42,072 nucleotides of DNA from a virus. The stretch spans positions 1-42,072 of IMG/VR virus record IMGVR_UViG_3300046690_000135; one strand, written 5' to 3'. Both the position numbers and the translations under genes were made by a program. The notes under the pieces are model-generated. The model was not told where the DNA came from. It saw only the letters and a program-made list of their open reading frames with translations, and searched no databases. Of the stretch, positions 1 to 42,072 are shown one piece after another; the stretch's first letter is position 1; every line of letters starts with the position of its first letter.

Positions 1-27
1 GACTACATCTGGTCGCAATTACAAGCA
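1..27. repeat. 27-base overlap with the right end of the window
   Basis: Bases 1-27 are identical to 42046-42072. It lies inside a gene and is only 27 bases long, which is typical of a k-mer overlap left by an assembler closing a circle. It is not a biological terminal repeat of the kind packaged by T7-like phages. The non-redundant genome is 42,045 bases. Confidence 0.9.
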
Positions 28-54
28 ATCAATCCCAACGAATGGAAAGACTGA
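1..54 (+). CDS. C-terminal end of small protein crossing the window joint
   Basis: Bases 1-54 are 17 codons plus TGA in frame 1. Bases 1-27 repeat 42046-42072, and read after the right end (frame from ATG 41917) they complete a 60-residue protein ending in NPNEWKD. The clean passage across the joint shows that the molecule was circular or circularly permuted and that the window edge is arbitrary. Function is unknown; see the entry at 41917. Confidence 0.75.
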   Translation, partial: DYIWSQLQAINPNEWKD

Positions 55-60
55 AACAAC

Positions 61-219
61 ATGAAACACTCACCTACAGGAAAGATTCAAGCCTTCAAAG
101 AGGGCAATACAATCCTCGTAATTGCAGAATGTATCTGCGGTGATGATTGTGCAATGACTGCTTCAATCATGGCAGACAATTTCTTTACACCAAACGGAGA
201 ACAAGGAGAAACAAAATGA
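61..219 (+). CDS. Small hypothetical protein, 52 aa
   Basis: ATG 61 to TGA 217-219, 52 residues starting MKHSPTGKIQAF. I do not recognise it. It holds CICGDDC, a possible metal-binding cysteine cluster, near residue 24. It starts 6 bases after the joint-crossing gene and its stop overlaps the next start (ATGA at 216-219), so it belongs to the rightward early operon with translational coupling. There is only a weak GGAAAG upstream. Confidence 0.6.
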   Translation: MKHSPTGKIQAFKEGNTILVIAECICGDDCAMTASIMADNFFTPNGEQGETK

Positions 220-440
220 TATACACACATATGCTCATTGAACATGATCGTCCTGCACAGGTAATTACAATCCCTGAGAATTACAACCATCAATTTGATG
301 CGCGACCTGGCGATATGGTAATTGTTGTTATGGAACCGCGTGAAACACAAGACATGATTAATACCTGCGAGGATATGGGCGGGGAATTGATCTACAATCC
401 ATACACAATCATCTGGACTTGCGAGAAAGTAGACTTCTGA
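216..440 (+). CDS. Small hypothetical protein, 74 aa
   Basis: The open frame extends upstream to 147, but ATG 216 is the better start: it overlaps the previous stop as ATGA and has AAGGAGA about 9 bases upstream. The product begins MIYTHMLIEHDRP and has a mixed alpha/beta look with a hydrophobic strand (MVIVVME). No motif recognised. Its stop shares an A with the next ATG (440). Confidence 0.65.
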   Translation: MIYTHMLIEHDRPAQVITIPENYNHQFDARPGDMVIVVMEPRETQDMINTCEDMGGELIYNPYTIIWTCEKVDF

Positions 441-748
441 TGAAATGCCCACATTGTGGAAGTACAAAGATCATGCAAGTTCCGGAAACTGCATTTGAAA
501 GTTTCTGTGGAGAATGCGATTGTCAATTCGACATTCGTGAATGCGAAGATTACAACTACTCAACAGAGGAAGATGATATCTTCGAGATGTACCAACAGCT
601 TATGGCTAAGCGTTCAGAAATGAGAGCTTTGTTGTTTGATGCTGTAGATAGCCTCAATCGTTGGCAGCTTGACAATCAATTGTCTTTCTTGCCTTTCGCA
701 TTGGTACTCAAAGAAACCGACGGAACCTATAGGGAGATAGCGAAATGA
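440..748 (+). CDS. Zinc-ribbon protein, 102 aa
   Basis: ATG 440 overlaps the preceding TGA. The N-terminus MKCPHCGSTKIM gives CxxC at residues 3 and 6, followed by FCGECDCQFD with a second CxxC around residues 25-28: a classic zinc ribbon. The rest is acidic then helical (residues about 45-75, coiled-coil-like). Such small proteins usually bind nucleic acid or host proteins; the partner is unknown. The stop overlaps the next start (ATGATG at 745). Confidence 0.7.
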   Translation: MKCPHCGSTKIMQVPETAFESFCGECDCQFDIRECEDYNYSTEEDDIFEMYQQLMAKRSEMRALLFDAVDSLNRWQLDNQLSFLPFALVLKETDGTYREIAK

Positions 749-1011
749 TGGACGAAATTACTACAGCCGATGGAAAGAAACTAAGGAAAGGGGATATGGC
801 ATTCAACTATTACGATATGAAGTCGGGAATAGTTGGAAAGATTGATGCTTGGCCGCAACCTGATACATTGAAAGGTCAAGACTCTAATACACCAATGAGT
901 GAATGGAGTAATCACTGGTTCAATTTCATTCACGATGATGGTACATCTGCTTCCCTTGACGGATCAAGAATTTGCACCAATGAATTCGCAAGGAGAAAGG
1001 GATGGATGTGA
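745..1011 (+). CDS. Hypothetical protein, 88 aa
   Basis: Starts at ATG 745, coupled by ATGA to the upstream gene; ATG 748 is an equally good alternative. Soluble, mixed charge, with aromatic-rich SEWSNHWFNF in the middle and a basic C-terminus (FARRKGWM). It resembles the small conserved hypotheticals common in actinophage early operons, but I cannot name a family. Confidence 0.6.
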   Translation: MMDEITTADGKKLRKGDMAFNYYDMKSGIVGKIDAWPQPDTLKGQDSNTPMSEWSNHWFNFIHDDGTSASLDGSRICTNEFARRKGWM

Positions 1012-1181
1012 ACAAAGAAATCGTCGTGCGCAAAGATGGGAGATTTGGCGACGTCAAAGTAATTTGTCCATGTGGTTATATGGATAAATTCGGGGCGGGT
1101 TCTGCCGATCCTATCAAGGTCGCAAATGAACACAATAACAAACGTCATAACGGAAAGTACTTGGTACATATCCATGAATAA
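1008..1181 (+). CDS. Small CPCG-type putative zinc protein, 57 aa
   Basis: GTG 1008 to TAA 1179-1181, overlapping the previous stop (ATGTGA). It is preceded by AAGGAGAAAGG, a strong ribosome binding site at 990-1000. The product has CPCGY followed by H-x4-H (EHNNKRH) about 20 residues later, which fits a zinc-finger-like fold. Function unknown. Confidence 0.55.
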   Translation: MNKEIVVRKDGRFGDVKVICPCGYMDKFGAGSADPIKVANEHNNKRHNGKYLVHIHE

Positions 1182-1380
1182 CATCCATGACGAAGATTTC
1201 AATGATAGATGCGAAGATTTACTTGATCGTCTCTATCAGACATATCACGCTGAACATTACGATATCGAGCCAATTGATAGACAGTTGTTCGAGAGTCGTT
1301 ATGAAGCTCGGAAACGACGAAAGGAAATCAGGTTTAAGCAATTGCAACTGGAAAGAAAGAGGAACCGTGGACGCCGATGA
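1174..1380 (+). CDS. Small basic helical protein, 68 aa
   Basis: ATG 1174 (MNNIHDEDF), overlapping the upstream gene by 8 bases. The first half is acidic and the second half strongly basic, ending KRKRNRGRR, so the C-terminus may touch nucleic acid. The ribosome binding site is weak, so coupling to the upstream stop is likely. No family recognised. Confidence 0.55.
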   Translation: MNNIHDEDFNDRCEDLLDRLYQTYHAEHYDIEPIDRQLFESRYEARKRRKEIRFKQLQLERKRNRGRR

Positions 1381-1948
1381 TCTAAAGGGAATACGTTACG
1401 CACTCGTAAACAAATTTGGTATCAAAGTTGTAACGCCGACCCAGGTTGTGATAGTGTCTACATTAATTAAGAATCCCGGGATGCGAGCTTTTCAAGTAGG
1501 TAAATTGCTCGAGAAATCTCATGGATTCTCAATGAGTGGCACATTCAAAGCATATAAGAAACTCAAGGATTATGATGTGATAGATAATAAGGGTCACATT
1601 CAATTCAAGAGTTCTGATATGATTCCTCGGATTAATGGTGAGCGAATTAGCTATCCTCTAGTATCCTTTGTGCGTGAACGAGTTATGCCAGAAGATGCTT
1701 TTAGATATGAATGGACTCATATCGCTGCATACATAGCGACACTTCCTAATCCAATTGAGGTATGTGAAGCTATTAGGAAAGTAACCGATCCTGTAGAGAT
1801 GTTGCCTTTACTCTATGAAATGCAAAACGGCCTTGCCTTTTGCAGTGTTATGGCAGGCGACGTAAGTCAATGGGTTGAAATGAAAGGAACAATCCAGTTC
1901 CTTACAACATTCGAAGAACTATTCAAGAAAGCAGGAATTAAAATATGA
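1367..1948 (+). CDS. Putative winged-helix DNA-binding protein, 193 aa
   Basis: The open frame runs back to 1187, but GTG 1367 (VDADDLKGIRY) has AGAGGA just upstream and overlaps the previous gene by only 14 bases. Residues about 20-75 look like a winged helix: TPTQVVIVSTLIKN, then FQVGKLLEKSHGF and SGTFKAYKKLKDYDVI, ending in a turn and strand (NKGHIQFK). This resembles transcription-factor wHTH domains such as PadR or MarR types. The C-terminal half is helical and of unknown role. A phage regulator is an inference. Confidence 0.6.
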   Translation: MDADDLKGIRYALVNKFGIKVVTPTQVVIVSTLIKNPGMRAFQVGKLLEKSHGFSMSGTFKAYKKLKDYDVIDNKGHIQFKSSDMIPRINGERISYPLVSFVRERVMPEDAFRYEWTHIAAYIATLPNPIEVCEAIRKVTDPVEMLPLLYEMQNGLAFCSVMAGDVSQWVEMKGTIQFLTTFEELFKKAGIKI

Positions 1949-2136
1949 GTTGGACTCAAGCTCAATGCAATGAGTGTTGGGATAAGGATAATCCAACACG
2001 TAGACCTACGGTCATAATTATGGCAGATATGGAAATCTGCTGTGATTGTGGTGCTGAAACATTCTCGGGTATCTTCACTCGAAAGAATCCTCGAACAGTC
2101 AACTTTCCACGAAAGGAATACAATGAACAAGATTAA
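1945..2136 (+). CDS. Small zinc-binding protein, 63 aa
   Basis: MSWTQAQCNECWDKDNP: CxxCW at residues 8-12 and ICCDCGAETF with CxxC about 23 residues later, separated by a beta-rich segment. This CNECW-type small protein is a common actinophage early gene of unknown function. It is coupled by ATGA to the previous gene. Confidence 0.7.
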   Translation: MSWTQAQCNECWDKDNPTRRPTVIIMADMEICCDCGAETFSGIFTRKNPRTVNFPRKEYNEQD

Positions 2137-2362
2137 TAGCCGACCAATTCATCAAAGGAAATTGGAGCCAGAGTTCAATGTAACGAACTATTGGTTTACA
2201 CAGGGAACAGAGGGATATGCGGGTAAATTGATTCGCGATTACTACAAGCGTGCTCGTAGGATTCTTCTGCTTTCTCCATTTCAAGCAAGGGTCTATACAC
2301 TTGGCCGAATTGCTGAGACTCCAATCTTCTCACTCAAGAAGGAATGGGAAATCAATGTGTGA
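2123..2362 (+). CDS. Basic hypothetical protein, 79 aa
   Basis: ATG 2123 is preceded by AAAGGAA with good spacing; the frame is open further up to 2042. Strongly basic (RDYYKRARR in the middle) and probably nucleic-acid associated. It overlaps the previous gene by 14 bases and the next by 8. Not recognised. Confidence 0.55.
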   Translation: MNKINSRPIHQRKLEPEFNVTNYWFTQGTEGYAGKLIRDYYKRARRILLLSPFQARVYTLGRIAETPIFSLKKEWEINV

Positions 2363-2495
2363 CTGGATCATCTGTTCAAAGAGATCAACACATCACGAAG
2401 TATATTGGGGTAATATGTACCATCTTTGTGACGAACACTACGACCTAATAGGAAAGGACATTGAAGATGAAACTCTTTCTTCTAATGAACAATAG
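2355..2495 (+). CDS. Small cysteine/histidine protein, 46 aa
   Basis: ATG 2355 gives MCDWIICSKRSTHHEV, with C-x4-C, HH, then LCDEHYD: a possible small zinc knuckle. The open frame extends upstream to 2250, but this start follows AAGGAATGGG and keeps the overlap with the preceding gene to 8 bases. Confidence 0.5.
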   Translation: MCDWIICSKRSTHHEVYWGNMYHLCDEHYDLIGKDIEDETLSSNEQ

Positions 2496-2655
2496 AACAC
2501 GCTGGAATCCACAACATTTCCAGGGTCAACAAACTGTAGAGGGTAAGAAAGAATTTCTACAGGTATGCGGTGCAATTTATGATGCGGTTAAAGATAATGA
2601 AAACCTCATCAGTTCAATCCAAGTAATGCAATACATCAACAAGGAAGGATGCTAA
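2467..2655 (+). CDS. Small hypothetical protein, 62 aa
   Basis: ATG 2467 follows GGAAAGG at 2450-2456 with about 10 bases between. TTG 2461 in the same frame is less well placed. Begins MKLFLLMNNRTRWNP; helical second half. It overlaps the previous gene by 29 bases. No recognisable motif. Confidence 0.55.
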   Translation: MKLFLLMNNRTRWNPQHFQGQQTVEGKKEFLQVCGAIYDAVKDNENLISSIQVMQYINKEGC

Positions 2656-2659
2656 CAAA

Positions 2660-3385
2660 ATGTCAAACGCAAAGGAACAATTCAATCAGGTCTTAGCAGA
2701 CCTTGAGGTTGATTCATCTGATATGATGGACAACCCAAAGAAATTCATTGATCGTGTGATTGCTAAGTCAAAGGAATTGGCTAAGCAATTGGACGCTCGC
2801 GGTACTCTTGCTGAGCATGAAAGATTGTTCAAAGATAATGCCGTGAAGAATGTAGATGCTAAAGCTAAGGCTGAGGAAATCTACGAAATCATTTCCCAAC
2901 TCATTGCTGAGCAAGATGCTGAAGTTCTTGTGAACTTGCTACCTTTGATGACAGATGTTACTTCGATGATGAGTTCTTCAATTCGGAGTATGTCAATGCG
3001 CTCAGGTAATGTTACTACATTGAGTAAGAAGCAGATCAATATGCTCTACATCAAGCTCAAGAAAACATATGAAACGTACATCACGTTCATGGAATTCTTT
3101 GATCCTGATAAGATCTATAAGAGTAATCCGGTGATCCCACCGAAGAAAGGTAATTACTCCGATCATTCGGTGTCATCCGGTATCAAGACATTCATTTTCA
3201 TGATTGATGGGAACGAATGGATTAACCCATTTCCGGTCGCAAAATTACTGGGAATAACAATGAAGCATTACATGGATCTTCCAGATGCTATCAGGAGACT
3301 TCAGCCAAATGGTGATGAGAAAATCAATGGTCATGAAGTAAAGCTCGTTGATGTCTCTAAAGACAAGGATGAAGAGGAAGATTGA
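2660..3385 (+). CDS. Hypothetical protein, 241 aa, partner of the SNF2 helicase by position
   Basis: Starts at ATG 2660 after GGAAGGA. Long helical segments occupy residues 1-150, a low-complexity Met/Ser stretch (TSMMSSSIRSMSMRS) sits near residue 100, and the last 15 residues are highly acidic. It has no signal peptide or membrane segment. Its stop overlaps the ATG of the SNF2-like helicase at 3385, so the two are co-translated and may act together. Function unknown. Confidence 0.6.
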   Translation: MSNAKEQFNQVLADLEVDSSDMMDNPKKFIDRVIAKSKELAKQLDARGTLAEHERLFKDNAVKNVDAKAKAEEIYEIISQLIAEQDAEVLVNLLPLMTDVTSMMSSSIRSMSMRSGNVTTLSKKQINMLYIKLKKTYETYITFMEFFDPDKIYKSNPVIPPKKGNYSDHSVSSGIKTFIFMIDGNEWINPFPVAKLLGITMKHYMDLPDAIRRLQPNGDEKINGHEVKLVDVSKDKDEEED

Positions 3386-5175
3386 TGGAACTCGACATTG
3401 AAACCCTATTCAGTCAGCCAACACCTTTGGCTATTGCTCAAGAGGCAATGAAGAAGAAATTGGATGAACTAAATCACATTCAAGATGAAGAGACAAAGCT
3501 CTTCAAACTGCTCAATGCTTTGAAAGAGAAGAAAGTAGTTGTAGCAGGCGAGACTCAAAAGCTTCGCACTTCAATCTATGAACTCGAAAGAGAACAGAAG
3601 AAAGAAGATGCTGAAAAGGAAAGGCTTGCACGTTTGCGGGCTGAAGCTAATGAGATGGAAGAATATTCCATGGAACTTGACACAATGCTTAAGGGCTATG
3701 AAGCCTGGGGTAATTGTAGGCAATATCAGAAAGAGGACTTGGCAGTTACTCTGAAAGCGATTAAGGATAATCGTTCAGGAGTCATTAATGCCAACGATAT
3801 GTCAATGGGTAAGACATTCGAGGCTATCCTCACAATGATTGTCCTACAGGAATTGAATCCTGATGCGAAATTCCTTTGGCTCACAAAGGATTCATTGACT
3901 ATCTCAACACCAGCTGAAATTAAGAGATGGTGGGCAGATGCAAAGATTGTTACCTCTGCGGTAATGACTGGTAAGAAAGAGCGAGAAATGCTCTTGGAAT
4001 TCATGGATATGGGATTCAACATCTTGGTTGCCAACTATGAATTTGTTACCTCAACACCTAAGATATTCGAGACACACTTCGATTATCTAATCATTGATGA
4101 GGCTCATAAACTCAAAGGTGGTGCTAATCCTGGTGGTCCTACCAACATCTGGAAAGCAGTAAATAGATTGAGTCAGAACGTTAAGTTCTCGATCTATTTG
4201 ACTGGTACTCCAATGGTGAATAGGCCAGAAGAAATGTGGAGCTATCTACATATCTTCGATCCTAACCGCTTCCCAAATCTGCGGCAATTCCAGAGGCAGT
4301 TCAATGTATTCAAGTCTTATTCCGACGGTACTGCAAGAGCATCCACAACACTTCTTCAACTCTTAAGGGGTCAAATGTTCCGACGTACTTGTGAGGAAGT
4401 TGGAATGGAATTGCCAGACATTCAGAAGATCACTCGTGTTCTTTCAATGAAGCCTAAGCAACGTGAGGCTTACGATCAAATGTTGAAGTATTTCTACATT
4501 TGGTTGGACGAACATGAAGATGAGCCTCTAACAGCTACAGCTATTCTTGCTCAGCTAATCAGGTTGCGTCAGATCAATGTGTGGCCTGATAACATTGTGT
4601 TCAAGATTAAGGATGAAGAAGGAAATGTAATTGGTGAGAATACCTTGAACATTACCGAATCTTCCAAGATTGATGAGGCAATGGAAATCATTGATGAGTT
4701 GGAAGATCACGAACAAGTGGTTCTATTCAGTACATTCAATGAGCCACTACTTGAAATGCAGCGGCGTTTGCATGAAGCAGGATATACAGCTAGAACATTG
4801 ACAGGAGATAACACCTGGGAAACTGGTCAACTTGAAAAGAAGTTCCAGCAAGGTGAATTGAAAGTTCTGCTAATGAATAGTGCTGTAGGTGAGGGCTTGA
4901 ATCTCCATAAGGATAAAGATAAGTGGCCTGGTGGTGCGAGATTTGGTATCATGCTTGATAAGTGGTACTCTCCCGCACGAAATGAACAATGCTATCGACG
5001 TATTGTTCGTCCAGGTACAAATGACAAAGGTGCTTTCTACTTCCTCGAAAATGAGAGTTCTGTAGATACCTTCATCAATATCCTCAATGATGAAAAGACT
5101 GCATCATTCAACACTATCACGAATAGTGAAGCAGTTAGGCACGATTGGAAACAGTACCTAAAGGGGAAGGTGTGA
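3385..5175 (+). CDS. SNF2/Superfamily 2 DNA helicase-like ATPase, 596 aa
   Basis: Residues about 10-85 form a charged coiled coil. The ATPase core follows: motif I NDMSMGKT (Lys 143), motif II IIDEAHK (238-241), motif III YLTGTPM, and a second RecA lobe with LLMNSAVGEGLNL and QCYRRIVRPG, matching motifs V and VI of SNF2 enzymes. Such proteins use ATP to move along duplex DNA and remodel or repair it; many phages carry one with their replication genes. ATG 3385 shares an A with the previous stop; GAGGAAG is upstream. The length is normal for a phage version. Confidence 0.9.
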   Translation: MELDIETLFSQPTPLAIAQEAMKKKLDELNHIQDEETKLFKLLNALKEKKVVVAGETQKLRTSIYELEREQKKEDAEKERLARLRAEANEMEEYSMELDTMLKGYEAWGNCRQYQKEDLAVTLKAIKDNRSGVINANDMSMGKTFEAILTMIVLQELNPDAKFLWLTKDSLTISTPAEIKRWWADAKIVTSAVMTGKKEREMLLEFMDMGFNILVANYEFVTSTPKIFETHFDYLIIDEAHKLKGGANPGGPTNIWKAVNRLSQNVKFSIYLTGTPMVNRPEEMWSYLHIFDPNRFPNLRQFQRQFNVFKSYSDGTARASTTLLQLLRGQMFRRTCEEVGMELPDIQKITRVLSMKPKQREAYDQMLKYFYIWLDEHEDEPLTATAILAQLIRLRQINVWPDNIVFKIKDEEGNVIGENTLNITESSKIDEAMEIIDELEDHEQVVLFSTFNEPLLEMQRRLHEAGYTARTLTGDNTWETGQLEKKFQQGELKVLLMNSAVGEGLNLHKDKDKWPGGARFGIMLDKWYSPARNEQCYRRIVRPGTNDKGAFYFLENESSVDTFINILNDEKTASFNTITNSEAVRHDWKQYLKGKV

Positions 5176-5336
5176 CATACAATATTCTTAATGATACTTT
5201 CTGCTATTATTGTCAGTTGGAATTTAAAACTCCAATTAAACTACAGAAGCATATCCTTACCCAACATCCAAACACTTATGCGTCTAACGCAGTATTAGAT
5301 GCTAGAGAAGAACGAGACTCTAAGGGAAAGGTCTGA
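5172..5336 (+). CDS. Small C2H2 zinc-finger protein, 54 aa
   Basis: GTG 5172 overlaps the helicase stop (GTGTGA) and has AAGGGGAAGG immediately upstream. The core CYYCQLEF...LQKHILTQH is C-x2-C-x12-H-x4-H, an ordinary C2H2 zinc finger, followed by a charged tail. It is one of several small zinc proteins in this operon. The likely role is nucleic-acid or protein binding; the target is unknown. Confidence 0.7.
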   Translation: MTYNILNDTFCYYCQLEFKTPIKLQKHILTQHPNTYASNAVLDAREERDSKGKV

Positions 5337-5736
5337 TTTCGGTCGCATTATCATGGATTCTTTGGATCAATTCTTGTTGCAAACAAAGATTGACCTAGAT
5401 TCTGCTCGCCAGGAATTAGATCGGAAAGATTACCTTCAACCCTACAGGCATATATTCTGGATGGAATATCTAATGCCTGTAGGGTTGGAATTGCCGACTA
5501 GATTTCAGGTGAAAGAATTTGGTCATTTTTTTATTCCCAATTCCGAGCCGGCGACTCTCAATAAATACGCCACTATCATACATGGGCACAGCGAGGAGAG
5601 TAGTTGTGCCGCCCCAAAAATGTGCCATCTATATGGATTCTGGCCTACTAAGGAATATAGTCCTAGGTTCGTCAAGATATTCGTAGCAAGATGGAAACCA
5701 GTTTACCTCAAATATGAAATGGAGATACCCAAATGA
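5299..5736 (+). CDS. Hypothetical protein, 145 aa
   Basis: The start is uncertain: ATG 5299 overlaps the previous gene by 38 bases and lacks a good ribosome binding site; ATG 5353 (MDSLDQFLLQ) is an alternative. The first 50 residues are helical and charged; the rest is beta-rich with HGHSEESSC and a CHLYGFW segment. The gene carries a long perfect inverted repeat at 5437-5487. Its stop overlaps the next ATG (5733). Not recognised. Confidence 0.5.
   Translation: MLEKNETLRERSDFGRIIMDSLDQFLLQTKIDLDSARQELDRKDYLQPYRHIFWMEYLMPVGLELPTRFQVKEFGHFFIPNSEPATLNKYATIIHGHSEESSCAAPKMCHLYGFWPTKEYSPRFVKIFVARWKPVYLKYEMEIPK
5437..5487 (+). repeat. Long inverted repeat inside a coding region
   Basis: Arms 5437-5451 and 5473-5487 are perfectly complementary over 15 bases, and each contains CTACAGG or its complement. 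A further 6-base pair (ATATTC with GAATAT) lies inside, leaving a 6-base loop and a 3-base bulge. The RNA would fold into a 21-pair hairpin inside the 5299-5736 gene. Confidence 0.85.
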
Positions 5737-5954
5737 AAAAGCCCCTTCCTTATGTAATTGAATTGTGGGATCGAGATAACGACCACGTTTATCTCGCTAC
5801 AGGAAATGATGGAGAGATACTCAGTTATGAGTACAAGTTTGATGGAGAGGAGAAAGCAAAAGAGATTTGTCGTGAGGCTTATCTGCAATATGACCGTGAG
5901 TATTCGTTCTTCGTTACTCAACATCCCCATAAGCTTGCGGAGCCACTTAAATGA
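5733..5954 (+). CDS. Small hypothetical protein, 73 aa
   Basis: ATGA-coupled to the previous gene. The sequence VIELWDRDNDHVYLATGNDGEILSYEY suggests a small antiparallel beta sheet followed by a helix (EEKAKEICREAYLQY). No cysteine pairs or membrane segments. Not recognised. Confidence 0.6.
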   Translation: MKKPLPYVIELWDRDNDHVYLATGNDGEILSYEYKFDGEEKAKEICREAYLQYDREYSFFVTQHPHKLAEPLK

Positions 5955-6058
5955 AAAAGACAAAATCAAATACGTCTCGACAAATTAGAACACTAATGAA
6001 TCAGGGACTCACACATAAGCAAGCATTGGCTGTAGTCTTTAAAAAGGACAAAAAGTGA
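5951..6058 (+). CDS. Very small basic protein, 35 aa
   Basis: ATG 5951 overlaps the previous TGA; stop TGA 6056-6058 overlaps the next GTG. The product MKKTKSNTSRQIRTLMNQG.. has ten Lys/Arg in 35 residues and a helix resembling small phage proteins of the form LMNQGLTHKQALAVV. It may bind nucleic acid. It is kept as real because it fills exactly the gap between two coupled genes. Confidence 0.55.
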   Translation: MKKTKSNTSRQIRTLMNQGLTHKQALAVVFKKDKK

Positions 6059-6396
6059 GAGACGAATCTCGCATAGTTGATTGGCGATCTACAGGAAGGC
6101 GCAAAGCTCGGAAGGAGTTATTCAATAACTACGTCCCTTTCGCATGTATTGATTGCGGTCGCACATCAATAAATCCCCCTAAAGATGCTCCCAGGCATTT
6201 CGAGGAGATATGGCCTGAGGAAAACCGAGTGCTTGATTATAGTTTGCAGGCTGACCATGAGACCAAAGATGTTACTAATAATGATATCAATGAGTTAGCA
6301 TGGCGCTGTGCAGGTTGTCATAAGCTTCACGATAATAAAACAGGTAAAGGAGAAAGCACGAAACAAACTACATCGTCTATTGACGATTTCTTCTAG
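6055..6396 (+). CDS. HNH endonuclease, 113 aa
   Basis: GTG 6055, coupled by GTGA. Two zinc-binding CxxC pairs (residues 31/34 and 85/88) frame the beta-beta-alpha metal core: ADH at 66-68, Asn near 79, and CHKLHD with His 92. This matches free-standing HNH nucleases such as McrA-like or phage HNH proteins. It is far from the terminase genes (on the other strand at 36-39 kb), so it may be a homing nuclease or act in recombination or host DNA attack, rather than packaging. Confidence 0.8.
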   Translation: MRDESRIVDWRSTGRRKARKELFNNYVPFACIDCGRTSINPPKDAPRHFEEIWPEENRVLDYSLQADHETKDVTNNDINELAWRCAGCHKLHDNKTGKGESTKQTTSSIDDFF

Positions 6397-6532
6397 GAGC
6401 GGTTGTGCCCCTCGACCATAACGATTTACCACCGAGATAACGCTTGACACGGCTTAGCGATCCGTGAGACACTTAACACCTGAGCGGGAGACTAACGAGT
6501 CGCCCATAACCTAAACAAAGGATAAATTAACA
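6397..6532 (+). promoter_or_regulatory. Intergenic leader with possible weak promoter
   Basis: A perfect TTGACA (6444-6449) has only a poor -10 partner (GACACT, 18 bases on), so the promoter call is tentative. Further down, GGGAGACT-AACG-AGTCGCCC (6485-6504) can fold into a tetraloop hairpin with one A-G mismatch. AAAGGA 6 to 12 bases before ATG 6533 is the ribosome binding site. A separate promoter would fit the apparently high expression of the following gene. Confidence 0.35.
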
Positions 6533-7291
6533 ATGGCAATGGATCTGAAAGAGAAGTACGACGAACTCAAGGAAACACTTGACGTCATTGACGAAAAGCT
6601 TGATTCGCGAGATGGTGGTGCGGGAACAATTCGCACTTCAATCTTGAAGCAATTGATTGCGGATACGGAACCCAATTGGGGAAAGATTCTCGCTCAATTG
6701 GTTGAGCACCTTTCCGGCGATGAAGTTACTGATCGTGCGCGAATTGGTTTCTATTATGGTCTTGTCCGTGGTTTGGATAAGAAGTTCGGTAAGGAAGCTC
6801 GCAAGTCAATTGAAGCTGAAGTTGAGCAGGCACCAAAGGTTGAGCCTCTTATTTCTGAGGAAGAAGTTGAGCCTTTGATGGAGCAGCGCAAGAAGGTTTA
6901 CGCAATGATTAAGTCGTTGCGTGAAATGGCTGAATTGTTCGGTGATGAGGATTTGGAAGATATGGAACCTCCTCGTCGTCGCGGTGGCGCACCAAAAGGA
7001 AAGCGCGGTCCTCGCCAACTTTCTTTCTTCACTTGGGAAATTGAAGGAAATGAGTATGCCACATTGAAGGATGTCATTGATGCAGTTCCGGTTTATGATC
7101 GGGTTGCTGATTTGACTGCCGCAATGCGTGCAGCAAAGATTGACACCACAAAGCCTGGTGACACAATCACTTTCGAGCTTCCTGATGGAAGAAATCTCAT
7201 TGGAACAAAGTCCGCCGATGCTCCTGCTGATTCAGAAGATTCAGAAGATGAGAACGGCGATGATGATGGAACTGATCCCGACGACGAGTGA
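6533..7291 (+). CDS. Abundant-looking acidic-tailed protein, 252 aa
   Basis: ATG 6533 (ATG 6539 possible). Residues 1-140 are helical and charged. A basic Gly-rich linker (RRRGGAPKGKRGPR, about 149-163) leads to a small alpha/beta domain with a conserved-looking SFFTWEIEGNEYATLKDVIDAV, and the last 25 residues are almost all Asp/Glu. Codons such as CGT, GTC and GCG are used more than in neighbours, and the gene stands between its own leader and a 16-pair hairpin, both signs of high expression. It could be a DNA-binding or nucleoid-modifying protein; no family recognised. Confidence 0.65.
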   Translation: MAMDLKEKYDELKETLDVIDEKLDSRDGGAGTIRTSILKQLIADTEPNWGKILAQLVEHLSGDEVTDRARIGFYYGLVRGLDKKFGKEARKSIEAEVEQAPKVEPLISEEEVEPLMEQRKKVYAMIKSLREMAELFGDEDLEDMEPPRRRGGAPKGKRGPRQLSFFTWEIEGNEYATLKDVIDAVPVYDRVADLTAAMRAAKIDTTKPGDTITFELPDGRNLIGTKSADAPADSEDSEDENGDDDGTDPDDE

Positions 7292-7305
7292 TTAGTTCTA
7301 AGTAA

Positions 7306-7350
7306 TCTAGAGTAGGGAAGTTTCGTGGACCTTTACTTCCCTACTCTAGA
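7306..7350 (+). terminator. 16-base-pair hairpin, probable terminator
   Basis: Arms 7306-7321 and 7335-7350 are perfectly complementary over 16 bases (TCTAGAGTAGGGAAGT and its complement) with a 13-base loop, starting 15 bases after the stop of the 6533-7291 gene. There is no U-tract after it, as is common for actinobacterial terminators; a processing or stability element is the alternative. Confidence 0.75.
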
Positions 7351-7540
7351 AAGTTCTCAGGAAGATCAGAAGCAATACTTCCTAAGACTCACATCCGGCT
7401 GGTGAGTAAATACAGCGAGGCCGTACCTACTTATTTAGTTTCAGGGAGAATACGGAAACGAAAACTAACGGAGGTTGTAGGTGACTCCGAGATTGGAACC
7501 TTCATTTCTTCGATCTGACGGACGGTGGGATCAAGATGGT
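7351..7540 (+). other. Noncoding stretch with possible small structured RNA
   Basis: No convincing gene on either strand. CTCAC...GTGAG forms a small hairpin near 7389-7407. CGGAG (7469-7473) can pair with CTCCG (7485-7489), which would hide a perfect GGAGG site placed 6 bases before GTG 7481. That GTG opens a frame running into the gene at 7610 through the tRNA-like element. Confidence 0.4.
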
Positions 7541-7605
7541 AGCAATAGTTTAAGGGTAAAACTCCAAGCTCCCGATTGGATTAGAGGTTCGAGTCCTCTT
7601 TGCTC
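7541..7605 (+). tRNA. Degenerate tRNA-Gly-like element
   Basis: The D arm (TAGTTTAAGGGTAAAAC) is almost identical to that of bacterial tRNA-Gly, and the T arm AGAGG-TTCGAGT-CCTCT (7583-7599) is canonical. The acceptor pairs over only 5 bases (AGCAA 7541-7545 with TTGCT 7600-7604). The anticodon stem TCCAA/TTGGA is perfect but closes an 8-base loop GCTCCCGA, which would read as anticodon CCC (glycine). The variable loop is only 2 bases and no CCA is encoded. It is clearly tRNA-derived; whether it is functional is doubtful. Confidence 0.45.
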
Positions 7606-7609
7606 ACTT

Positions 7610-7783
7610 ATGGATTACAAAATCACAAAGATTGAAGGCAATGTCCTTACAATGGAGGATCACGTCAACAGAGATGAATGGGGTAAACCTACTGTCATGC
7701 AATTCCAAGTTGATGATGCGGAATGTTTTCAAGTAGGTGAACGTGTGAAAATCACAATCATCAAAGGATATCTTACTACGTAA
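7610..7783 (+). CDS. Small hypothetical protein, 57 aa
   Basis: The ATG-initiated product MDYKITKIEGNVLTMEDHV.. is a compact beta-rich domain, 57 residues, looking like an OB or SH3-like barrel (VKITIIKGYL at the end). No ribosome binding site precedes ATG 7610, only the tRNA-like element ending 5 bases before. The same frame is open back to GTG 7481, which has a perfect GGAGG. A 100-residue form would have to be translated through the tRNA-like sequence, and its extra N-terminus looks non-protein-like. Confidence 0.55.
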   Translation: MDYKITKIEGNVLTMEDHVNRDEWGKPTVMQFQVDDAECFQVGERVKITIIKGYLTT

Positions 7784-7841
7784 GATAGTAATACATTCGA
7801 TGGGAAGTTAATGCATTATTTAACATTCTCAAAAGATATTA

Positions 7842-7892
7842 GGCAATCCCGATCACACTCGGTTAGTGGTCGGGATATCCGCATGTATTGCC
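7842..7892 (+). ncRNA. Nested hairpin in intergenic region
   Basis: CCCGATCAC (7848-7856) pairs with GTGGTCGGG (7866-7874) over 9 bases including one G-T. Outside it GGCAAT (7842-7847) pairs with ATTGCC (7887-7892). No convincing gene covers the region; a frame at 7811-8011 has no ribosome binding site. It may be part of an RNA element or of a replication origin with the DnaA box downstream. Confidence 0.5.
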
Positions 7893-7936
7893 ACCAGTCG
7901 GCCCATATAGCCTGCTCAGGGGCTGGATCGCCTAGC

Positions 7937-7967
7937 TCGGGTTATCACCCCACCCGACTTATCCACA
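7937..7967 (+). other. Hairpin plus consensus DnaA box
   Basis: TCGGGT (7937-7942) and ACCCGA (7952-7957) form a 6-pair stem with a 9-base loop. It is followed at once by TTATCCACA (7959-7967), the exact consensus DnaA-binding box. It lies in a 224-base gene-free stretch, so this is one candidate for a replication origin using host DnaA. A single box alone is weak evidence. Confidence 0.4.
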
Positions 7968-8007
7968 ACACCTGTAAGCGTACAGCGATAACAGAATCGA
8001 GTTTAGC

Positions 8008-8175
8008 GTGAGACAGATGATAGAAATGCTAAGGTTCTTTGGCTTGCCATACCTTATTGCATTCGTAATTGGGGCAATTGTTCTAGCAATCACCGTTTAC
8101 ATATTGGAGGTAATGCACGATGCGAATCAGCGAGCTAGTCAAAGACCTACTAGAACAACAAAAAAGTCATGGTGA
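8008..8175 (+). CDS. Small single-pass membrane protein, 55 aa
   Basis: GTG 8008 (ATG 8017 possible) gives a short basic N-terminus, one hydrophobic segment LPYLIAFVIGAIVLAITVYIL (about residues 13-33), then a charged C-terminus. Inner-membrane topology with a cytoplasmic tail is inferred. It could be a superinfection-exclusion or membrane-tethering protein, but nothing in the sequence decides this. It overlaps the next gene by 56 bases in another frame. Confidence 0.55.
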   Translation: MRQMIEMLRFFGLPYLIAFVIGAIVLAITVYILEVMHDANQRASQRPTRTTKKSW

Positions 8176-8263
8176 CTTGATTGTTTGGGCAAGTGATGAG
8201 GAAGTAACTGGGGTGACTTACTATCCTGACGATGATCCCCCGTTTGTTTATCTGGAAACTTAA
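8120..8263 (+). CDS. Small hypothetical protein, 47 aa
   Basis: ATG 8120 with GGAGG at 8106-8110. MRISELVKDLLEQQKSHGDLIVWASDEE... resembles the short phage proteins that begin with an ISELI-type helix followed by a GDLxVW strand, widespread in phages and of unknown function. The stop TAA overlaps the next ATG (TAATG at 8261-8265). Confidence 0.65.
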   Translation: MRISELVKDLLEQQKSHGDLIVWASDEEVTGVTYYPDDDPPFVYLET

Positions 8264-8823
8264 TGAAACCAAGTGACTCACCATTTAAGCCAGGTTCTCC
8301 CGAACACAATGATTGGGTTAAGAATACCTTAACTATCTTTCAAAGAGTCGATGGTCCTACATGGAATGCTGCTGTAAAGATTGCAGATAATAGGCTAGCT
8401 CAATTGAAAGCTAGATACCCTGTAGGTAAAATCCTTGATGCAGACATTGACAAATTAGTCAATGGTTTCCCAGAGGATGATATCAAGGAACCTGCTGGTA
8501 CTCCAATCTCATCTCCATTTCTAAGGAATGTAGGTCGATTGGGACGTATCAATGAACACTTCGCAAAGATGGAGCAGTACGTAATTGTTTCTCCATTAAC
8601 TGCATATATGCCGCAGATTGATTCTTCACCTGATTGGGTGACAGATAAGCAGCTATATTCAATCCTATTCAAAGCAAGCTGTAGAAATGTAAAGGAGGTT
8701 AAGCAACAACACGGATACTTGTTCTATGCAGTTATGAAGTCATTGACTGCAATGCAAGCTGTTATGACCACTCAATTGTCAGTAGATCAAGTCAGAGTCT
8801 ACTACGAACTATGGAGAAGATAA
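8263..8823 (+). CDS. Hypothetical protein, 186 aa
   Basis: Coupled by TAATG to the previous gene. Mostly alpha-helical, no cysteine clusters or membrane segments; C-terminal half LTAMQAVMTTQLSVDQVRVYYELWRR looks like a helical bundle. The following gene starts with no intervening base. Not recognised. Confidence 0.6.
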   Translation: MKPSDSPFKPGSPEHNDWVKNTLTIFQRVDGPTWNAAVKIADNRLAQLKARYPVGKILDADIDKLVNGFPEDDIKEPAGTPISSPFLRNVGRLGRINEHFAKMEQYVIVSPLTAYMPQIDSSPDWVTDKQLYSILFKASCRNVKEVKQQHGYLFYAVMKSLTAMQAVMTTQLSVDQVRVYYELWRR

Positions 8824-9150
8824 ATGTACAAATGCGACCATCCTGGTTGCAAATTCACTCATGAAAAGATGCAAGGCGTTACCGCACATAAATCCGCAGC
8901 ACATCTCACACCAGAGCAAAATGCTGCGAGAGTTGCCAAGAGATTGGCAACTATAAGGGCAAACAAGGAAGCGAATTTGGAGGCTATTAAGCCTACCAAA
9001 GTTTCCAAAGTTGTTAAGCCTACAGCGGATGATATCTTTGAGCGAGTGGAGAAGGCAACAAAGATTCTATTCCCAGACCCTTCTGTTTTCTATGAGAGGT
9101 TTGAGGAAATAGCAGAACTTCGCGCTGCAATGTTGAGGATTGTCAGATGA
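8824..9150 (+). CDS. C2H2 zinc-finger protein, 108 aa
   Basis: MYKCDHPGCKFTHEKMQGVTAHKSAAH is C-x4-C-x12-H-x4-H (Cys 4 and 9, His 22 and 27), a classic C2H2 finger. A basic Lys/Thr-rich linker follows (about residues 45-70), then a helix. A DNA-binding role is likely by fold. It begins directly after the previous stop and is ATGA-coupled to the next gene. Confidence 0.7.
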   Translation: MYKCDHPGCKFTHEKMQGVTAHKSAAHLTPEQNAARVAKRLATIRANKEANLEAIKPTKVSKVVKPTADDIFERVEKATKILFPDPSVFYERFEEIAELRAAMLRIVR

Positions 9151-9458
9151 AAGGCGATAGAAAGTCCGTCAACAAAGTCAAGAAAGGTCGAGCAACTCCC
9201 GTTTCTTTTAGGGATTGCAGACCTCCATTTAACCATGATTGGGTAGAGACAGAAGCAGAAAGAAATCCCAAAGGTGGTGGATGGTATCTTACAATGCGTT
9301 GTTCGCAATGTGGTACTATCCGTACACAAATCGTGGATAGATATGGAAACATTGAGAAGGGTTCTTACAAGTACCCTGAATTCTACAAAGATACTGATGG
9401 TTGGACTCGTTCACAATGGAGAGTTCAATATTTGCTACAGAACGGGGATACAAAATGA
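9147..9458 (+). CDS. Zinc-ribbon-like hypothetical protein, 103 aa
   Basis: A basic N-terminus (MKGDRKSVNKVKKGR) precedes a domain with Cys 24, NHDW, and MRCSQCGTIRTQIVD around residues 50-58, consistent with a small treble-clef or zinc-ribbon site. The C-terminus is rich in aromatic residues. This domain type recurs in actinophage early regions without known function. Confidence 0.6.
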   Translation: MKGDRKSVNKVKKGRATPVSFRDCRPPFNHDWVETEAERNPKGGGWYLTMRCSQCGTIRTQIVDRYGNIEKGSYKYPEFYKDTDGWTRSQWRVQYLLQNGDTK

Positions 9459-9721
9459 TGGAGCGATCACTTTCACAAGAACGAACCTACTGGGATGAAA
9501 AAGTAGGCGAAGCAATGAGGGAGGTTCAGAAAGCTAAGGAACTTTCTGGGGAATTTCATAAGCTTGCGGACAGAGTTCATTCTAATGAGCCTGTATCACC
9601 TACAGCTGGAGTTGCTCAAAGAGATGTATTGCAGTTCTGTTCAAATCGTCAGGCTCAAATCCATGCTCAAATTGAGAAACTTCAATCCGAAGTTGAACGA
9701 TTGAAAGCTAATCGCCCTTGA
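9455..9721 (+). CDS. Coiled-coil protein, 88 aa
   Basis: ATG 9455 overlaps the preceding TGA (ATGATG; 9458 is the second ATG). Heptad-like helices fill residues 1-45 (ERTYWDEKVGEAMREVQKAK) and 62-86 (QAQIHAQIEKLQSEVERLKA). Probably a small dimeric coiled coil; role unknown. Confidence 0.6.
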   Translation: MMERSLSQERTYWDEKVGEAMREVQKAKELSGEFHKLADRVHSNEPVSPTAGVAQRDVLQFCSNRQAQIHAQIEKLQSEVERLKANRP

Positions 9722-10176
9722 TATTTAAGCTCGCTGCGGTCGCATTATTGGTGAATTTCTCCTCTCCTGTAGAGAATACTCATTTGACCACAGCAGTAAG
9801 GATAGGGAACGCATATCAGGAAACTCCTTTACCACCGCCGCCAGTGGAGTTTAATCCTGAACGACTAACTGGTTGCGATGAAATGGATTGGTATAGAAAC
9901 TATGTCGGACTCCCAAGAGTTTTCAATGACCTTGGCTGGAGGGAAAGTAACTGTAGAAACGACGTTAGAACATTCTGCTGCTATGGTTACTGGCAAGAAT
10001 ATATATCACTTTGGCTTTCTGCTAAAAGTTCCTACAGGGATACACTCATTGAGCGTTGCGGAATTACAGGAGTTGCAAGCATCTTTGGGTTATCTGATCG
10101 ACAGAAATTTAGCCAAGCTTGTGCGGCTAAGGTAGTATATGACATATCCGGATTAACACCTTGGAGGCAAGGATGA
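9718..10176 (+). CDS. Secreted lysozyme-like peptidoglycan hydrolase (putative), 152 aa
   Basis: TTG 9718 gives a short signal-peptide-like N-terminus, MIFKLAAVALLVNFSS, and a Pro-rich spacer (LPPPPV, residues 38-43). The domain around LGWRESNCRNDVRTFCCYGYWQEY matches the catalytic segment of lysozyme-like and resuscitation-factor-like glycosidases: Glu 76, then Cys residues and a YGxWQ turn. That suggests cleavage of the glycan chain outside the membrane. It sits among early/middle genes, away from the late lysis genes, so it may alter the wall during infection. TTG start and weak ribosome site lower certainty. Confidence 0.55.
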   Translation: MIFKLAAVALLVNFSSPVENTHLTTAVRIGNAYQETPLPPPPVEFNPERLTGCDEMDWYRNYVGLPRVFNDLGWRESNCRNDVRTFCCYGYWQEYISLWLSAKSSYRDTLIERCGITGVASIFGLSDRQKFSQACAAKVVYDISGLTPWRQG

Positions 10177-10778
10177 CAACACATTACATTTCAGTTGACG
10201 TGGAGACTGCAAGTCTGATACCAAATACATATAGCTTGCTTAGTGTAGGGGCTGTATTGATGGATGATGAAGGATACGAACACACTTTCCATTCAGTTAT
10301 GGGAGGAATTCAAACCCAAGATATTGAATGGGAACCTACTACATATGACTGGTGGATTCATCCAGATCAGCAAGATGCAAGGCATAGAATCAATGCTCTT
10401 GCCTCTCATGTAGTTCCGTACAAAACACAGCTGCTAAATGCAGCAGAGGAATTTTACGATTGGCTTTGGGCTATTAAAGGTGAAGGTGGAAACCTTATGT
10501 TTGTAGGTTGGCCCGCATCCTTTGATTACCCATACTGTCAATTGTTCTTTAAGAACGCAGGGTTAGACAATCCATTCAACTACAGGACTGTAGATGTAAA
10601 GTCCTATGCATGTGGAGTTCTGGGACTTCCCTTTGATTGCAATAGGGATGAACTTCCTGATTGGTTTGAACCAGTTCCAGAAATGCCACACGATGCTTTA
10701 AGTGATGCAATTGCTCAGGCTGTAGTGTTCGGTCGATTGATGAATTACAGGCATGGAAATACCTGGAAATCTTCATAA
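10173..10778 (+). CDS. DnaQ-like 3'-5' exonuclease, 201 aa
   Basis: ATG 10173 follows GGAGGCAAGG and overlaps the previous stop. DEDDh exonuclease motifs are complete: Exo I SVDVET (Asp 9, Glu 11), Exo II FVGWPASFDYPY (Asp 118), Exo III MPHDALSDAIAQA (His 173, Asp 178). It resembles stand-alone RNase T/DnaQ-family proteins. Possible jobs are proofreading in trans or trimming of DNA or RNA ends. The family A polymerase at 15102 has its own exonuclease motifs, so this one is additional. Confidence 0.85.
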   Translation: MTTHYISVDVETASLIPNTYSLLSVGAVLMDDEGYEHTFHSVMGGIQTQDIEWEPTTYDWWIHPDQQDARHRINALASHVVPYKTQLLNAAEEFYDWLWAIKGEGGNLMFVGWPASFDYPYCQLFFKNAGLDNPFNYRTVDVKSYACGVLGLPFDCNRDELPDWFEPVPEMPHDALSDAIAQAVVFGRLMNYRHGNTWKSS

Positions 10779-10802
10779 TATCTCAAAGAAAGGAGAGGCA
10801 AA

Positions 10803-11069
10803 ATGATGGCTAGTGACTTTGACATTAGTGAAGTCCTACGAATCGAAATGAATGACGCCATTGTGCGTACGATTAAAAGAAACCCAACAGCAAAAATACT
10901 AAACCTAGACGAAATGAGAACCGATGATATTTCAGAATATTTTAAAAAGAGCGGGTCAATCCATCAATTGGAATGGATTTTGGATGAAGGATCGGAATGG
11001 CAGCTTGCCCGATGGTTCAGAGTTGTCCTCGCAGAACTCCATACCATTGCGAGTAACAAGCAAAGTTGA
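10803..11069 (+). CDS. Hypothetical protein, 88 aa
   Basis: ATG 10803 (or 10806) after a strong AAAGGAGAGG site. Acidic, helical protein with SEYFKKSGSIHQLEWILDEGSEWQLARWF in the middle. A 24-base gap before it marks the start of a new translational unit leading into the recombination genes. Not recognised. Confidence 0.6.
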   Translation: MMASDFDISEVLRIEMNDAIVRTIKRNPTAKILNLDEMRTDDISEYFKKSGSIHQLEWILDEGSEWQLARWFRVVLAELHTIASNKQS

Positions 11070-11265
11070 GGAATTTGATTTTGGTTCCATTACCAGAAGT
11101 ACTGATAGTGGAACTGAAACAATGTACCTGCTCAAAATCGAAGATCAGTTTGGCGGAGAATTTCAATTCCTGCTAGGTGAATGCCGTGACTATCACAGGG
11201 AAACAGAAGAAGAAGCAAGTAAATTATTCTTCAGTTTTCTTGAACTAGTAGGGTACAATGGGTGA
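11047..11265 (+). CDS. Small beta-rich hypothetical protein, 72 aa (start uncertain)
   Basis: The coding frame after 11070 is convincing (VEEFDFGSITRSTDSG, YLLKIEDQFGG, ending in a helix), but no good start is seen. TTG 11047 lies within the end of the previous gene; ATG 11122 would give 47 residues. The frame is open to 10924. The end overlaps the nuclease gene start by 8 bases. Confidence 0.45.
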   Translation: MRVTSKVEEFDFGSITRSTDSGTETMYLLKIEDQFGGEFQFLLGECRDYHRETEEEASKLFFSFLELVGYNG

Positions 11266-12187
11266 TACCTACAGCCCTAGTCAATTGAGAGTATACGACC
11301 ATTGCCCTAAAGAACATGCGTACTCTTACTTGGAAGGTATCCAAAGAACCTTAAGGACTGGACGTCGTTTTGATTTTGGAAATTATGCACATGAGCTTAT
11401 GCATGTGTACTATCAGGCGGTTAAAGCTGGGGCGAAGCCTGGCTCTGATTTCCTAATCAAGATGATGGAACAAAGAGTTAAGAACGATCTTCTAGCCGCT
11501 GACTTTGAGAACATTGAATTGGTCTCATTGGTATGGCCTAGACTGTATGTGTTCTTTACTTTCCAATCCCCACAGATTGATAAAGATATCACTGTTCTTG
11601 AAGTAGAACATGAATTCCATGTAGAGGTAACAACTCCACATGGACACACAGTTATTCTTCATGGGATCATTGATCTTCTTTATCGAGATAGTGCAGGTAA
11701 CATCAGGATCAGAGATCATAAGACTGGAGCAAATGTAAGAACTCACTCTAGTCAATCAGTAATGTTGGACGATCAACTAGGCCACTACGCAGTATCATTG
11801 AATATCTATGATGTAGAGGTCAGTTTCCTTAACTCATATCTACACAAAGGAAAGACACAGCCTCCACCAAGTAGCTTGTTTGCTTTGCATAGGTATCGTC
11901 ACACACCTGTAGGTCTTTCGGTAATCAAGGAAAATATCCTAAATAAAATTGACAGGATACTTGACACACCGGCTCTAAAGAACTATAGTCCTACTTGTCC
12001 CAACTGCCAATTCTTCGAGCTATGTCATGCGGAAACGCGTGGTATAAATGTGGAAAAGGTTAAATCCCTACACTTTAGGACAAAGGTAAAAAATGAACGT
12101 GACATTGGACTTCAATCGACCCCACAAAAGAGTGGTCAACACACCGATGACAACCCGAAATTTGAAATCAGTTTTACTGACCTATGA
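11258..12187 (+). CDS. Cas4/RecB-like PD-(D/E)XK exonuclease with Fe-S cluster, 309 aa
   Basis: The N-terminus YSPSQLRVYDHCPKEHAYSY and GNYAHELMH match the RecB/AddB/Cas4 nuclease fold. The active site follows: LHGIIDLLYRD, then IRIRDHKTGAN (Asp and Lys of the D-x-K motif), then QLGHYAVSL. Cys 16 plus Cys 247, 250 and 256 (CPNCQFFELC) make the four-cysteine iron-sulfur cluster of this family. It degrades or trims DNA ends to single strands for recombination. Next to it lie a Sak4-like ATPase and a DUF669 protein, a common phage recombination set. Confidence 0.9.
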   Translation: MGDTYSPSQLRVYDHCPKEHAYSYLEGIQRTLRTGRRFDFGNYAHELMHVYYQAVKAGAKPGSDFLIKMMEQRVKNDLLAADFENIELVSLVWPRLYVFFTFQSPQIDKDITVLEVEHEFHVEVTTPHGHTVILHGIIDLLYRDSAGNIRIRDHKTGANVRTHSSQSVMLDDQLGHYAVSLNIYDVEVSFLNSYLHKGKTQPPPSSLFALHRYRHTPVGLSVIKENILNKIDRILDTPALKNYSPTCPNCQFFELCHAETRGINVEKVKSLHFRTKVKNERDIGLQSTPQKSGQHTDDNPKFEISFTDL

Positions 12188-12350
12188 TGATGACTCCACA
12201 TTGGAGTTATCTATCGTAGATGAACAAGGCTATCATCGAACTAGTGAATATGTTGGTGCGCGTGGTAGATGTTATGTCCATGAAGTATACCTAACCTATG
12301 GAGAAAAAGATGGGCCTTTTGGACCGAGTTCAACAGATCAAGGACACTGA
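12093..12350 (+). CDS. Small hypothetical protein, 85 aa
   Basis: ATG 12093 follows AAAGGT with good spacing but overlaps the nuclease gene by 95 bases; ATG 12147 is a shorter alternative without a ribosome site. The product has beta-strand character (SVLLTYDDDSTLELSIVDE, CYVHEVYLTYGE). It overlaps the start of the ATPase gene by 41 bases. Not recognised. Confidence 0.5.
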   Translation: MNVTLDFNRPHKRVVNTPMTTRNLKSVLLTYDDDSTLELSIVDEQGYHRTSEYVGARGRCYVHEVYLTYGEKDGPFGPSSTDQGH

Positions 12351-13023
12351 GTATTACATCAAGCTTCTTCTATACGGACGTTATGGTGCGGGTAAAACAA
12401 GATTTGCAGCCGCAGCACCTAATCCCGTATGGATAGATACTGAAAGAAGTGCCGAGACATTCCGACGAATCCCAGAACTACAAAACACTGATCTTTTTGT
12501 GCCAACTAGTTTCGATGAAATCTTTGAGTTTTGTCGAGAAGTCGTTCGCAAGAAGGCTTATGAAACAATCGTGCTAGATACGATTGGTAGAGCACAAGAC
12601 GATCAAATTCAAAGCGATCTTAGGAAAGATGCTCAAACACCTGGAAAGCCTGGAGTGTTTAAGCGTGACCCTTATCTACCTCTTTGGGGAGACTATAGAA
12701 TCTCTACCAATAAGATTGATGAGTTATTCATGTTCCTACAGAAAGCAAACATCCATGTGATTATCATTGCCCATGAGCGAATTGATACTGACAAGGAAGG
12801 TAACATAATCAGGATTACTCCTGACATTACACCAACCTTAAAAAAGAGTATCATGGGTTTGATAAACATAGCAGCCTTCCTTGAAGTTGAAACTAACATC
12901 AAGGGAGAAAGGGTGAGGAAACTCACCGTCAACCCATACCAGAATATAGAGGCAAAGAATAGACTAGACATACAGGAAACCTCAATCAAGAACCCAAACT
13001 TCAACGAAATTTTCCTAATCTAA
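12310..13023 (+). CDS. Sak4-like RecA-fold ATPase (single-strand annealing/recombination), 237 aa
   Basis: ATG 12310 has GGAG 6 bases upstream and is preferred over ATG 12298. Walker A GRYGAGKT (23-30), a WIDTER segment after strand 2, and Walker B ETIVLDTIGR (Asp 90) are those of the phage nucleotide-binding/Sak4 family, RecA-related proteins that promote annealing of homologous DNA together with a phage single-strand-binding protein. The downstream DUF669 gene is the usual partner and the upstream Cas4-like nuclease would supply the ends. Confidence 0.85.
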   Translation: MGLLDRVQQIKDTEYYIKLLLYGRYGAGKTRFAAAAPNPVWIDTERSAETFRRIPELQNTDLFVPTSFDEIFEFCREVVRKKAYETIVLDTIGRAQDDQIQSDLRKDAQTPGKPGVFKRDPYLPLWGDYRISTNKIDELFMFLQKANIHVIIIAHERIDTDKEGNIIRITPDITPTLKKSIMGLINIAAFLEVETNIKGERVRKLTVNPYQNIEAKNRLDIQETSIKNPNFNEIFLI

Positions 13024-13044
13024 CAACAAACAAAGGAGCAAGTA

Positions 13045-13458
13045 ATGATTGACCTTGATTTCAGCGGTGACGCTGAGAAGTCAAGTGCAGATATTCTGGA
13101 GGAAATGTATTCCCCGGTAGATGACGGGGAGTATCTTCTGATTATCGCTGACGCAGAAGTGAATCCTTCAAAGAAGGAAGGTAAGAAGCCTTCTCTGAAG
13201 ATCACAATGAAGCTCGTCGAGGATGAGAAGAAGAACATTTGGAAGTATTTCTACCTTGACAAGGAGAATGATCTTTCAATGGCTTTCCTCCGTGAATTCC
13301 TTGAGGCCGTTTACGACTCGCCTCTATCAGGTAGTGTTCAGCTTGATCCAAAGGATTTGGTTGGACGAAAGGTCATCGGACATATTACGACACAACCTCG
13401 TAGCGATGATCCTGATAAGATGCAAAACGTTGTAAACGTTTTCGAAGCAACCAGCTAA
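13045..13458 (+). CDS. DUF669-family single-strand-binding-like protein, 137 aa
   Basis: Good AAAGGAGC site before ATG 13045. Begins MIDLDFSGDAEKSS, with YSPVDDGEYLLIIADAEVNPSKKEGKKPSLKITMKLVEDE, the hallmark of DUF669 proteins that accompany Sak4-like ATPases in phages and are thought to bind single-stranded DNA through an OB-type fold. It is rich in acidic residues and ends just before a strong terminator. The role in annealing is inferred from the neighbours. Confidence 0.8.
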   Translation: MIDLDFSGDAEKSSADILEEMYSPVDDGEYLLIIADAEVNPSKKEGKKPSLKITMKLVEDEKKNIWKYFYLDKENDLSMAFLREFLEAVYDSPLSGSVQLDPKDLVGRKVIGHITTQPRSDDPDKMQNVVNVFEATS

Positions 13459-13460
13459 CT

Positions 13461-13498
13461 AAAAGGGGGAGAGGGTCTAACGGCTCTCTCCCCCTTTT
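13461..13498 (+). terminator. Strong rho-independent terminator
   Basis: AAAAGGGGGAGAG (13461-13473) pairs perfectly with CTCTCCCCCTTTT (13486-13498), 13 pairs plus two inner ones. The stem starts 2 bases after the DUF669 stop and is followed by CTTTG. The A/T ends give a U-rich 3' side. It separates the recombination genes from the replication genes, which implies partial read-through or an unseen promoter for the latter. Confidence 0.9.
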
Positions 13499-13519
13499 CT
13501 TTGCAATTCGGGAGATGCC

Positions 13520-15160
13520 ATGACAGATCTAATTAGGCATCTAGATTTTCTGTTCAAAGAGGATTTAGGTTATGTCTATGCGCCCATTAAGAAATCGTCC
13601 CAAGAATGGAGGCAACAGTGGTTCGGTTGGCCTATTGAAAAAGCTGAGCTAGTTGATTGGATCATAACAGAGAGTCTGGAAAGTGATGTTTACTTAGGAC
13701 CTGTTCTCTATAAAGAGAAGAAGGTAAGTAAGGACTCGATATCACATTCAAATGTCGTGTGGATTGAATTCGATGGGAAAGAGGACATCAATTGGCAAAA
13801 GTTACCAGAACCAGACGCCATTATTCAAACCAGCACTTCCACGCATTTACATTGTTTCTGGCAGATGGACGCGCTGTCTGTGGACTCATTAGAGGACATA
13901 AATCGACGCATCACATACTACTTAGAAGCGGACTCCAGTGGGTGGGATTCTACCCAAGTTTTAAGACCACCAAACACAATCAACTACAAGCACAACGTAC
14001 CTGTAAAGTCTATCAAACATCAAGAAGGCTTACATCAGCCTAGTGCTTTTGATCCGGCACCTAATATAGCAAAGCCTGTAGATACTTATACTTATGAAGG
14101 CTTGTTACCAGTAAGTGCAATTAAACTCGATCCATCCCTACAAAGCAAAGTAAATCTTGAGGTTGTTAAACATCCTCATCGTTCAGAGTTTCTAATGGCT
14201 ACAGGCTACTATCTTGCAGAAGCAGGATTAAGTGGTTTAGAGATAGTAAGTTGTCTCTATGTCATAGATGCTAGAATCAAGAAGTTTGTAGGTCGAGAGG
14301 ATCAACTAAGACGGTTATCTGAAATAGCTTCTATTGCCTTATTCAAAGTTGAACGAGCAAGCTATATTTCCGTCTACTCCCCAAATGACATTTTAACTCA
14401 CACGGCTGATTTAAGTTGGGTTATTCCAAACTTGCTTCATACGTCGGGAATGTTCATAGTGTCAGGGCAACCAGGTGTAGGTAAAACACAGCTTACATTT
14501 GATTGGGCGTACCGTTTATCTGTAGGGTTACCCATATTGGGTTTGGAATTATTAAGACCATACGTGGTTGCTTATCTTTCCCTGGAGATGGATGTAGTCG
14601 AGTTGAAGTATATCTTCCAACATCAAGCCCAAGTGTTCAAGCAACAGGGTCTATGGAATCAGAATATGTATATCATATCACCTGACATAGATTCTAACTT
14701 GCAAGGGTTTGAAAAGACTCTAGCAAAGATCAATCCAGATGTTCTAATCATAGATTCCATATCGGAACTAGCGACAGACGATCTGAATGAAACTGAGTCA
14801 AGAACCATCATGAAGTGGATGAAAAAGATAAGAAAGGTCTATAACATTGGAATCATTGCAGTACACCACAACCGTAAAGCTAGCGATACAAACAAAAAAC
14901 CACGGAAGCTTGGAGATTTGTACGGCTCATTCATCTTTGCAAAAAATAGTGAAACTGTTGCGTCTCTCTGGCATGAAGAAGGCAGAACTGGATTGGAACT
15001 GGATTTGCTTAAGGCTAGATTTGCTGAGAAGCGTACAATCAATCTCAATAGAACCACTAGCTTGACATATGAAGTAGTAGCAACTACAAAGGAGGTGACA
15101 AGTGATAGTAATGGACCAGAACCAGTTAAATCAGGTACGATTGCGCTTAACTTCAACTAA
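13520..15160 (+). CDS. PrimPol-helicase fusion (AEP primase + RepA-like helicase), 546 aa
   Basis: Residues about 10-170 form an archaeo-eukaryotic-primase-like domain: VVWIEFDG (Glu 83/Asp 85, catalytic motif I), STHLHCFW (S107-x-H109, motif II) and QVLRPPNTINYK, the motif typical of plasmid and phage PrimPols. A helical linker follows. Residues about 300-500 are a RepA/AAA_25 helicase: Walker A GQPGVGKT (316-323), LSLEMD, Walker B DVLIIDSISE, and IGIIAVHHNRK. It would prime and unwind at the replication fork. The C-terminus overlaps the polymerase gene by 59 bases. Confidence 0.85.
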   Translation: MTDLIRHLDFLFKEDLGYVYAPIKKSSQEWRQQWFGWPIEKAELVDWIITESLESDVYLGPVLYKEKKVSKDSISHSNVVWIEFDGKEDINWQKLPEPDAIIQTSTSTHLHCFWQMDALSVDSLEDINRRITYYLEADSSGWDSTQVLRPPNTINYKHNVPVKSIKHQEGLHQPSAFDPAPNIAKPVDTYTYEGLLPVSAIKLDPSLQSKVNLEVVKHPHRSEFLMATGYYLAEAGLSGLEIVSCLYVIDARIKKFVGREDQLRRLSEIASIALFKVERASYISVYSPNDILTHTADLSWVIPNLLHTSGMFIVSGQPGVGKTQLTFDWAYRLSVGLPILGLELLRPYVVAYLSLEMDVVELKYIFQHQAQVFKQQGLWNQNMYIISPDIDSNLQGFEKTLAKINPDVLIIDSISELATDDLNETESRTIMKWMKKIRKVYNIGIIAVHHNRKASDTNKKPRKLGDLYGSFIFAKNSETVASLWHEEGRTGLELDLLKARFAEKRTINLNRTTSLTYEVVATTKEVTSDSNGPEPVKSGTIALNFN

Positions 15161-16763
15161 GAATCCAATCGTAATTGATACTGAAACGAACAAGGACTGG
15201 ATTGTTCGTGAAGAACGGTACTGCATGGGCTTCTCATTATGCATTGATAGAGATACATTCTACATTCCTGTAGAACATTATGAATGGGGAGCAGAAGAAC
15301 CTACAGGTGTGGATATAACTGGGTTCTTCGACAATCTTCCAAACGTACCGCTAGTGTTTCATAACGCTAAATGGGACGTTGACGTACTTGAACAGATGAA
15401 GATAGTGCTTCCTGCAGATCAGGTATTTTGTACCTTAGTTATGGCTCATTTGATAGATGAGAATGAGTTTAACTACAGCCTTGACTACTTGGTATCTAAG
15501 TACCTTGGAATTCACAAAGATACCAAGCTAGCTAAGGCTATGGATGCTTACAAATGGGAACATGTACCTGTCAAGATTATGGGTAAATACTCCGAACAGG
15601 ACGCTATCGTTACCTGGAATCTGTTCTACTACTTGTTGAACAAATTTGACGAATACGAGAATTTGTGGAAGGCTACAGATCGTGATTTCATGTATCTCCT
15701 TAAGGAAATGGAAGTTAAGGGAATTAGAGTCGACAAAGAGAAGGTGAAAGTAAGTCTTAAAGAAACAGAGGAATGGTGTAATGACTACGTTAAGAAACTG
15801 GGGTTTGACCCTGGAAAGAAGTCTTTACTGGAAGAATACGTGTTCGGAACCCTCGGACTCACGCCTCTTAGCTTCACAAAGATTACAAAGAAACCTCAAA
15901 TCAATACTAAGTTTTTGGAACGAACAGATCACCCTTGGTGTAAAGAATTCCGTGGATTCAAGCAACAACAAAAGCGACTCACTTCCTACTACAGACCATA
16001 CTTAAGGTTAGCTCCACATGGTAGATTCCATCCTGAATTTAAGCAACATGGAACAGTCACTGGCAGATTATCATGTGCTGATCCAAACATGCAACAGATT
16101 CCTAGAGATTCGGATATCAAGGGATTCTTCCAACCCGAAGATGGTTGTGAATTATGGGAGCTTGACTATAAAACCCTGGAGTTTCGATTAGGTGCTGTTT
16201 ATGGCAAACAACAAAATGCCCTTGAAATTTTTCAGCAAGAGGGAGATATTCACCAACTTACCGCTTCGTCTTTGGGCGTCCCACGGCAAGAAGGTAAAAC
16301 TATTAACTTCGCTCTTGCTTATGGTAGTGGGGCTGATACTCTCGCTGACACTATGGGTATTCCTGTGGAGCAAGCTCAATCTATTGTTGCGGATTTTCGT
16401 CGTACTTATTCTGATATGTATCGTAAGTCCAAAGAAGCAGCATTAGTCTGTATGAATCAAGGTGGAAAGGTAAAGATGTGGCATGGACGATACCGACATT
16501 TCCAACATAGTTCGCAATATCACATTGCATGGTCTGCTTGTATCCAAGGAGGCTCTTTCCAAATCGTTAAAGTCGGAATGCTCAAACTTCGAGAGCATAA
16601 CTTTGATATGCGAAACCAAGTTCATGATGCGGTCTGGCTCAATCTCGATCCTAGTAAGCGTAGTATAGAAAATCAATTAGATGAAGCCCAAAGCCTACTT
16701 AGTGATTGGACTGTAGAAATGTTTGGATTGCGATTCTCAACCGAAGCGAAAAGGCTCTCATGA
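15102..16763 (+). CDS. Family A DNA polymerase, 553 aa
   Basis: GTG 15102 has GGAGG 6 bases upstream. 3'-5' exonuclease motifs: VIDTET (Asp 26, Glu 28), FHNAKWDVDVL, and YSEQDAIVTW. Polymerase motifs: TGRLSCADPNMQQIPRD, motif A LDYKTLEFR (Asp 355), motif B EGKTINFALAYG (Lys 399), motif C QVHDAVW (Asp 509). In motif C the usual Glu after Asp is Ala 510, a departure from the common HDE. At 553 residues it is shorter than T7 (704) or E. coli Pol I (928), and it lacks a 5'-nuclease domain. It replicates the genome with the PrimPol-helicase. Confidence 0.92.
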   Translation: MIVMDQNQLNQVRLRLTSTKNPIVIDTETNKDWIVREERYCMGFSLCIDRDTFYIPVEHYEWGAEEPTGVDITGFFDNLPNVPLVFHNAKWDVDVLEQMKIVLPADQVFCTLVMAHLIDENEFNYSLDYLVSKYLGIHKDTKLAKAMDAYKWEHVPVKIMGKYSEQDAIVTWNLFYYLLNKFDEYENLWKATDRDFMYLLKEMEVKGIRVDKEKVKVSLKETEEWCNDYVKKLGFDPGKKSLLEEYVFGTLGLTPLSFTKITKKPQINTKFLERTDHPWCKEFRGFKQQQKRLTSYYRPYLRLAPHGRFHPEFKQHGTVTGRLSCADPNMQQIPRDSDIKGFFQPEDGCELWELDYKTLEFRLGAVYGKQQNALEIFQQEGDIHQLTASSLGVPRQEGKTINFALAYGSGADTLADTMGIPVEQAQSIVADFRRTYSDMYRKSKEAALVCMNQGGKVKMWHGRYRHFQHSSQYHIAWSACIQGGSFQIVKVGMLKLREHNFDMRNQVHDAVWLNLDPSKRSIENQLDEAQSLLSDWTVEMFGLRFSTEAKRLS

Positions 16764-16972
16764 AAAAGAAGCTCAACATCATCAACGTAGGTAAAATTAT
16801 GATAGATGGGAAATTCACCTATGCTAAGGATGAGGACCATACCATCATTTGTGTTTATGAAGATGGTATGGAATTTCCCAAATTTACTCTGACAATACCA
16901 GGACTTAAAGCCTTGTATATGGAGATTGGTGACCATCTTCGTGATTTTGAAGCTTTGAGGAATCCTAGGTGA
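16760..16972 (+). CDS. Small hypothetical protein, 70 aa
   Basis: ATG 16760 overlaps the polymerase TGA (ATGA); the frame is open upstream to 16706. MKKKLNIINVGKIMIDGKFTYAKDEDHTIICVYEDG looks like a beta-hairpin-rich fold, ending in a helix. It is coupled by GTGA to the RuvC-like gene. Not recognised. Confidence 0.6.
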   Translation: MKKKLNIINVGKIMIDGKFTYAKDEDHTIICVYEDGMEFPKFTLTIPGLKALYMEIGDHLRDFEALRNPR

Positions 16973-17409
16973 TAAATATACTAGGGATAGACCCAGGAAA
17001 GACTACAGGACTGGCCGTAATTCTCATTGACCCAGAAACGAAAAAAGCCCGCATTGACCATGCGGGCGTTTCAATGGATTTGACTGCTATTGAGTATAAG
17101 GACTTGCTTGATGCAGCAGATTACATCATTGTAGAGGATTTTAAGGTTAGACCTGGAAAAGCCAAGAGTGGAAGCTTTGATTGGAGTCCTATGGAAACTC
17201 CAAAGATCATAGGATCAATTCAAACTCTAGCGGCCCTGATCGGGAAGAAGGTTGTTCTTCAACAGCCCACGATAAAACCAATGGGGTATGGCTTTGCGAA
17301 TATGAATTACGTGAAAGGGAAGCCTGGGACTCATTTTCAAGACGCTGCTGCTCACGCAATGTATTTCGCTGTGAAACAAAAGCTCGCGCTGCCCGGGAAG
17401 CTTCTGTAA
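16969..17409 (+). CDS. RuvC-like Holliday junction resolvase, 146 aa
   Basis: GTG 16969. The RNase H fold is marked by LGIDPGKTTGLAV (Asp 8), YIIVEDFKV (Glu 56) and THFQDAAAHAMYFA (Asp 125), as in RuvC and phage RuvC-like nucleases. It would cut four-way junctions before packaging. It is the last rightward gene; its final 203 bases run antisense to the WhiB gene on the other strand. Confidence 0.85.
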   Translation: MINILGIDPGKTTGLAVILIDPETKKARIDHAGVSMDLTAIEYKDLLDAADYIIVEDFKVRPGKAKSGSFDWSPMETPKIIGSIQTLAALIGKKVVLQQPTIKPMGYGFANMNYVKGKPGTHFQDAAAHAMYFAVKQKLALPGKLL

Positions 17410-17623
17410 CCAATAAACGGTCTCTATCTTGGGGCCTTAACCCACCAAATATCCCCTCGTTTAGTTTAAATGCTAGGGCTATTTTGAGGCAATCCTGGTT
17501 GCGATCGCATAAATTACAATAGTTAATCGCTTCAGCTGATTCTTCTACTGTGTAACTCTTTGGGAAGAAGATATTCGTGGGAATACTGTTGTCCTGACAA
17601 AAGAAGCCCGAGTCCATACGCAT
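17207..17623 (-). CDS. WhiB-family transcription factor, 138 aa
   Basis: Minus strand, ATG at 17623. Four cysteines in WhiB spacing (9, 36, 39, 45: C...CNLCDRNQDC) bind an iron-sulfur cluster, followed by the WhiB turn NEGIFGGLRPQDRDRL (Phe in place of the usual Trp). WhiB proteins bind the host sigma factor and exist only in Actinobacteria and their phages, so this identifies the host phylum. The C-terminal half beyond residue about 80 is polar and lies opposite the RuvC-like gene. A TATAAT box ends 6 bases before the ATG, so the mRNA is probably leaderless. Confidence 0.88.
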   Translation of the reverse strand: MRMDSGFFCQDNSIPTNIFFPKSYTVEESAEAINYCNLCDRNQDCLKIALAFKLNEGIFGGLRPQDRDRLLVTEASRAARAFVSQRNTLREQQRLENESQASLSRNSYSQSHTPLVLSWAVEEQPSSRSGPLEFELIL

Positions 17624-17629
17624 AGCGCC

Positions 17630-17635
17630 ATTATA
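17630..17635 (-). promoter_or_regulatory. -10 box of WhiB gene, leaderless arrangement
   Basis: On the minus strand TATAAT is followed by six bases and then the ATG at 17623, so transcription would start at or within a base of the start codon. There is no ribosome binding site, consistent with a leaderless transcript. No clear -35 is visible. Confidence 0.65.
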
Positions 17636-17668
17636 CCCTAACCTGATAACGGGGGATAGTGGTAGTTC

Positions 17669-20600
17669 TCATTTGAGTAATTTCTCAATCTCTACAAATG
17701 AGTCGTAAGTTCCAAGTATTTCTTCCTTGTCCCTCTTAGGATAACGTGGAGGTATGTTGTGAGCAACCTCATAGGATGTTGGAGACTTAGGTTGGACAAG
17801 ATAGACTTTACCATTAGTAACTCTTACTTTCAAACCTTGATCGTCAAGAGCTTTATTAAGTTTAGTTGATCTATCTGTTACTTCCTGTTCCAATTCCCCT
17901 AGTCTCTGACCTTGCCTAAGTGGAGTGATCTGAGTAATCGGAATACCAAAGAGGTTAGCCCACTTTTCAAGAGTAGGCTTCCTATCAGACTCAATAGAAC
18001 GATACGTTGAGACTCCTCGCATCTTATTCTTAAGGAAGTCTCCGATATTGTTCACAGGCTTACCTGAATAGGTATCCTTACCTGAGTTAAGCTCAAAGCC
18101 ACCTTGAATGAGTGGATTAACTTGTGCCATAGGCTTGGAGAACATATTCTGCAACATGCCTGATGGTGTTAATTGATTGGTAAAACCAATATGCCTTTCA
18201 GGGTCTACCTCACTGTATCCCAATTCTCTTGCCCATGATGGAAGTTTATCCTGTTGGAATTCATCAGTTGGAGCTAAAGCCTTCTGTAATTTAAAAGGCA
18301 TGACAAAGTGCTTAGGATGCATCAACATTGCTTCTGTAAGCATAGGTGCAGCTTTACGAGCGAATGTATAGAATGGAATTCCGTAGGCTCGAATCTTCTT
18401 TTCTGTAGGAGTCAGAGCGTTGTAATCGAACAGATATTTGTTTACTCGTTCTGTAGCCGACTTCTCTGCATTCTTCCACGCCTGTTCCTTAGGAACACCT
18501 TTCTTTAATTGAAAGCCATATTCCTCATCAAGAGCGTGCCAGTAATGAGTCAACCTACCAAAATTCTCTCGCTTTTCACCTGCCTGAGCTACAACATTAC
18601 CAGCAGTCCTAGCAATTTCACCTGGTCTCTGTTCAAGAATATGCCCTGTCTTAGCATAGTTCAATTCTGTATTGAAGTAGCCGCCAGCAGCATTATCTAG
18701 ATACGAACGATGAATCTTACTAAATGGAATTCTCTCTCCACCTACAGTCAGTTTGGCTGTATTCTTATGAATGAATGCATTTACGATTTCCCCATATTTA
18801 TTAGGCGTAACTCCATCCATTGAACTCATCATAATGTCAGAGAGAAAGTTCTTGACGTGGTAAGCAGGGAAGGTGATAGTGTTGAGAAGTTTAAAAGCCT
18901 TGGTTGTACTGACAATGGACTTAAGGAAGATATTCTTACTCAGACTACTATCCATCATTCCAAGGTAGTTCTGGTAAACTTCATGTAAGTTCTTGTCCAA
19001 ATACAACCTCTCACCAGGCTTTAAATCCTTGTAGAGATGAGCAAAATCTTTCGGATCAAGCTGGTGCATTCCTGCTTCATGAGCAGCCTTTGGTGTGATA
19101 AAGGAACGGATGCCAAATTGAGTAGCCAAATCACTCTTGAAATCTACCTTAGATAGTTTTCTGATTGACTTAGCTTTACGCTTAAGTAAAGCTCTACCTG
19201 CATCTGTTTCAGGACTCCAATGCTTCTTCTTAGCTAAGGCTGAAGTAAATTCACCTAGGTTTCCATTGTGCCTAACGTGTAGTTTTTTTGGTCCACGCCA
19301 TTTGTTTTCCAAATCCGTGGCTGTACGACCAAGTGTGTTTAGATAGTTATAGACATAGTTCTCAGCCTCAGGAGTTTCTGCAGATGATCTAACTCCACGT
19401 CCTACTTCTGTATCATATATCTCTTTGTAGCGACGCTTGACTTCTTTCTGAATCATGCCTTCTACACCTGTAAGTTCAGTTCCATCTTCAATAGCAACAT
19501 GGATAGCTTTCCGCTGCTCAGGTGTAGTACCAGTAAACAAAGATTCTAGTTCTTTACCATACTCATCCAACTGTTGCATTTCAGAAACTCTGCGCTTCTG
19601 GACAATATGAGATGTATCTCCTGGAAAATGCGAAGTATAACGGAGAGCTTTATTAACAGCGGAACTAACTTCTTCCATTCCTGGTATCTTTTTAATATGA
19701 GGCGTCAACTTATTCAATGATGGGATATACATTTTCTTTCCCATAAACTCAACTGTAGGCACCTTCATTAAAGCATCATCCATTTTGCTTTTAGTTAGTT
19801 CATAGATGTCACGAATCTCAGGATCAAGTTGCTTTAGGAAACGCTGATGAGCAGCATCAAAAATAGCCTCTGGCCCCTTTACGTCACCTTCCTTAACTAC
19901 TTCCTCTGCCGCATCTAACCATCTACCAAATAGAGGATTTCGCTCACGAATTCTTTTTAGCTCAGCTGCTGAATATTTCTTACCATTTGCAAGTTGTTCA
20001 GCATATCTTCTTGCAGATGTTTGAACTCGCGAAACCATATCAGCACGATGAGCCTCAGCAACTGTTCTTGCTACAACATCCATCTCATTTGGCCCAGCAC
20101 CAATCAACTTACCGTTATGAAGCTCATGGGTCATCTTGTCAATTTGTTCGCCAGCAATATCAGCTAAATGATCTGAAAGAGGTTGAGTAACAGAACTTCC
20201 ACTTCTTAATCTGTGTGTATCTGCAATACCTTTCTCAGACATAACCTTCTTAACAGCATTTTTAGCCTCTGCTTTGAAAGCATCTTTTCCAGTGGCTACT
20301 GCGCCCTTAGCTATTCCTTTAGCTAATGATCTACCACCTTCTTCAGCTATATCTCTTGCTACAGTAGTTCCAACCTTGGCACTACCATGAGAAGTAGGCG
20401 ATAGAAGTATATCTCCACCTAAACCTCTAACTCGATTTTCCCACTTATAGACTCCATGATCCCATTCAGGATCACCTTGATGAATTATTTGGGGTTTACC
20501 ATCAGGTCCATTACGCACCTGAATGTTATCAGCTTTTCCAAACAAAGCCTCACTAAGACCAGTTCTCTTAAGCCCAGGCTTTAGATTTTCCTCAGCTACT

Positions 20601-21211
20601 TGTCCCCAACCACTTTTCTTTTTGCCAGTAATACCACCTACAGCACCTTCACCAACATCATCAGCAATATCCCAGAGATTTTGACCATGATTAACGGCTT
20701 CTAATCCACGCCTCATTGCCTCAGCAGCAGCATAATCAGGACGAGCCATTAAATCAGAAACTCGCATAATAGCATCCCCACCTAGATGGAGAGGTATTTT
20801 AGCTACATCGGTGATATTATCAGTTGATGTATCAATCTTATGCCAGAGTGACTTCAAGAGACTTTTATCTCCAGGTTGTTCTTCTGGGCCTTGCGCTTTA
20901 GGGGAACCTCCAAGAGTAATACCACCAGAGAGTTTTTGTGCTCCTCCCTTATCTCCATGCAGAATCTTTTGAATATCTGCAGCAGATGTAGGTCCAGGGA
21001 CTACCTTTGTTGGTTTTGCTGCCTTAGCCTTTGTTGAAGTTTCCTTTAACTTCTTACCCAGCTGTAGGGAATATTTCTGTCGATCTTTTTCACTGATAAT
21101 GTTAGCCAATTGCCTATCACTAACATAGGTCATAGGACGTCCAGCTTTATCGCCAATAGCTGCATTAAAGTTGGCAACAAACCTTAGTCTTTTGTCCTCT
21201 GCTAATGTCAT
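17669..21211 (-). CDS. Large internal virion/ejection protein (putative), 1180 aa
   Basis: Last gene of the late operon and the largest in the genome. Basic, mostly helical; the first 330 residues are Gly/Ala-rich and polar, the rest contains long charged helices. No tape-measure-like hydrophobic segments or obvious enzyme motif. Large last genes after the tail proteins of short-tailed phages usually encode proteins stored in the capsid and ejected with DNA, such as T7 gp16. That is inferred from position and size only. It overlaps the upstream gene by 4 bases (ATGT...). Confidence 0.55.
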   Translation of the reverse strand: MTLAEDKRLRFVANFNAAIGDKAGRPMTYVSDRQLANIISEKDRQKYSLQLGKKLKETSTKAKAAKPTKVVPGPTSAADIQKILHGDKGGAQKLSGGITLGGSPKAQGPEEQPGDKSLLKSLWHKIDTSTDNITDVAKIPLHLGGDAIMRVSDLMARPDYAAAEAMRRGLEAVNHGQNLWDIADDVGEGAVGGITGKKKSGWGQVAEENLKPGLKRTGLSEALFGKADNIQVRNGPDGKPQIIHQGDPEWDHGVYKWENRVRGLGGDILLSPTSHGSAKVGTTVARDIAEEGGRSLAKGIAKGAVATGKDAFKAEAKNAVKKVMSEKGIADTHRLRSGSSVTQPLSDHLADIAGEQIDKMTHELHNGKLIGAGPNEMDVVARTVAEAHRADMVSRVQTSARRYAEQLANGKKYSAAELKRIRERNPLFGRWLDAAEEVVKEGDVKGPEAIFDAAHQRFLKQLDPEIRDIYELTKSKMDDALMKVPTVEFMGKKMYIPSLNKLTPHIKKIPGMEEVSSAVNKALRYTSHFPGDTSHIVQKRRVSEMQQLDEYGKELESLFTGTTPEQRKAIHVAIEDGTELTGVEGMIQKEVKRRYKEIYDTEVGRGVRSSAETPEAENYVYNYLNTLGRTATDLENKWRGPKKLHVRHNGNLGEFTSALAKKKHWSPETDAGRALLKRKAKSIRKLSKVDFKSDLATQFGIRSFITPKAAHEAGMHQLDPKDFAHLYKDLKPGERLYLDKNLHEVYQNYLGMMDSSLSKNIFLKSIVSTTKAFKLLNTITFPAYHVKNFLSDIMMSSMDGVTPNKYGEIVNAFIHKNTAKLTVGGERIPFSKIHRSYLDNAAGGYFNTELNYAKTGHILEQRPGEIARTAGNVVAQAGEKRENFGRLTHYWHALDEEYGFQLKKGVPKEQAWKNAEKSATERVNKYLFDYNALTPTEKKIRAYGIPFYTFARKAAPMLTEAMLMHPKHFVMPFKLQKALAPTDEFQQDKLPSWARELGYSEVDPERHIGFTNQLTPSGMLQNMFSKPMAQVNPLIQGGFELNSGKDTYSGKPVNNIGDFLKNKMRGVSTYRSIESDRKPTLEKWANLFGIPITQITPLRQGQRLGELEQEVTDRSTKLNKALDDQGLKVRVTNGKVYLVQPKSPTSYEVAHNIPPRYPKRDKEEILGTYDSFVEIEKLLK

Positions 21212-22440
21212 GTTTTACCCTTAGTAGTTTGAGTCACCTTCGACCCAGGATAACTTCCTGTATGGCTAAATGTCTTAGCAAAATTGATGAGCGGTGCATA
21301 CACTGTGGGGAGTTGAACTTTAGCTTTAGTTGCTGCTGTATTAGTCTTGACATTATTCATAGCTTTAGTAAAGAAACTTATGGCATTACTGCCACCAATA
21401 GGTCCAGCCTTTTTATTAGCAGTTTGAACTTGCCGATCATATTCTTCTTGTGCAGCCTTAACTGTATCTCCACGACCATTTAGGTTGAGAGTTCTTTCAG
21501 CAATTGCAGCCAAAGCAGGATTAGTTCTCTTTAAATCTGCAATAGCCAAATCCATCTCAGGGTTGTCAGAAGTCATAGTTTCAGTAACTGCTGTACTTAA
21601 ACCTTTAGAACTTCCTCCTCCACCACGTCTACCTCCACCACCACCTCCACCTGAACTTTTCTTAGCATTGATTTGATCTACCAATGCTTGAAGCTTTAGA
21701 AGATTAAGTTGAGCAACTCTTTCTTCTTCAAGTTGAGCCCATTCTCCAGACTTAGTGGCTTTATCCGCAGCAAATTGAGTACCTCTAGCTTGTGCTTCTT
21801 GTTGCGAAAGAAGTCCAGCCTTAAGCAACCATGCTTGATTATCTGCAAGAGTTTGATCTGAATTCTCTTGACTTCTTCGCATAGCTAAATCTCTAGCTTG
21901 TGCAACTACAGCTGGATCAACTCCAAAAGCTGTAGCCTGAGCATCCTGTTCAGTTCGAGAACCAAGGTACGCATCATACAATTGCTTGTCAGATGCATCA
22001 TGATTCACTTTGAATTTGTCAGAATACTGTTGAAAGATTGCAGGACGAGCATCTGCATTCTCTTTTACATACGCAAGGAGTTGGTCATAATAACCAGGAA
22101 TGGGGTTCTTACTTAAATCAGCAGTATCAGGAGTATACCCAGCTAAAGGATCTACAGCAGCTACAGCGCCACCACCTCCCCCACCTCCTCCACCACCACT
22201 TAATTTAATAGCAGCGGCTCCAGCTAAACCACTTCCAGGAGTAGTTGCATTAGAAGAATTAGGAACATTCAAGCCAGCTTGCACGCCTTTAGCATTTGCA
22301 TATGCACGTGAAGTAGTTCCTAGAGCAGGGGGAATAAGAATTTTAGGTGGTGCTTTTACCTTTGTAGCATTCTTGATGATGTCTGCTTCATAAACTCTTT
22401 CGCCACCACCAAGAACAGGGCCATATGGTTTCTTTGGCAT
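21208..22440 (-). CDS. Gly-rich structural/ejection protein (putative), 410 aa
   Basis: Begins MPKKPYGPVLGGGERVY. Two poly-glycine linkers, one of ten Gly near residue 82 and one (GGGGGGGRRGGGG) near residue 270, separate three domains; the middle one is helical and Gln/Ala-rich (LADNQAWLLKAGLLSQQEAQARG). This resembles an internal virion protein with flexible linkers. No homology recognised. It is coupled to the 1180-residue gene. Confidence 0.5.
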   Translation of the reverse strand: MPKKPYGPVLGGGERVYEADIIKNATKVKAPPKILIPPALGTTSRAYANAKGVQAGLNVPNSSNATTPGSGLAGAAAIKLSGGGGGGGGGGAVAAVDPLAGYTPDTADLSKNPIPGYYDQLLAYVKENADARPAIFQQYSDKFKVNHDASDKQLYDAYLGSRTEQDAQATAFGVDPAVVAQARDLAMRRSQENSDQTLADNQAWLLKAGLLSQQEAQARGTQFAADKATKSGEWAQLEEERVAQLNLLKLQALVDQINAKKSSGGGGGGGRRGGGGSSKGLSTAVTETMTSDNPEMDLAIADLKRTNPALAAIAERTLNLNGRGDTVKAAQEEYDRQVQTANKKAGPIGGSNAISFFTKAMNNVKTNTAATKAKVQLPTVYAPLINFAKTFSHTGSYPGSKVTQTTKGKT

Positions 22441-22442
22441 AA

Positions 22443-22892
22443 TCAGCCACCTTTACCCTTCAATCTCTTTGTTCTAGCGATTTGTGCCCAGTCAGTATTC
22501 TTGTTGTCAGTTAGACCAACAGCATCAGAAACCTTCTTGATACCGCCCATAATTCCTGTAGGTGCCTTAGCTTTACTTCTAGTAGTATAAGCTCTTGATC
22601 TTACACTATCTGTTCGTGGAACATCAGACAATGGAAAACGAGCACCAGGAAATGCAGGGTATTCATCTTCATACCCACCATTCTTTGGACCAGTCCAAAA
22701 TGGCTTTGTCTTTCGTGCAGGCTTTTTACCACCTGTACCCCTTTGAATAGGATGCATCTGCTTAGCAGTTGGAGCCATTTTCTTGCCAGTTTCTGTCCAA
22801 GCTCGATCTTGTACATTAGCTTGAACAATCTTCTTATTTTGATTTCGATTTCCACCTGCATCCATACGCGGGCCTACTGGTTTTCCAGGCAT
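22443..22892 (-). CDS. Basic structural-region protein, 149 aa
   Basis: MPGKPVGPRMDAGGNRNQNK.. is rich in Lys, Arg, Gly and Pro with almost no hydrophobic core, ending KRLKGKGG; probably an intrinsically disordered, possibly DNA-associated internal protein. Its N-terminus (MPGKP) resembles that of the next upstream gene (MPGLPGK). ATG overlaps the neighbouring stop at 22892. Confidence 0.5.
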   Translation of the reverse strand: MPGKPVGPRMDAGGNRNQNKKIVQANVQDRAWTETGKKMAPTAKQMHPIQRGTGGKKPARKTKPFWTGPKNGGYEDEYPAFPGARFPLSDVPRTDSVRSRAYTTRSKAKAPTGIMGGIKKVSDAVGLTDNKNTDWAQIARTKRLKGKGG

Positions 22893-23215
22893 TATTTCCT
22901 GCCTCTCCTCTTATTTACTAACTTAGCAATTTTTGAAAAGTCAGTACCGGATTCAGTTGGAGTATGCAAATGAATATGAACCGCATTTTGCAAACCTGAT
23001 GTTGCATCTGGCATGGGCATACGTCCACCAGAAAGATCACTCAACTTGCCAAAGCCACTTGCCTTTGGAGGTTGAATAATTGTTCTCTGGCTAGTACCAC
23101 CAATATTTCTATTCAAATCAGCTGCTTTACCTGCCATAGTATCTCTAGCATTAGCCTGTGCTATTTGTTTAGTTAAGTCAGGTGGGTTTGCTAGTTTTCC
23201 AGGTAGGCCAGGCAT
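22892..23215 (-). CDS. Small structural-region protein, 107 aa
   Basis: MPGLPGKLANPPDLTKQIAQANARDTMAGK, then a Gly/Ser stretch, HIHLH near residue 82 and a basic end (VNKRRGRK). It shares a QANxxD motif with the 149-residue neighbour (VQANVQDRA), suggesting the two descend from one gene. Role unknown. Confidence 0.5.
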   Translation of the reverse strand: MPGLPGKLANPPDLTKQIAQANARDTMAGKAADLNRNIGGTSQRTIIQPPKASGFGKLSDLSGGRMPMPDATSGLQNAVHIHLHTPTESGTDFSKIAKLVNKRRGRK

Positions 23216-23931
23216 TACTGTGGTCCAGAAATTCTAGCCTGAACCAAATGTCCAGTTGTTCCAGAAGGAGTTGTTTGCTTAATTGCAACCTTTGGCTTTG
23301 CCGCAGCTTGTGCTTGTGGATTATACATTGGTGATGAATATGACTGTTGAGGAGCAGAAGCTGCCGCAGCCATTTGAGGATCAAGTTGAGGCTGAATAAT
23401 TGACATCAATTGAGCAGTTTGAGCATTGATTGCATCCAAACTCTGTTGATGCTTAATTGCTGCATCAGCAGCAGCAGCTTGTCCAGCAGTCCATCTTCCT
23501 GATGCATCCAATTGAGCTGTTTGATAACCACCTTCAAGACCAGTAATACCACGATCAATTCCAGTGAGTTGACTATCAGTAAAGTCACGAAGTCCTGTAT
23601 CGTATTGATCCCATTGAGTTCCAATATCTTGCTGTTGCTGCAAAGCTGCACCACTATTCAAGATACCGCGATCAGCAAGACCTTGATTACCCATCATCAA
23701 AGCCTTTGCACGATCTTGCTTTGATTGCGTAAGTTTGTCTGTGAGTTGACGTTGGAAATTTCCTCTGTCCATATCAGCATTGTTAATTGCTTGCATCAAT
23801 GCTTGATATGCAGCATTAACACCTGCATCACTAGCCAAGGCACCAATTGGTGCATTTCTACCCTGTGCAATTTGGGGCGGTGGCCCTGCATCTGGGGCAA
23901 TTGTAAGTCCAGGATAAAGCATTTCAGGCAT
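23215..23931 (-). CDS. Gln/Ala-rich internal virion protein (putative), 238 aa
   Basis: Strongly helical, rich in Gln, Ala, Asp: DRGNFQRQLTDKLTQSKQDRAKALM and GQAAAADAAIKHQQSLDAINAQ suggest long amphipathic helices; the C-terminus is a disordered Pro/Ala/Gln tail. Composition is like ejection proteins of short-tailed phages. It starts at the stop of the preceding gene (23931). Confidence 0.5.
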   Translation of the reverse strand: MPEMLYPGLTIAPDAGPPPQIAQGRNAPIGALASDAGVNAAYQALMQAINNADMDRGNFQRQLTDKLTQSKQDRAKALMMGNQGLADRGILNSGAALQQQQDIGTQWDQYDTGLRDFTDSQLTGIDRGITGLEGGYQTAQLDASGRWTAGQAAAADAAIKHQQSLDAINAQTAQLMSIIQPQLDPQMAAAASAPQQSYSSPMYNPQAQAAAKPKVAIKQTTPSGTTGHLVQARISGPQ

Positions 23932-24179
23932 TAGGTATACAACCCTCCTCGGTCGGTTAACAGTGAATTAGAGTTTTTAATTGGTGCTTTAGGCTTCATC
24001 GGACCAGGGTTCATAATAGCAGCCCTGCGCTTACGCTGCAATTTAGCAGCAGCCTGTAGCGGTGTCAAATTGTTTTGGTTATTACCCATAGGATTGGGCG
24101 AAGCTCCAGTACCATTATACACATTATTTCCTCGTGTATAACGATCTGTGTTTGATCTCTTACCCAGCATATCAGGCAT
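23931..24179 (-). CDS. Small basic Asn-rich protein, 82 aa
   Basis: MPDMLGKRSNTDRYTRGNN followed by an Asn/Gly/Pro-rich stretch and AAAKLQRKRRAAIMNPGPMKPKAPIK. Likely disordered and basic. The MPDML start resembles MPEML of the 238-residue neighbour. Function unknown. Confidence 0.5.
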   Translation of the reverse strand: MPDMLGKRSNTDRYTRGNNVYNGTGASPNPMGNNQNNLTPLQAAAKLQRKRRAAIMNPGPMKPKAPIKNSNSLLTDRGGLYT

Positions 24180-24339
24180 CAGGCTCCTTTACTACCTCAT
24201 TGAATTTCTCGGCATCTTCAAGTTTTTCAGTTAGTTTCTTGATGTGAAGTCTCTGAGCACAAATCATGAATTCCTTTGGGAATTCTGCATTAATGGCTTC
24301 AAGAAGCTGATTGGGGTCAATCTCTAATGGCTGGTCCAT
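24172..24339 (-). CDS. Small helical protein, 55 aa
   Basis: ATG 24339 with AGGAAC upstream, stop 24172-24174: MDQPLEIDPNQLLEAINAEFPKEFMICAQRLHIKKLTEKLEDAEK.. Two helices, acidic. It fills the 166-base gap between 24179 and 24346 and overlaps the following gene by 8 bases, in line with the packing of this operon. Function unknown. Confidence 0.55.
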   Translation of the reverse strand: MDQPLEIDPNQLLEAINAEFPKEFMICAQRLHIKKLTEKLEDAEKFNEVVKEPDA

Positions 24340-24345
24340 GTGTTC

Positions 24346-24573
24346 CTAACTTATGATATTTGATACGTCAATGGGTGGAATTGTCTTAGCTTGTTTTGCT
24401 TCTTCATACATCTTCACTCGTTCCTTAATCATATTAAGAACGACTTGTTTTGCCAAAGCTGGGGTAGGTGTTACTCCAGATGAAAAATTGTCAATGTTTG
24501 GCAAATTTGCACAGAGTGCCTCCAAAACCCTATCCAACTGATTATCTGGAATTTGAATTGTCATTTGTGCCAT
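24346..24573 (-). CDS. Small hypothetical protein, 75 aa
   Basis: MAQMTIQIPDNQLDRVLEALCANLPNI: a short strand then helices, ending PPIDVSNIIS. The start overlaps the stop of the S74 fibre gene at 24573. The position directly after a fibre gene allows an assembly or chaperone role, but nothing in the sequence proves it. Confidence 0.55.
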   Translation of the reverse strand: MAQMTIQIPDNQLDRVLEALCANLPNIDNFSSGVTPTPALAKQVVLNMIKERVKMYEEAKQAKTIPPIDVSNIIS

Positions 24574-26012
24574 TAGTTGATCCTCTCCAGGAAATAAATT
24601 CGTTCTTCTAGTTCTTTGATTGCGGCATGAAGTAGAGAAACATGAGAATGAACGTCAATAAATCCAGGCTCTCCTTCTTTATTGAACTGCACTATTTCAG
24701 GGGCAATCCCAATCGTATCTTCTACAATCAAACCTAAAGTATCTTGTTGCCAATTCTTTCTCCATCCACATGGACTTTCAAGAGTTCCATCACAGATAGG
24801 ATCATCACAGGTATGAATCTCTAATTCATAAGGTTCTATTCCTCTATTCTCTCTGTACTTATTAAGTCTAGCCCATGCTTGATTTCTACGTTCAGTCTTG
24901 TAGGTTTGAGCCATGTAACTTTGTTCTTTGAGTTTGTAGGATACAATATTCAACTCACGAACTAAATCCATAGCTTTAATGGGTTGCTCATCAGCACTCA
25001 AACCTTTACCAGGTTTTGGCGGCCAATCTGCAATATCTTGTTTCAATTTTCTCTGAGAACCTACAGCAAATGCTGATGCAGAACATGAATAATAACCAGT
25101 ACCGGCTGTATCCACGAACATATAAGAAGCGAAGGATTGATCCATACGCACGTTACCAGCTACTCCACCAGGATGGAAACAATATTGTGCTCTTGTTGCC
25201 CCAGGGTTTGCAAAGAAATCAGAGTCACCCCAAGCCAATGTTCCAGTTCTATTGCTTTGAAACATAATGCCTTGTCCGTAAACATGGCCGTTAAAGTAAG
25301 TTGTAGAGAAAAGTGCAGTTCCTGGGCAATAAATCCCTGTATAACCAGCCATTGAACCACCAGCGCCGCCAGCAGAAATACCACCATTTCCGCCAATAAT
25401 CCCAGAGGAATAAAGATTAGGTGTAACTCTTACCCAAGATGTATCTTGCATCCAAATTGCAGCCGCATTGTAATAGGACGACCACCCAATTCCATATGTA
25501 GAATACATGCTAATGTGCCCATTAACATTTAAAGTTTGGTAAGCTAAAGGATCATTAGGAACAGATCCTACGAGTACCTTACTATTAAACCAAGCATAAT
25601 AAGTTCCGGCAACTCCCCGGTAACCCATTACATCAGCACCCTGCACATTATTATAAACAGAGAAACCATCTGTAGTTTGTATTCTAATTCCTGTATGGTA
25701 AGGTTGTCCTCCAGGAGCATTAATTGTATAGATTAAGTTAGTATTGGTTGGATAATTGAGATATACAGCGCCACCAGTTGATATTAATAGTGAGGCACCA
25801 CTAAGAGTTAAGTTGCCAGTCATGGTATCGCCAGTTTTTCTGACGTATGTACCAACACCAGCATTGAAAATTGCAGACCTTAAGCTTTCAGAAAGAGGAT
25901 GTTGATGGTCTACCTTTGCAAATTCACTCAAATAACCATCTGTAGAGAAGTCATCTGAGACAGGTTGAATGGGATTAAGGGCAACTTCCTCTGGCTTATC
26001 AAAATTACTCAT
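24573..26012 (-). CDS. Tail fibre/spike with S74 intramolecular chaperone domain, 479 aa
   Basis: N-terminal FAKVDHQHPL and GDTMTGNLTLSG repeats are usual for tail fibre shafts. The middle is Gly/Tyr-rich beta structure. The C-terminus is a peptidase S74 domain: FAVGSQRKLKQDI around residue 325 holds the self-cleavage serine and following Lys, then LGLIVEDTIG, and a final helix AAIKELEERIYFLERIN that trimerises. An insertion with four cysteines (CDDPICDGTLESPC) interrupts the chaperone. It recognises the host surface. Coupled by ATGA to the hub gene. Confidence 0.85.
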   Translation of the reverse strand: MSNFDKPEEVALNPIQPVSDDFSTDGYLSEFAKVDHQHPLSESLRSAIFNAGVGTYVRKTGDTMTGNLTLSGASLLISTGGAVYLNYPTNTNLIYTINAPGGQPYHTGIRIQTTDGFSVYNNVQGADVMGYRGVAGTYYAWFNSKVLVGSVPNDPLAYQTLNVNGHISMYSTYGIGWSSYYNAAAIWMQDTSWVRVTPNLYSSGIIGGNGGISAGGAGGSMAGYTGIYCPGTALFSTTYFNGHVYGQGIMFQSNRTGTLAWGDSDFFANPGATRAQYCFHPGGVAGNVRMDQSFASYMFVDTAGTGYYSCSASAFAVGSQRKLKQDIADWPPKPGKGLSADEQPIKAMDLVRELNIVSYKLKEQSYMAQTYKTERRNQAWARLNKYRENRGIEPYELEIHTCDDPICDGTLESPCGWRKNWQQDTLGLIVEDTIGIAPEIVQFNKEGEPGFIDVHSHVSLLHAAIKELEERIYFLERIN

Positions 26013-27631
26013 AGCCCCATACCATCTCTGCCACGATTATCCTGATTGTAGATCAAATCTACTCCCATGATAAGAAAGGGTGGATCATTGGTCTTTCCAT
26101 TTAGATTGGAGTCAATAACACCAGTAATCAACAAGGGAGTAGCAGGTAACCCCTTAAATTGAGAACCATCTGTAGAGTAAATAGGCACCTTAAAAATGGA
26201 CTTTCCTTTTTCTACAGGGGTGATTATTTCGTTATTGAAGCGTAGAGTAGCACCTGTGTTTTTATCATTCAAGTATCCGTAGATATATACGAACTTGAAC
26301 TTCTTAAAGGACCTAGTTTTAAGAAAAGGTACAGGTGTTTCCAAAGTCACTGGCTTTTTTGATCTAGCTCCCGCAAAATGATCTGTGCTATTAGCACAAT
26401 CTCCTTGCCATTGCCCTCCATCATAGAAATAAACAGACTGATCCGTAGCACTAGTTTCTCCACAAACCCAACTACTAGCAATCTTTCCTCTATAGGGGAG
26501 TAAACTACGACCAGCTTTGATCGTAGACCAGTAACTATCACCAAACTCTATCTCAGTCCAGACAAGTGTATTGAAGTAGAGTACTTTCTTATTGGCATTA
26601 GTGTTAGAACTTCGAGTGTAAATTCCTGAGGGAGCACTAAAGCTATTTCTAGCTAGAAGAACTCCATCCTCAAAGGGATAGAGACTGAACCAGCAGTAAA
26701 GAGATGTGTTGTTGTGAAAGACAGATCGAATGTTGTTGGAAATGATCTTGAACTGTGAACCATCAAACATCGTTACGTTCTGTTGATCTGTCAGAAAGAT
26801 GATGTTTTTGTTGAGGCACACAGAATCCCTGTCATAGACAGGAAAGTTTTGACTTACAGGTTGGATACTCCAGTTTACAGGAGCACCATTCACTGAAAGA
26901 ACATAAATGCCCTTATCCGTAAACATATAAATCTTGTCTTTAAAGACAAAAGCATTATGTACTGTAACATCAAAGTCAACAGATGGAATTTCAATGACAT
27001 TGATGTCTTTATTCCAAACCTCCGGATAACCTGCAATGACGGGAAGATCAGTGTAGTAGATTCGATTCTTTTTGATCCCAAACACACGAGAACGAAAGGT
27101 GAGCAAGATATCTACACCCTTATCAATTGTATTCAGATCAGTGCAAGTTAAAGCTCCACCTGCAGTTGTGAAGTTCTGAATTCTGAAGATTTTACCAGTT
27201 AAAGTACCATTACTAGCGTAGTAACGATCCTTGTACTGACAGAAAGATTTAACTCCATATCCAGCAGGGAGAGTTTGAATTACAGATGTTGGAGTGATTG
27301 CGTTACAGTTTAGCCATTTACAATCTCTTGTAGTTCCATCATCAAAGAACTGTAGGATCGTTGGAGTATCAGCAGTTTCAGTACCTACAGCTGTGAACAC
27401 TTCCATGTTATTCTCAAAGACAGTTCTAGGGATTGGATTAGCAATCCCAATATTCACAGGCGTTTTCGTGGTCCGCTGGATAAGAACGAAATCCTCACGG
27501 ATTCTGTATTCTTTCTCAGCACTCATGAATAGGTTTGTAAGCTGAGGACAAAGAGTATCAGTAGGTCTATCTGTTATGCCAAGCCCACCAAAGATAGGTA
27601 GTACCTCTGTTTCTTCTCCAAAAACAGCCAT
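26009..27631 (-). CDS. Tail hub / stabilisation protein, propeller-like, 540 aa
   Basis: Begins MAVFGEETEVLPIFGGLGITDRP. Repeated beta segments such as KDRYYASNGTL, RSRVFGIKKNRIYYTDL, KDKIYMFTDKGIYVL and NIIFLTDQQNVTMFDG have the pattern of beta-propeller blades, as in tail proteins of podoviruses (P22 gp10-like and related). It would sit below the portal-adaptor ring and carry the fibre. No tail-tube genes are seen, which favours a short-tailed particle. Confidence 0.65.
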   Translation of the reverse strand: MAVFGEETEVLPIFGGLGITDRPTDTLCPQLTNLFMSAEKEYRIREDFVLIQRTTKTPVNIGIANPIPRTVFENNMEVFTAVGTETADTPTILQFFDDGTTRDCKWLNCNAITPTSVIQTLPAGYGVKSFCQYKDRYYASNGTLTGKIFRIQNFTTAGGALTCTDLNTIDKGVDILLTFRSRVFGIKKNRIYYTDLPVIAGYPEVWNKDINVIEIPSVDFDVTVHNAFVFKDKIYMFTDKGIYVLSVNGAPVNWSIQPVSQNFPVYDRDSVCLNKNIIFLTDQQNVTMFDGSQFKIISNNIRSVFHNNTSLYCWFSLYPFEDGVLLARNSFSAPSGIYTRSSNTNANKKVLYFNTLVWTEIEFGDSYWSTIKAGRSLLPYRGKIASSWVCGETSATDQSVYFYDGGQWQGDCANSTDHFAGARSKKPVTLETPVPFLKTRSFKKFKFVYIYGYLNDKNTGATLRFNNEIITPVEKGKSIFKVPIYSTDGSQFKGLPATPLLITGVIDSNLNGKTNDPPFLIMGVDLIYNQDNRGRDGMGL

Positions 27632-27639
27632 TTTAAACC

Positions 27640-28281
27640 TTAGTAGGTATAGGCAGAGAACACTTCATTCTCACCGGGATCATCACGAACAACGTAGTTT
27701 TCTTCATTTGGGTTGTTAGCTTCTTGTTGTCTCTCTCCAGCGTAAGCTTCAAGAGTATCAGAGCTAATCTGTTGGGCTTTGTAGTTCTCATTACGCTCAT
27801 GTGCTCGCATAATGCAGTAACGTGTAATGTCCTCATGGTAGGAAATGGGAACATCCAGAGGAACACTAACCGAAGTTATTGATGTAGGAGCACAGATGTA
27901 ATCATGCTTCACTTTAGTAGTATCATTTGTACCCTTGTTAGGGTACAGATTGAGTTGTTTATTGAAGTTATAGTACACAGTTGGTGTATCTGTAGGAACT
28001 GTAGCATCATAGCTAAGTCCATCTAGATCATCAATTTCCACAAACTTCAAGATTGTGTTTCCATACACCAGCCTCTTAGTCATAATCCAATCAAGTGGAA
28101 GATTCAAAGGAAAGAGATCAGCTGTAGATTCAGCGCTCTTTGAGAGACAGTGTGTTTTTCTAGTGATTTGCAGTTGAGCTTCATCAATCCAATCAAAGAT
28201 ATCTTGCTGTGTGATAATGATTTCAGCTTCCGTATCACCAAAAAGCCGACGAACCTTGCGAGTTAGAGTTGTTACGTTCAT
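27640..28281 (-). CDS. Head-tail adaptor (phage adaptor family), 213 aa
   Basis: ATG 28281 overlaps the previous stop (TAATG); a TTG 12 bases upstream is less likely. FGDTEAEIIITQQDIFDWIDEAQLQITRKT is the N-terminal helical signature of adaptor proteins that attach to the portal. LPLDWIMTKRLVYGN and a C-terminal helix (YCIMRAHERNENYKAQQI) follow. Comparable to P22 gp4-like or T7 gp11-like adaptors in role. Next gene downstream is the hub. Confidence 0.7.
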   Translation of the reverse strand: MNVTTLTRKVRRLFGDTEAEIIITQQDIFDWIDEAQLQITRKTHCLSKSAESTADLFPLNLPLDWIMTKRLVYGNTILKFVEIDDLDGLSYDATVPTDTPTVYYNFNKQLNLYPNKGTNDTTKVKHDYICAPTSITSVSVPLDVPISYHEDITRYCIMRAHERNENYKAQQISSDTLEAYAGERQQEANNPNEENYVVRDDPGENEVFSAYTY

Positions 28282-28751
28282 TATGCGTACCAATCTATAG
28301 TGACGCCAATAGTTGATCCAAAGTTACCAGCAACCCATGTACCAGTTCCAGCTACACGATTAGCTTGTATCTTTAATGCTTGATTTGTTCCAGGAGCAAT
28401 GACTGCTATTTCACCAAGAAAATTGATATCAAAGTGGGCTTTGCTACAATCATCAAAGTTAAAAGTTAAACCTTGAGCCGCACCTAAACAAAGACGGACA
28501 CCATAAATATCAGCGCCTGCTGTTTGATACATTAGGTAGGATGCTGCAACTCGATATGAAAATTTAGTAGCCCATACAGGAACAGGTACAGCTGCATCTA
28601 ATGTTAACCAATCAGTATAGCCACCGCCAGCATTAGCTGCTATGTTTGATGGTGGGGCATAATATTTACTATATGACAAACTAGCTGGTGGAGGAGCAGG
28701 ACCACCAACTGGCACCCATAAACCTCCAACGTTAGCTTTAAGTACTCCCAT
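28281..28751 (-). CDS. Fibre-like protein, 156 aa
   Basis: Starts MGVLKANVGGLWVPVG, nearly the same as the N-terminus of the 191-residue neighbour (MGVLKARVGSSWQAIG), so the two share a virion-attachment module. The rest is beta-rich and ends in VTIDWYA, typical of small tail fibre or head fibre tips. Receptor binding or decoration is likely. Confidence 0.6.
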   Translation of the reverse strand: MGVLKANVGGLWVPVGGPAPPPASLSYSKYYAPPSNIAANAGGGYTDWLTLDAAVPVPVWATKFSYRVAASYLMYQTAGADIYGVRLCLGAAQGLTFNFDDCSKAHFDINFLGEIAVIAPGTNQALKIQANRVAGTGTWVAGNFGSTIGVTIDWYA

Positions 28752-28755
28752 TATA

Positions 28756-29331
28756 TCATCCTATTGGATAGCTACAGGTAAGATTCATGTATGTTGCTGC
28801 ACCCGTAAGTATTTGAATTCCTCCATCAACATTGATTTGTAACGTACCTGCTATTCCACTACTTGCTACAGCAACCATTTGATACAGAGTTGGTCGAAAT
28901 CCTACAGGGAGAGTACATACAACAGCTGGAAATGTACCACTTTTAATCATCCCACGTAAATCTACCATATCTCCACGTAGACGATACTGAACAACTTGAA
29001 ATCCACCACCATAATTAACCCAACCATTTAAGAGTGTTGGTGCAACCCAAGGTGTTGGAGTATTAGTAATCCATGTAGTTCCAGTGCACAGCCAATCATT
29101 AAGAGTGTCTGTAGCAAAATAATGTAGACCAGCATTAGCTGGGGTAGCTGGAGGTCTATTTGCTTCTAAACCAACTGTAGAAGGTGAGATTACAGAGTTA
29201 TCATCACTATCGTACCACAGTTCAATTCCTACATTTGTTCCTGGATCATTAGGTCCAACAAATACTTCTCCAACACCAGTACCTATTGCTTGCCAAGAAC
29301 TACCGACTCGTGCTTTTAAGACTCCCATCAC
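28756..29331 (-). CDS. Fibre-like protein with shared attachment and YWD modules, 191 aa
   Basis: N-terminal MGVLKARVGSSW is shared with the 156-residue protein. The following VFVGPNDPG..IELWYDSDD and NAGLHYFATDTLNDWLCTGTTWI modules are shared with the 297-residue collagen-like protein. The C-terminus is a beta-rich tip (VDLRGMIKSGTF). The mosaic of modules suggests duplication followed by tip exchange. Confidence 0.65.
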   Translation of the reverse strand: MMGVLKARVGSSWQAIGTGVGEVFVGPNDPGTNVGIELWYDSDDNSVISPSTVGLEANRPPATPANAGLHYFATDTLNDWLCTGTTWITNTPTPWVAPTLLNGWVNYGGGFQVVQYRLRGDMVDLRGMIKSGTFPAVVCTLPVGFRPTLYQMVAVASSGIAGTLQINVDGGIQILTGAATYMNLTCSYPIG

Positions 29332-30221
29332 GAATACCTCGATGCTAAACGATAACGAAGTTTTGCAAAGTAAGTATCTCCTGTACCAATAGCTACTGGG
29401 TATGTATTACTGATCTGACCAAGTGCAACCGCACCACTAGAAACTATAGAACGATATCTAGGTTCAATAACATTAGCTGTTACAGCTAATGGATCAAGTG
29501 AAAACACAGGGCCAGTTGCGTCATAGAATGAAAATGTCCCAAGAATTTTTAGATTTTCAATAGCATGTGCTGGAAAAGGCAAACTAAAAGTAGGGCCAGT
29601 TCCGATAGTTCCAGCAGAAGTAGATCCTAAACCTACAACTATTGAAACATCACAATAACCATCCCCTCGTTTATATGAACCAGAGTTCGACCCGCCGCTA
29701 CCAAGAGATACATTCACCAAAGCTGGTGTATAAGGTTGATCTGGCTCAGCCATAATAATCCAGCCATTACCATCACATAGCCAATCACGTTGTGTGTCTG
29801 TGGCAAAGTACCGTAGTCCTGCATTGGCAAAACTTGTAGGCGGGCGATTAATTTCTGGTCCACTTGAGAATGTTACTGGTACAATTGTAGTAAATTCGTC
29901 AGTATCATACCAAAGTTCCATTGTAGGAAATGTTCCAATAGGATCATCAGTTCCTATATAAACTTCATCAGTTCCTGCGCCTTGTATTCCCTGCGGACCT
30001 TGTGGTCCTTGTGGTCCTTGCGGACCTGGAGCACCATTAGCTCCATTAGATCCATTAGCTCCTGGTGGTCCAGGTGCTCCATTTAATCCTTGTGGAACAC
30101 CTACTGAAATTACAGCTGGAATGCCAGGTCCAGTCGCATTAATTACAGAAACAAGTTGTGGAACACTAACTACAGTAGTCTTACCTTCCGCCAAAACTGT
30201 AGCTACTGTTATTTGATCCAT
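29328..30221 (-). CDS. Collagen-like tail/head fibre protein, 297 aa
   Basis: About 13 uninterrupted Gly-X-Y triplets (residues 45-83, rich in GPQ and GAN) form a trimeric collagen-like stalk, after an N-terminal domain of about 44 residues that probably anchors it. Then comes a module (VYIGTDDP..MELWYDTDE, AGLRYFATDTQRDWLCDG) also found in the next gene, and a C-terminal beta-rich tip. Such fibres bind the host surface. Coupled by ATGA to the next gene. Confidence 0.75.
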   Translation of the reverse strand: MDQITVATVLAEGKTTVVSVPQLVSVINATGPGIPAVISVGVPQGLNGAPGPPGANGSNGANGAPGPQGPQGPQGPQGIQGAGTDEVYIGTDDPIGTFPTMELWYDTDEFTTIVPVTFSSGPEINRPPTSFANAGLRYFATDTQRDWLCDGNGWIIMAEPDQPYTPALVNVSLGSGGSNSGSYKRGDGYCDVSIVVGLGSTSAGTIGTGPTFSLPFPAHAIENLKILGTFSFYDATGPVFSLDPLAVTANVIEPRYRSIVSSGAVALGQISNTYPVAIGTGDTYFAKLRYRLASRYS

Positions 30222-30223
30222 TG

Positions 30224-30562
30224 CTACACCGAATCTGTAACGTCACCGATTACTTGAACATTTCCTCTTAGAACAGTGTTCACACTTGCATCAGGCATTG
30301 TAACTTGCAAATCCCAAATACCTGCAAGTGGAGCAGTTGCCCATGCCGCAGCAGGAAATGTTAGATCAATTGTATTTGGAAGAGTTAAAGCAGTAGTAAT
30401 AGAGACTACAGGAGTTCCACCAGTTTTATCTCTATACTCAGCCTTAACAGTGGCGCCAGTAAGATTAGTAGGATCAGTTTGCTTAGCATCTTTCCATAGC
30501 TTAACTGTCCATTTGAATGTATCTCCACGATACAACTGTAAATCGTACTGGCCTGGTATCAT
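30224..30562 (-). CDS. Ig-like virion protein, 112 aa
   Basis: YDLQLYRGDTFKWTVKLW...NLTGATVKAEYRDKTGGTPVVSITTALTLPNTIDLTF...GIWDLQVTMPD is the pattern of the small beta-sandwich proteins often placed before fibre genes (the LTGxTVxAxxR and IWDLQV strands). It probably links or decorates virion parts. Coupled by ATGA to the gene upstream. Confidence 0.6.
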   Translation of the reverse strand: MIPGQYDLQLYRGDTFKWTVKLWKDAKQTDPTNLTGATVKAEYRDKTGGTPVVSITTALTLPNTIDLTFPAAAWATAPLAGIWDLQVTMPDASVNTVLRGNVQVIGDVTDSV

Positions 30563-31050
30563 GAGAAACTCTTTTTTCCATCGTTCAGCGTAGGAATTGG
30601 GTTATTCTCGTGTAGCTTGACTTTATCACCGCTCTTGTTGTTAAATGAATATCCAGAAGCCTTTGATGCGAGAATGTCAAGAGACAACTCATTGGCTTCG
30701 TCAAGCTGTTCTTGATATCGCTTGTCTTGACCATCTTTGATTGCCTTTTCCCATTTTTCAATGGTGTCGAGTTGGTTGTTCTTCTGCTGATCGGCAGCCC
30801 AAATTCTCTGCAATATACGGTCATCGAGTTCCCACGCTTCCAAGACCTTTTGATATGTACCATTTTGCATCCGTTGAATGACCATAAATGGCGCAGAAGT
30901 AATTTGGATCCTAGGATCGTCAGGATCAAGACAAATTACTTCGAGATTGTCATCGTAATCTTTAACAGCTTGGGCTACACGCAAAGCATCGTCTTGTACC
31001 CAAACTCCACCCATATCTAGATAATTCTTACCATCATCTAGAATAACCAT
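30559..31050 (-). CDS. Virion-region hypothetical protein, 163 aa
   Basis: ATG 31050 has GGAG about 8 bases upstream; a TTG at 31062 is in frame. The first 70 residues are mixed alpha/beta (YLDMGGVWVQDDALRVAQAVKDYDDNLEVICLDP), then a long charged helix (KWEKAIKDGQDKRYQEQLDEANELS). It follows the capsid gene, so a head-completion role is possible. Not recognised. Confidence 0.55.
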   Translation of the reverse strand: MVILDDGKNYLDMGGVWVQDDALRVAQAVKDYDDNLEVICLDPDDPRIQITSAPFMVIQRMQNGTYQKVLEAWELDDRILQRIWAADQQKNNQLDTIEKWEKAIKDGQDKRYQEQLDEANELSLDILASKASGYSFNNKSGDKVKLHENNPIPTLNDGKKSFS

Positions 31051-31121
31051 TATCGCCTCCAAATGACAAAGTGCCAGGTAGTATCAGAAGTGGCAACACC
31101 GATACTACCTGGCACCAATTG

Positions 31122-32333
31122 TTAGGACTCAGTAAGGTTTGTAAACCTACCGTGAGCGCCACGCTTGTGAGTAACAATCTGCCAATACTGCTTCATCAAT
31201 GCTTCGAATACGTCATAGTCATGCACGTACTTAAGAACTGATCCGTCAATATCTTCCCAGTACCACGGCTTATCGCGGTAGATCATTACTTCCGACTCTT
31301 GTACTGCGTACAAAGACTTTGGAGGCTGATCGGGGTCGGCAATGAAAGGCAAATCGCCTTCGTACATGAATGCAAGACCAACAAGACCACCATCCCATTG
31401 CTTTGGCTCATTGTATCGGCGCAAAGATGTGAGGAGGTTAAAGTAAGTCCTGCGTACTCCGAGTGAAGAAAAAAGAACACTTGGCTTTCCACCGCTCTTC
31501 TGCTTAATATCGTCCATCATCTTAATGACGACGAGTTCAGTCAGGGCAGTAGTGGCACCATCATCAATGGAACGCCAGTATTCATTACCAGCTGTACCAG
31601 AGTTAATGCCATGAAGTGTTCCTGCATCATCAACAAGCTGAGCCAACCCATAAGGCTCATTGTCAGTGTTACCGTTTCTCACTACGATATCACCAGCAGA
31701 GGCTGTTACCACAGCATCAACAACAAATGCTGTTGGGGAAGTAATAGAAACAATTGTTCTACCAGTGTTAGGTCCGGTGGGGACACCTGTAGCACTAGCA
31801 GTAATGTCAATATACTCACCAACTTGAAGCAATTGTGTTGGAGCAGTAACAGTTGTGCTTGCAGCACTCGGAGCACTCAGAACCGTAATGCCTCCAGTCT
31901 TTCCAGACGAAGCAAATGACGCAGAGTTGCCCCATGCGATTCTGTTGCAGTCCTTTGTCAGATCCTTCTTCAGACCATTCATTTCACCATCAAGTGCGTT
32001 GATGAAAGACTTGGGATTCGAATCTGCCAAAGCAATTGTTGGGCCTGTAATCTTGATTCGGCCATATCCATACTTCAAACGCTCTTGCGCTTGTGCATAT
32101 CCTTGCTGACCTGCCGGACCAAGTTGTGCGCTTTCTGCGCGGTAACTAATACCAGAGTTACGCTGGGTGTGAAGTGGAAAGACAACGTACTTACCACCAG
32201 GAGTAGAGAAAATTCCTTCCGAGGACTTTTCAATTCTCTTGATTGCAATTGCGTTTTCATCCAACTGATCGGTAACGCCACCCTCATATACTTCTTTGAG
32301 GATGCCATTAACAGTGGCTAGGGTTGCTGGCAT
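31122..32333 (-). CDS. Major capsid protein, 403 aa
   Basis: The protein MPATLATVNGILKEVYEGGVTDQLDENAIAIKRI.. lies directly after the scaffold and has the features of HK97-fold capsid proteins: N-terminal arm, GYGRIKITGPTIALA, a spine helix (NALDGEMNGLKKDLTKDCNRIAWG) and a C-terminal strand-helix. An inserted Ig-like or beta segment about residues 165-225 (LLQVGEYIDITASATG...GRTIVSI) resembles the extra domain of P22-like coat proteins. Codon use is adapted, as expected for the most abundant virion protein. Confidence 0.85.
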   Translation of the reverse strand: MPATLATVNGILKEVYEGGVTDQLDENAIAIKRIEKSSEGIFSTPGGKYVVFPLHTQRNSGISYRAESAQLGPAGQQGYAQAQERLKYGYGRIKITGPTIALADSNPKSFINALDGEMNGLKKDLTKDCNRIAWGNSASFASSGKTGGITVLSAPSAASTTVTAPTQLLQVGEYIDITASATGVPTGPNTGRTIVSITSPTAFVVDAVVTASAGDIVVRNGNTDNEPYGLAQLVDDAGTLHGINSGTAGNEYWRSIDDGATTALTELVVIKMMDDIKQKSGGKPSVLFSSLGVRRTYFNLLTSLRRYNEPKQWDGGLVGLAFMYEGDLPFIADPDQPPKSLYAVQESEVMIYRDKPWYWEDIDGSVLKYVHDYDVFEALMKQYWQIVTHKRGAHGRFTNLTES

Positions 32334-32349
32334 TTGATTGTTCCTTTAC

Positions 32350-33162
32350 CTAGGATTGAGTATTAGCTTGAAGGATAGCAAGTGCATATGCTTTTCTATC
32401 CGAATCGCTTAACCTAGAGGGATCAACCTGGTCCTGCCTTACAGCGCCATTACCATTCAAAAGTCTTGGAGCTGGTTTGCGTTCAGGACTGCCAAACCGT
32501 TCTTTGTAAGCATTGATTGCTTGATCTGGAGTTGCTCCTTTTTCTAGCTGAAGCAAAAACCAGTCATCGTCAAAGTCACCGTGCCGAGTATGCATATCAT
32601 GCATCAATCTGTCAAGTTGAGCAATTTGCTGAGCTTCAATCTGCGATTGTTGAAATTGCTGTTGCTGTTGATAGACAGTTCCAAGCATTGATTCATACTG
32701 TTCTTGTCTAGCCATTAACTCACGATACATTGCATCGTTCTGTGGCTCTTGCTGTCCCTGTTGTGGTTCGTATTGCTCATCATTTACAAAAAGATCGTCT
32801 GTTGACATTCCAACTTCCCTCATGGCTGTTGTTAGTTCGCGGATAAATTGTGCAGGATCATTCTGCATCATGGATGTGTAGTACTGTGAATATCTAAGAT
32901 CCTCAATATCACCCAGTTCGAGATATGGACGATACTGAGAATGAATTTCCTGGAATTTCCTTGTTACATTCCCATCCCAATCTTTTACATACTTTGCAAC
33001 GATCGGACGATCATCCTCGGGAATTGAACTTAAAACTCCACGAGTAAAATCAGAGTAATCAGCATAATCTACTGGTTCATGCTGGGACGGGCTGGGGCTG
33101 TCCGTTGGCTGGAACGGAGGAATTATCAGGTCCGGCATTTCCGGGTTGTTGAAGTCCGACAT
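32350..33162 (-). CDS. Capsid scaffolding protein, 270 aa
   Basis: Acidic, helical, Gln-rich (QQQQQFQQSQIEAQQIAQLDR), between portal and capsid genes, the standard place for scaffolds. The C-terminal part (ADP RLSDSDRKAYALAILQ) is a small helix-loop-helix like those that bind capsid. It overlaps the end of the portal gene by 86 bases. Confidence 0.8.
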   Translation of the reverse strand: MSDFNNPEMPDLIIPPFQPTDSPSPSQHEPVDYADYSDFTRGVLSSIPEDDRPIVAKYVKDWDGNVTRKFQEIHSQYRPYLELGDIEDLRYSQYYTSMMQNDPAQFIRELTTAMREVGMSTDDLFVNDEQYEPQQGQQEPQNDAMYRELMARQEQYESMLGTVYQQQQQFQQSQIEAQQIAQLDRLMHDMHTRHGDFDDDWFLLQLEKGATPDQAINAYKERFGSPERKPAPRLLNGNGAVRQDQVDPSRLSDSDRKAYALAILQANTQS

Positions 33163-35233
33163 TTTGTGATTGCACCACTTTCTGTTTAGTTAGCATTAGA
33201 TGCTGTTCAAAGACTGACTTTACATAAGGTGACAGTCCTTCATATTGTTGAGACTTCATAAACAATTCATGCTCATATACATGAACAGCATCATTGTCAT
33301 ATGAATTTGGCGGGAAAACTTGTGGGGGAGGCGGTCCTTGTGGTTGCATTCCCATCATTGGAGGCATACCATTTGGTGGTTGCATACCATTCATAGCCAT
33401 TGGGTCTACAGGCATACCATTCATCGGTGGTGTTTGCATTCCAGACATATCTAGCGGAGGCATTCCTCCACCATTTAGTCCCGCACTGTTAGGATTAGAA
33501 TAAGGATCAGGCATAGGATTAATTTGCCCTGCCATTCCTTGATCCATTCCCATACCTGGCATTCCAAATTGCATGGCTGTGGGGTCTTGCACAGAAGCCA
33601 TTGCGTGATTTTCTCGTTGGGCTTGCTTTGAATCAGCCTGTAGTTCTTCGTACAATCTGGAAGTTTCATTCATTTGCAAGTAACGGAGACCCTTTTCAGG
33701 TGGAATCAATCCATTCTTCATTAGGTCCGTAATGAATGCTTGCGTAGCAGCTTTGGATTTGGGAGCCATACTTCCAGGCTCAACCGCAATATCCATGTTG
33801 TTATTCAAGTTAGACTGTTTAAACAACGTAGCTTCAAACGAGTTATTCTTTGAGACAATGTTTACAATGTATTCTTCATCCCAGAACTGATTGATGAGAC
33901 TTAGAGTTTGTTTACCAACCTCGGTGGTAGCTTCCTCGATGGATGCCACGGTGTTATATATCTTGGAATCATTTTGTTCAGTAAGATACGCGATAGCCGA
34001 CGCAGCCTCAATTCCTGTAGGAACAGTACCCCGAGAAATTTCATTTCTACCTGCAATCTCATCCATATCGTCGATGATTCGTTGTGGTTCCTCTAGTGCA
34101 TATTGAGGTAAGGGCTCAATTTGAATTGGACTAGGAGGATTGAAGCCAGGATTAACAGCAATATACAACCCCACTTCACTAGTAACCTTAGTAACATCAA
34201 TCGAGCCTTTAGTGTAAGCCATTTGAGGTTTAGCCATACGATTCTTAGCCTCAATAATCTGCGATCTAGTTTTATTATACTCTTTTTGTAGAGGGATAAT
34301 ATCTTCAATCGTTGAGATTCCATAGCACCTACCAGAAGCTGTATGGTCCATCTTAGCAAATGGATAGTTTCCATGATCGTATGGAAGTTCGTCGTCGCCC
34401 TGAGTCTCTACTCCAGTATCTTCATCAACTTTAGTTCCATCTGGACTATACCTGTAGAGAATTTTGTCATCCCCAATTACAAGCATTGCACCGGCTGGGT
34501 ATTTCTTACATGGCTTTACCCAGATTTCTTTGACTAGACAGGCTTTTGCACCTGCTGCTTGATTCTGAACACCAATTGCACTCAAGAATCGAGCTTCAAG
34601 ATTTGTATTCACGATATCCATATCAGTCTTTATCTTGATATCGTAGGTTTCCTCAATATCCTCTGGAGGAACTCCACGAACATGCATGACAAAGCGTTGA
34701 TTCTGAACATCTTCTTCTTCAAGATTTGGGAAGTACATGTTAAATGCAGGTATTCTCTCATAAATGAGAGGAGTGTTTGGCCCTTTACAAGTTGTCTTGA
34801 TAAATCCTGTACCACAAAGAAGCATCCAGAAGGTGGCCTGCCGTCTAATTCTGTTGTAATAACCAGAAGTTAGACAGTATTCAGCGAGACTTTCTGCCAC
34901 TCTAGCTGCTGAAACATCCATAGGATCTGTTGTATTGGGCTTTGCATAGAACTGAGGTTCTTGCTTAATCAATTTCGTGAGTTCATCTCTCACAATCGGC
35001 TTCACACGATTAGCAGTCAATCTAACCCTGTTCCTGGGAGTCGGAGGATTATATAGCCGTCCACCTGTTCCGCCAATACTTTGTTGCCAGACAACCCATT
35101 GCTTACTGAAATAGAACGCAAGGTTCATATACCATTGCTGTTCATAAGACTTGCGAAGGTTCTCACAAGTTTTGAACTTCTTTTCCCAGTAGTCGACTTC
35201 TTCTTTAACAGAATCAAACGGCTTCTTCGGCAT
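33077..35233 (-). CDS. Portal protein, 718 aa
   Basis: ATG 35233 follows GAGGAGGTGG; the frame opens at 35248. WYMNLAFYFSKQWVVWQ, RPIVRDELTKLIKQEPQFYAKP (clip-side strand), FWMLLCGTGFIKTTC and the central DHTASGRCYGISTIEDIIPLQKEYNKTRSQIIEAKNRM segment are those of P22-type portals; length is close to P22 gp1 (725). The C-terminal 150 residues are low-complexity Met/Pro/Gly/Asn/Gln. It forms the dodecameric ring through which DNA is packaged and ejected. Confidence 0.87.
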   Translation of the reverse strand: MPKKPFDSVKEEVDYWEKKFKTCENLRKSYEQQWYMNLAFYFSKQWVVWQQSIGGTGGRLYNPPTPRNRVRLTANRVKPIVRDELTKLIKQEPQFYAKPNTTDPMDVSAARVAESLAEYCLTSGYYNRIRRQATFWMLLCGTGFIKTTCKGPNTPLIYERIPAFNMYFPNLEEEDVQNQRFVMHVRGVPPEDIEETYDIKIKTDMDIVNTNLEARFLSAIGVQNQAAGAKACLVKEIWVKPCKKYPAGAMLVIGDDKILYRYSPDGTKVDEDTGVETQGDDELPYDHGNYPFAKMDHTASGRCYGISTIEDIIPLQKEYNKTRSQIIEAKNRMAKPQMAYTKGSIDVTKVTSEVGLYIAVNPGFNPPSPIQIEPLPQYALEEPQRIIDDMDEIAGRNEISRGTVPTGIEAASAIAYLTEQNDSKIYNTVASIEEATTEVGKQTLSLINQFWDEEYIVNIVSKNNSFEATLFKQSNLNNNMDIAVEPGSMAPKSKAATQAFITDLMKNGLIPPEKGLRYLQMNETSRLYEELQADSKQAQRENHAMASVQDPTAMQFGMPGMGMDQGMAGQINPMPDPYSNPNSAGLNGGGMPPLDMSGMQTPPMNGMPVDPMAMNGMQPPNGMPPMMGMQPQGPPPPQVFPPNSYDNDAVHVYEHELFMKSQQYEGLSPYVKSVFEQHLMLTKQKVVQSQNVGLQQPGNAGPDNSSVPANGQPQPVPA

Positions 35234-35372
35234 TTTCCACCTCCTCAATCAAATCCTTATCGAATTCATCCAAATCAAAGATGGTTTGACCTTCATCGTA
35301 CACACCATCATTCGCTTCCATAGAGAACGTATCTCCATCTTTAAACCCTGCTGGTTCAAGCGAATTCGACAT
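35214..35372 (-). CDS. Small acidic protein, 52 aa
   Basis: ATG 35372 gives MSNSLEPAGFKDGDTFSMEANDG.. ending in IEEVENAEEAV: fourteen or more acidic residues and only two lysines. It overlaps the preceding gene by 17 and the portal gene by 20 bases. The ribosome binding site is weak. It is kept because it fills the gap between two coupled genes; role unknown. Confidence 0.5.
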   Translation of the reverse strand: MSNSLEPAGFKDGDTFSMEANDGVYDEGQTIFDLDEFDKDLIEEVENAEEAV

Positions 35373-35844
35373 CTGGGATAACAACAGATTCTGATTCGTC
35401 AGATTCACGATTATCATACTCTGATTCTGAACTGTTGCTGACAATTGTTGGGTCACTCCCAATTGCGCCAAGTACAGTTCTTGAAAGTTCCATTCTTGCA
35501 TATTCGTTCACCTTCACTAGGTTGTCCATGAATACTTCGAGAGAGTTACCTGTCATTTCAAACCACAATTCACTCATGGTATTGAACTTCTTCTTGAGTT
35601 CTGAAAGTTCATCCATTCTAGCCATATATTCAGCTACAATTTGCTTATGAGCTTCCACGCTAAGAAAATCAGGAGTAACTCGGATGATATCAGCAAGGCA
35701 GCTATTGCAAAGATAAACATATCCTTCCCATTCGACTTCCGCGCCAATGTCCACAAACCAATCTCTTATCTGTGCATGTGCGCCACACTTAATACAAGTA
35801 TGAGGCATTGCAGGCGGGTCATATGTTAGTGCTACAGGTCTCAT
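35356..35844 (-). CDS. Zinc-finger coiled-coil protein, 162 aa
   Basis: Starts at ATG 35844 (TAATG overlap with the terminase stop); TTG 35850 is possible. HTCIKCGAHAQ and LCNSCLAD give two CxxC pairs about 28 residues apart: a zinc ribbon. A long helix follows (AHKQIVAEYMARMDELSELKKKF), then a Ser/Glu-rich tail. Between terminase and portal it may help packaging; that is inference. Confidence 0.6.
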   Translation of the reverse strand: MRPVALTYDPPAMPHTCIKCGAHAQIRDWFVDIGAEVEWEGYVYLCNSCLADIIRVTPDFLSVEAHKQIVAEYMARMDELSELKKKFNTMSELWFEMTGNSLEVFMDNLVKVNEYARMELSRTVLGAIGSDPTIVSNSSESEYDNRESDESESVVIPDVEFA

Positions 35845-37364
35845 TACCAATCCGATCCTAGGATATCATCCCAAATTGCAGGGTCATCGTAATCCTTATA
35901 CGACAACTTCATTAGTTCTCTATCTCTTAATTCTTCACCAACAGCTACAGGAGCATTAAGAATATTTCCTACAGGCTGGTCCTTACTCTCAAACATTTCT
36001 GGACGACTCATCATTCCATAGCGAATGGCATCCATTGAGTGGTCGTCTTTTTTGGTAGGTTGTTCCTGCGGGTTATTCCTATCTGCTGTCTTACTAGAAG
36101 TGTACTTGGCCCAGCGATATTGTGGAATCTCTTTAATGAGATTTTCACAGTTCGTAGTGAACTTTAGTTCATTACGAGAGATCATCCCATTTACTCGAAG
36201 AATTCCTGCCTTTACGTCATTGTTACCGAGGACCAAGTACAGACCATTTTCTCCATATTCTTCGTGAATACTCTTGCCTTCAATCGGTTGAATGTTACGG
36301 ATTGAAGGATCAGCGACTATGTAATCAATTATTTCGTGCAAACCAAGACGACGAACAAGGCCCAGGATAGCCCGAGCATTATCTTTAACGATAGTCTTAG
36401 TCGATGTGTATTCCTCATAGACAATTACCTGTCCATGCTCGTTATAGCACGCAAGATGGAATGCTGTAAGATTTGTGTATCCGTGATCCAACATCCCAAA
36501 ATGTCCCCAATTGTATTTGTAGGCATCCCACATGGGAGTTCCAATGATTGGGTCAATGAAGTTGTCTTGCGACAAACTTTTAGTGTAAATTCCCCCTGAA
36601 AGGTTGTAGTAAGTTCCATGGGTTCTTGCGTTCTTTTCTTCATCTGTCATTCCCTCTAGCAGTTCTTCTAGAACAGAAGCAGTAATATAAGGGTTAGAAA
36701 GAGTATCCAGATGAAATATCGCCAAGCCTTCGTTCTCAGGTTTCAGTCCCTCTAAGTAAAGTCGGTTGTATGTCCAACTCATATCTAACAACGGCGTCAT
36801 TGTTAGAATCCACTCACCATCTACATCTGCAAGACGGATCATGTTTTCGTTGAAAATTGCTTGCGGCGGTTCTTCATCGAACCAAATGTGATCCCTAGAA
36901 GTACCAGCGTGCTTTTGAACTTCTTGCTCGTAAGTTAGAAATTCAATTGTCGATCCATTTTCCAGAGTTAAGTTACGAGCGGCTGCATCATAACTTGCCT
37001 CCCAACTACCATTCTTCAACTGACTAGGTGGAATCCACTTAGCTAGTTCAGGAATGATAATCTTCTTAATTCCTTCCTCAAAGGAAGAACCAATTGCTCT
37101 ACAGGCTATGGGGGTCTTTTTCTTTTGATTCCACGGATGAGTTCCCGTCATTTTCCATACAGTTTCAGTGGCTCCCGCAACTGTTTTACCAGCACGGTTA
37201 CCACCCAAGGCAACTTTCCCTTTCGCGTGTGAGAGATGAAAAGGAAGTTGTTGTTCTTGTGGAGTGTAGCCAGCTATTGTCGGGTGAGTAATTATTCTTC
37301 TCAACGACGACCGAAAGATATCAGTCGTTATTGCCAGGGACGGAACGAGGGATTTTTTACTCAC
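35844..37364 (-). CDS. Terminase large subunit, 506 aa
   Basis: GTG 37364. ATPase domain with Walker A GGNRAGKT (54-61) and Walker B HIWFDEEPP (Asp 163, Glu 164), coupling motif ILTMTP. RNase H-type nuclease with GMLDHG (Asp 293), VADPS (Asp 352) and DDHSMDAIRYGM (Asp 445). It cuts and pumps DNA into the head through the portal. The ribosome site is poor, so coupling or leader sequence must help. Packaging by headful is likely for a circularly permuted genome, as the circular assembly suggests. Confidence 0.93.
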   Translation of the reverse strand: MSKKSLVPSLAITTDIFRSSLRRIITHPTIAGYTPQEQQLPFHLSHAKGKVALGGNRAGKTVAGATETVWKMTGTHPWNQKKKTPIACRAIGSSFEEGIKKIIIPELAKWIPPSQLKNGSWEASYDAAARNLTLENGSTIEFLTYEQEVQKHAGTSRDHIWFDEEPPQAIFNENMIRLADVDGEWILTMTPLLDMSWTYNRLYLEGLKPENEGLAIFHLDTLSNPYITASVLEELLEGMTDEEKNARTHGTYYNLSGGIYTKSLSQDNFIDPIIGTPMWDAYKYNWGHFGMLDHGYTNLTAFHLACYNEHGQVIVYEEYTSTKTIVKDNARAILGLVRRLGLHEIIDYIVADPSIRNIQPIEGKSIHEEYGENGLYLVLGNNDVKAGILRVNGMISRNELKFTTNCENLIKEIPQYRWAKYTSSKTADRNNPQEQPTKKDDHSMDAIRYGMMSRPEMFESKDQPVGNILNAPVAVGEELRDRELMKLSYKDYDDPAIWDDILGSDW

Positions 37365-37376
37365 GGGGTAGCTGTT

Positions 37377-37850
37377 TTACTTCTTCGCATCTTTGTGTGG
37401 GTGCTCGTCCTCTTTCTTTTCTGGTTCTTTGGTAGCCTTTGCCTCTGGGGTAGGTGCAGGCTTTGGCTCTACTGGCGTCAAAGTCTCGTCTTTTGCGATC
37501 TTTGCAATATCTGCAACTCGCTCTTTGTGTTCTTCTTCGGTGATCTTTCCTTCTTCAAGGAGTTGATCTGTTGCAGCCTTATCACTTTCAGGAGTTGATG
37601 CACGATAAGGAACTGGCGGTTCTACTTCTTCCAAAGGCTCACCTTCAGGAACCTTTGCATTTTCCTCTGCGTGACTTTCTTGAAGCTTAGCAACTTCTGC
37701 TGCTTGCTCTGCTTTCAAATTCATTTCCTCAGCAGTTTGTTCTGCTGTTCGATGAGCAAAGTCACTGTTCTCGGTTGTAACCAAAACGGAACCTTCTGGC
37801 TGATTAATTACAGCTACAGTTGGGTTGGGGTCATGTACAAAATCACTCAC
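37377..37850 (-). CDS. Glu/Pro-rich hypothetical protein, 157 aa
   Basis: Highly charged, low complexity: helices rich in Glu/Ala (AEQTAEEMNLKAEQAAEVAKLQ) and a Lys/Pro/Glu tail (KPAPTPEAKATKEPEKKEDEHPH). No hydrophobic core. Between holin and large terminase. Overlaps the holin gene by 8 bases. Function unknown. Confidence 0.6.
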   Translation of the reverse strand: MSDFVHDPNPTVAVINQPEGSVLVTTENSDFAHRTAEQTAEEMNLKAEQAAEVAKLQESHAEENAKVPEGEPLEEVEPPVPYRASTPESDKAATDQLLEEGKITEEEHKERVADIAKIAKDETLTPVEPKPAPTPEAKATKEPEKKEDEHPHKDAKK

Positions 37851-38175
37851 TTGGTTCTCCGTTTCCTATCCCGAAATTGGGTAAGAGTAAACTATCTGGT
37901 TTGGATGATGTGAGTCTGGTCTTTGACCAGACTGCCTGATATGTCGAAACACTGATTGCAAATCCAACGAAGGCAGTAACTAAGGTTTGCCAACTGAACG
38001 CTGCGAAGTCACTACCTTTTACCACGTTTGCAGTTAAAAATGCAAGTACGCTGTTTAAAAAAAGTGTGATAAGTCCTTTCCACTGTCCTTTAAGGTTTAC
38101 CTTTGTAACTAGTCCAGTCAATAGAGGTATTAGACCAGTTATCAAAAGATAAACGGGGTTGCTGACTGTTATCAT
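37843..38175 (-). CDS. Holin-like membrane protein, 110 aa
   Basis: Three hydrophobic segments at about residues 7-24, 34-52 and 62-80, with short loops and a polar C-terminus, next to the amidase: typical of a holin of three membrane passes. It would open the membrane at lysis. Its ATG overlaps the stop of the small membrane gene upstream (ATGA). Confidence 0.7.
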   Translation of the reverse strand: MITVSNPVYLLITGLIPLLTGLVTKVNLKGQWKGLITLFLNSVLAFLTANVVKGSDFAAFSWQTLVTAFVGFAISVSTYQAVWSKTRLTSSKPDSLLLPNFGIGNGEPSE

Positions 38176-38288
38176 CTACGGACAATGTAAATGATTCCAC
38201 ACAGGATTACGACTACAGCTGCAATGATAACAACTACATTAGTTGTGCCGCTATCAGTTGCTGCTAGCATATTAGCTAAATTTATCAT
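38172..38288 (-). CDS. Small membrane protein, 38 aa (second holin or antiholin)
   Basis: ATG 38288 with GGGAGG about 7 bases upstream. MINLANMLAATDSGTTN then a hydrophobic stretch (residues about 18-36: VVVIIAAVVVILCGIIYIV) and RR. A single-pass mini-protein directly between the amidase and the three-pass holin; this fits an antiholin or pinholin partner. It overlaps the amidase end by 17 bases. Confidence 0.65.
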   Translation of the reverse strand: MINLANMLAATDSGTTNVVVIIAAVVVILCGIIYIVRR

Positions 38289-39042
38289 TTGATCCTCCCG
38301 GAATTACTTGTGCTGGATCATTGATATCCAAGCCAGCTTGCACGCAAAGTCCATGCATTGATGCCATGTTATCTTGGAAAATCTTCGGAACAGTTGGGTC
38401 CTCGGTTTCAATTGACTTCATAAGTTCCCCACTACAATGGAGAACTGGAAAACCTCCTCCAACAACAAAGACATTGGTGTAGCCTTTTTGCCGAACAAAG
38501 CGAGCCTTCAGCATATCGTCATCTCCTACAGGTGTGTGTTGTGAAACTAAATCTCTGATCTTTGGAATATAGGCATAGAGGTTTTCCCCTGGACAAGCTG
38601 TTGCGTTTAAGTGCCGAGGGTTATCTCTATGTCCAAGAATCTCTACAGAAGGAGAAAGGTCTCCGTGGTTGATGAGGTATTTAATACAATCAGCAGCTGC
38701 CGCTACACTTTGTGCGGTTGGTATATCGCCCTGGAAATTTCCCATGAAGCAAACACTACGACTAACTTCGTTCTCACCCAAAGTAGCCGCAGATTTATGG
38801 TTTAAACCTCTTGACTCATAAATAATTCCACTAGGTCCGATGAGGAAGTTGTAGTCTATGTCGGTGTAATGCTTTGTGTTAATAGCGTAGTTCTGTAGAG
38901 CGTGCATCTGGTTAATTTCATCTTGAACAGATGTGGGGAAATGTCCGGCTGTGTGGTGTATGTAGACTTTAGGGAGCGCCCCATTTAACACTGGAATAGT
39001 TGTCTTTAAACTTCCCCATGCCGACCTCGATGTTATTTCCAT
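38272..39042 (-). CDS. Endolysin, N-acetylmuramoyl-L-alanine amidase (Amidase_2/PGRP), 256 aa
   Basis: VYIHHTAGHFP (zinc ligand His 29), YTDIDYNFLIGPSGIIYESRGLNHKSAAT and LGHRDNPRHLNATACPG (His 138, Cys 150) match the zinc amidase fold of T7 lysozyme and PGRPs. It cuts the bond between MurNAc and L-Ala. Residues from about 175 on are a separate domain of unknown type (KGYTNVFVVGGGFPVLHC), probably wall binding. It stands between the small and large terminase genes. Confidence 0.9.
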   Translation of the reverse strand: MEITSRSAWGSLKTTIPVLNGALPKVYIHHTAGHFPTSVQDEINQMHALQNYAINTKHYTDIDYNFLIGPSGIIYESRGLNHKSAATLGENEVSRSVCFMGNFQGDIPTAQSVAAAADCIKYLINHGDLSPSVEILGHRDNPRHLNATACPGENLYAYIPKIRDLVSQHTPVGDDDMLKARFVRQKGYTNVFVVGGGFPVLHCSGELMKSIETEDPTVPKIFQDNMASMHGLCVQAGLDINDPAQVIPGGSNDKFS

Positions 39043-39711
39043 TTAGTTTAGCTCCAGTATCTTAGCATCAAATTCAGATGCAATTGTGTCAATGAGCTTC
39101 GGATCAACGTGCCTTACTAAAACCTCCATAAACAAAGAAATCAATTTGTTTAAGTTCTGGTTCAACTCTCGATTTGGATCGTGGATTCCAGTGAATTCAT
39201 GGAAGTACTTAATGGCCTGCAAATCTCCAGAATCGACCAGTCTACCCAAGGACGTTTTTGCTACAGGCTGGACGTTATTGAAAGCTTCTTCCGCACGAGT
39301 TTCGTAGTAGTGTTTATTAGCCTTAGACTTCAAAAGGACGTTAAACTTGTGAGTAGTAAGTCCTACAGCCTTAAGCTTAATGGCCTTAGAGCGTTTATCT
39401 GAGACATCGACTAAGAAATTCACGGCGATCACAAATTGTGGATCAAGCTCGTCTTTCTTAGGAATCCTTCTCCAAGGGTCATAGATAGGTAACTCTCTTT
39501 TCTCAAGTGCTTTATTTATGGCAGGGAGCATCACTTTGAGAATAGAGAAGTCTGTTCCATAAAGTTCGTTAAGTTGGACGCCTGTAGGGTATTCTCCCGT
39601 GAGCCAATAACGAGCTTCTATCTGTGTGACAACTTGTTGTAAGAGAGCTTTGTCGTATTCAATTACAGTTGGTTCGTCGGCTTCGATTTTTTGGTCGAAG
39701 ATTAAGTCCAT
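39043..39711 (-). CDS. Putative terminase small subunit, 222 aa
   Basis: First gene of the late operon. Helical; residues about 40-75 could be an HTH (GVQLNELYGTDFSILKVMLPAINKAL), and the C-terminal KTSLGRLVDSGDLQAIKYFHEFTGIHDPNREL resembles the end segment of small terminases (phBC6A51-like) which recognise DNA and stimulate the large subunit. The start codon lies 6 bases after a -10 box with no ribosome site, so the mRNA is probably leaderless. Confidence 0.6.
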   Translation of the reverse strand: MDLIFDQKIEADEPTVIEYDKALLQQVVTQIEARYWLTGEYPTGVQLNELYGTDFSILKVMLPAINKALEKRELPIYDPWRRIPKKDELDPQFVIAVNFLVDVSDKRSKAIKLKAVGLTTHKFNVLLKSKANKHYYETRAEEAFNNVQPVAKTSLGRLVDSGDLQAIKYFHEFTGIHDPNRELNQNLNKLISLFMEVLVRHVDPKLIDTIASEFDAKILELN

Positions 39712-39717
39712 GTTGGG

Positions 39718-39746
39718 AACGTATCACGTGCTCAAATGTTTGTCAA
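39718..39746 (-). promoter_or_regulatory. Late promoter, leaderless arrangement
   Basis: On the minus strand TTGACA (39741-39746), 17 bases, then TACGTT (39718-39723, a TANNNT -10), then CCCAAC and the ATG at 39711. The distance of six bases from -10 to ATG is the same as at the WhiB gene, so the transcript would begin at the start codon. It drives the whole late operon. Confidence 0.65.
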
Positions 39747-39797
39747 AATTTGTAGAAATAAAGGTTTTACTTGCTCAGATGTTTTAGAAAAATTTGT
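39729..39797. repeat. Two imperfect direct repeats, possible operator
   Basis: TGCTCAAATGTTT (39729) and TGCTCAGATGTTT (39772) start 43 bases apart (four helix turns), each followed by a similar AAATTTGT (ends 39753 and 39797). The first overlaps the spacer of the late promoter. A regulator binding here would control the late operon. Confidence 0.5.
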
Positions 39798-39845
39798 CTG
39801 AGTAACCGCCAAAAGAGGCAGTCGCATAGTAGTGGGACCAACCGG

Positions 39846-39997
39846 ATAGTTGCGCCTCGCAATCATTGTGCCCGCAACTATTGCATACCACAATAGTTTA
39901 ATATTAAATAGTTAGGCATCCGAAGTATTGCAATACGCAATGAGTGAACGTTGAACGGTACACTCGTACCGTGAATTAATATGCAGCTCGGTGCATA
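39846..39997. promoter_or_regulatory. Cluster of perfect inverted repeats upstream of early promoter
   Basis: Perfect arms: ATAGTTGCG 39846-39854 with 39873-39881; ACTATTG 39878-39884 with 39891-39897; TTTAATATTAAA 39897-39908; GTATTGCAATAC 39925-39936; ACGGTAC 39955-39961 with 39966-39972; TATGCA 39980-39985 with 39992-39997. These six palindromes in 152 bases between two divergent promoters are likely operators or part of a replication origin. Confidence 0.6.
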
Positions 39998-40005
39998 GTT
40001 ATAAT
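39976..40005 (+). promoter_or_regulatory. Rightward early promoter
   Basis: TTAATA (39976-39981), 18 bases, TATAAT (40000-40005). The -10 is perfect; the -35 matches 4 of 6. Start of transcription would be near 40012, giving a leader of about 125 bases before ATG 40138. The TATGCA palindrome lies in the spacer. Confidence 0.6.
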
Positions 40006-40011
40006 GTGACG

Positions 40012-40137
40012 AACGACACACCGAAACATTGTTGGCAATGAGGAAACGGCACCCCTTGCCACTATCATTGTATTCGTAAGGAGTTGCCCGGAGAGTCCGG
40101 GCCGTAGATGTCAGACAAACGGAAGGAGGTGTTCACA
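40012..40137 (+). promoter_or_regulatory. Structured leader of the 40138 gene
   Basis: GGCAA (40034-40038) may pair with TTGCC (40056-40060), and GCCCGGA-GAG-TCCGGGC (40086-40102) is a perfect 7-pair hairpin. The near-ideal AAGGAGGTG site (about 40123-40131) precedes ATG 40138. ATG 40108 in the same frame has no site of its own. Confidence 0.55.
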
Positions 40138-40461
40138 ATGAATAAGAAGGCATTGGATCCTGCGCGAGAAATGGTCGTAAAGGGTGCTGGTCCGCTTGTA
40201 CGTAGCAATGAGGTTCTACTCGGCGCCGCGTATGCGAATCAGGATCTGGAAACGATTCTCGCACAGCGTTCTTTCTATGCCAAGCTTGCTGAGGTTCTGG
40301 CCGATTATCGCGCACGCGATAATAAGTCGTGGGACTTGCTGCATATGGGTTACACCGATGCAACATGGGCCAAAGATCTTCCTCGCTTGGTGAAGAAAGA
40401 TCCTGATAAGCCTCGCGGCCGTAAGAAGGCTGAGAAGGCTGATCCGGCTGACGATTGCTGA
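40138..40461 (+). CDS. Early protein with AT-hook-like tail, 107 aa
   Basis: Start ATG 40138 is chosen for its perfect AAGGAGGTG; ATG 40108 would add ten residues. Helical domain (residues about 30-75), then a basic tail KDPDKPRGRKKAEK whose PRGRKK core resembles an AT-hook, which binds the minor groove of AT-rich DNA. Codons are GC-richer than elsewhere (CGC, GCG, GTC), a sign of strong expression. It stands alone between a leader and a pair of hairpins; probably one of the first proteins made. Confidence 0.6.
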   Translation: MNKKALDPAREMVVKGAGPLVRSNEVLLGAAYANQDLETILAQRSFYAKLAEVLADYRARDNKSWDLLHMGYTDATWAKDLPRLVKKDPDKPRGRKKAEKADPADDC

Positions 40462-40502
40462 GTCGAAAGACTCAAAGACCTAGGGGGACTCTCCCCCTAG
40501 GT
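40459..40502 (+). terminator. Tandem hairpins after the 40138 gene
   Basis: TGAGTC-GAAA-GACTCA (40459-40474) contains the stop codon and has a GNRA loop. Right after it ACCTAGGGGG-ACTCT-CCCCCTAGGT (40478-40502) is a perfect 10-pair stem. No U-tract follows. Together they would stop or pause polymerase or protect the 3' end. Confidence 0.75.
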
Positions 40503-40537
40503 AATATTCCTACTAGAAAGAATTGAGGTGAAACGAA

Positions 40538-40678
40538 ATGGAATCTTGCGAGTGTTGCGGGAGAACGATGGCAAGTGTTGCTTGGTATCTGCTGGACGAG
40601 AATGCTGAAGTAACATTGTGTCGGCCATGCGCCAAAGCAATGATGTCGGAGATGTTGGTCGAAAGAATCCCCGTCTGA
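40538..40678 (+). CDS. Small zinc-binding protein, 46 aa
   Basis: ATG 40538 after GAGGTGA. MESCECCGRTMASVAWYLLDENAEVTLCRPCAKAMMSEM has CxC-C near residue 4 and CxxC at 28-31, a minimal zinc ribbon. Flanked on both sides by strong hairpins, like the 40138 gene, so the two probably form separate, strongly expressed units. Confidence 0.65.
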   Translation: MESCECCGRTMASVAWYLLDENAEVTLCRPCAKAMMSEMLVERIPV

Positions 40679-40682
40679 TCGA

Positions 40683-40714
40683 AATGCCCCGGACTCGAAA
40701 GGGTCCGGGGCATT
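40683..40714 (+). terminator. 14-pair hairpin terminator after the 40538 gene
   Basis: AATGCCCCGGAC (40683-40694) with GTCCGGGGCATT (40703-40714), 12 perfect pairs plus two inner ones and a GAAA loop. It begins 5 bases after the stop codon; CGGCTTTCC follows without a long U-tract. Confidence 0.85.
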
Positions 40715-40752
40715 CGGCTTTCCGCCCTTCGTGCCTCCGGCGTCGCTAAACC

Positions 40753-40927
40753 ATCAATAAATCTGCCAATGCAATTATTTATCAATAAATATGTTTATGC
40801 GTATTTATATCCGTGGTTATTTACCTACAGGAGTATTCATGAATAAGTCTAGCGGCCTTCTACTAATTTCTAAATACATTCGCTTCACTCGTGAACTCGT
40901 TCAGTCGCATTAATCAATAAATCTGCC
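40753..40927 (+). repeat. AT-rich iterons ATCAATAAAT(CTGCC)
   Basis: ATCAATAAATCTGCC occurs at 40753-40767 and again at 40913-40927; its first ten bases also occur at 40781-40790. The surrounding stretch is very AT-rich and has no long gene. Direct repeats with AT-rich flanks are the look of an iteron origin or a multi-site operator. Confidence 0.5.
40839..40913 (+). CDS. Very short ORF, 24 aa (uncertain)
   Basis: ATG 40839 has AGGAG 6 bases upstream and runs 24 codons (MNKSSGLLLISKYIRFTREL..) to TAA 40911-40913, ending exactly where the third iteron begins. The good ribosome site is the only support; it could be a leader peptide or chance. Confidence 0.3.
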   Translation: MNKSSGLLLISKYIRFTRELVQSH

Positions 40928-40992
40928 TTTCCACTTTAATTAAAGGCAATTAATAAAAGGCTATTAAAATCACAAACCTGTAGAAAAAGAAC

Positions 40993-41021
40993 TTGACATC
41001 CTCGGGGCGTTGTGGTATACT
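40993..41021 (+). promoter_or_regulatory. Consensus sigma-70 promoter
   Basis: TTGACA (40993-40998), exactly 17 bases, TATACT (41016-41021). The best promoter in the window. Transcription would begin near 41028, leaving a leader of about 360 bases before ATG 41389, and would serve the small early genes through the joint to about 6 kb. Confidence 0.88.
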
Positions 41022-41182
41022 TAGTTTGTAGGAAAGAACTAACAAGAAACGGTTTAATGAATTGAGGAATCTTTAATTGCCTTTAAGGTTAATGAATTCA
41101 GCTAATGTACCTGCTCAAAGGGTTAATTCTTAGCTTGGCTAAATCGGCGGGCTTAGTGGACGCTTTATTTTCCCGGGGTATA

Positions 41183-41221
41183 GGTATTTAGATCGGGTTG
41201 AAAACCCTAGATCTAAATACC
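41183..41221 (+). repeat. 17-pair imperfect hairpin in early leader
   Basis: GGTATTTAGATC (41183-41194) pairs perfectly with GATCTAAATACC (41210-41221). Inside, GGGTT (41195-41199) pairs with AACCC (41203-41207), with a 3-base loop and a 2-base bulge. It lies about 155 bases into the leader. Confidence 0.8.
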
Positions 41222-41226
41222 CCTAC

Positions 41227-41303
41227 TACCTACTAGGTACTGGGGTACACCACCTCTGACCAGGCACGATAGGCCCAGAATACCTACTAGGTACTGCTAG
41301 GTA
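41227..41303. repeat. Paired palindromes TACCTACTAGGTA, likely operators
   Basis: Exact 13-base copies at 41227-41239 and 41281-41293, each TACCTA-C-TAGGTA (a palindrome with one central base), 54 bases apart, plus a half site TAGGTA at 41298-41303. Each is followed by CTG. This is the usual form of a dimeric repressor or activator site, downstream of the promoter. Confidence 0.6.
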
Positions 41304-41388
41304 CTGGAAACGTAATTGCTATTTCAAAAGGGTTTCTCTATTAGAGAAAAACAATTCACACAACCAACACAGAAAAGGAAATAATAAG

Positions 41389-41538
41389 ATGAAGTATCCT
41401 GTAGAAAAAGCAAAGCTCTACTACCCACAGAATGATATTAAGTCTCATCCTGAGTGGGTTCCTGCTGATCCAAAGCAGAATACACTTTATTTCATCTATG
41501 ATGATGAAACCGACACTATCAGTAAGGAAGCACAATGA
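41389..41538 (+). CDS. Small hypothetical protein, 49 aa
   Basis: ATG 41389 after AAAAGGAAATAATAAG. MKYPVEKAKLYYPQNDIKSHPEWVPADPKQNTLYFIYDDETDTI.. is Tyr/Pro-rich. First gene of the main early operon. Its stop overlaps the next ATG at 41535. Confidence 0.6.
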   Translation: MKYPVEKAKLYYPQNDIKSHPEWVPADPKQNTLYFIYDDETDTISKEAQ

Positions 41539-41678
41539 GTGAATTTGACCAACTCAAGATTGCACTTGAGATTGCTCTCGCAGAGTACAACAACTACGTA
41601 TACGAAAATGAATTGGGCTATTCAATTCTCGAAGTATACGAGAAGCATGAAGCAGTAATTCTGAGTATCTGTAACTAG
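41535..41678 (+). CDS. Small helical acidic protein, 47 aa
   Basis: ATG 41535 overlaps the previous stop (CAATGA). MSEFDQLKIALEIALAEYNNYVYENELGYS.. is one long helix with a Tyr-rich middle. The stop lies in the loop and arm of a 7-pair hairpin (AGTATCT 41664-41670 with AGATACT 41677-41683). Function unknown. Confidence 0.6.
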   Translation: MSEFDQLKIALEIALAEYNNYVYENELGYSILEVYEKHEAVILSICN

Positions 41679-41687
41679 ATACTGGTC

Positions 41688-41733
41688 ACCCTGTAGTGGT
41701 AGTAATTGAAAGGTTCGACTCCTTTCCAGGGTA
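41688..41733 (+). ncRNA. tRNA-like minihelix lacking the anticodon arm
   Basis: ACCCTG (41688-41693) pairs with CAGGGT (41727-41732). The T arm AAAGG-TTCGACT-CCTTT (41709-41725) is canonical, and A 41733 stands at the discriminator position. Between 5' acceptor and T arm there is only a 14-base linker with a D-loop-like AGTGGTAG and no anticodon stem. That is the geometry of a tRNA-like domain such as that of tmRNA, without its message part. CCA is not encoded directly (CTCCA follows). Confidence 0.5.
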
Positions 41734-41759
41734 CTCCAACTAAAGAAAGAGGAAACGAA

Positions 41760-41924
41760 ATGAGTTACGAAATACAGCTTGCAATCCGCAAGCTCGAAGC
41801 TATTGCAAATGAGGAACTATATTGGTTCCCTGAAAATGACCCTGATAGTTGGGGTTATTGCATTCGTTGCGATAGAAACTCCATATCCTGTGAATGCTAT
41901 GACACGGAGGATGACAATGGATGA
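41760..41924 (+). CDS. Small cysteine-rich protein, 54 aa
   Basis: ATG 41760 after AAAGAGGAAACG; the frame is open upstream through the tRNA-like element. MSYEIQLAIRKLEAIANEELYW then YCIRCDRNSISCECYD: CxxC and CxC, a small zinc site at the C-terminus. Overlaps the next gene by 8 bases. Confidence 0.6.
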   Translation: MSYEIQLAIRKLEAIANEELYWFPENDPDSWGYCIRCDRNSISCECYDTEDDNG

Positions 41925-42072
41925 GAAAGAATACCTACTAAGTCATGCGTTGTACGCATTGAATGCACTGCTTCCTTTGGAAAGAGAAGGTAATACATAC
42001 AGTGCTGTAGAACGAATGAACCTCAATAAATTGGAAGTAGCTCGCGACTACATCTGGTCGCAATTACAAGCA
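41917..42072 (+). CDS. Small helical protein, N-terminal part; continues at window start
   Basis: ATG 41917: MDEKEYLLSHALYALNALLPL.. Fifty-two codons here; eight more and a stop are at 28-54 on the left side of the joint, for a total of 60 residues. Helical, no motif. It has GGAGG at 41907-41911 with 5 bases spacing. Confidence 0.7.
   Translation, partial: MDEKEYLLSHALYALNALLPLEREGNTYSAVERMNLNKLEVARDYIWSQLQA
42046..42072. repeat. 27-base overlap with the left end
   Basis: Identical to bases 1-27. It shows that the contig closes on itself. Confidence 0.9.

What the first reader, a model, noticed from the sequence alone, without database searches (positions are those of the whole stretch)
41688..41733. 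tRNA-like minihelix without anticodon arm
A 6-pair acceptor stem and a 5-pair T arm with TTCGACT loop stack as in a tRNA, but only 14 bases with a D-loop-like AGTGGTAG join them. This is the layout of the tRNA-like domain of tmRNA or of viral tRNA mimics. In a phage it could be a substrate for RNase P, CCA-adding enzyme or synthetase, a processing signal for the early mRNA, a decoy, or a decayed tRNA.
Basis: partly seen in the sequence, partly recalled or inferred. Interest (0 to 1): 0.7.

Follow-up and report, generated by a model that had tools for sequence, protein, structure and literature searches.

The report
tRNA-like minihelices in phage mRNA leaders
This phage carries a tiny half-tRNA with no anticodon between two genes, and unrelated phages, including abundant human-gut ones, have comparable half-tRNAs just in front of important genes, probably as marks where the host's tRNA-trimming enzymes cut the viral message.

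Summary
Window 41688-41733 (+) is a 6-bp acceptor stem stacked on a 6-bp T stem (12 bp in all, as in tRNA), with a consensus T-loop, a D-loop-like linker and no anticodon arm. A descriptor for this layout finds only this place in the window and nothing in 300 shuffles. It is intercistronic: 9 nt after a stop codon and 26 nt before the next ATG. Three relatives keep it, with one loop change.

Pattern and BLAST searches turned up the same layout, with different but paired acceptors, in unrelated phages. The clearest cases are crAss-like phages. All 11 genomes examined have a tRNA-like element 15-25 nt upstream of the DNA primase ATG. Acceptor and T-stem pairing is kept through many compensatory changes, while the anticodon domain is absent, aberrant or expanded. 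Two sigma-factor-like leaders are reduced to an exact 12-bp hairpin with a T-loop.

This fits a cis-acting "tRNA punctuation" mark cut by RNase P, with or without tRNase Z, better than a decoding or decayed tRNA. Cleavage itself is inferred; no RNA data were available. Only an open-access library was searched for earlier reports, and none was found.

The parts
41688..41693 (+). acceptor 5' strand ACCCTG
   Evidence: sequence; fold
41694..41707 (+). 14-nt linker TAGTGGTAGTAATT, D-loop-like GTGGTAG; no D stem, no anticodon arm
   Evidence: one change T41697C in relative L122
41708..41726 (+). T-arm: GAAAGG - TTCGACT - CCTTTC (loop fits TTCRANY; G53-C61 pair present)
41727..41732 (+). acceptor 3' strand CAGGGT
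41733..41733 (+). discriminator-like A; predicted tRNase Z cut after it (inferred); no CCA encoded (next bases CTCCA)
   Evidence: inference
41535..41678 (+). upstream 47-aa ORF, stop ends 9 nt before the element
   Evidence: no PHROG or Pfam family
41734..41759 (+). 26-nt spacer with Shine-Dalgarno-like AGAGGAAA to the ATG of the next ORF
   Evidence: 27 nt in L002/L121/L122 before a different gene
41760..41924 (+). downstream ORF (54 aa from ATG)
40993..41021 (+). promoter-like TTGACA-17-TATACT at the head of this transcription unit
   Evidence: 11 of 12 matches
7539..7606 (+). second tRNA-like element of the same phage: cloverleaf with 8-nt anticodon loop, about 3 nt upstream of ATG 7610
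   Evidence: homologous site in L003/L130/L134 and, with other sequence, in L133

Best explanation
The 46-mer is a natural acceptor-T minihelix built into a polycistronic phage mRNA as a cis-acting processing mark. The host's RNase P, which recognises a 12-bp acceptor/T stack with a T-loop, cuts at its 5' side (before 41688). tRNase Z or another 3' nuclease probably cuts after the discriminator (41733). This frees the downstream message with a short leader (26 nt here) that still carries its ribosome-binding site, and separates it from the upstream ORF. It is one case of a wider, unannotated class of 'tRNA punctuation' elements in phages, in which decoding parts are lost and only the 12-bp stack, T-loop and discriminator persist. 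Shown: structure, position, conservation, pairing kept through compensatory change in other phages. Inferred: the enzymes, the cuts and the benefit. Not proven: common descent of the window element with the others.
For: (1) Structure far beyond chance: 0 hits in 300 shuffles. (2) In L002/L121/L122 all 13 shared differences of the 225-nt cassette lie outside 41676-41738; one further change, in the linker, is in L122 only. (3) Pattern GGTAGTNATTN{0,5}AAGGTTCGAYTCCTT, which says nothing about the acceptor, had just 5 hits in IMG/VR: three contigs of this phage group, Listeria P100 (5 of 6 acceptor pairs) and L150 with a quite different, 7/7-paired acceptor. (4) crAss-like phage cr53_1 has a 42-nt version before its DNA primase gene. 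All 11 crAss genomes examined have a T-arm element 15-25 nt before the primase ATG, missed by ARAGORN, with 96% of cells paired against 61% in shuffles and 49 double-change cells against 15. (5) In those genomes plus L150's contig, 44 of 63 T-arm elements lie 10-45 nt before an ORF start, against 7.9% of random positions; about 10 have linkers of 32 nt or less against 0.33 in shuffles. (6) Before one DNA-polymerase-like gene the element is armless in W03/W04/W05 and short (59 nt) in W06, an aberrant cloverleaf in W01/W02/W08, and tRNA-Arg(TCT) in W09: position kept, anticodon not. (7) Two sigma-like leaders are exact 12-bp hairpins with a T-loop, the layout of McClain's model substrates that E. 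coli RNase P RNA cleaves (PMC11143913).
Against: No transcript or cleavage data. The element is absent before the homologous downstream gene in relative L123, so it is not essential to the genus. In the window family the stems do not vary, so covariation comes only from other phages that may not be homologous. P100's copy has one acceptor mismatch and lies in a tRNA cluster, not directly before a gene. No 3' CCA is encoded, which bacterial RNase P often prefers. Cultured crAss001, DAC15 and crAss002 lack room for an element before primase. 5' strands of acceptors were chosen by complementarity, and three rows had a bulged T removed by hand.
Confidence: 0.58

Rival explanations
1. Decayed or deleted tRNA gene without function: a phage tRNA that lost D stem and anticodon arm and drifts.
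For: D-loop-like GTGGTAG and consensus T-arm point to tRNA descent; many tRNA-bearing phages carry odd tRNA-like sequences; closely related phage L123 lacks it.
Against: Both stems perfectly paired and unchanged in relatives while flanks changed; same layout with different paired acceptors in unrelated phages; strong covariation in crAss leaders; non-random position before start codons.
Confidence: 0.15
2. Trans-acting small RNA or decoy: the 46-mer is excised and acts as a free tRNA mimic (binding RNase P, CCA-adding enzyme, a synthetase, T-arm modification enzymes or a tRNA-targeting defence).
For: Consensus T-loop and 12-bp stack would be recognised by many tRNA enzymes; armless forms also occur inside phage tRNA clusters (L058, L068, L071).
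Against: Acceptor sequences and discriminators differ freely between phages, so no synthetase identity is kept; the recurrent position 14-45 nt before ORF starts is not expected of a free RNA.
Confidence: 0.12
3. Leader element that stays on the mRNA and controls translation or stability (a protein binds the T-loop fold, or the stack protects the 5' side) without RNase P cleavage.
For: Position directly upstream of the ribosome-binding region in many phages.
Against: The invariant features (12-bp acceptor/T stack, TTCRANY loop, discriminator position) are those used by tRNA end-processing enzymes; a canonical tRNA-Arg occupies the same site in W09, which would be processed.
Confidence: 0.1
4. 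Phage attachment site (attP) copied from a host tRNA.
For: tRNA T-arm and 3' end are common integration sites (general knowledge; tRNA fragments from integration discussed in PMC9897764).
Against: An att core would match the 3' half of a host tRNA and would not keep a paired 5' acceptor strand joined by a 14-nt linker; integrases were not searched for.
Confidence: 0.03

Closest known systems
Acceptor-T minihelix model substrates of bacterial RNase P (McClain AT1, pATSer)
   Same: 12-bp acceptor/T stack closed by a T-loop; two crAss sigma-like leaders are exactly this layout, and the window element is this plus a 14-nt linker
   Different: those are synthetic test RNAs; these are natural, in phage mRNA leaders, without an encoded CCA
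tRNA punctuation of mitochondrial transcripts
   Same: tRNAs between cistrons whose removal frees mRNAs with short leaders
   Different: here in phages, and the elements mostly cannot decode; cleavage not shown
Phage RNase P substrates: phi80 M3 RNA and P1/P7 C4 antisense RNA
   Same: phage RNAs cut by host RNase P through a tRNA-like fold (PMC11143913)
   Different: single RNAs, not a recurrent element before start codons; sequences not compared here
tRNA-like domain of tmRNA
   Same: acceptor + T-arm + D-loop without anticodon arm
   Different: no mRNA-like domain or tag peptide; tmRNA recoding features absent
Plant-virus 3' tRNA-like structures
   Same: viral tRNA mimicry recognised by tRNA enzymes
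   Different: those are 3'-terminal, pseudoknotted and often aminoacylated; these are internal and unknotted

Membership tests
tRNA (Rfam RF00005) | score above gathering cut-off / cloverleaf | tested here: not met
   only 7539-7606 passes; ARAGORN misses 41688
tRNA (Rfam RF00005) | anticodon arm | tested here: not met
   14-nt linker only
tRNA (Rfam RF00005) | acceptor + T stack of 12 bp, T-loop TTCRANY, G53-C61 | tested here: met
tmRNA | tag-peptide reading frame and tmRNA fold | tested here: not met
   ARAGORN and Rfam find no tmRNA in the window
RNase P acceptor-T minihelix substrate | 12-bp stack with T-loop | tested here: met
RNase P acceptor-T minihelix substrate | 3' RCCA after the stem | tested here: not met
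   A73 then CTCCA in the DNA; CCA could only be added after 3' processing
RNase P acceptor-T minihelix substrate | cleavage by RNase P at +1 | not testable with these tools
   needs biochemistry or RNA 5'-end mapping
tRNA punctuation element (mRNA processing) | lies between cistrons on the coding strand, shortly before a start codon | tested here: met
   (26 nt); class test 44 of 63 vs 7.9%
tRNA punctuation element (mRNA processing) | mRNA ends at the element borders | not testable with these tools
   no transcriptome available
attP tRNA fragment | identity to 3' half of a host tRNA plus an integrase | not tested
   host unknown (WhiB gene suggests Actinobacteria); integrase not searched for

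The most novel reading that the evidence does not exclude
Phages use a widespread, unannotated class of anticodon-less tRNA-like elements (from full cloverleaf down to a bare 12-bp T-loop hairpin) as cis-acting 'tRNA punctuation' before replication and transcription genes, cut by host RNase P and tRNase Z. tRNA gene finders miss most of them.
Probability: 0.5. Interest if true: 0.87.

Novelty: new variant of a known kind. Interest (0 to 1): 0.74.

Why it matters
If right, phages, including abundant gut crAss-like phages, process replication mRNAs with host tRNA enzymes through stripped-down tRNA mimics. That would give a general, previously unseen layer of phage gene expression, help explain some odd or 'undetermined' phage tRNAs, show in nature the minimal RNase P substrate known from test tubes, and be directly testable by RNA 5'-end mapping. 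It also warns that tRNA counts in phages mix decoding tRNAs with processing marks.

Tried and rejected
Megablast of the window end against named phages: no match. BLAST of single armless elements L094 and L119 against phages: none. Weak BLAST hits that proved to be ordinary or unrelated sequence: Enterococcus EfsSzw-1 and TJE1 (real tRNA-Arg), Microviridae MG945411. MAFFT alignments A1 and A3 of the mini forms put acceptors out of register, and A3 contained a wrong P100 register and mis-typed rows; they were not used for counting and no covariance model was built. The L026 link-9 hit is a normal tRNA misread by my script. L099, L113, L110 and L071 have only 5-6 acceptor pairs and are not counted as firm. 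Folding energy was not decisive for the window element. Literature searches for anticodon-less phage tRNAs, phage tRNA punctuation or crAss tRNA-like leaders found nothing, in an open-access library only; Yutin 2021 discusses crAss tRNAs as suppressors and scanned with a 35-bit cut-off that would miss many of these.

Full report
1. Observation. The loop fits TTCRANY with the G53-C61 pair, and the linker contains a D-loop-like GTGGTAG. The MFE fold of the isolated 46-mer is exactly this, but its energy is not exceptional (z -1.44; -0.47 with flanks). A descriptor (consensus T-arm plus paired acceptor, linker 8-30) finds only this place in the window and nothing in 300 shuffles. ARAGORN and Rfam at the gathering cut-off do not report it.

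2. Setting. The window is a 42-kb phage with terminase, major head protein, DNA polymerase and endolysin and a WhiB-like gene, hinting at an actinobacterial host. Its two ends are contiguous in relative L002. The element lies 9 nt after the stop of a 47-aa ORF and 26 nt before the ATG of the next ORF, in a unit behind a strong promoter-like site at 40993-41021. In L002, L121 (=L003) and L122 the same cassette precedes a different gene at 27 nt. Against the window, these three share 13 differences over 225 nt, none between 41676 and 41738; L122 has one more, T41697C in the linker. A uniform spread of 13 differences would miss that 63-nt stretch with a probability of about 0.014 (my arithmetic). 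Relative L123 has a homologous downstream gene without the element.

3. Same layout elsewhere. A pattern limited to D-loop and T-arm found many tRNA-like loci in IMG/VR. A script showed a group that lacks the anticodon arm but keeps D-arm, acceptor and T-arm (linker 25-28), and a smaller group like the window (linker 11-17); there were none with linkers of 18-24, and normal tRNAs lay at 39-44. The selecting pattern biases this set. With a strict consensus, 7 armless loci were found in viral contigs and 2 in 257 Gb of cellular genomes. The most informative test was a pattern that fixes linker and T-arm but not the acceptor: 5 hits in all of IMG/VR, three from this phage group, one Listeria P100 and one new contig (L150). 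L150 has TCTTGGT...GCCAAGA, 7/7 paired and unrelated in sequence to ACCCTG...CAGGGT. P100 has GACAAG/CCTGTC with one mismatch, in a tRNA cluster and conserved in dozens of Listeria phages.

4. crAss-like phages. BLAST with L150's element led to crAss-like phage cr53_1: TGATAGT AATGGTTAAT TAAGG TTCGATT CCTTA GCTATCA C, about 15 nt before the DNA primase ATG. Related Crassvirales (Suoliviridae) were then examined at the same site. All 11 annotated genomes examined have a T-arm element 15-25 nt before the primase start. Sequences differ almost completely outside the T-loop; the anticodon domain is missing (cr53_1, cr115_1), aberrant, or expanded by long insertions. ARAGORN reports none of them. 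On 11 rows of acceptor and T-arm, 96.2% of cells are paired against 61% in shuffles, 11 of 12 pairs have double changes, 49 double-change cells against 14.9, and slid controls fall to 44-50% paired. Cautions: acceptor 5' strands were located by complementarity, a bulged T was removed in three rows, and the phages are related. The T-stem part does not suffer from the first.

5. Whole-genome view. Scanning the 11 crAss genomes and L150's contig gave about 10 elements with linker 32 nt or less, against 0.33 expected from shuffles. Of 63 consensus T-arms, 44 have an ORF start (60 aa or more) 10-45 nt downstream, mostly 14-21, against 7.9% of random positions (binomial p about 5e-34, not corrected for relatedness). 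The gene with DNA-polymerase-B-like motifs (DIDVASLYPS, NTDG; my reading, Pfam gave no polymerase hit) is preceded by an armless element in W03, W04, W05, a 59-nt one in W06, aberrant cloverleaves in W01, W02, W08, and tRNA-Arg(TCT) in W09. Two sigma-factor-like genes (weak Pfam ECF/HTH match) are preceded by AAGTACTAGAGG-TTCGACT-CCTCTAGTACTT-A and AAATGTTAGGGG-TTCGACT-CCCCTAACATTT-A, exact 12-bp hairpins with a T-loop (z -5.1 and -6.2). A GC-rich phage contig (G002) has four T-loop hairpins of about 11-12 bp with a one-base bulge (my reading), each 25-27 nt before an ORF start.

6. The window's second element. At 7539-7606 a cloverleaf with an 8-nt anticodon loop ends about 3 nt before ATG 7610. 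In L130/L134/L003 it has a perfect acceptor (GAAGCAA/TTGCTTC); in L133 the homologous gene is preceded by a different tRNA-like sequence (GGGCAG/CTGCCC, GAAGG/CCTTC) with a 13-nt 'anticodon' loop. Acceptor and T-arm pairing is kept there and the anticodon is not, although the window's own acceptor at this site has two unpaired positions.

7. Mechanism. What persists across these cases is the set of features used by tRNA end-processing enzymes: 12-bp stack, T-loop, discriminator position. E. [quoted passage not shown] I therefore infer that RNase P cuts before 41688 and tRNase Z (or other 3' nucleases) after 41733, separating the 47-aa cistron from the next message, which keeps its ribosome-binding site. 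Shown: structure, position, conservation, covariation in other phages. Inferred: enzymes, cuts, benefit. Not shown: homology between the window element and the crAss elements; convergence is equally possible.

8. Known or new. It works like mitochondrial tRNA punctuation and like minimal RNase P substrates; it is not a member of the tRNA or tmRNA families by the tests above. Searches of the open-access library found no report of such elements in phages; subscription papers and preprints were not covered. The crAss survey that scanned tRNAs (PMC7886860) treats them as (suppressor) tRNAs.

Noticed in passing
window 7539-7606 (+): Cloverleaf tRNA-like with 8-nt anticodon loop about 3 nt before ATG 7610; homologous site in L133 holds a different tRNA-like with a 13-nt loop.
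   Followed up: partly
window 41030-41389 (+): About 350-nt leader with strong inverted repeats (GGGGTATAGGTATTTAGATC.../...GATCTAAATACCCC) and repeats of CTACTAGGTACTG between promoter and first ORF; possibly a structured RNA or regulatory region.
   Followed up: no
L203 ~1660-1691 and L207 (sigma-like leaders, crAss cr50_1 and cr10_1): Exact 12-bp hairpins with consensus T-loop and no linker, about 20 nt before a sigma-factor-like ORF, different sequence in each.
   Followed up: partly
L233 (G002 contig 45383-46787): Four T-loop hairpins of about 11-12 bp with a one-base 3' bulge, each 25-27 nt before an ORF start in one GC-rich phage.
   Followed up: partly
L027 4503-4567 and L052 1795-1858 (jumbo-phage contigs): Anticodon-armless tRNA-likes whose T stems seem to carry a bulged T and two compensatory changes (GGA(T)GG/CCTCC vs GAG(T)GG/CCCTC); same bulge in crAss L156-L158.
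   Followed up: partly
L138 2491-2537 (Listeria phage P100): Unannotated minihelix-like element conserved in dozens of Pecentumvirus genomes, in a stretch missing from LMSP-25.
   Followed up: partly
L139 2482-2531 (Streptomyces phage Moab): Unannotated 6+6 acceptor/T element between tRNA-Ile and tRNA-Ser.
   Followed up: no
L136 1890-1946 (Apilactobacillus timberlakei): Perfect anticodon-armless tRNA (TGGTAGA/TCTACCA) next to tRNA-Leu(AAG) in a cellular genome contig, perhaps a prophage.
   Followed up: no
L137 (Poribacteria MAG, reverse strand near 7843-7880): Tandem copies of an armless tRNA-like unit (CACCTGT...GCAGGTG).
   Followed up: no
L026 reverse strand ~9480-9600: Tandem D-arm/T-arm units where the first 5' acceptor strand can pair with the second 3' strand (about 110-nt composite).
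   Followed up: no
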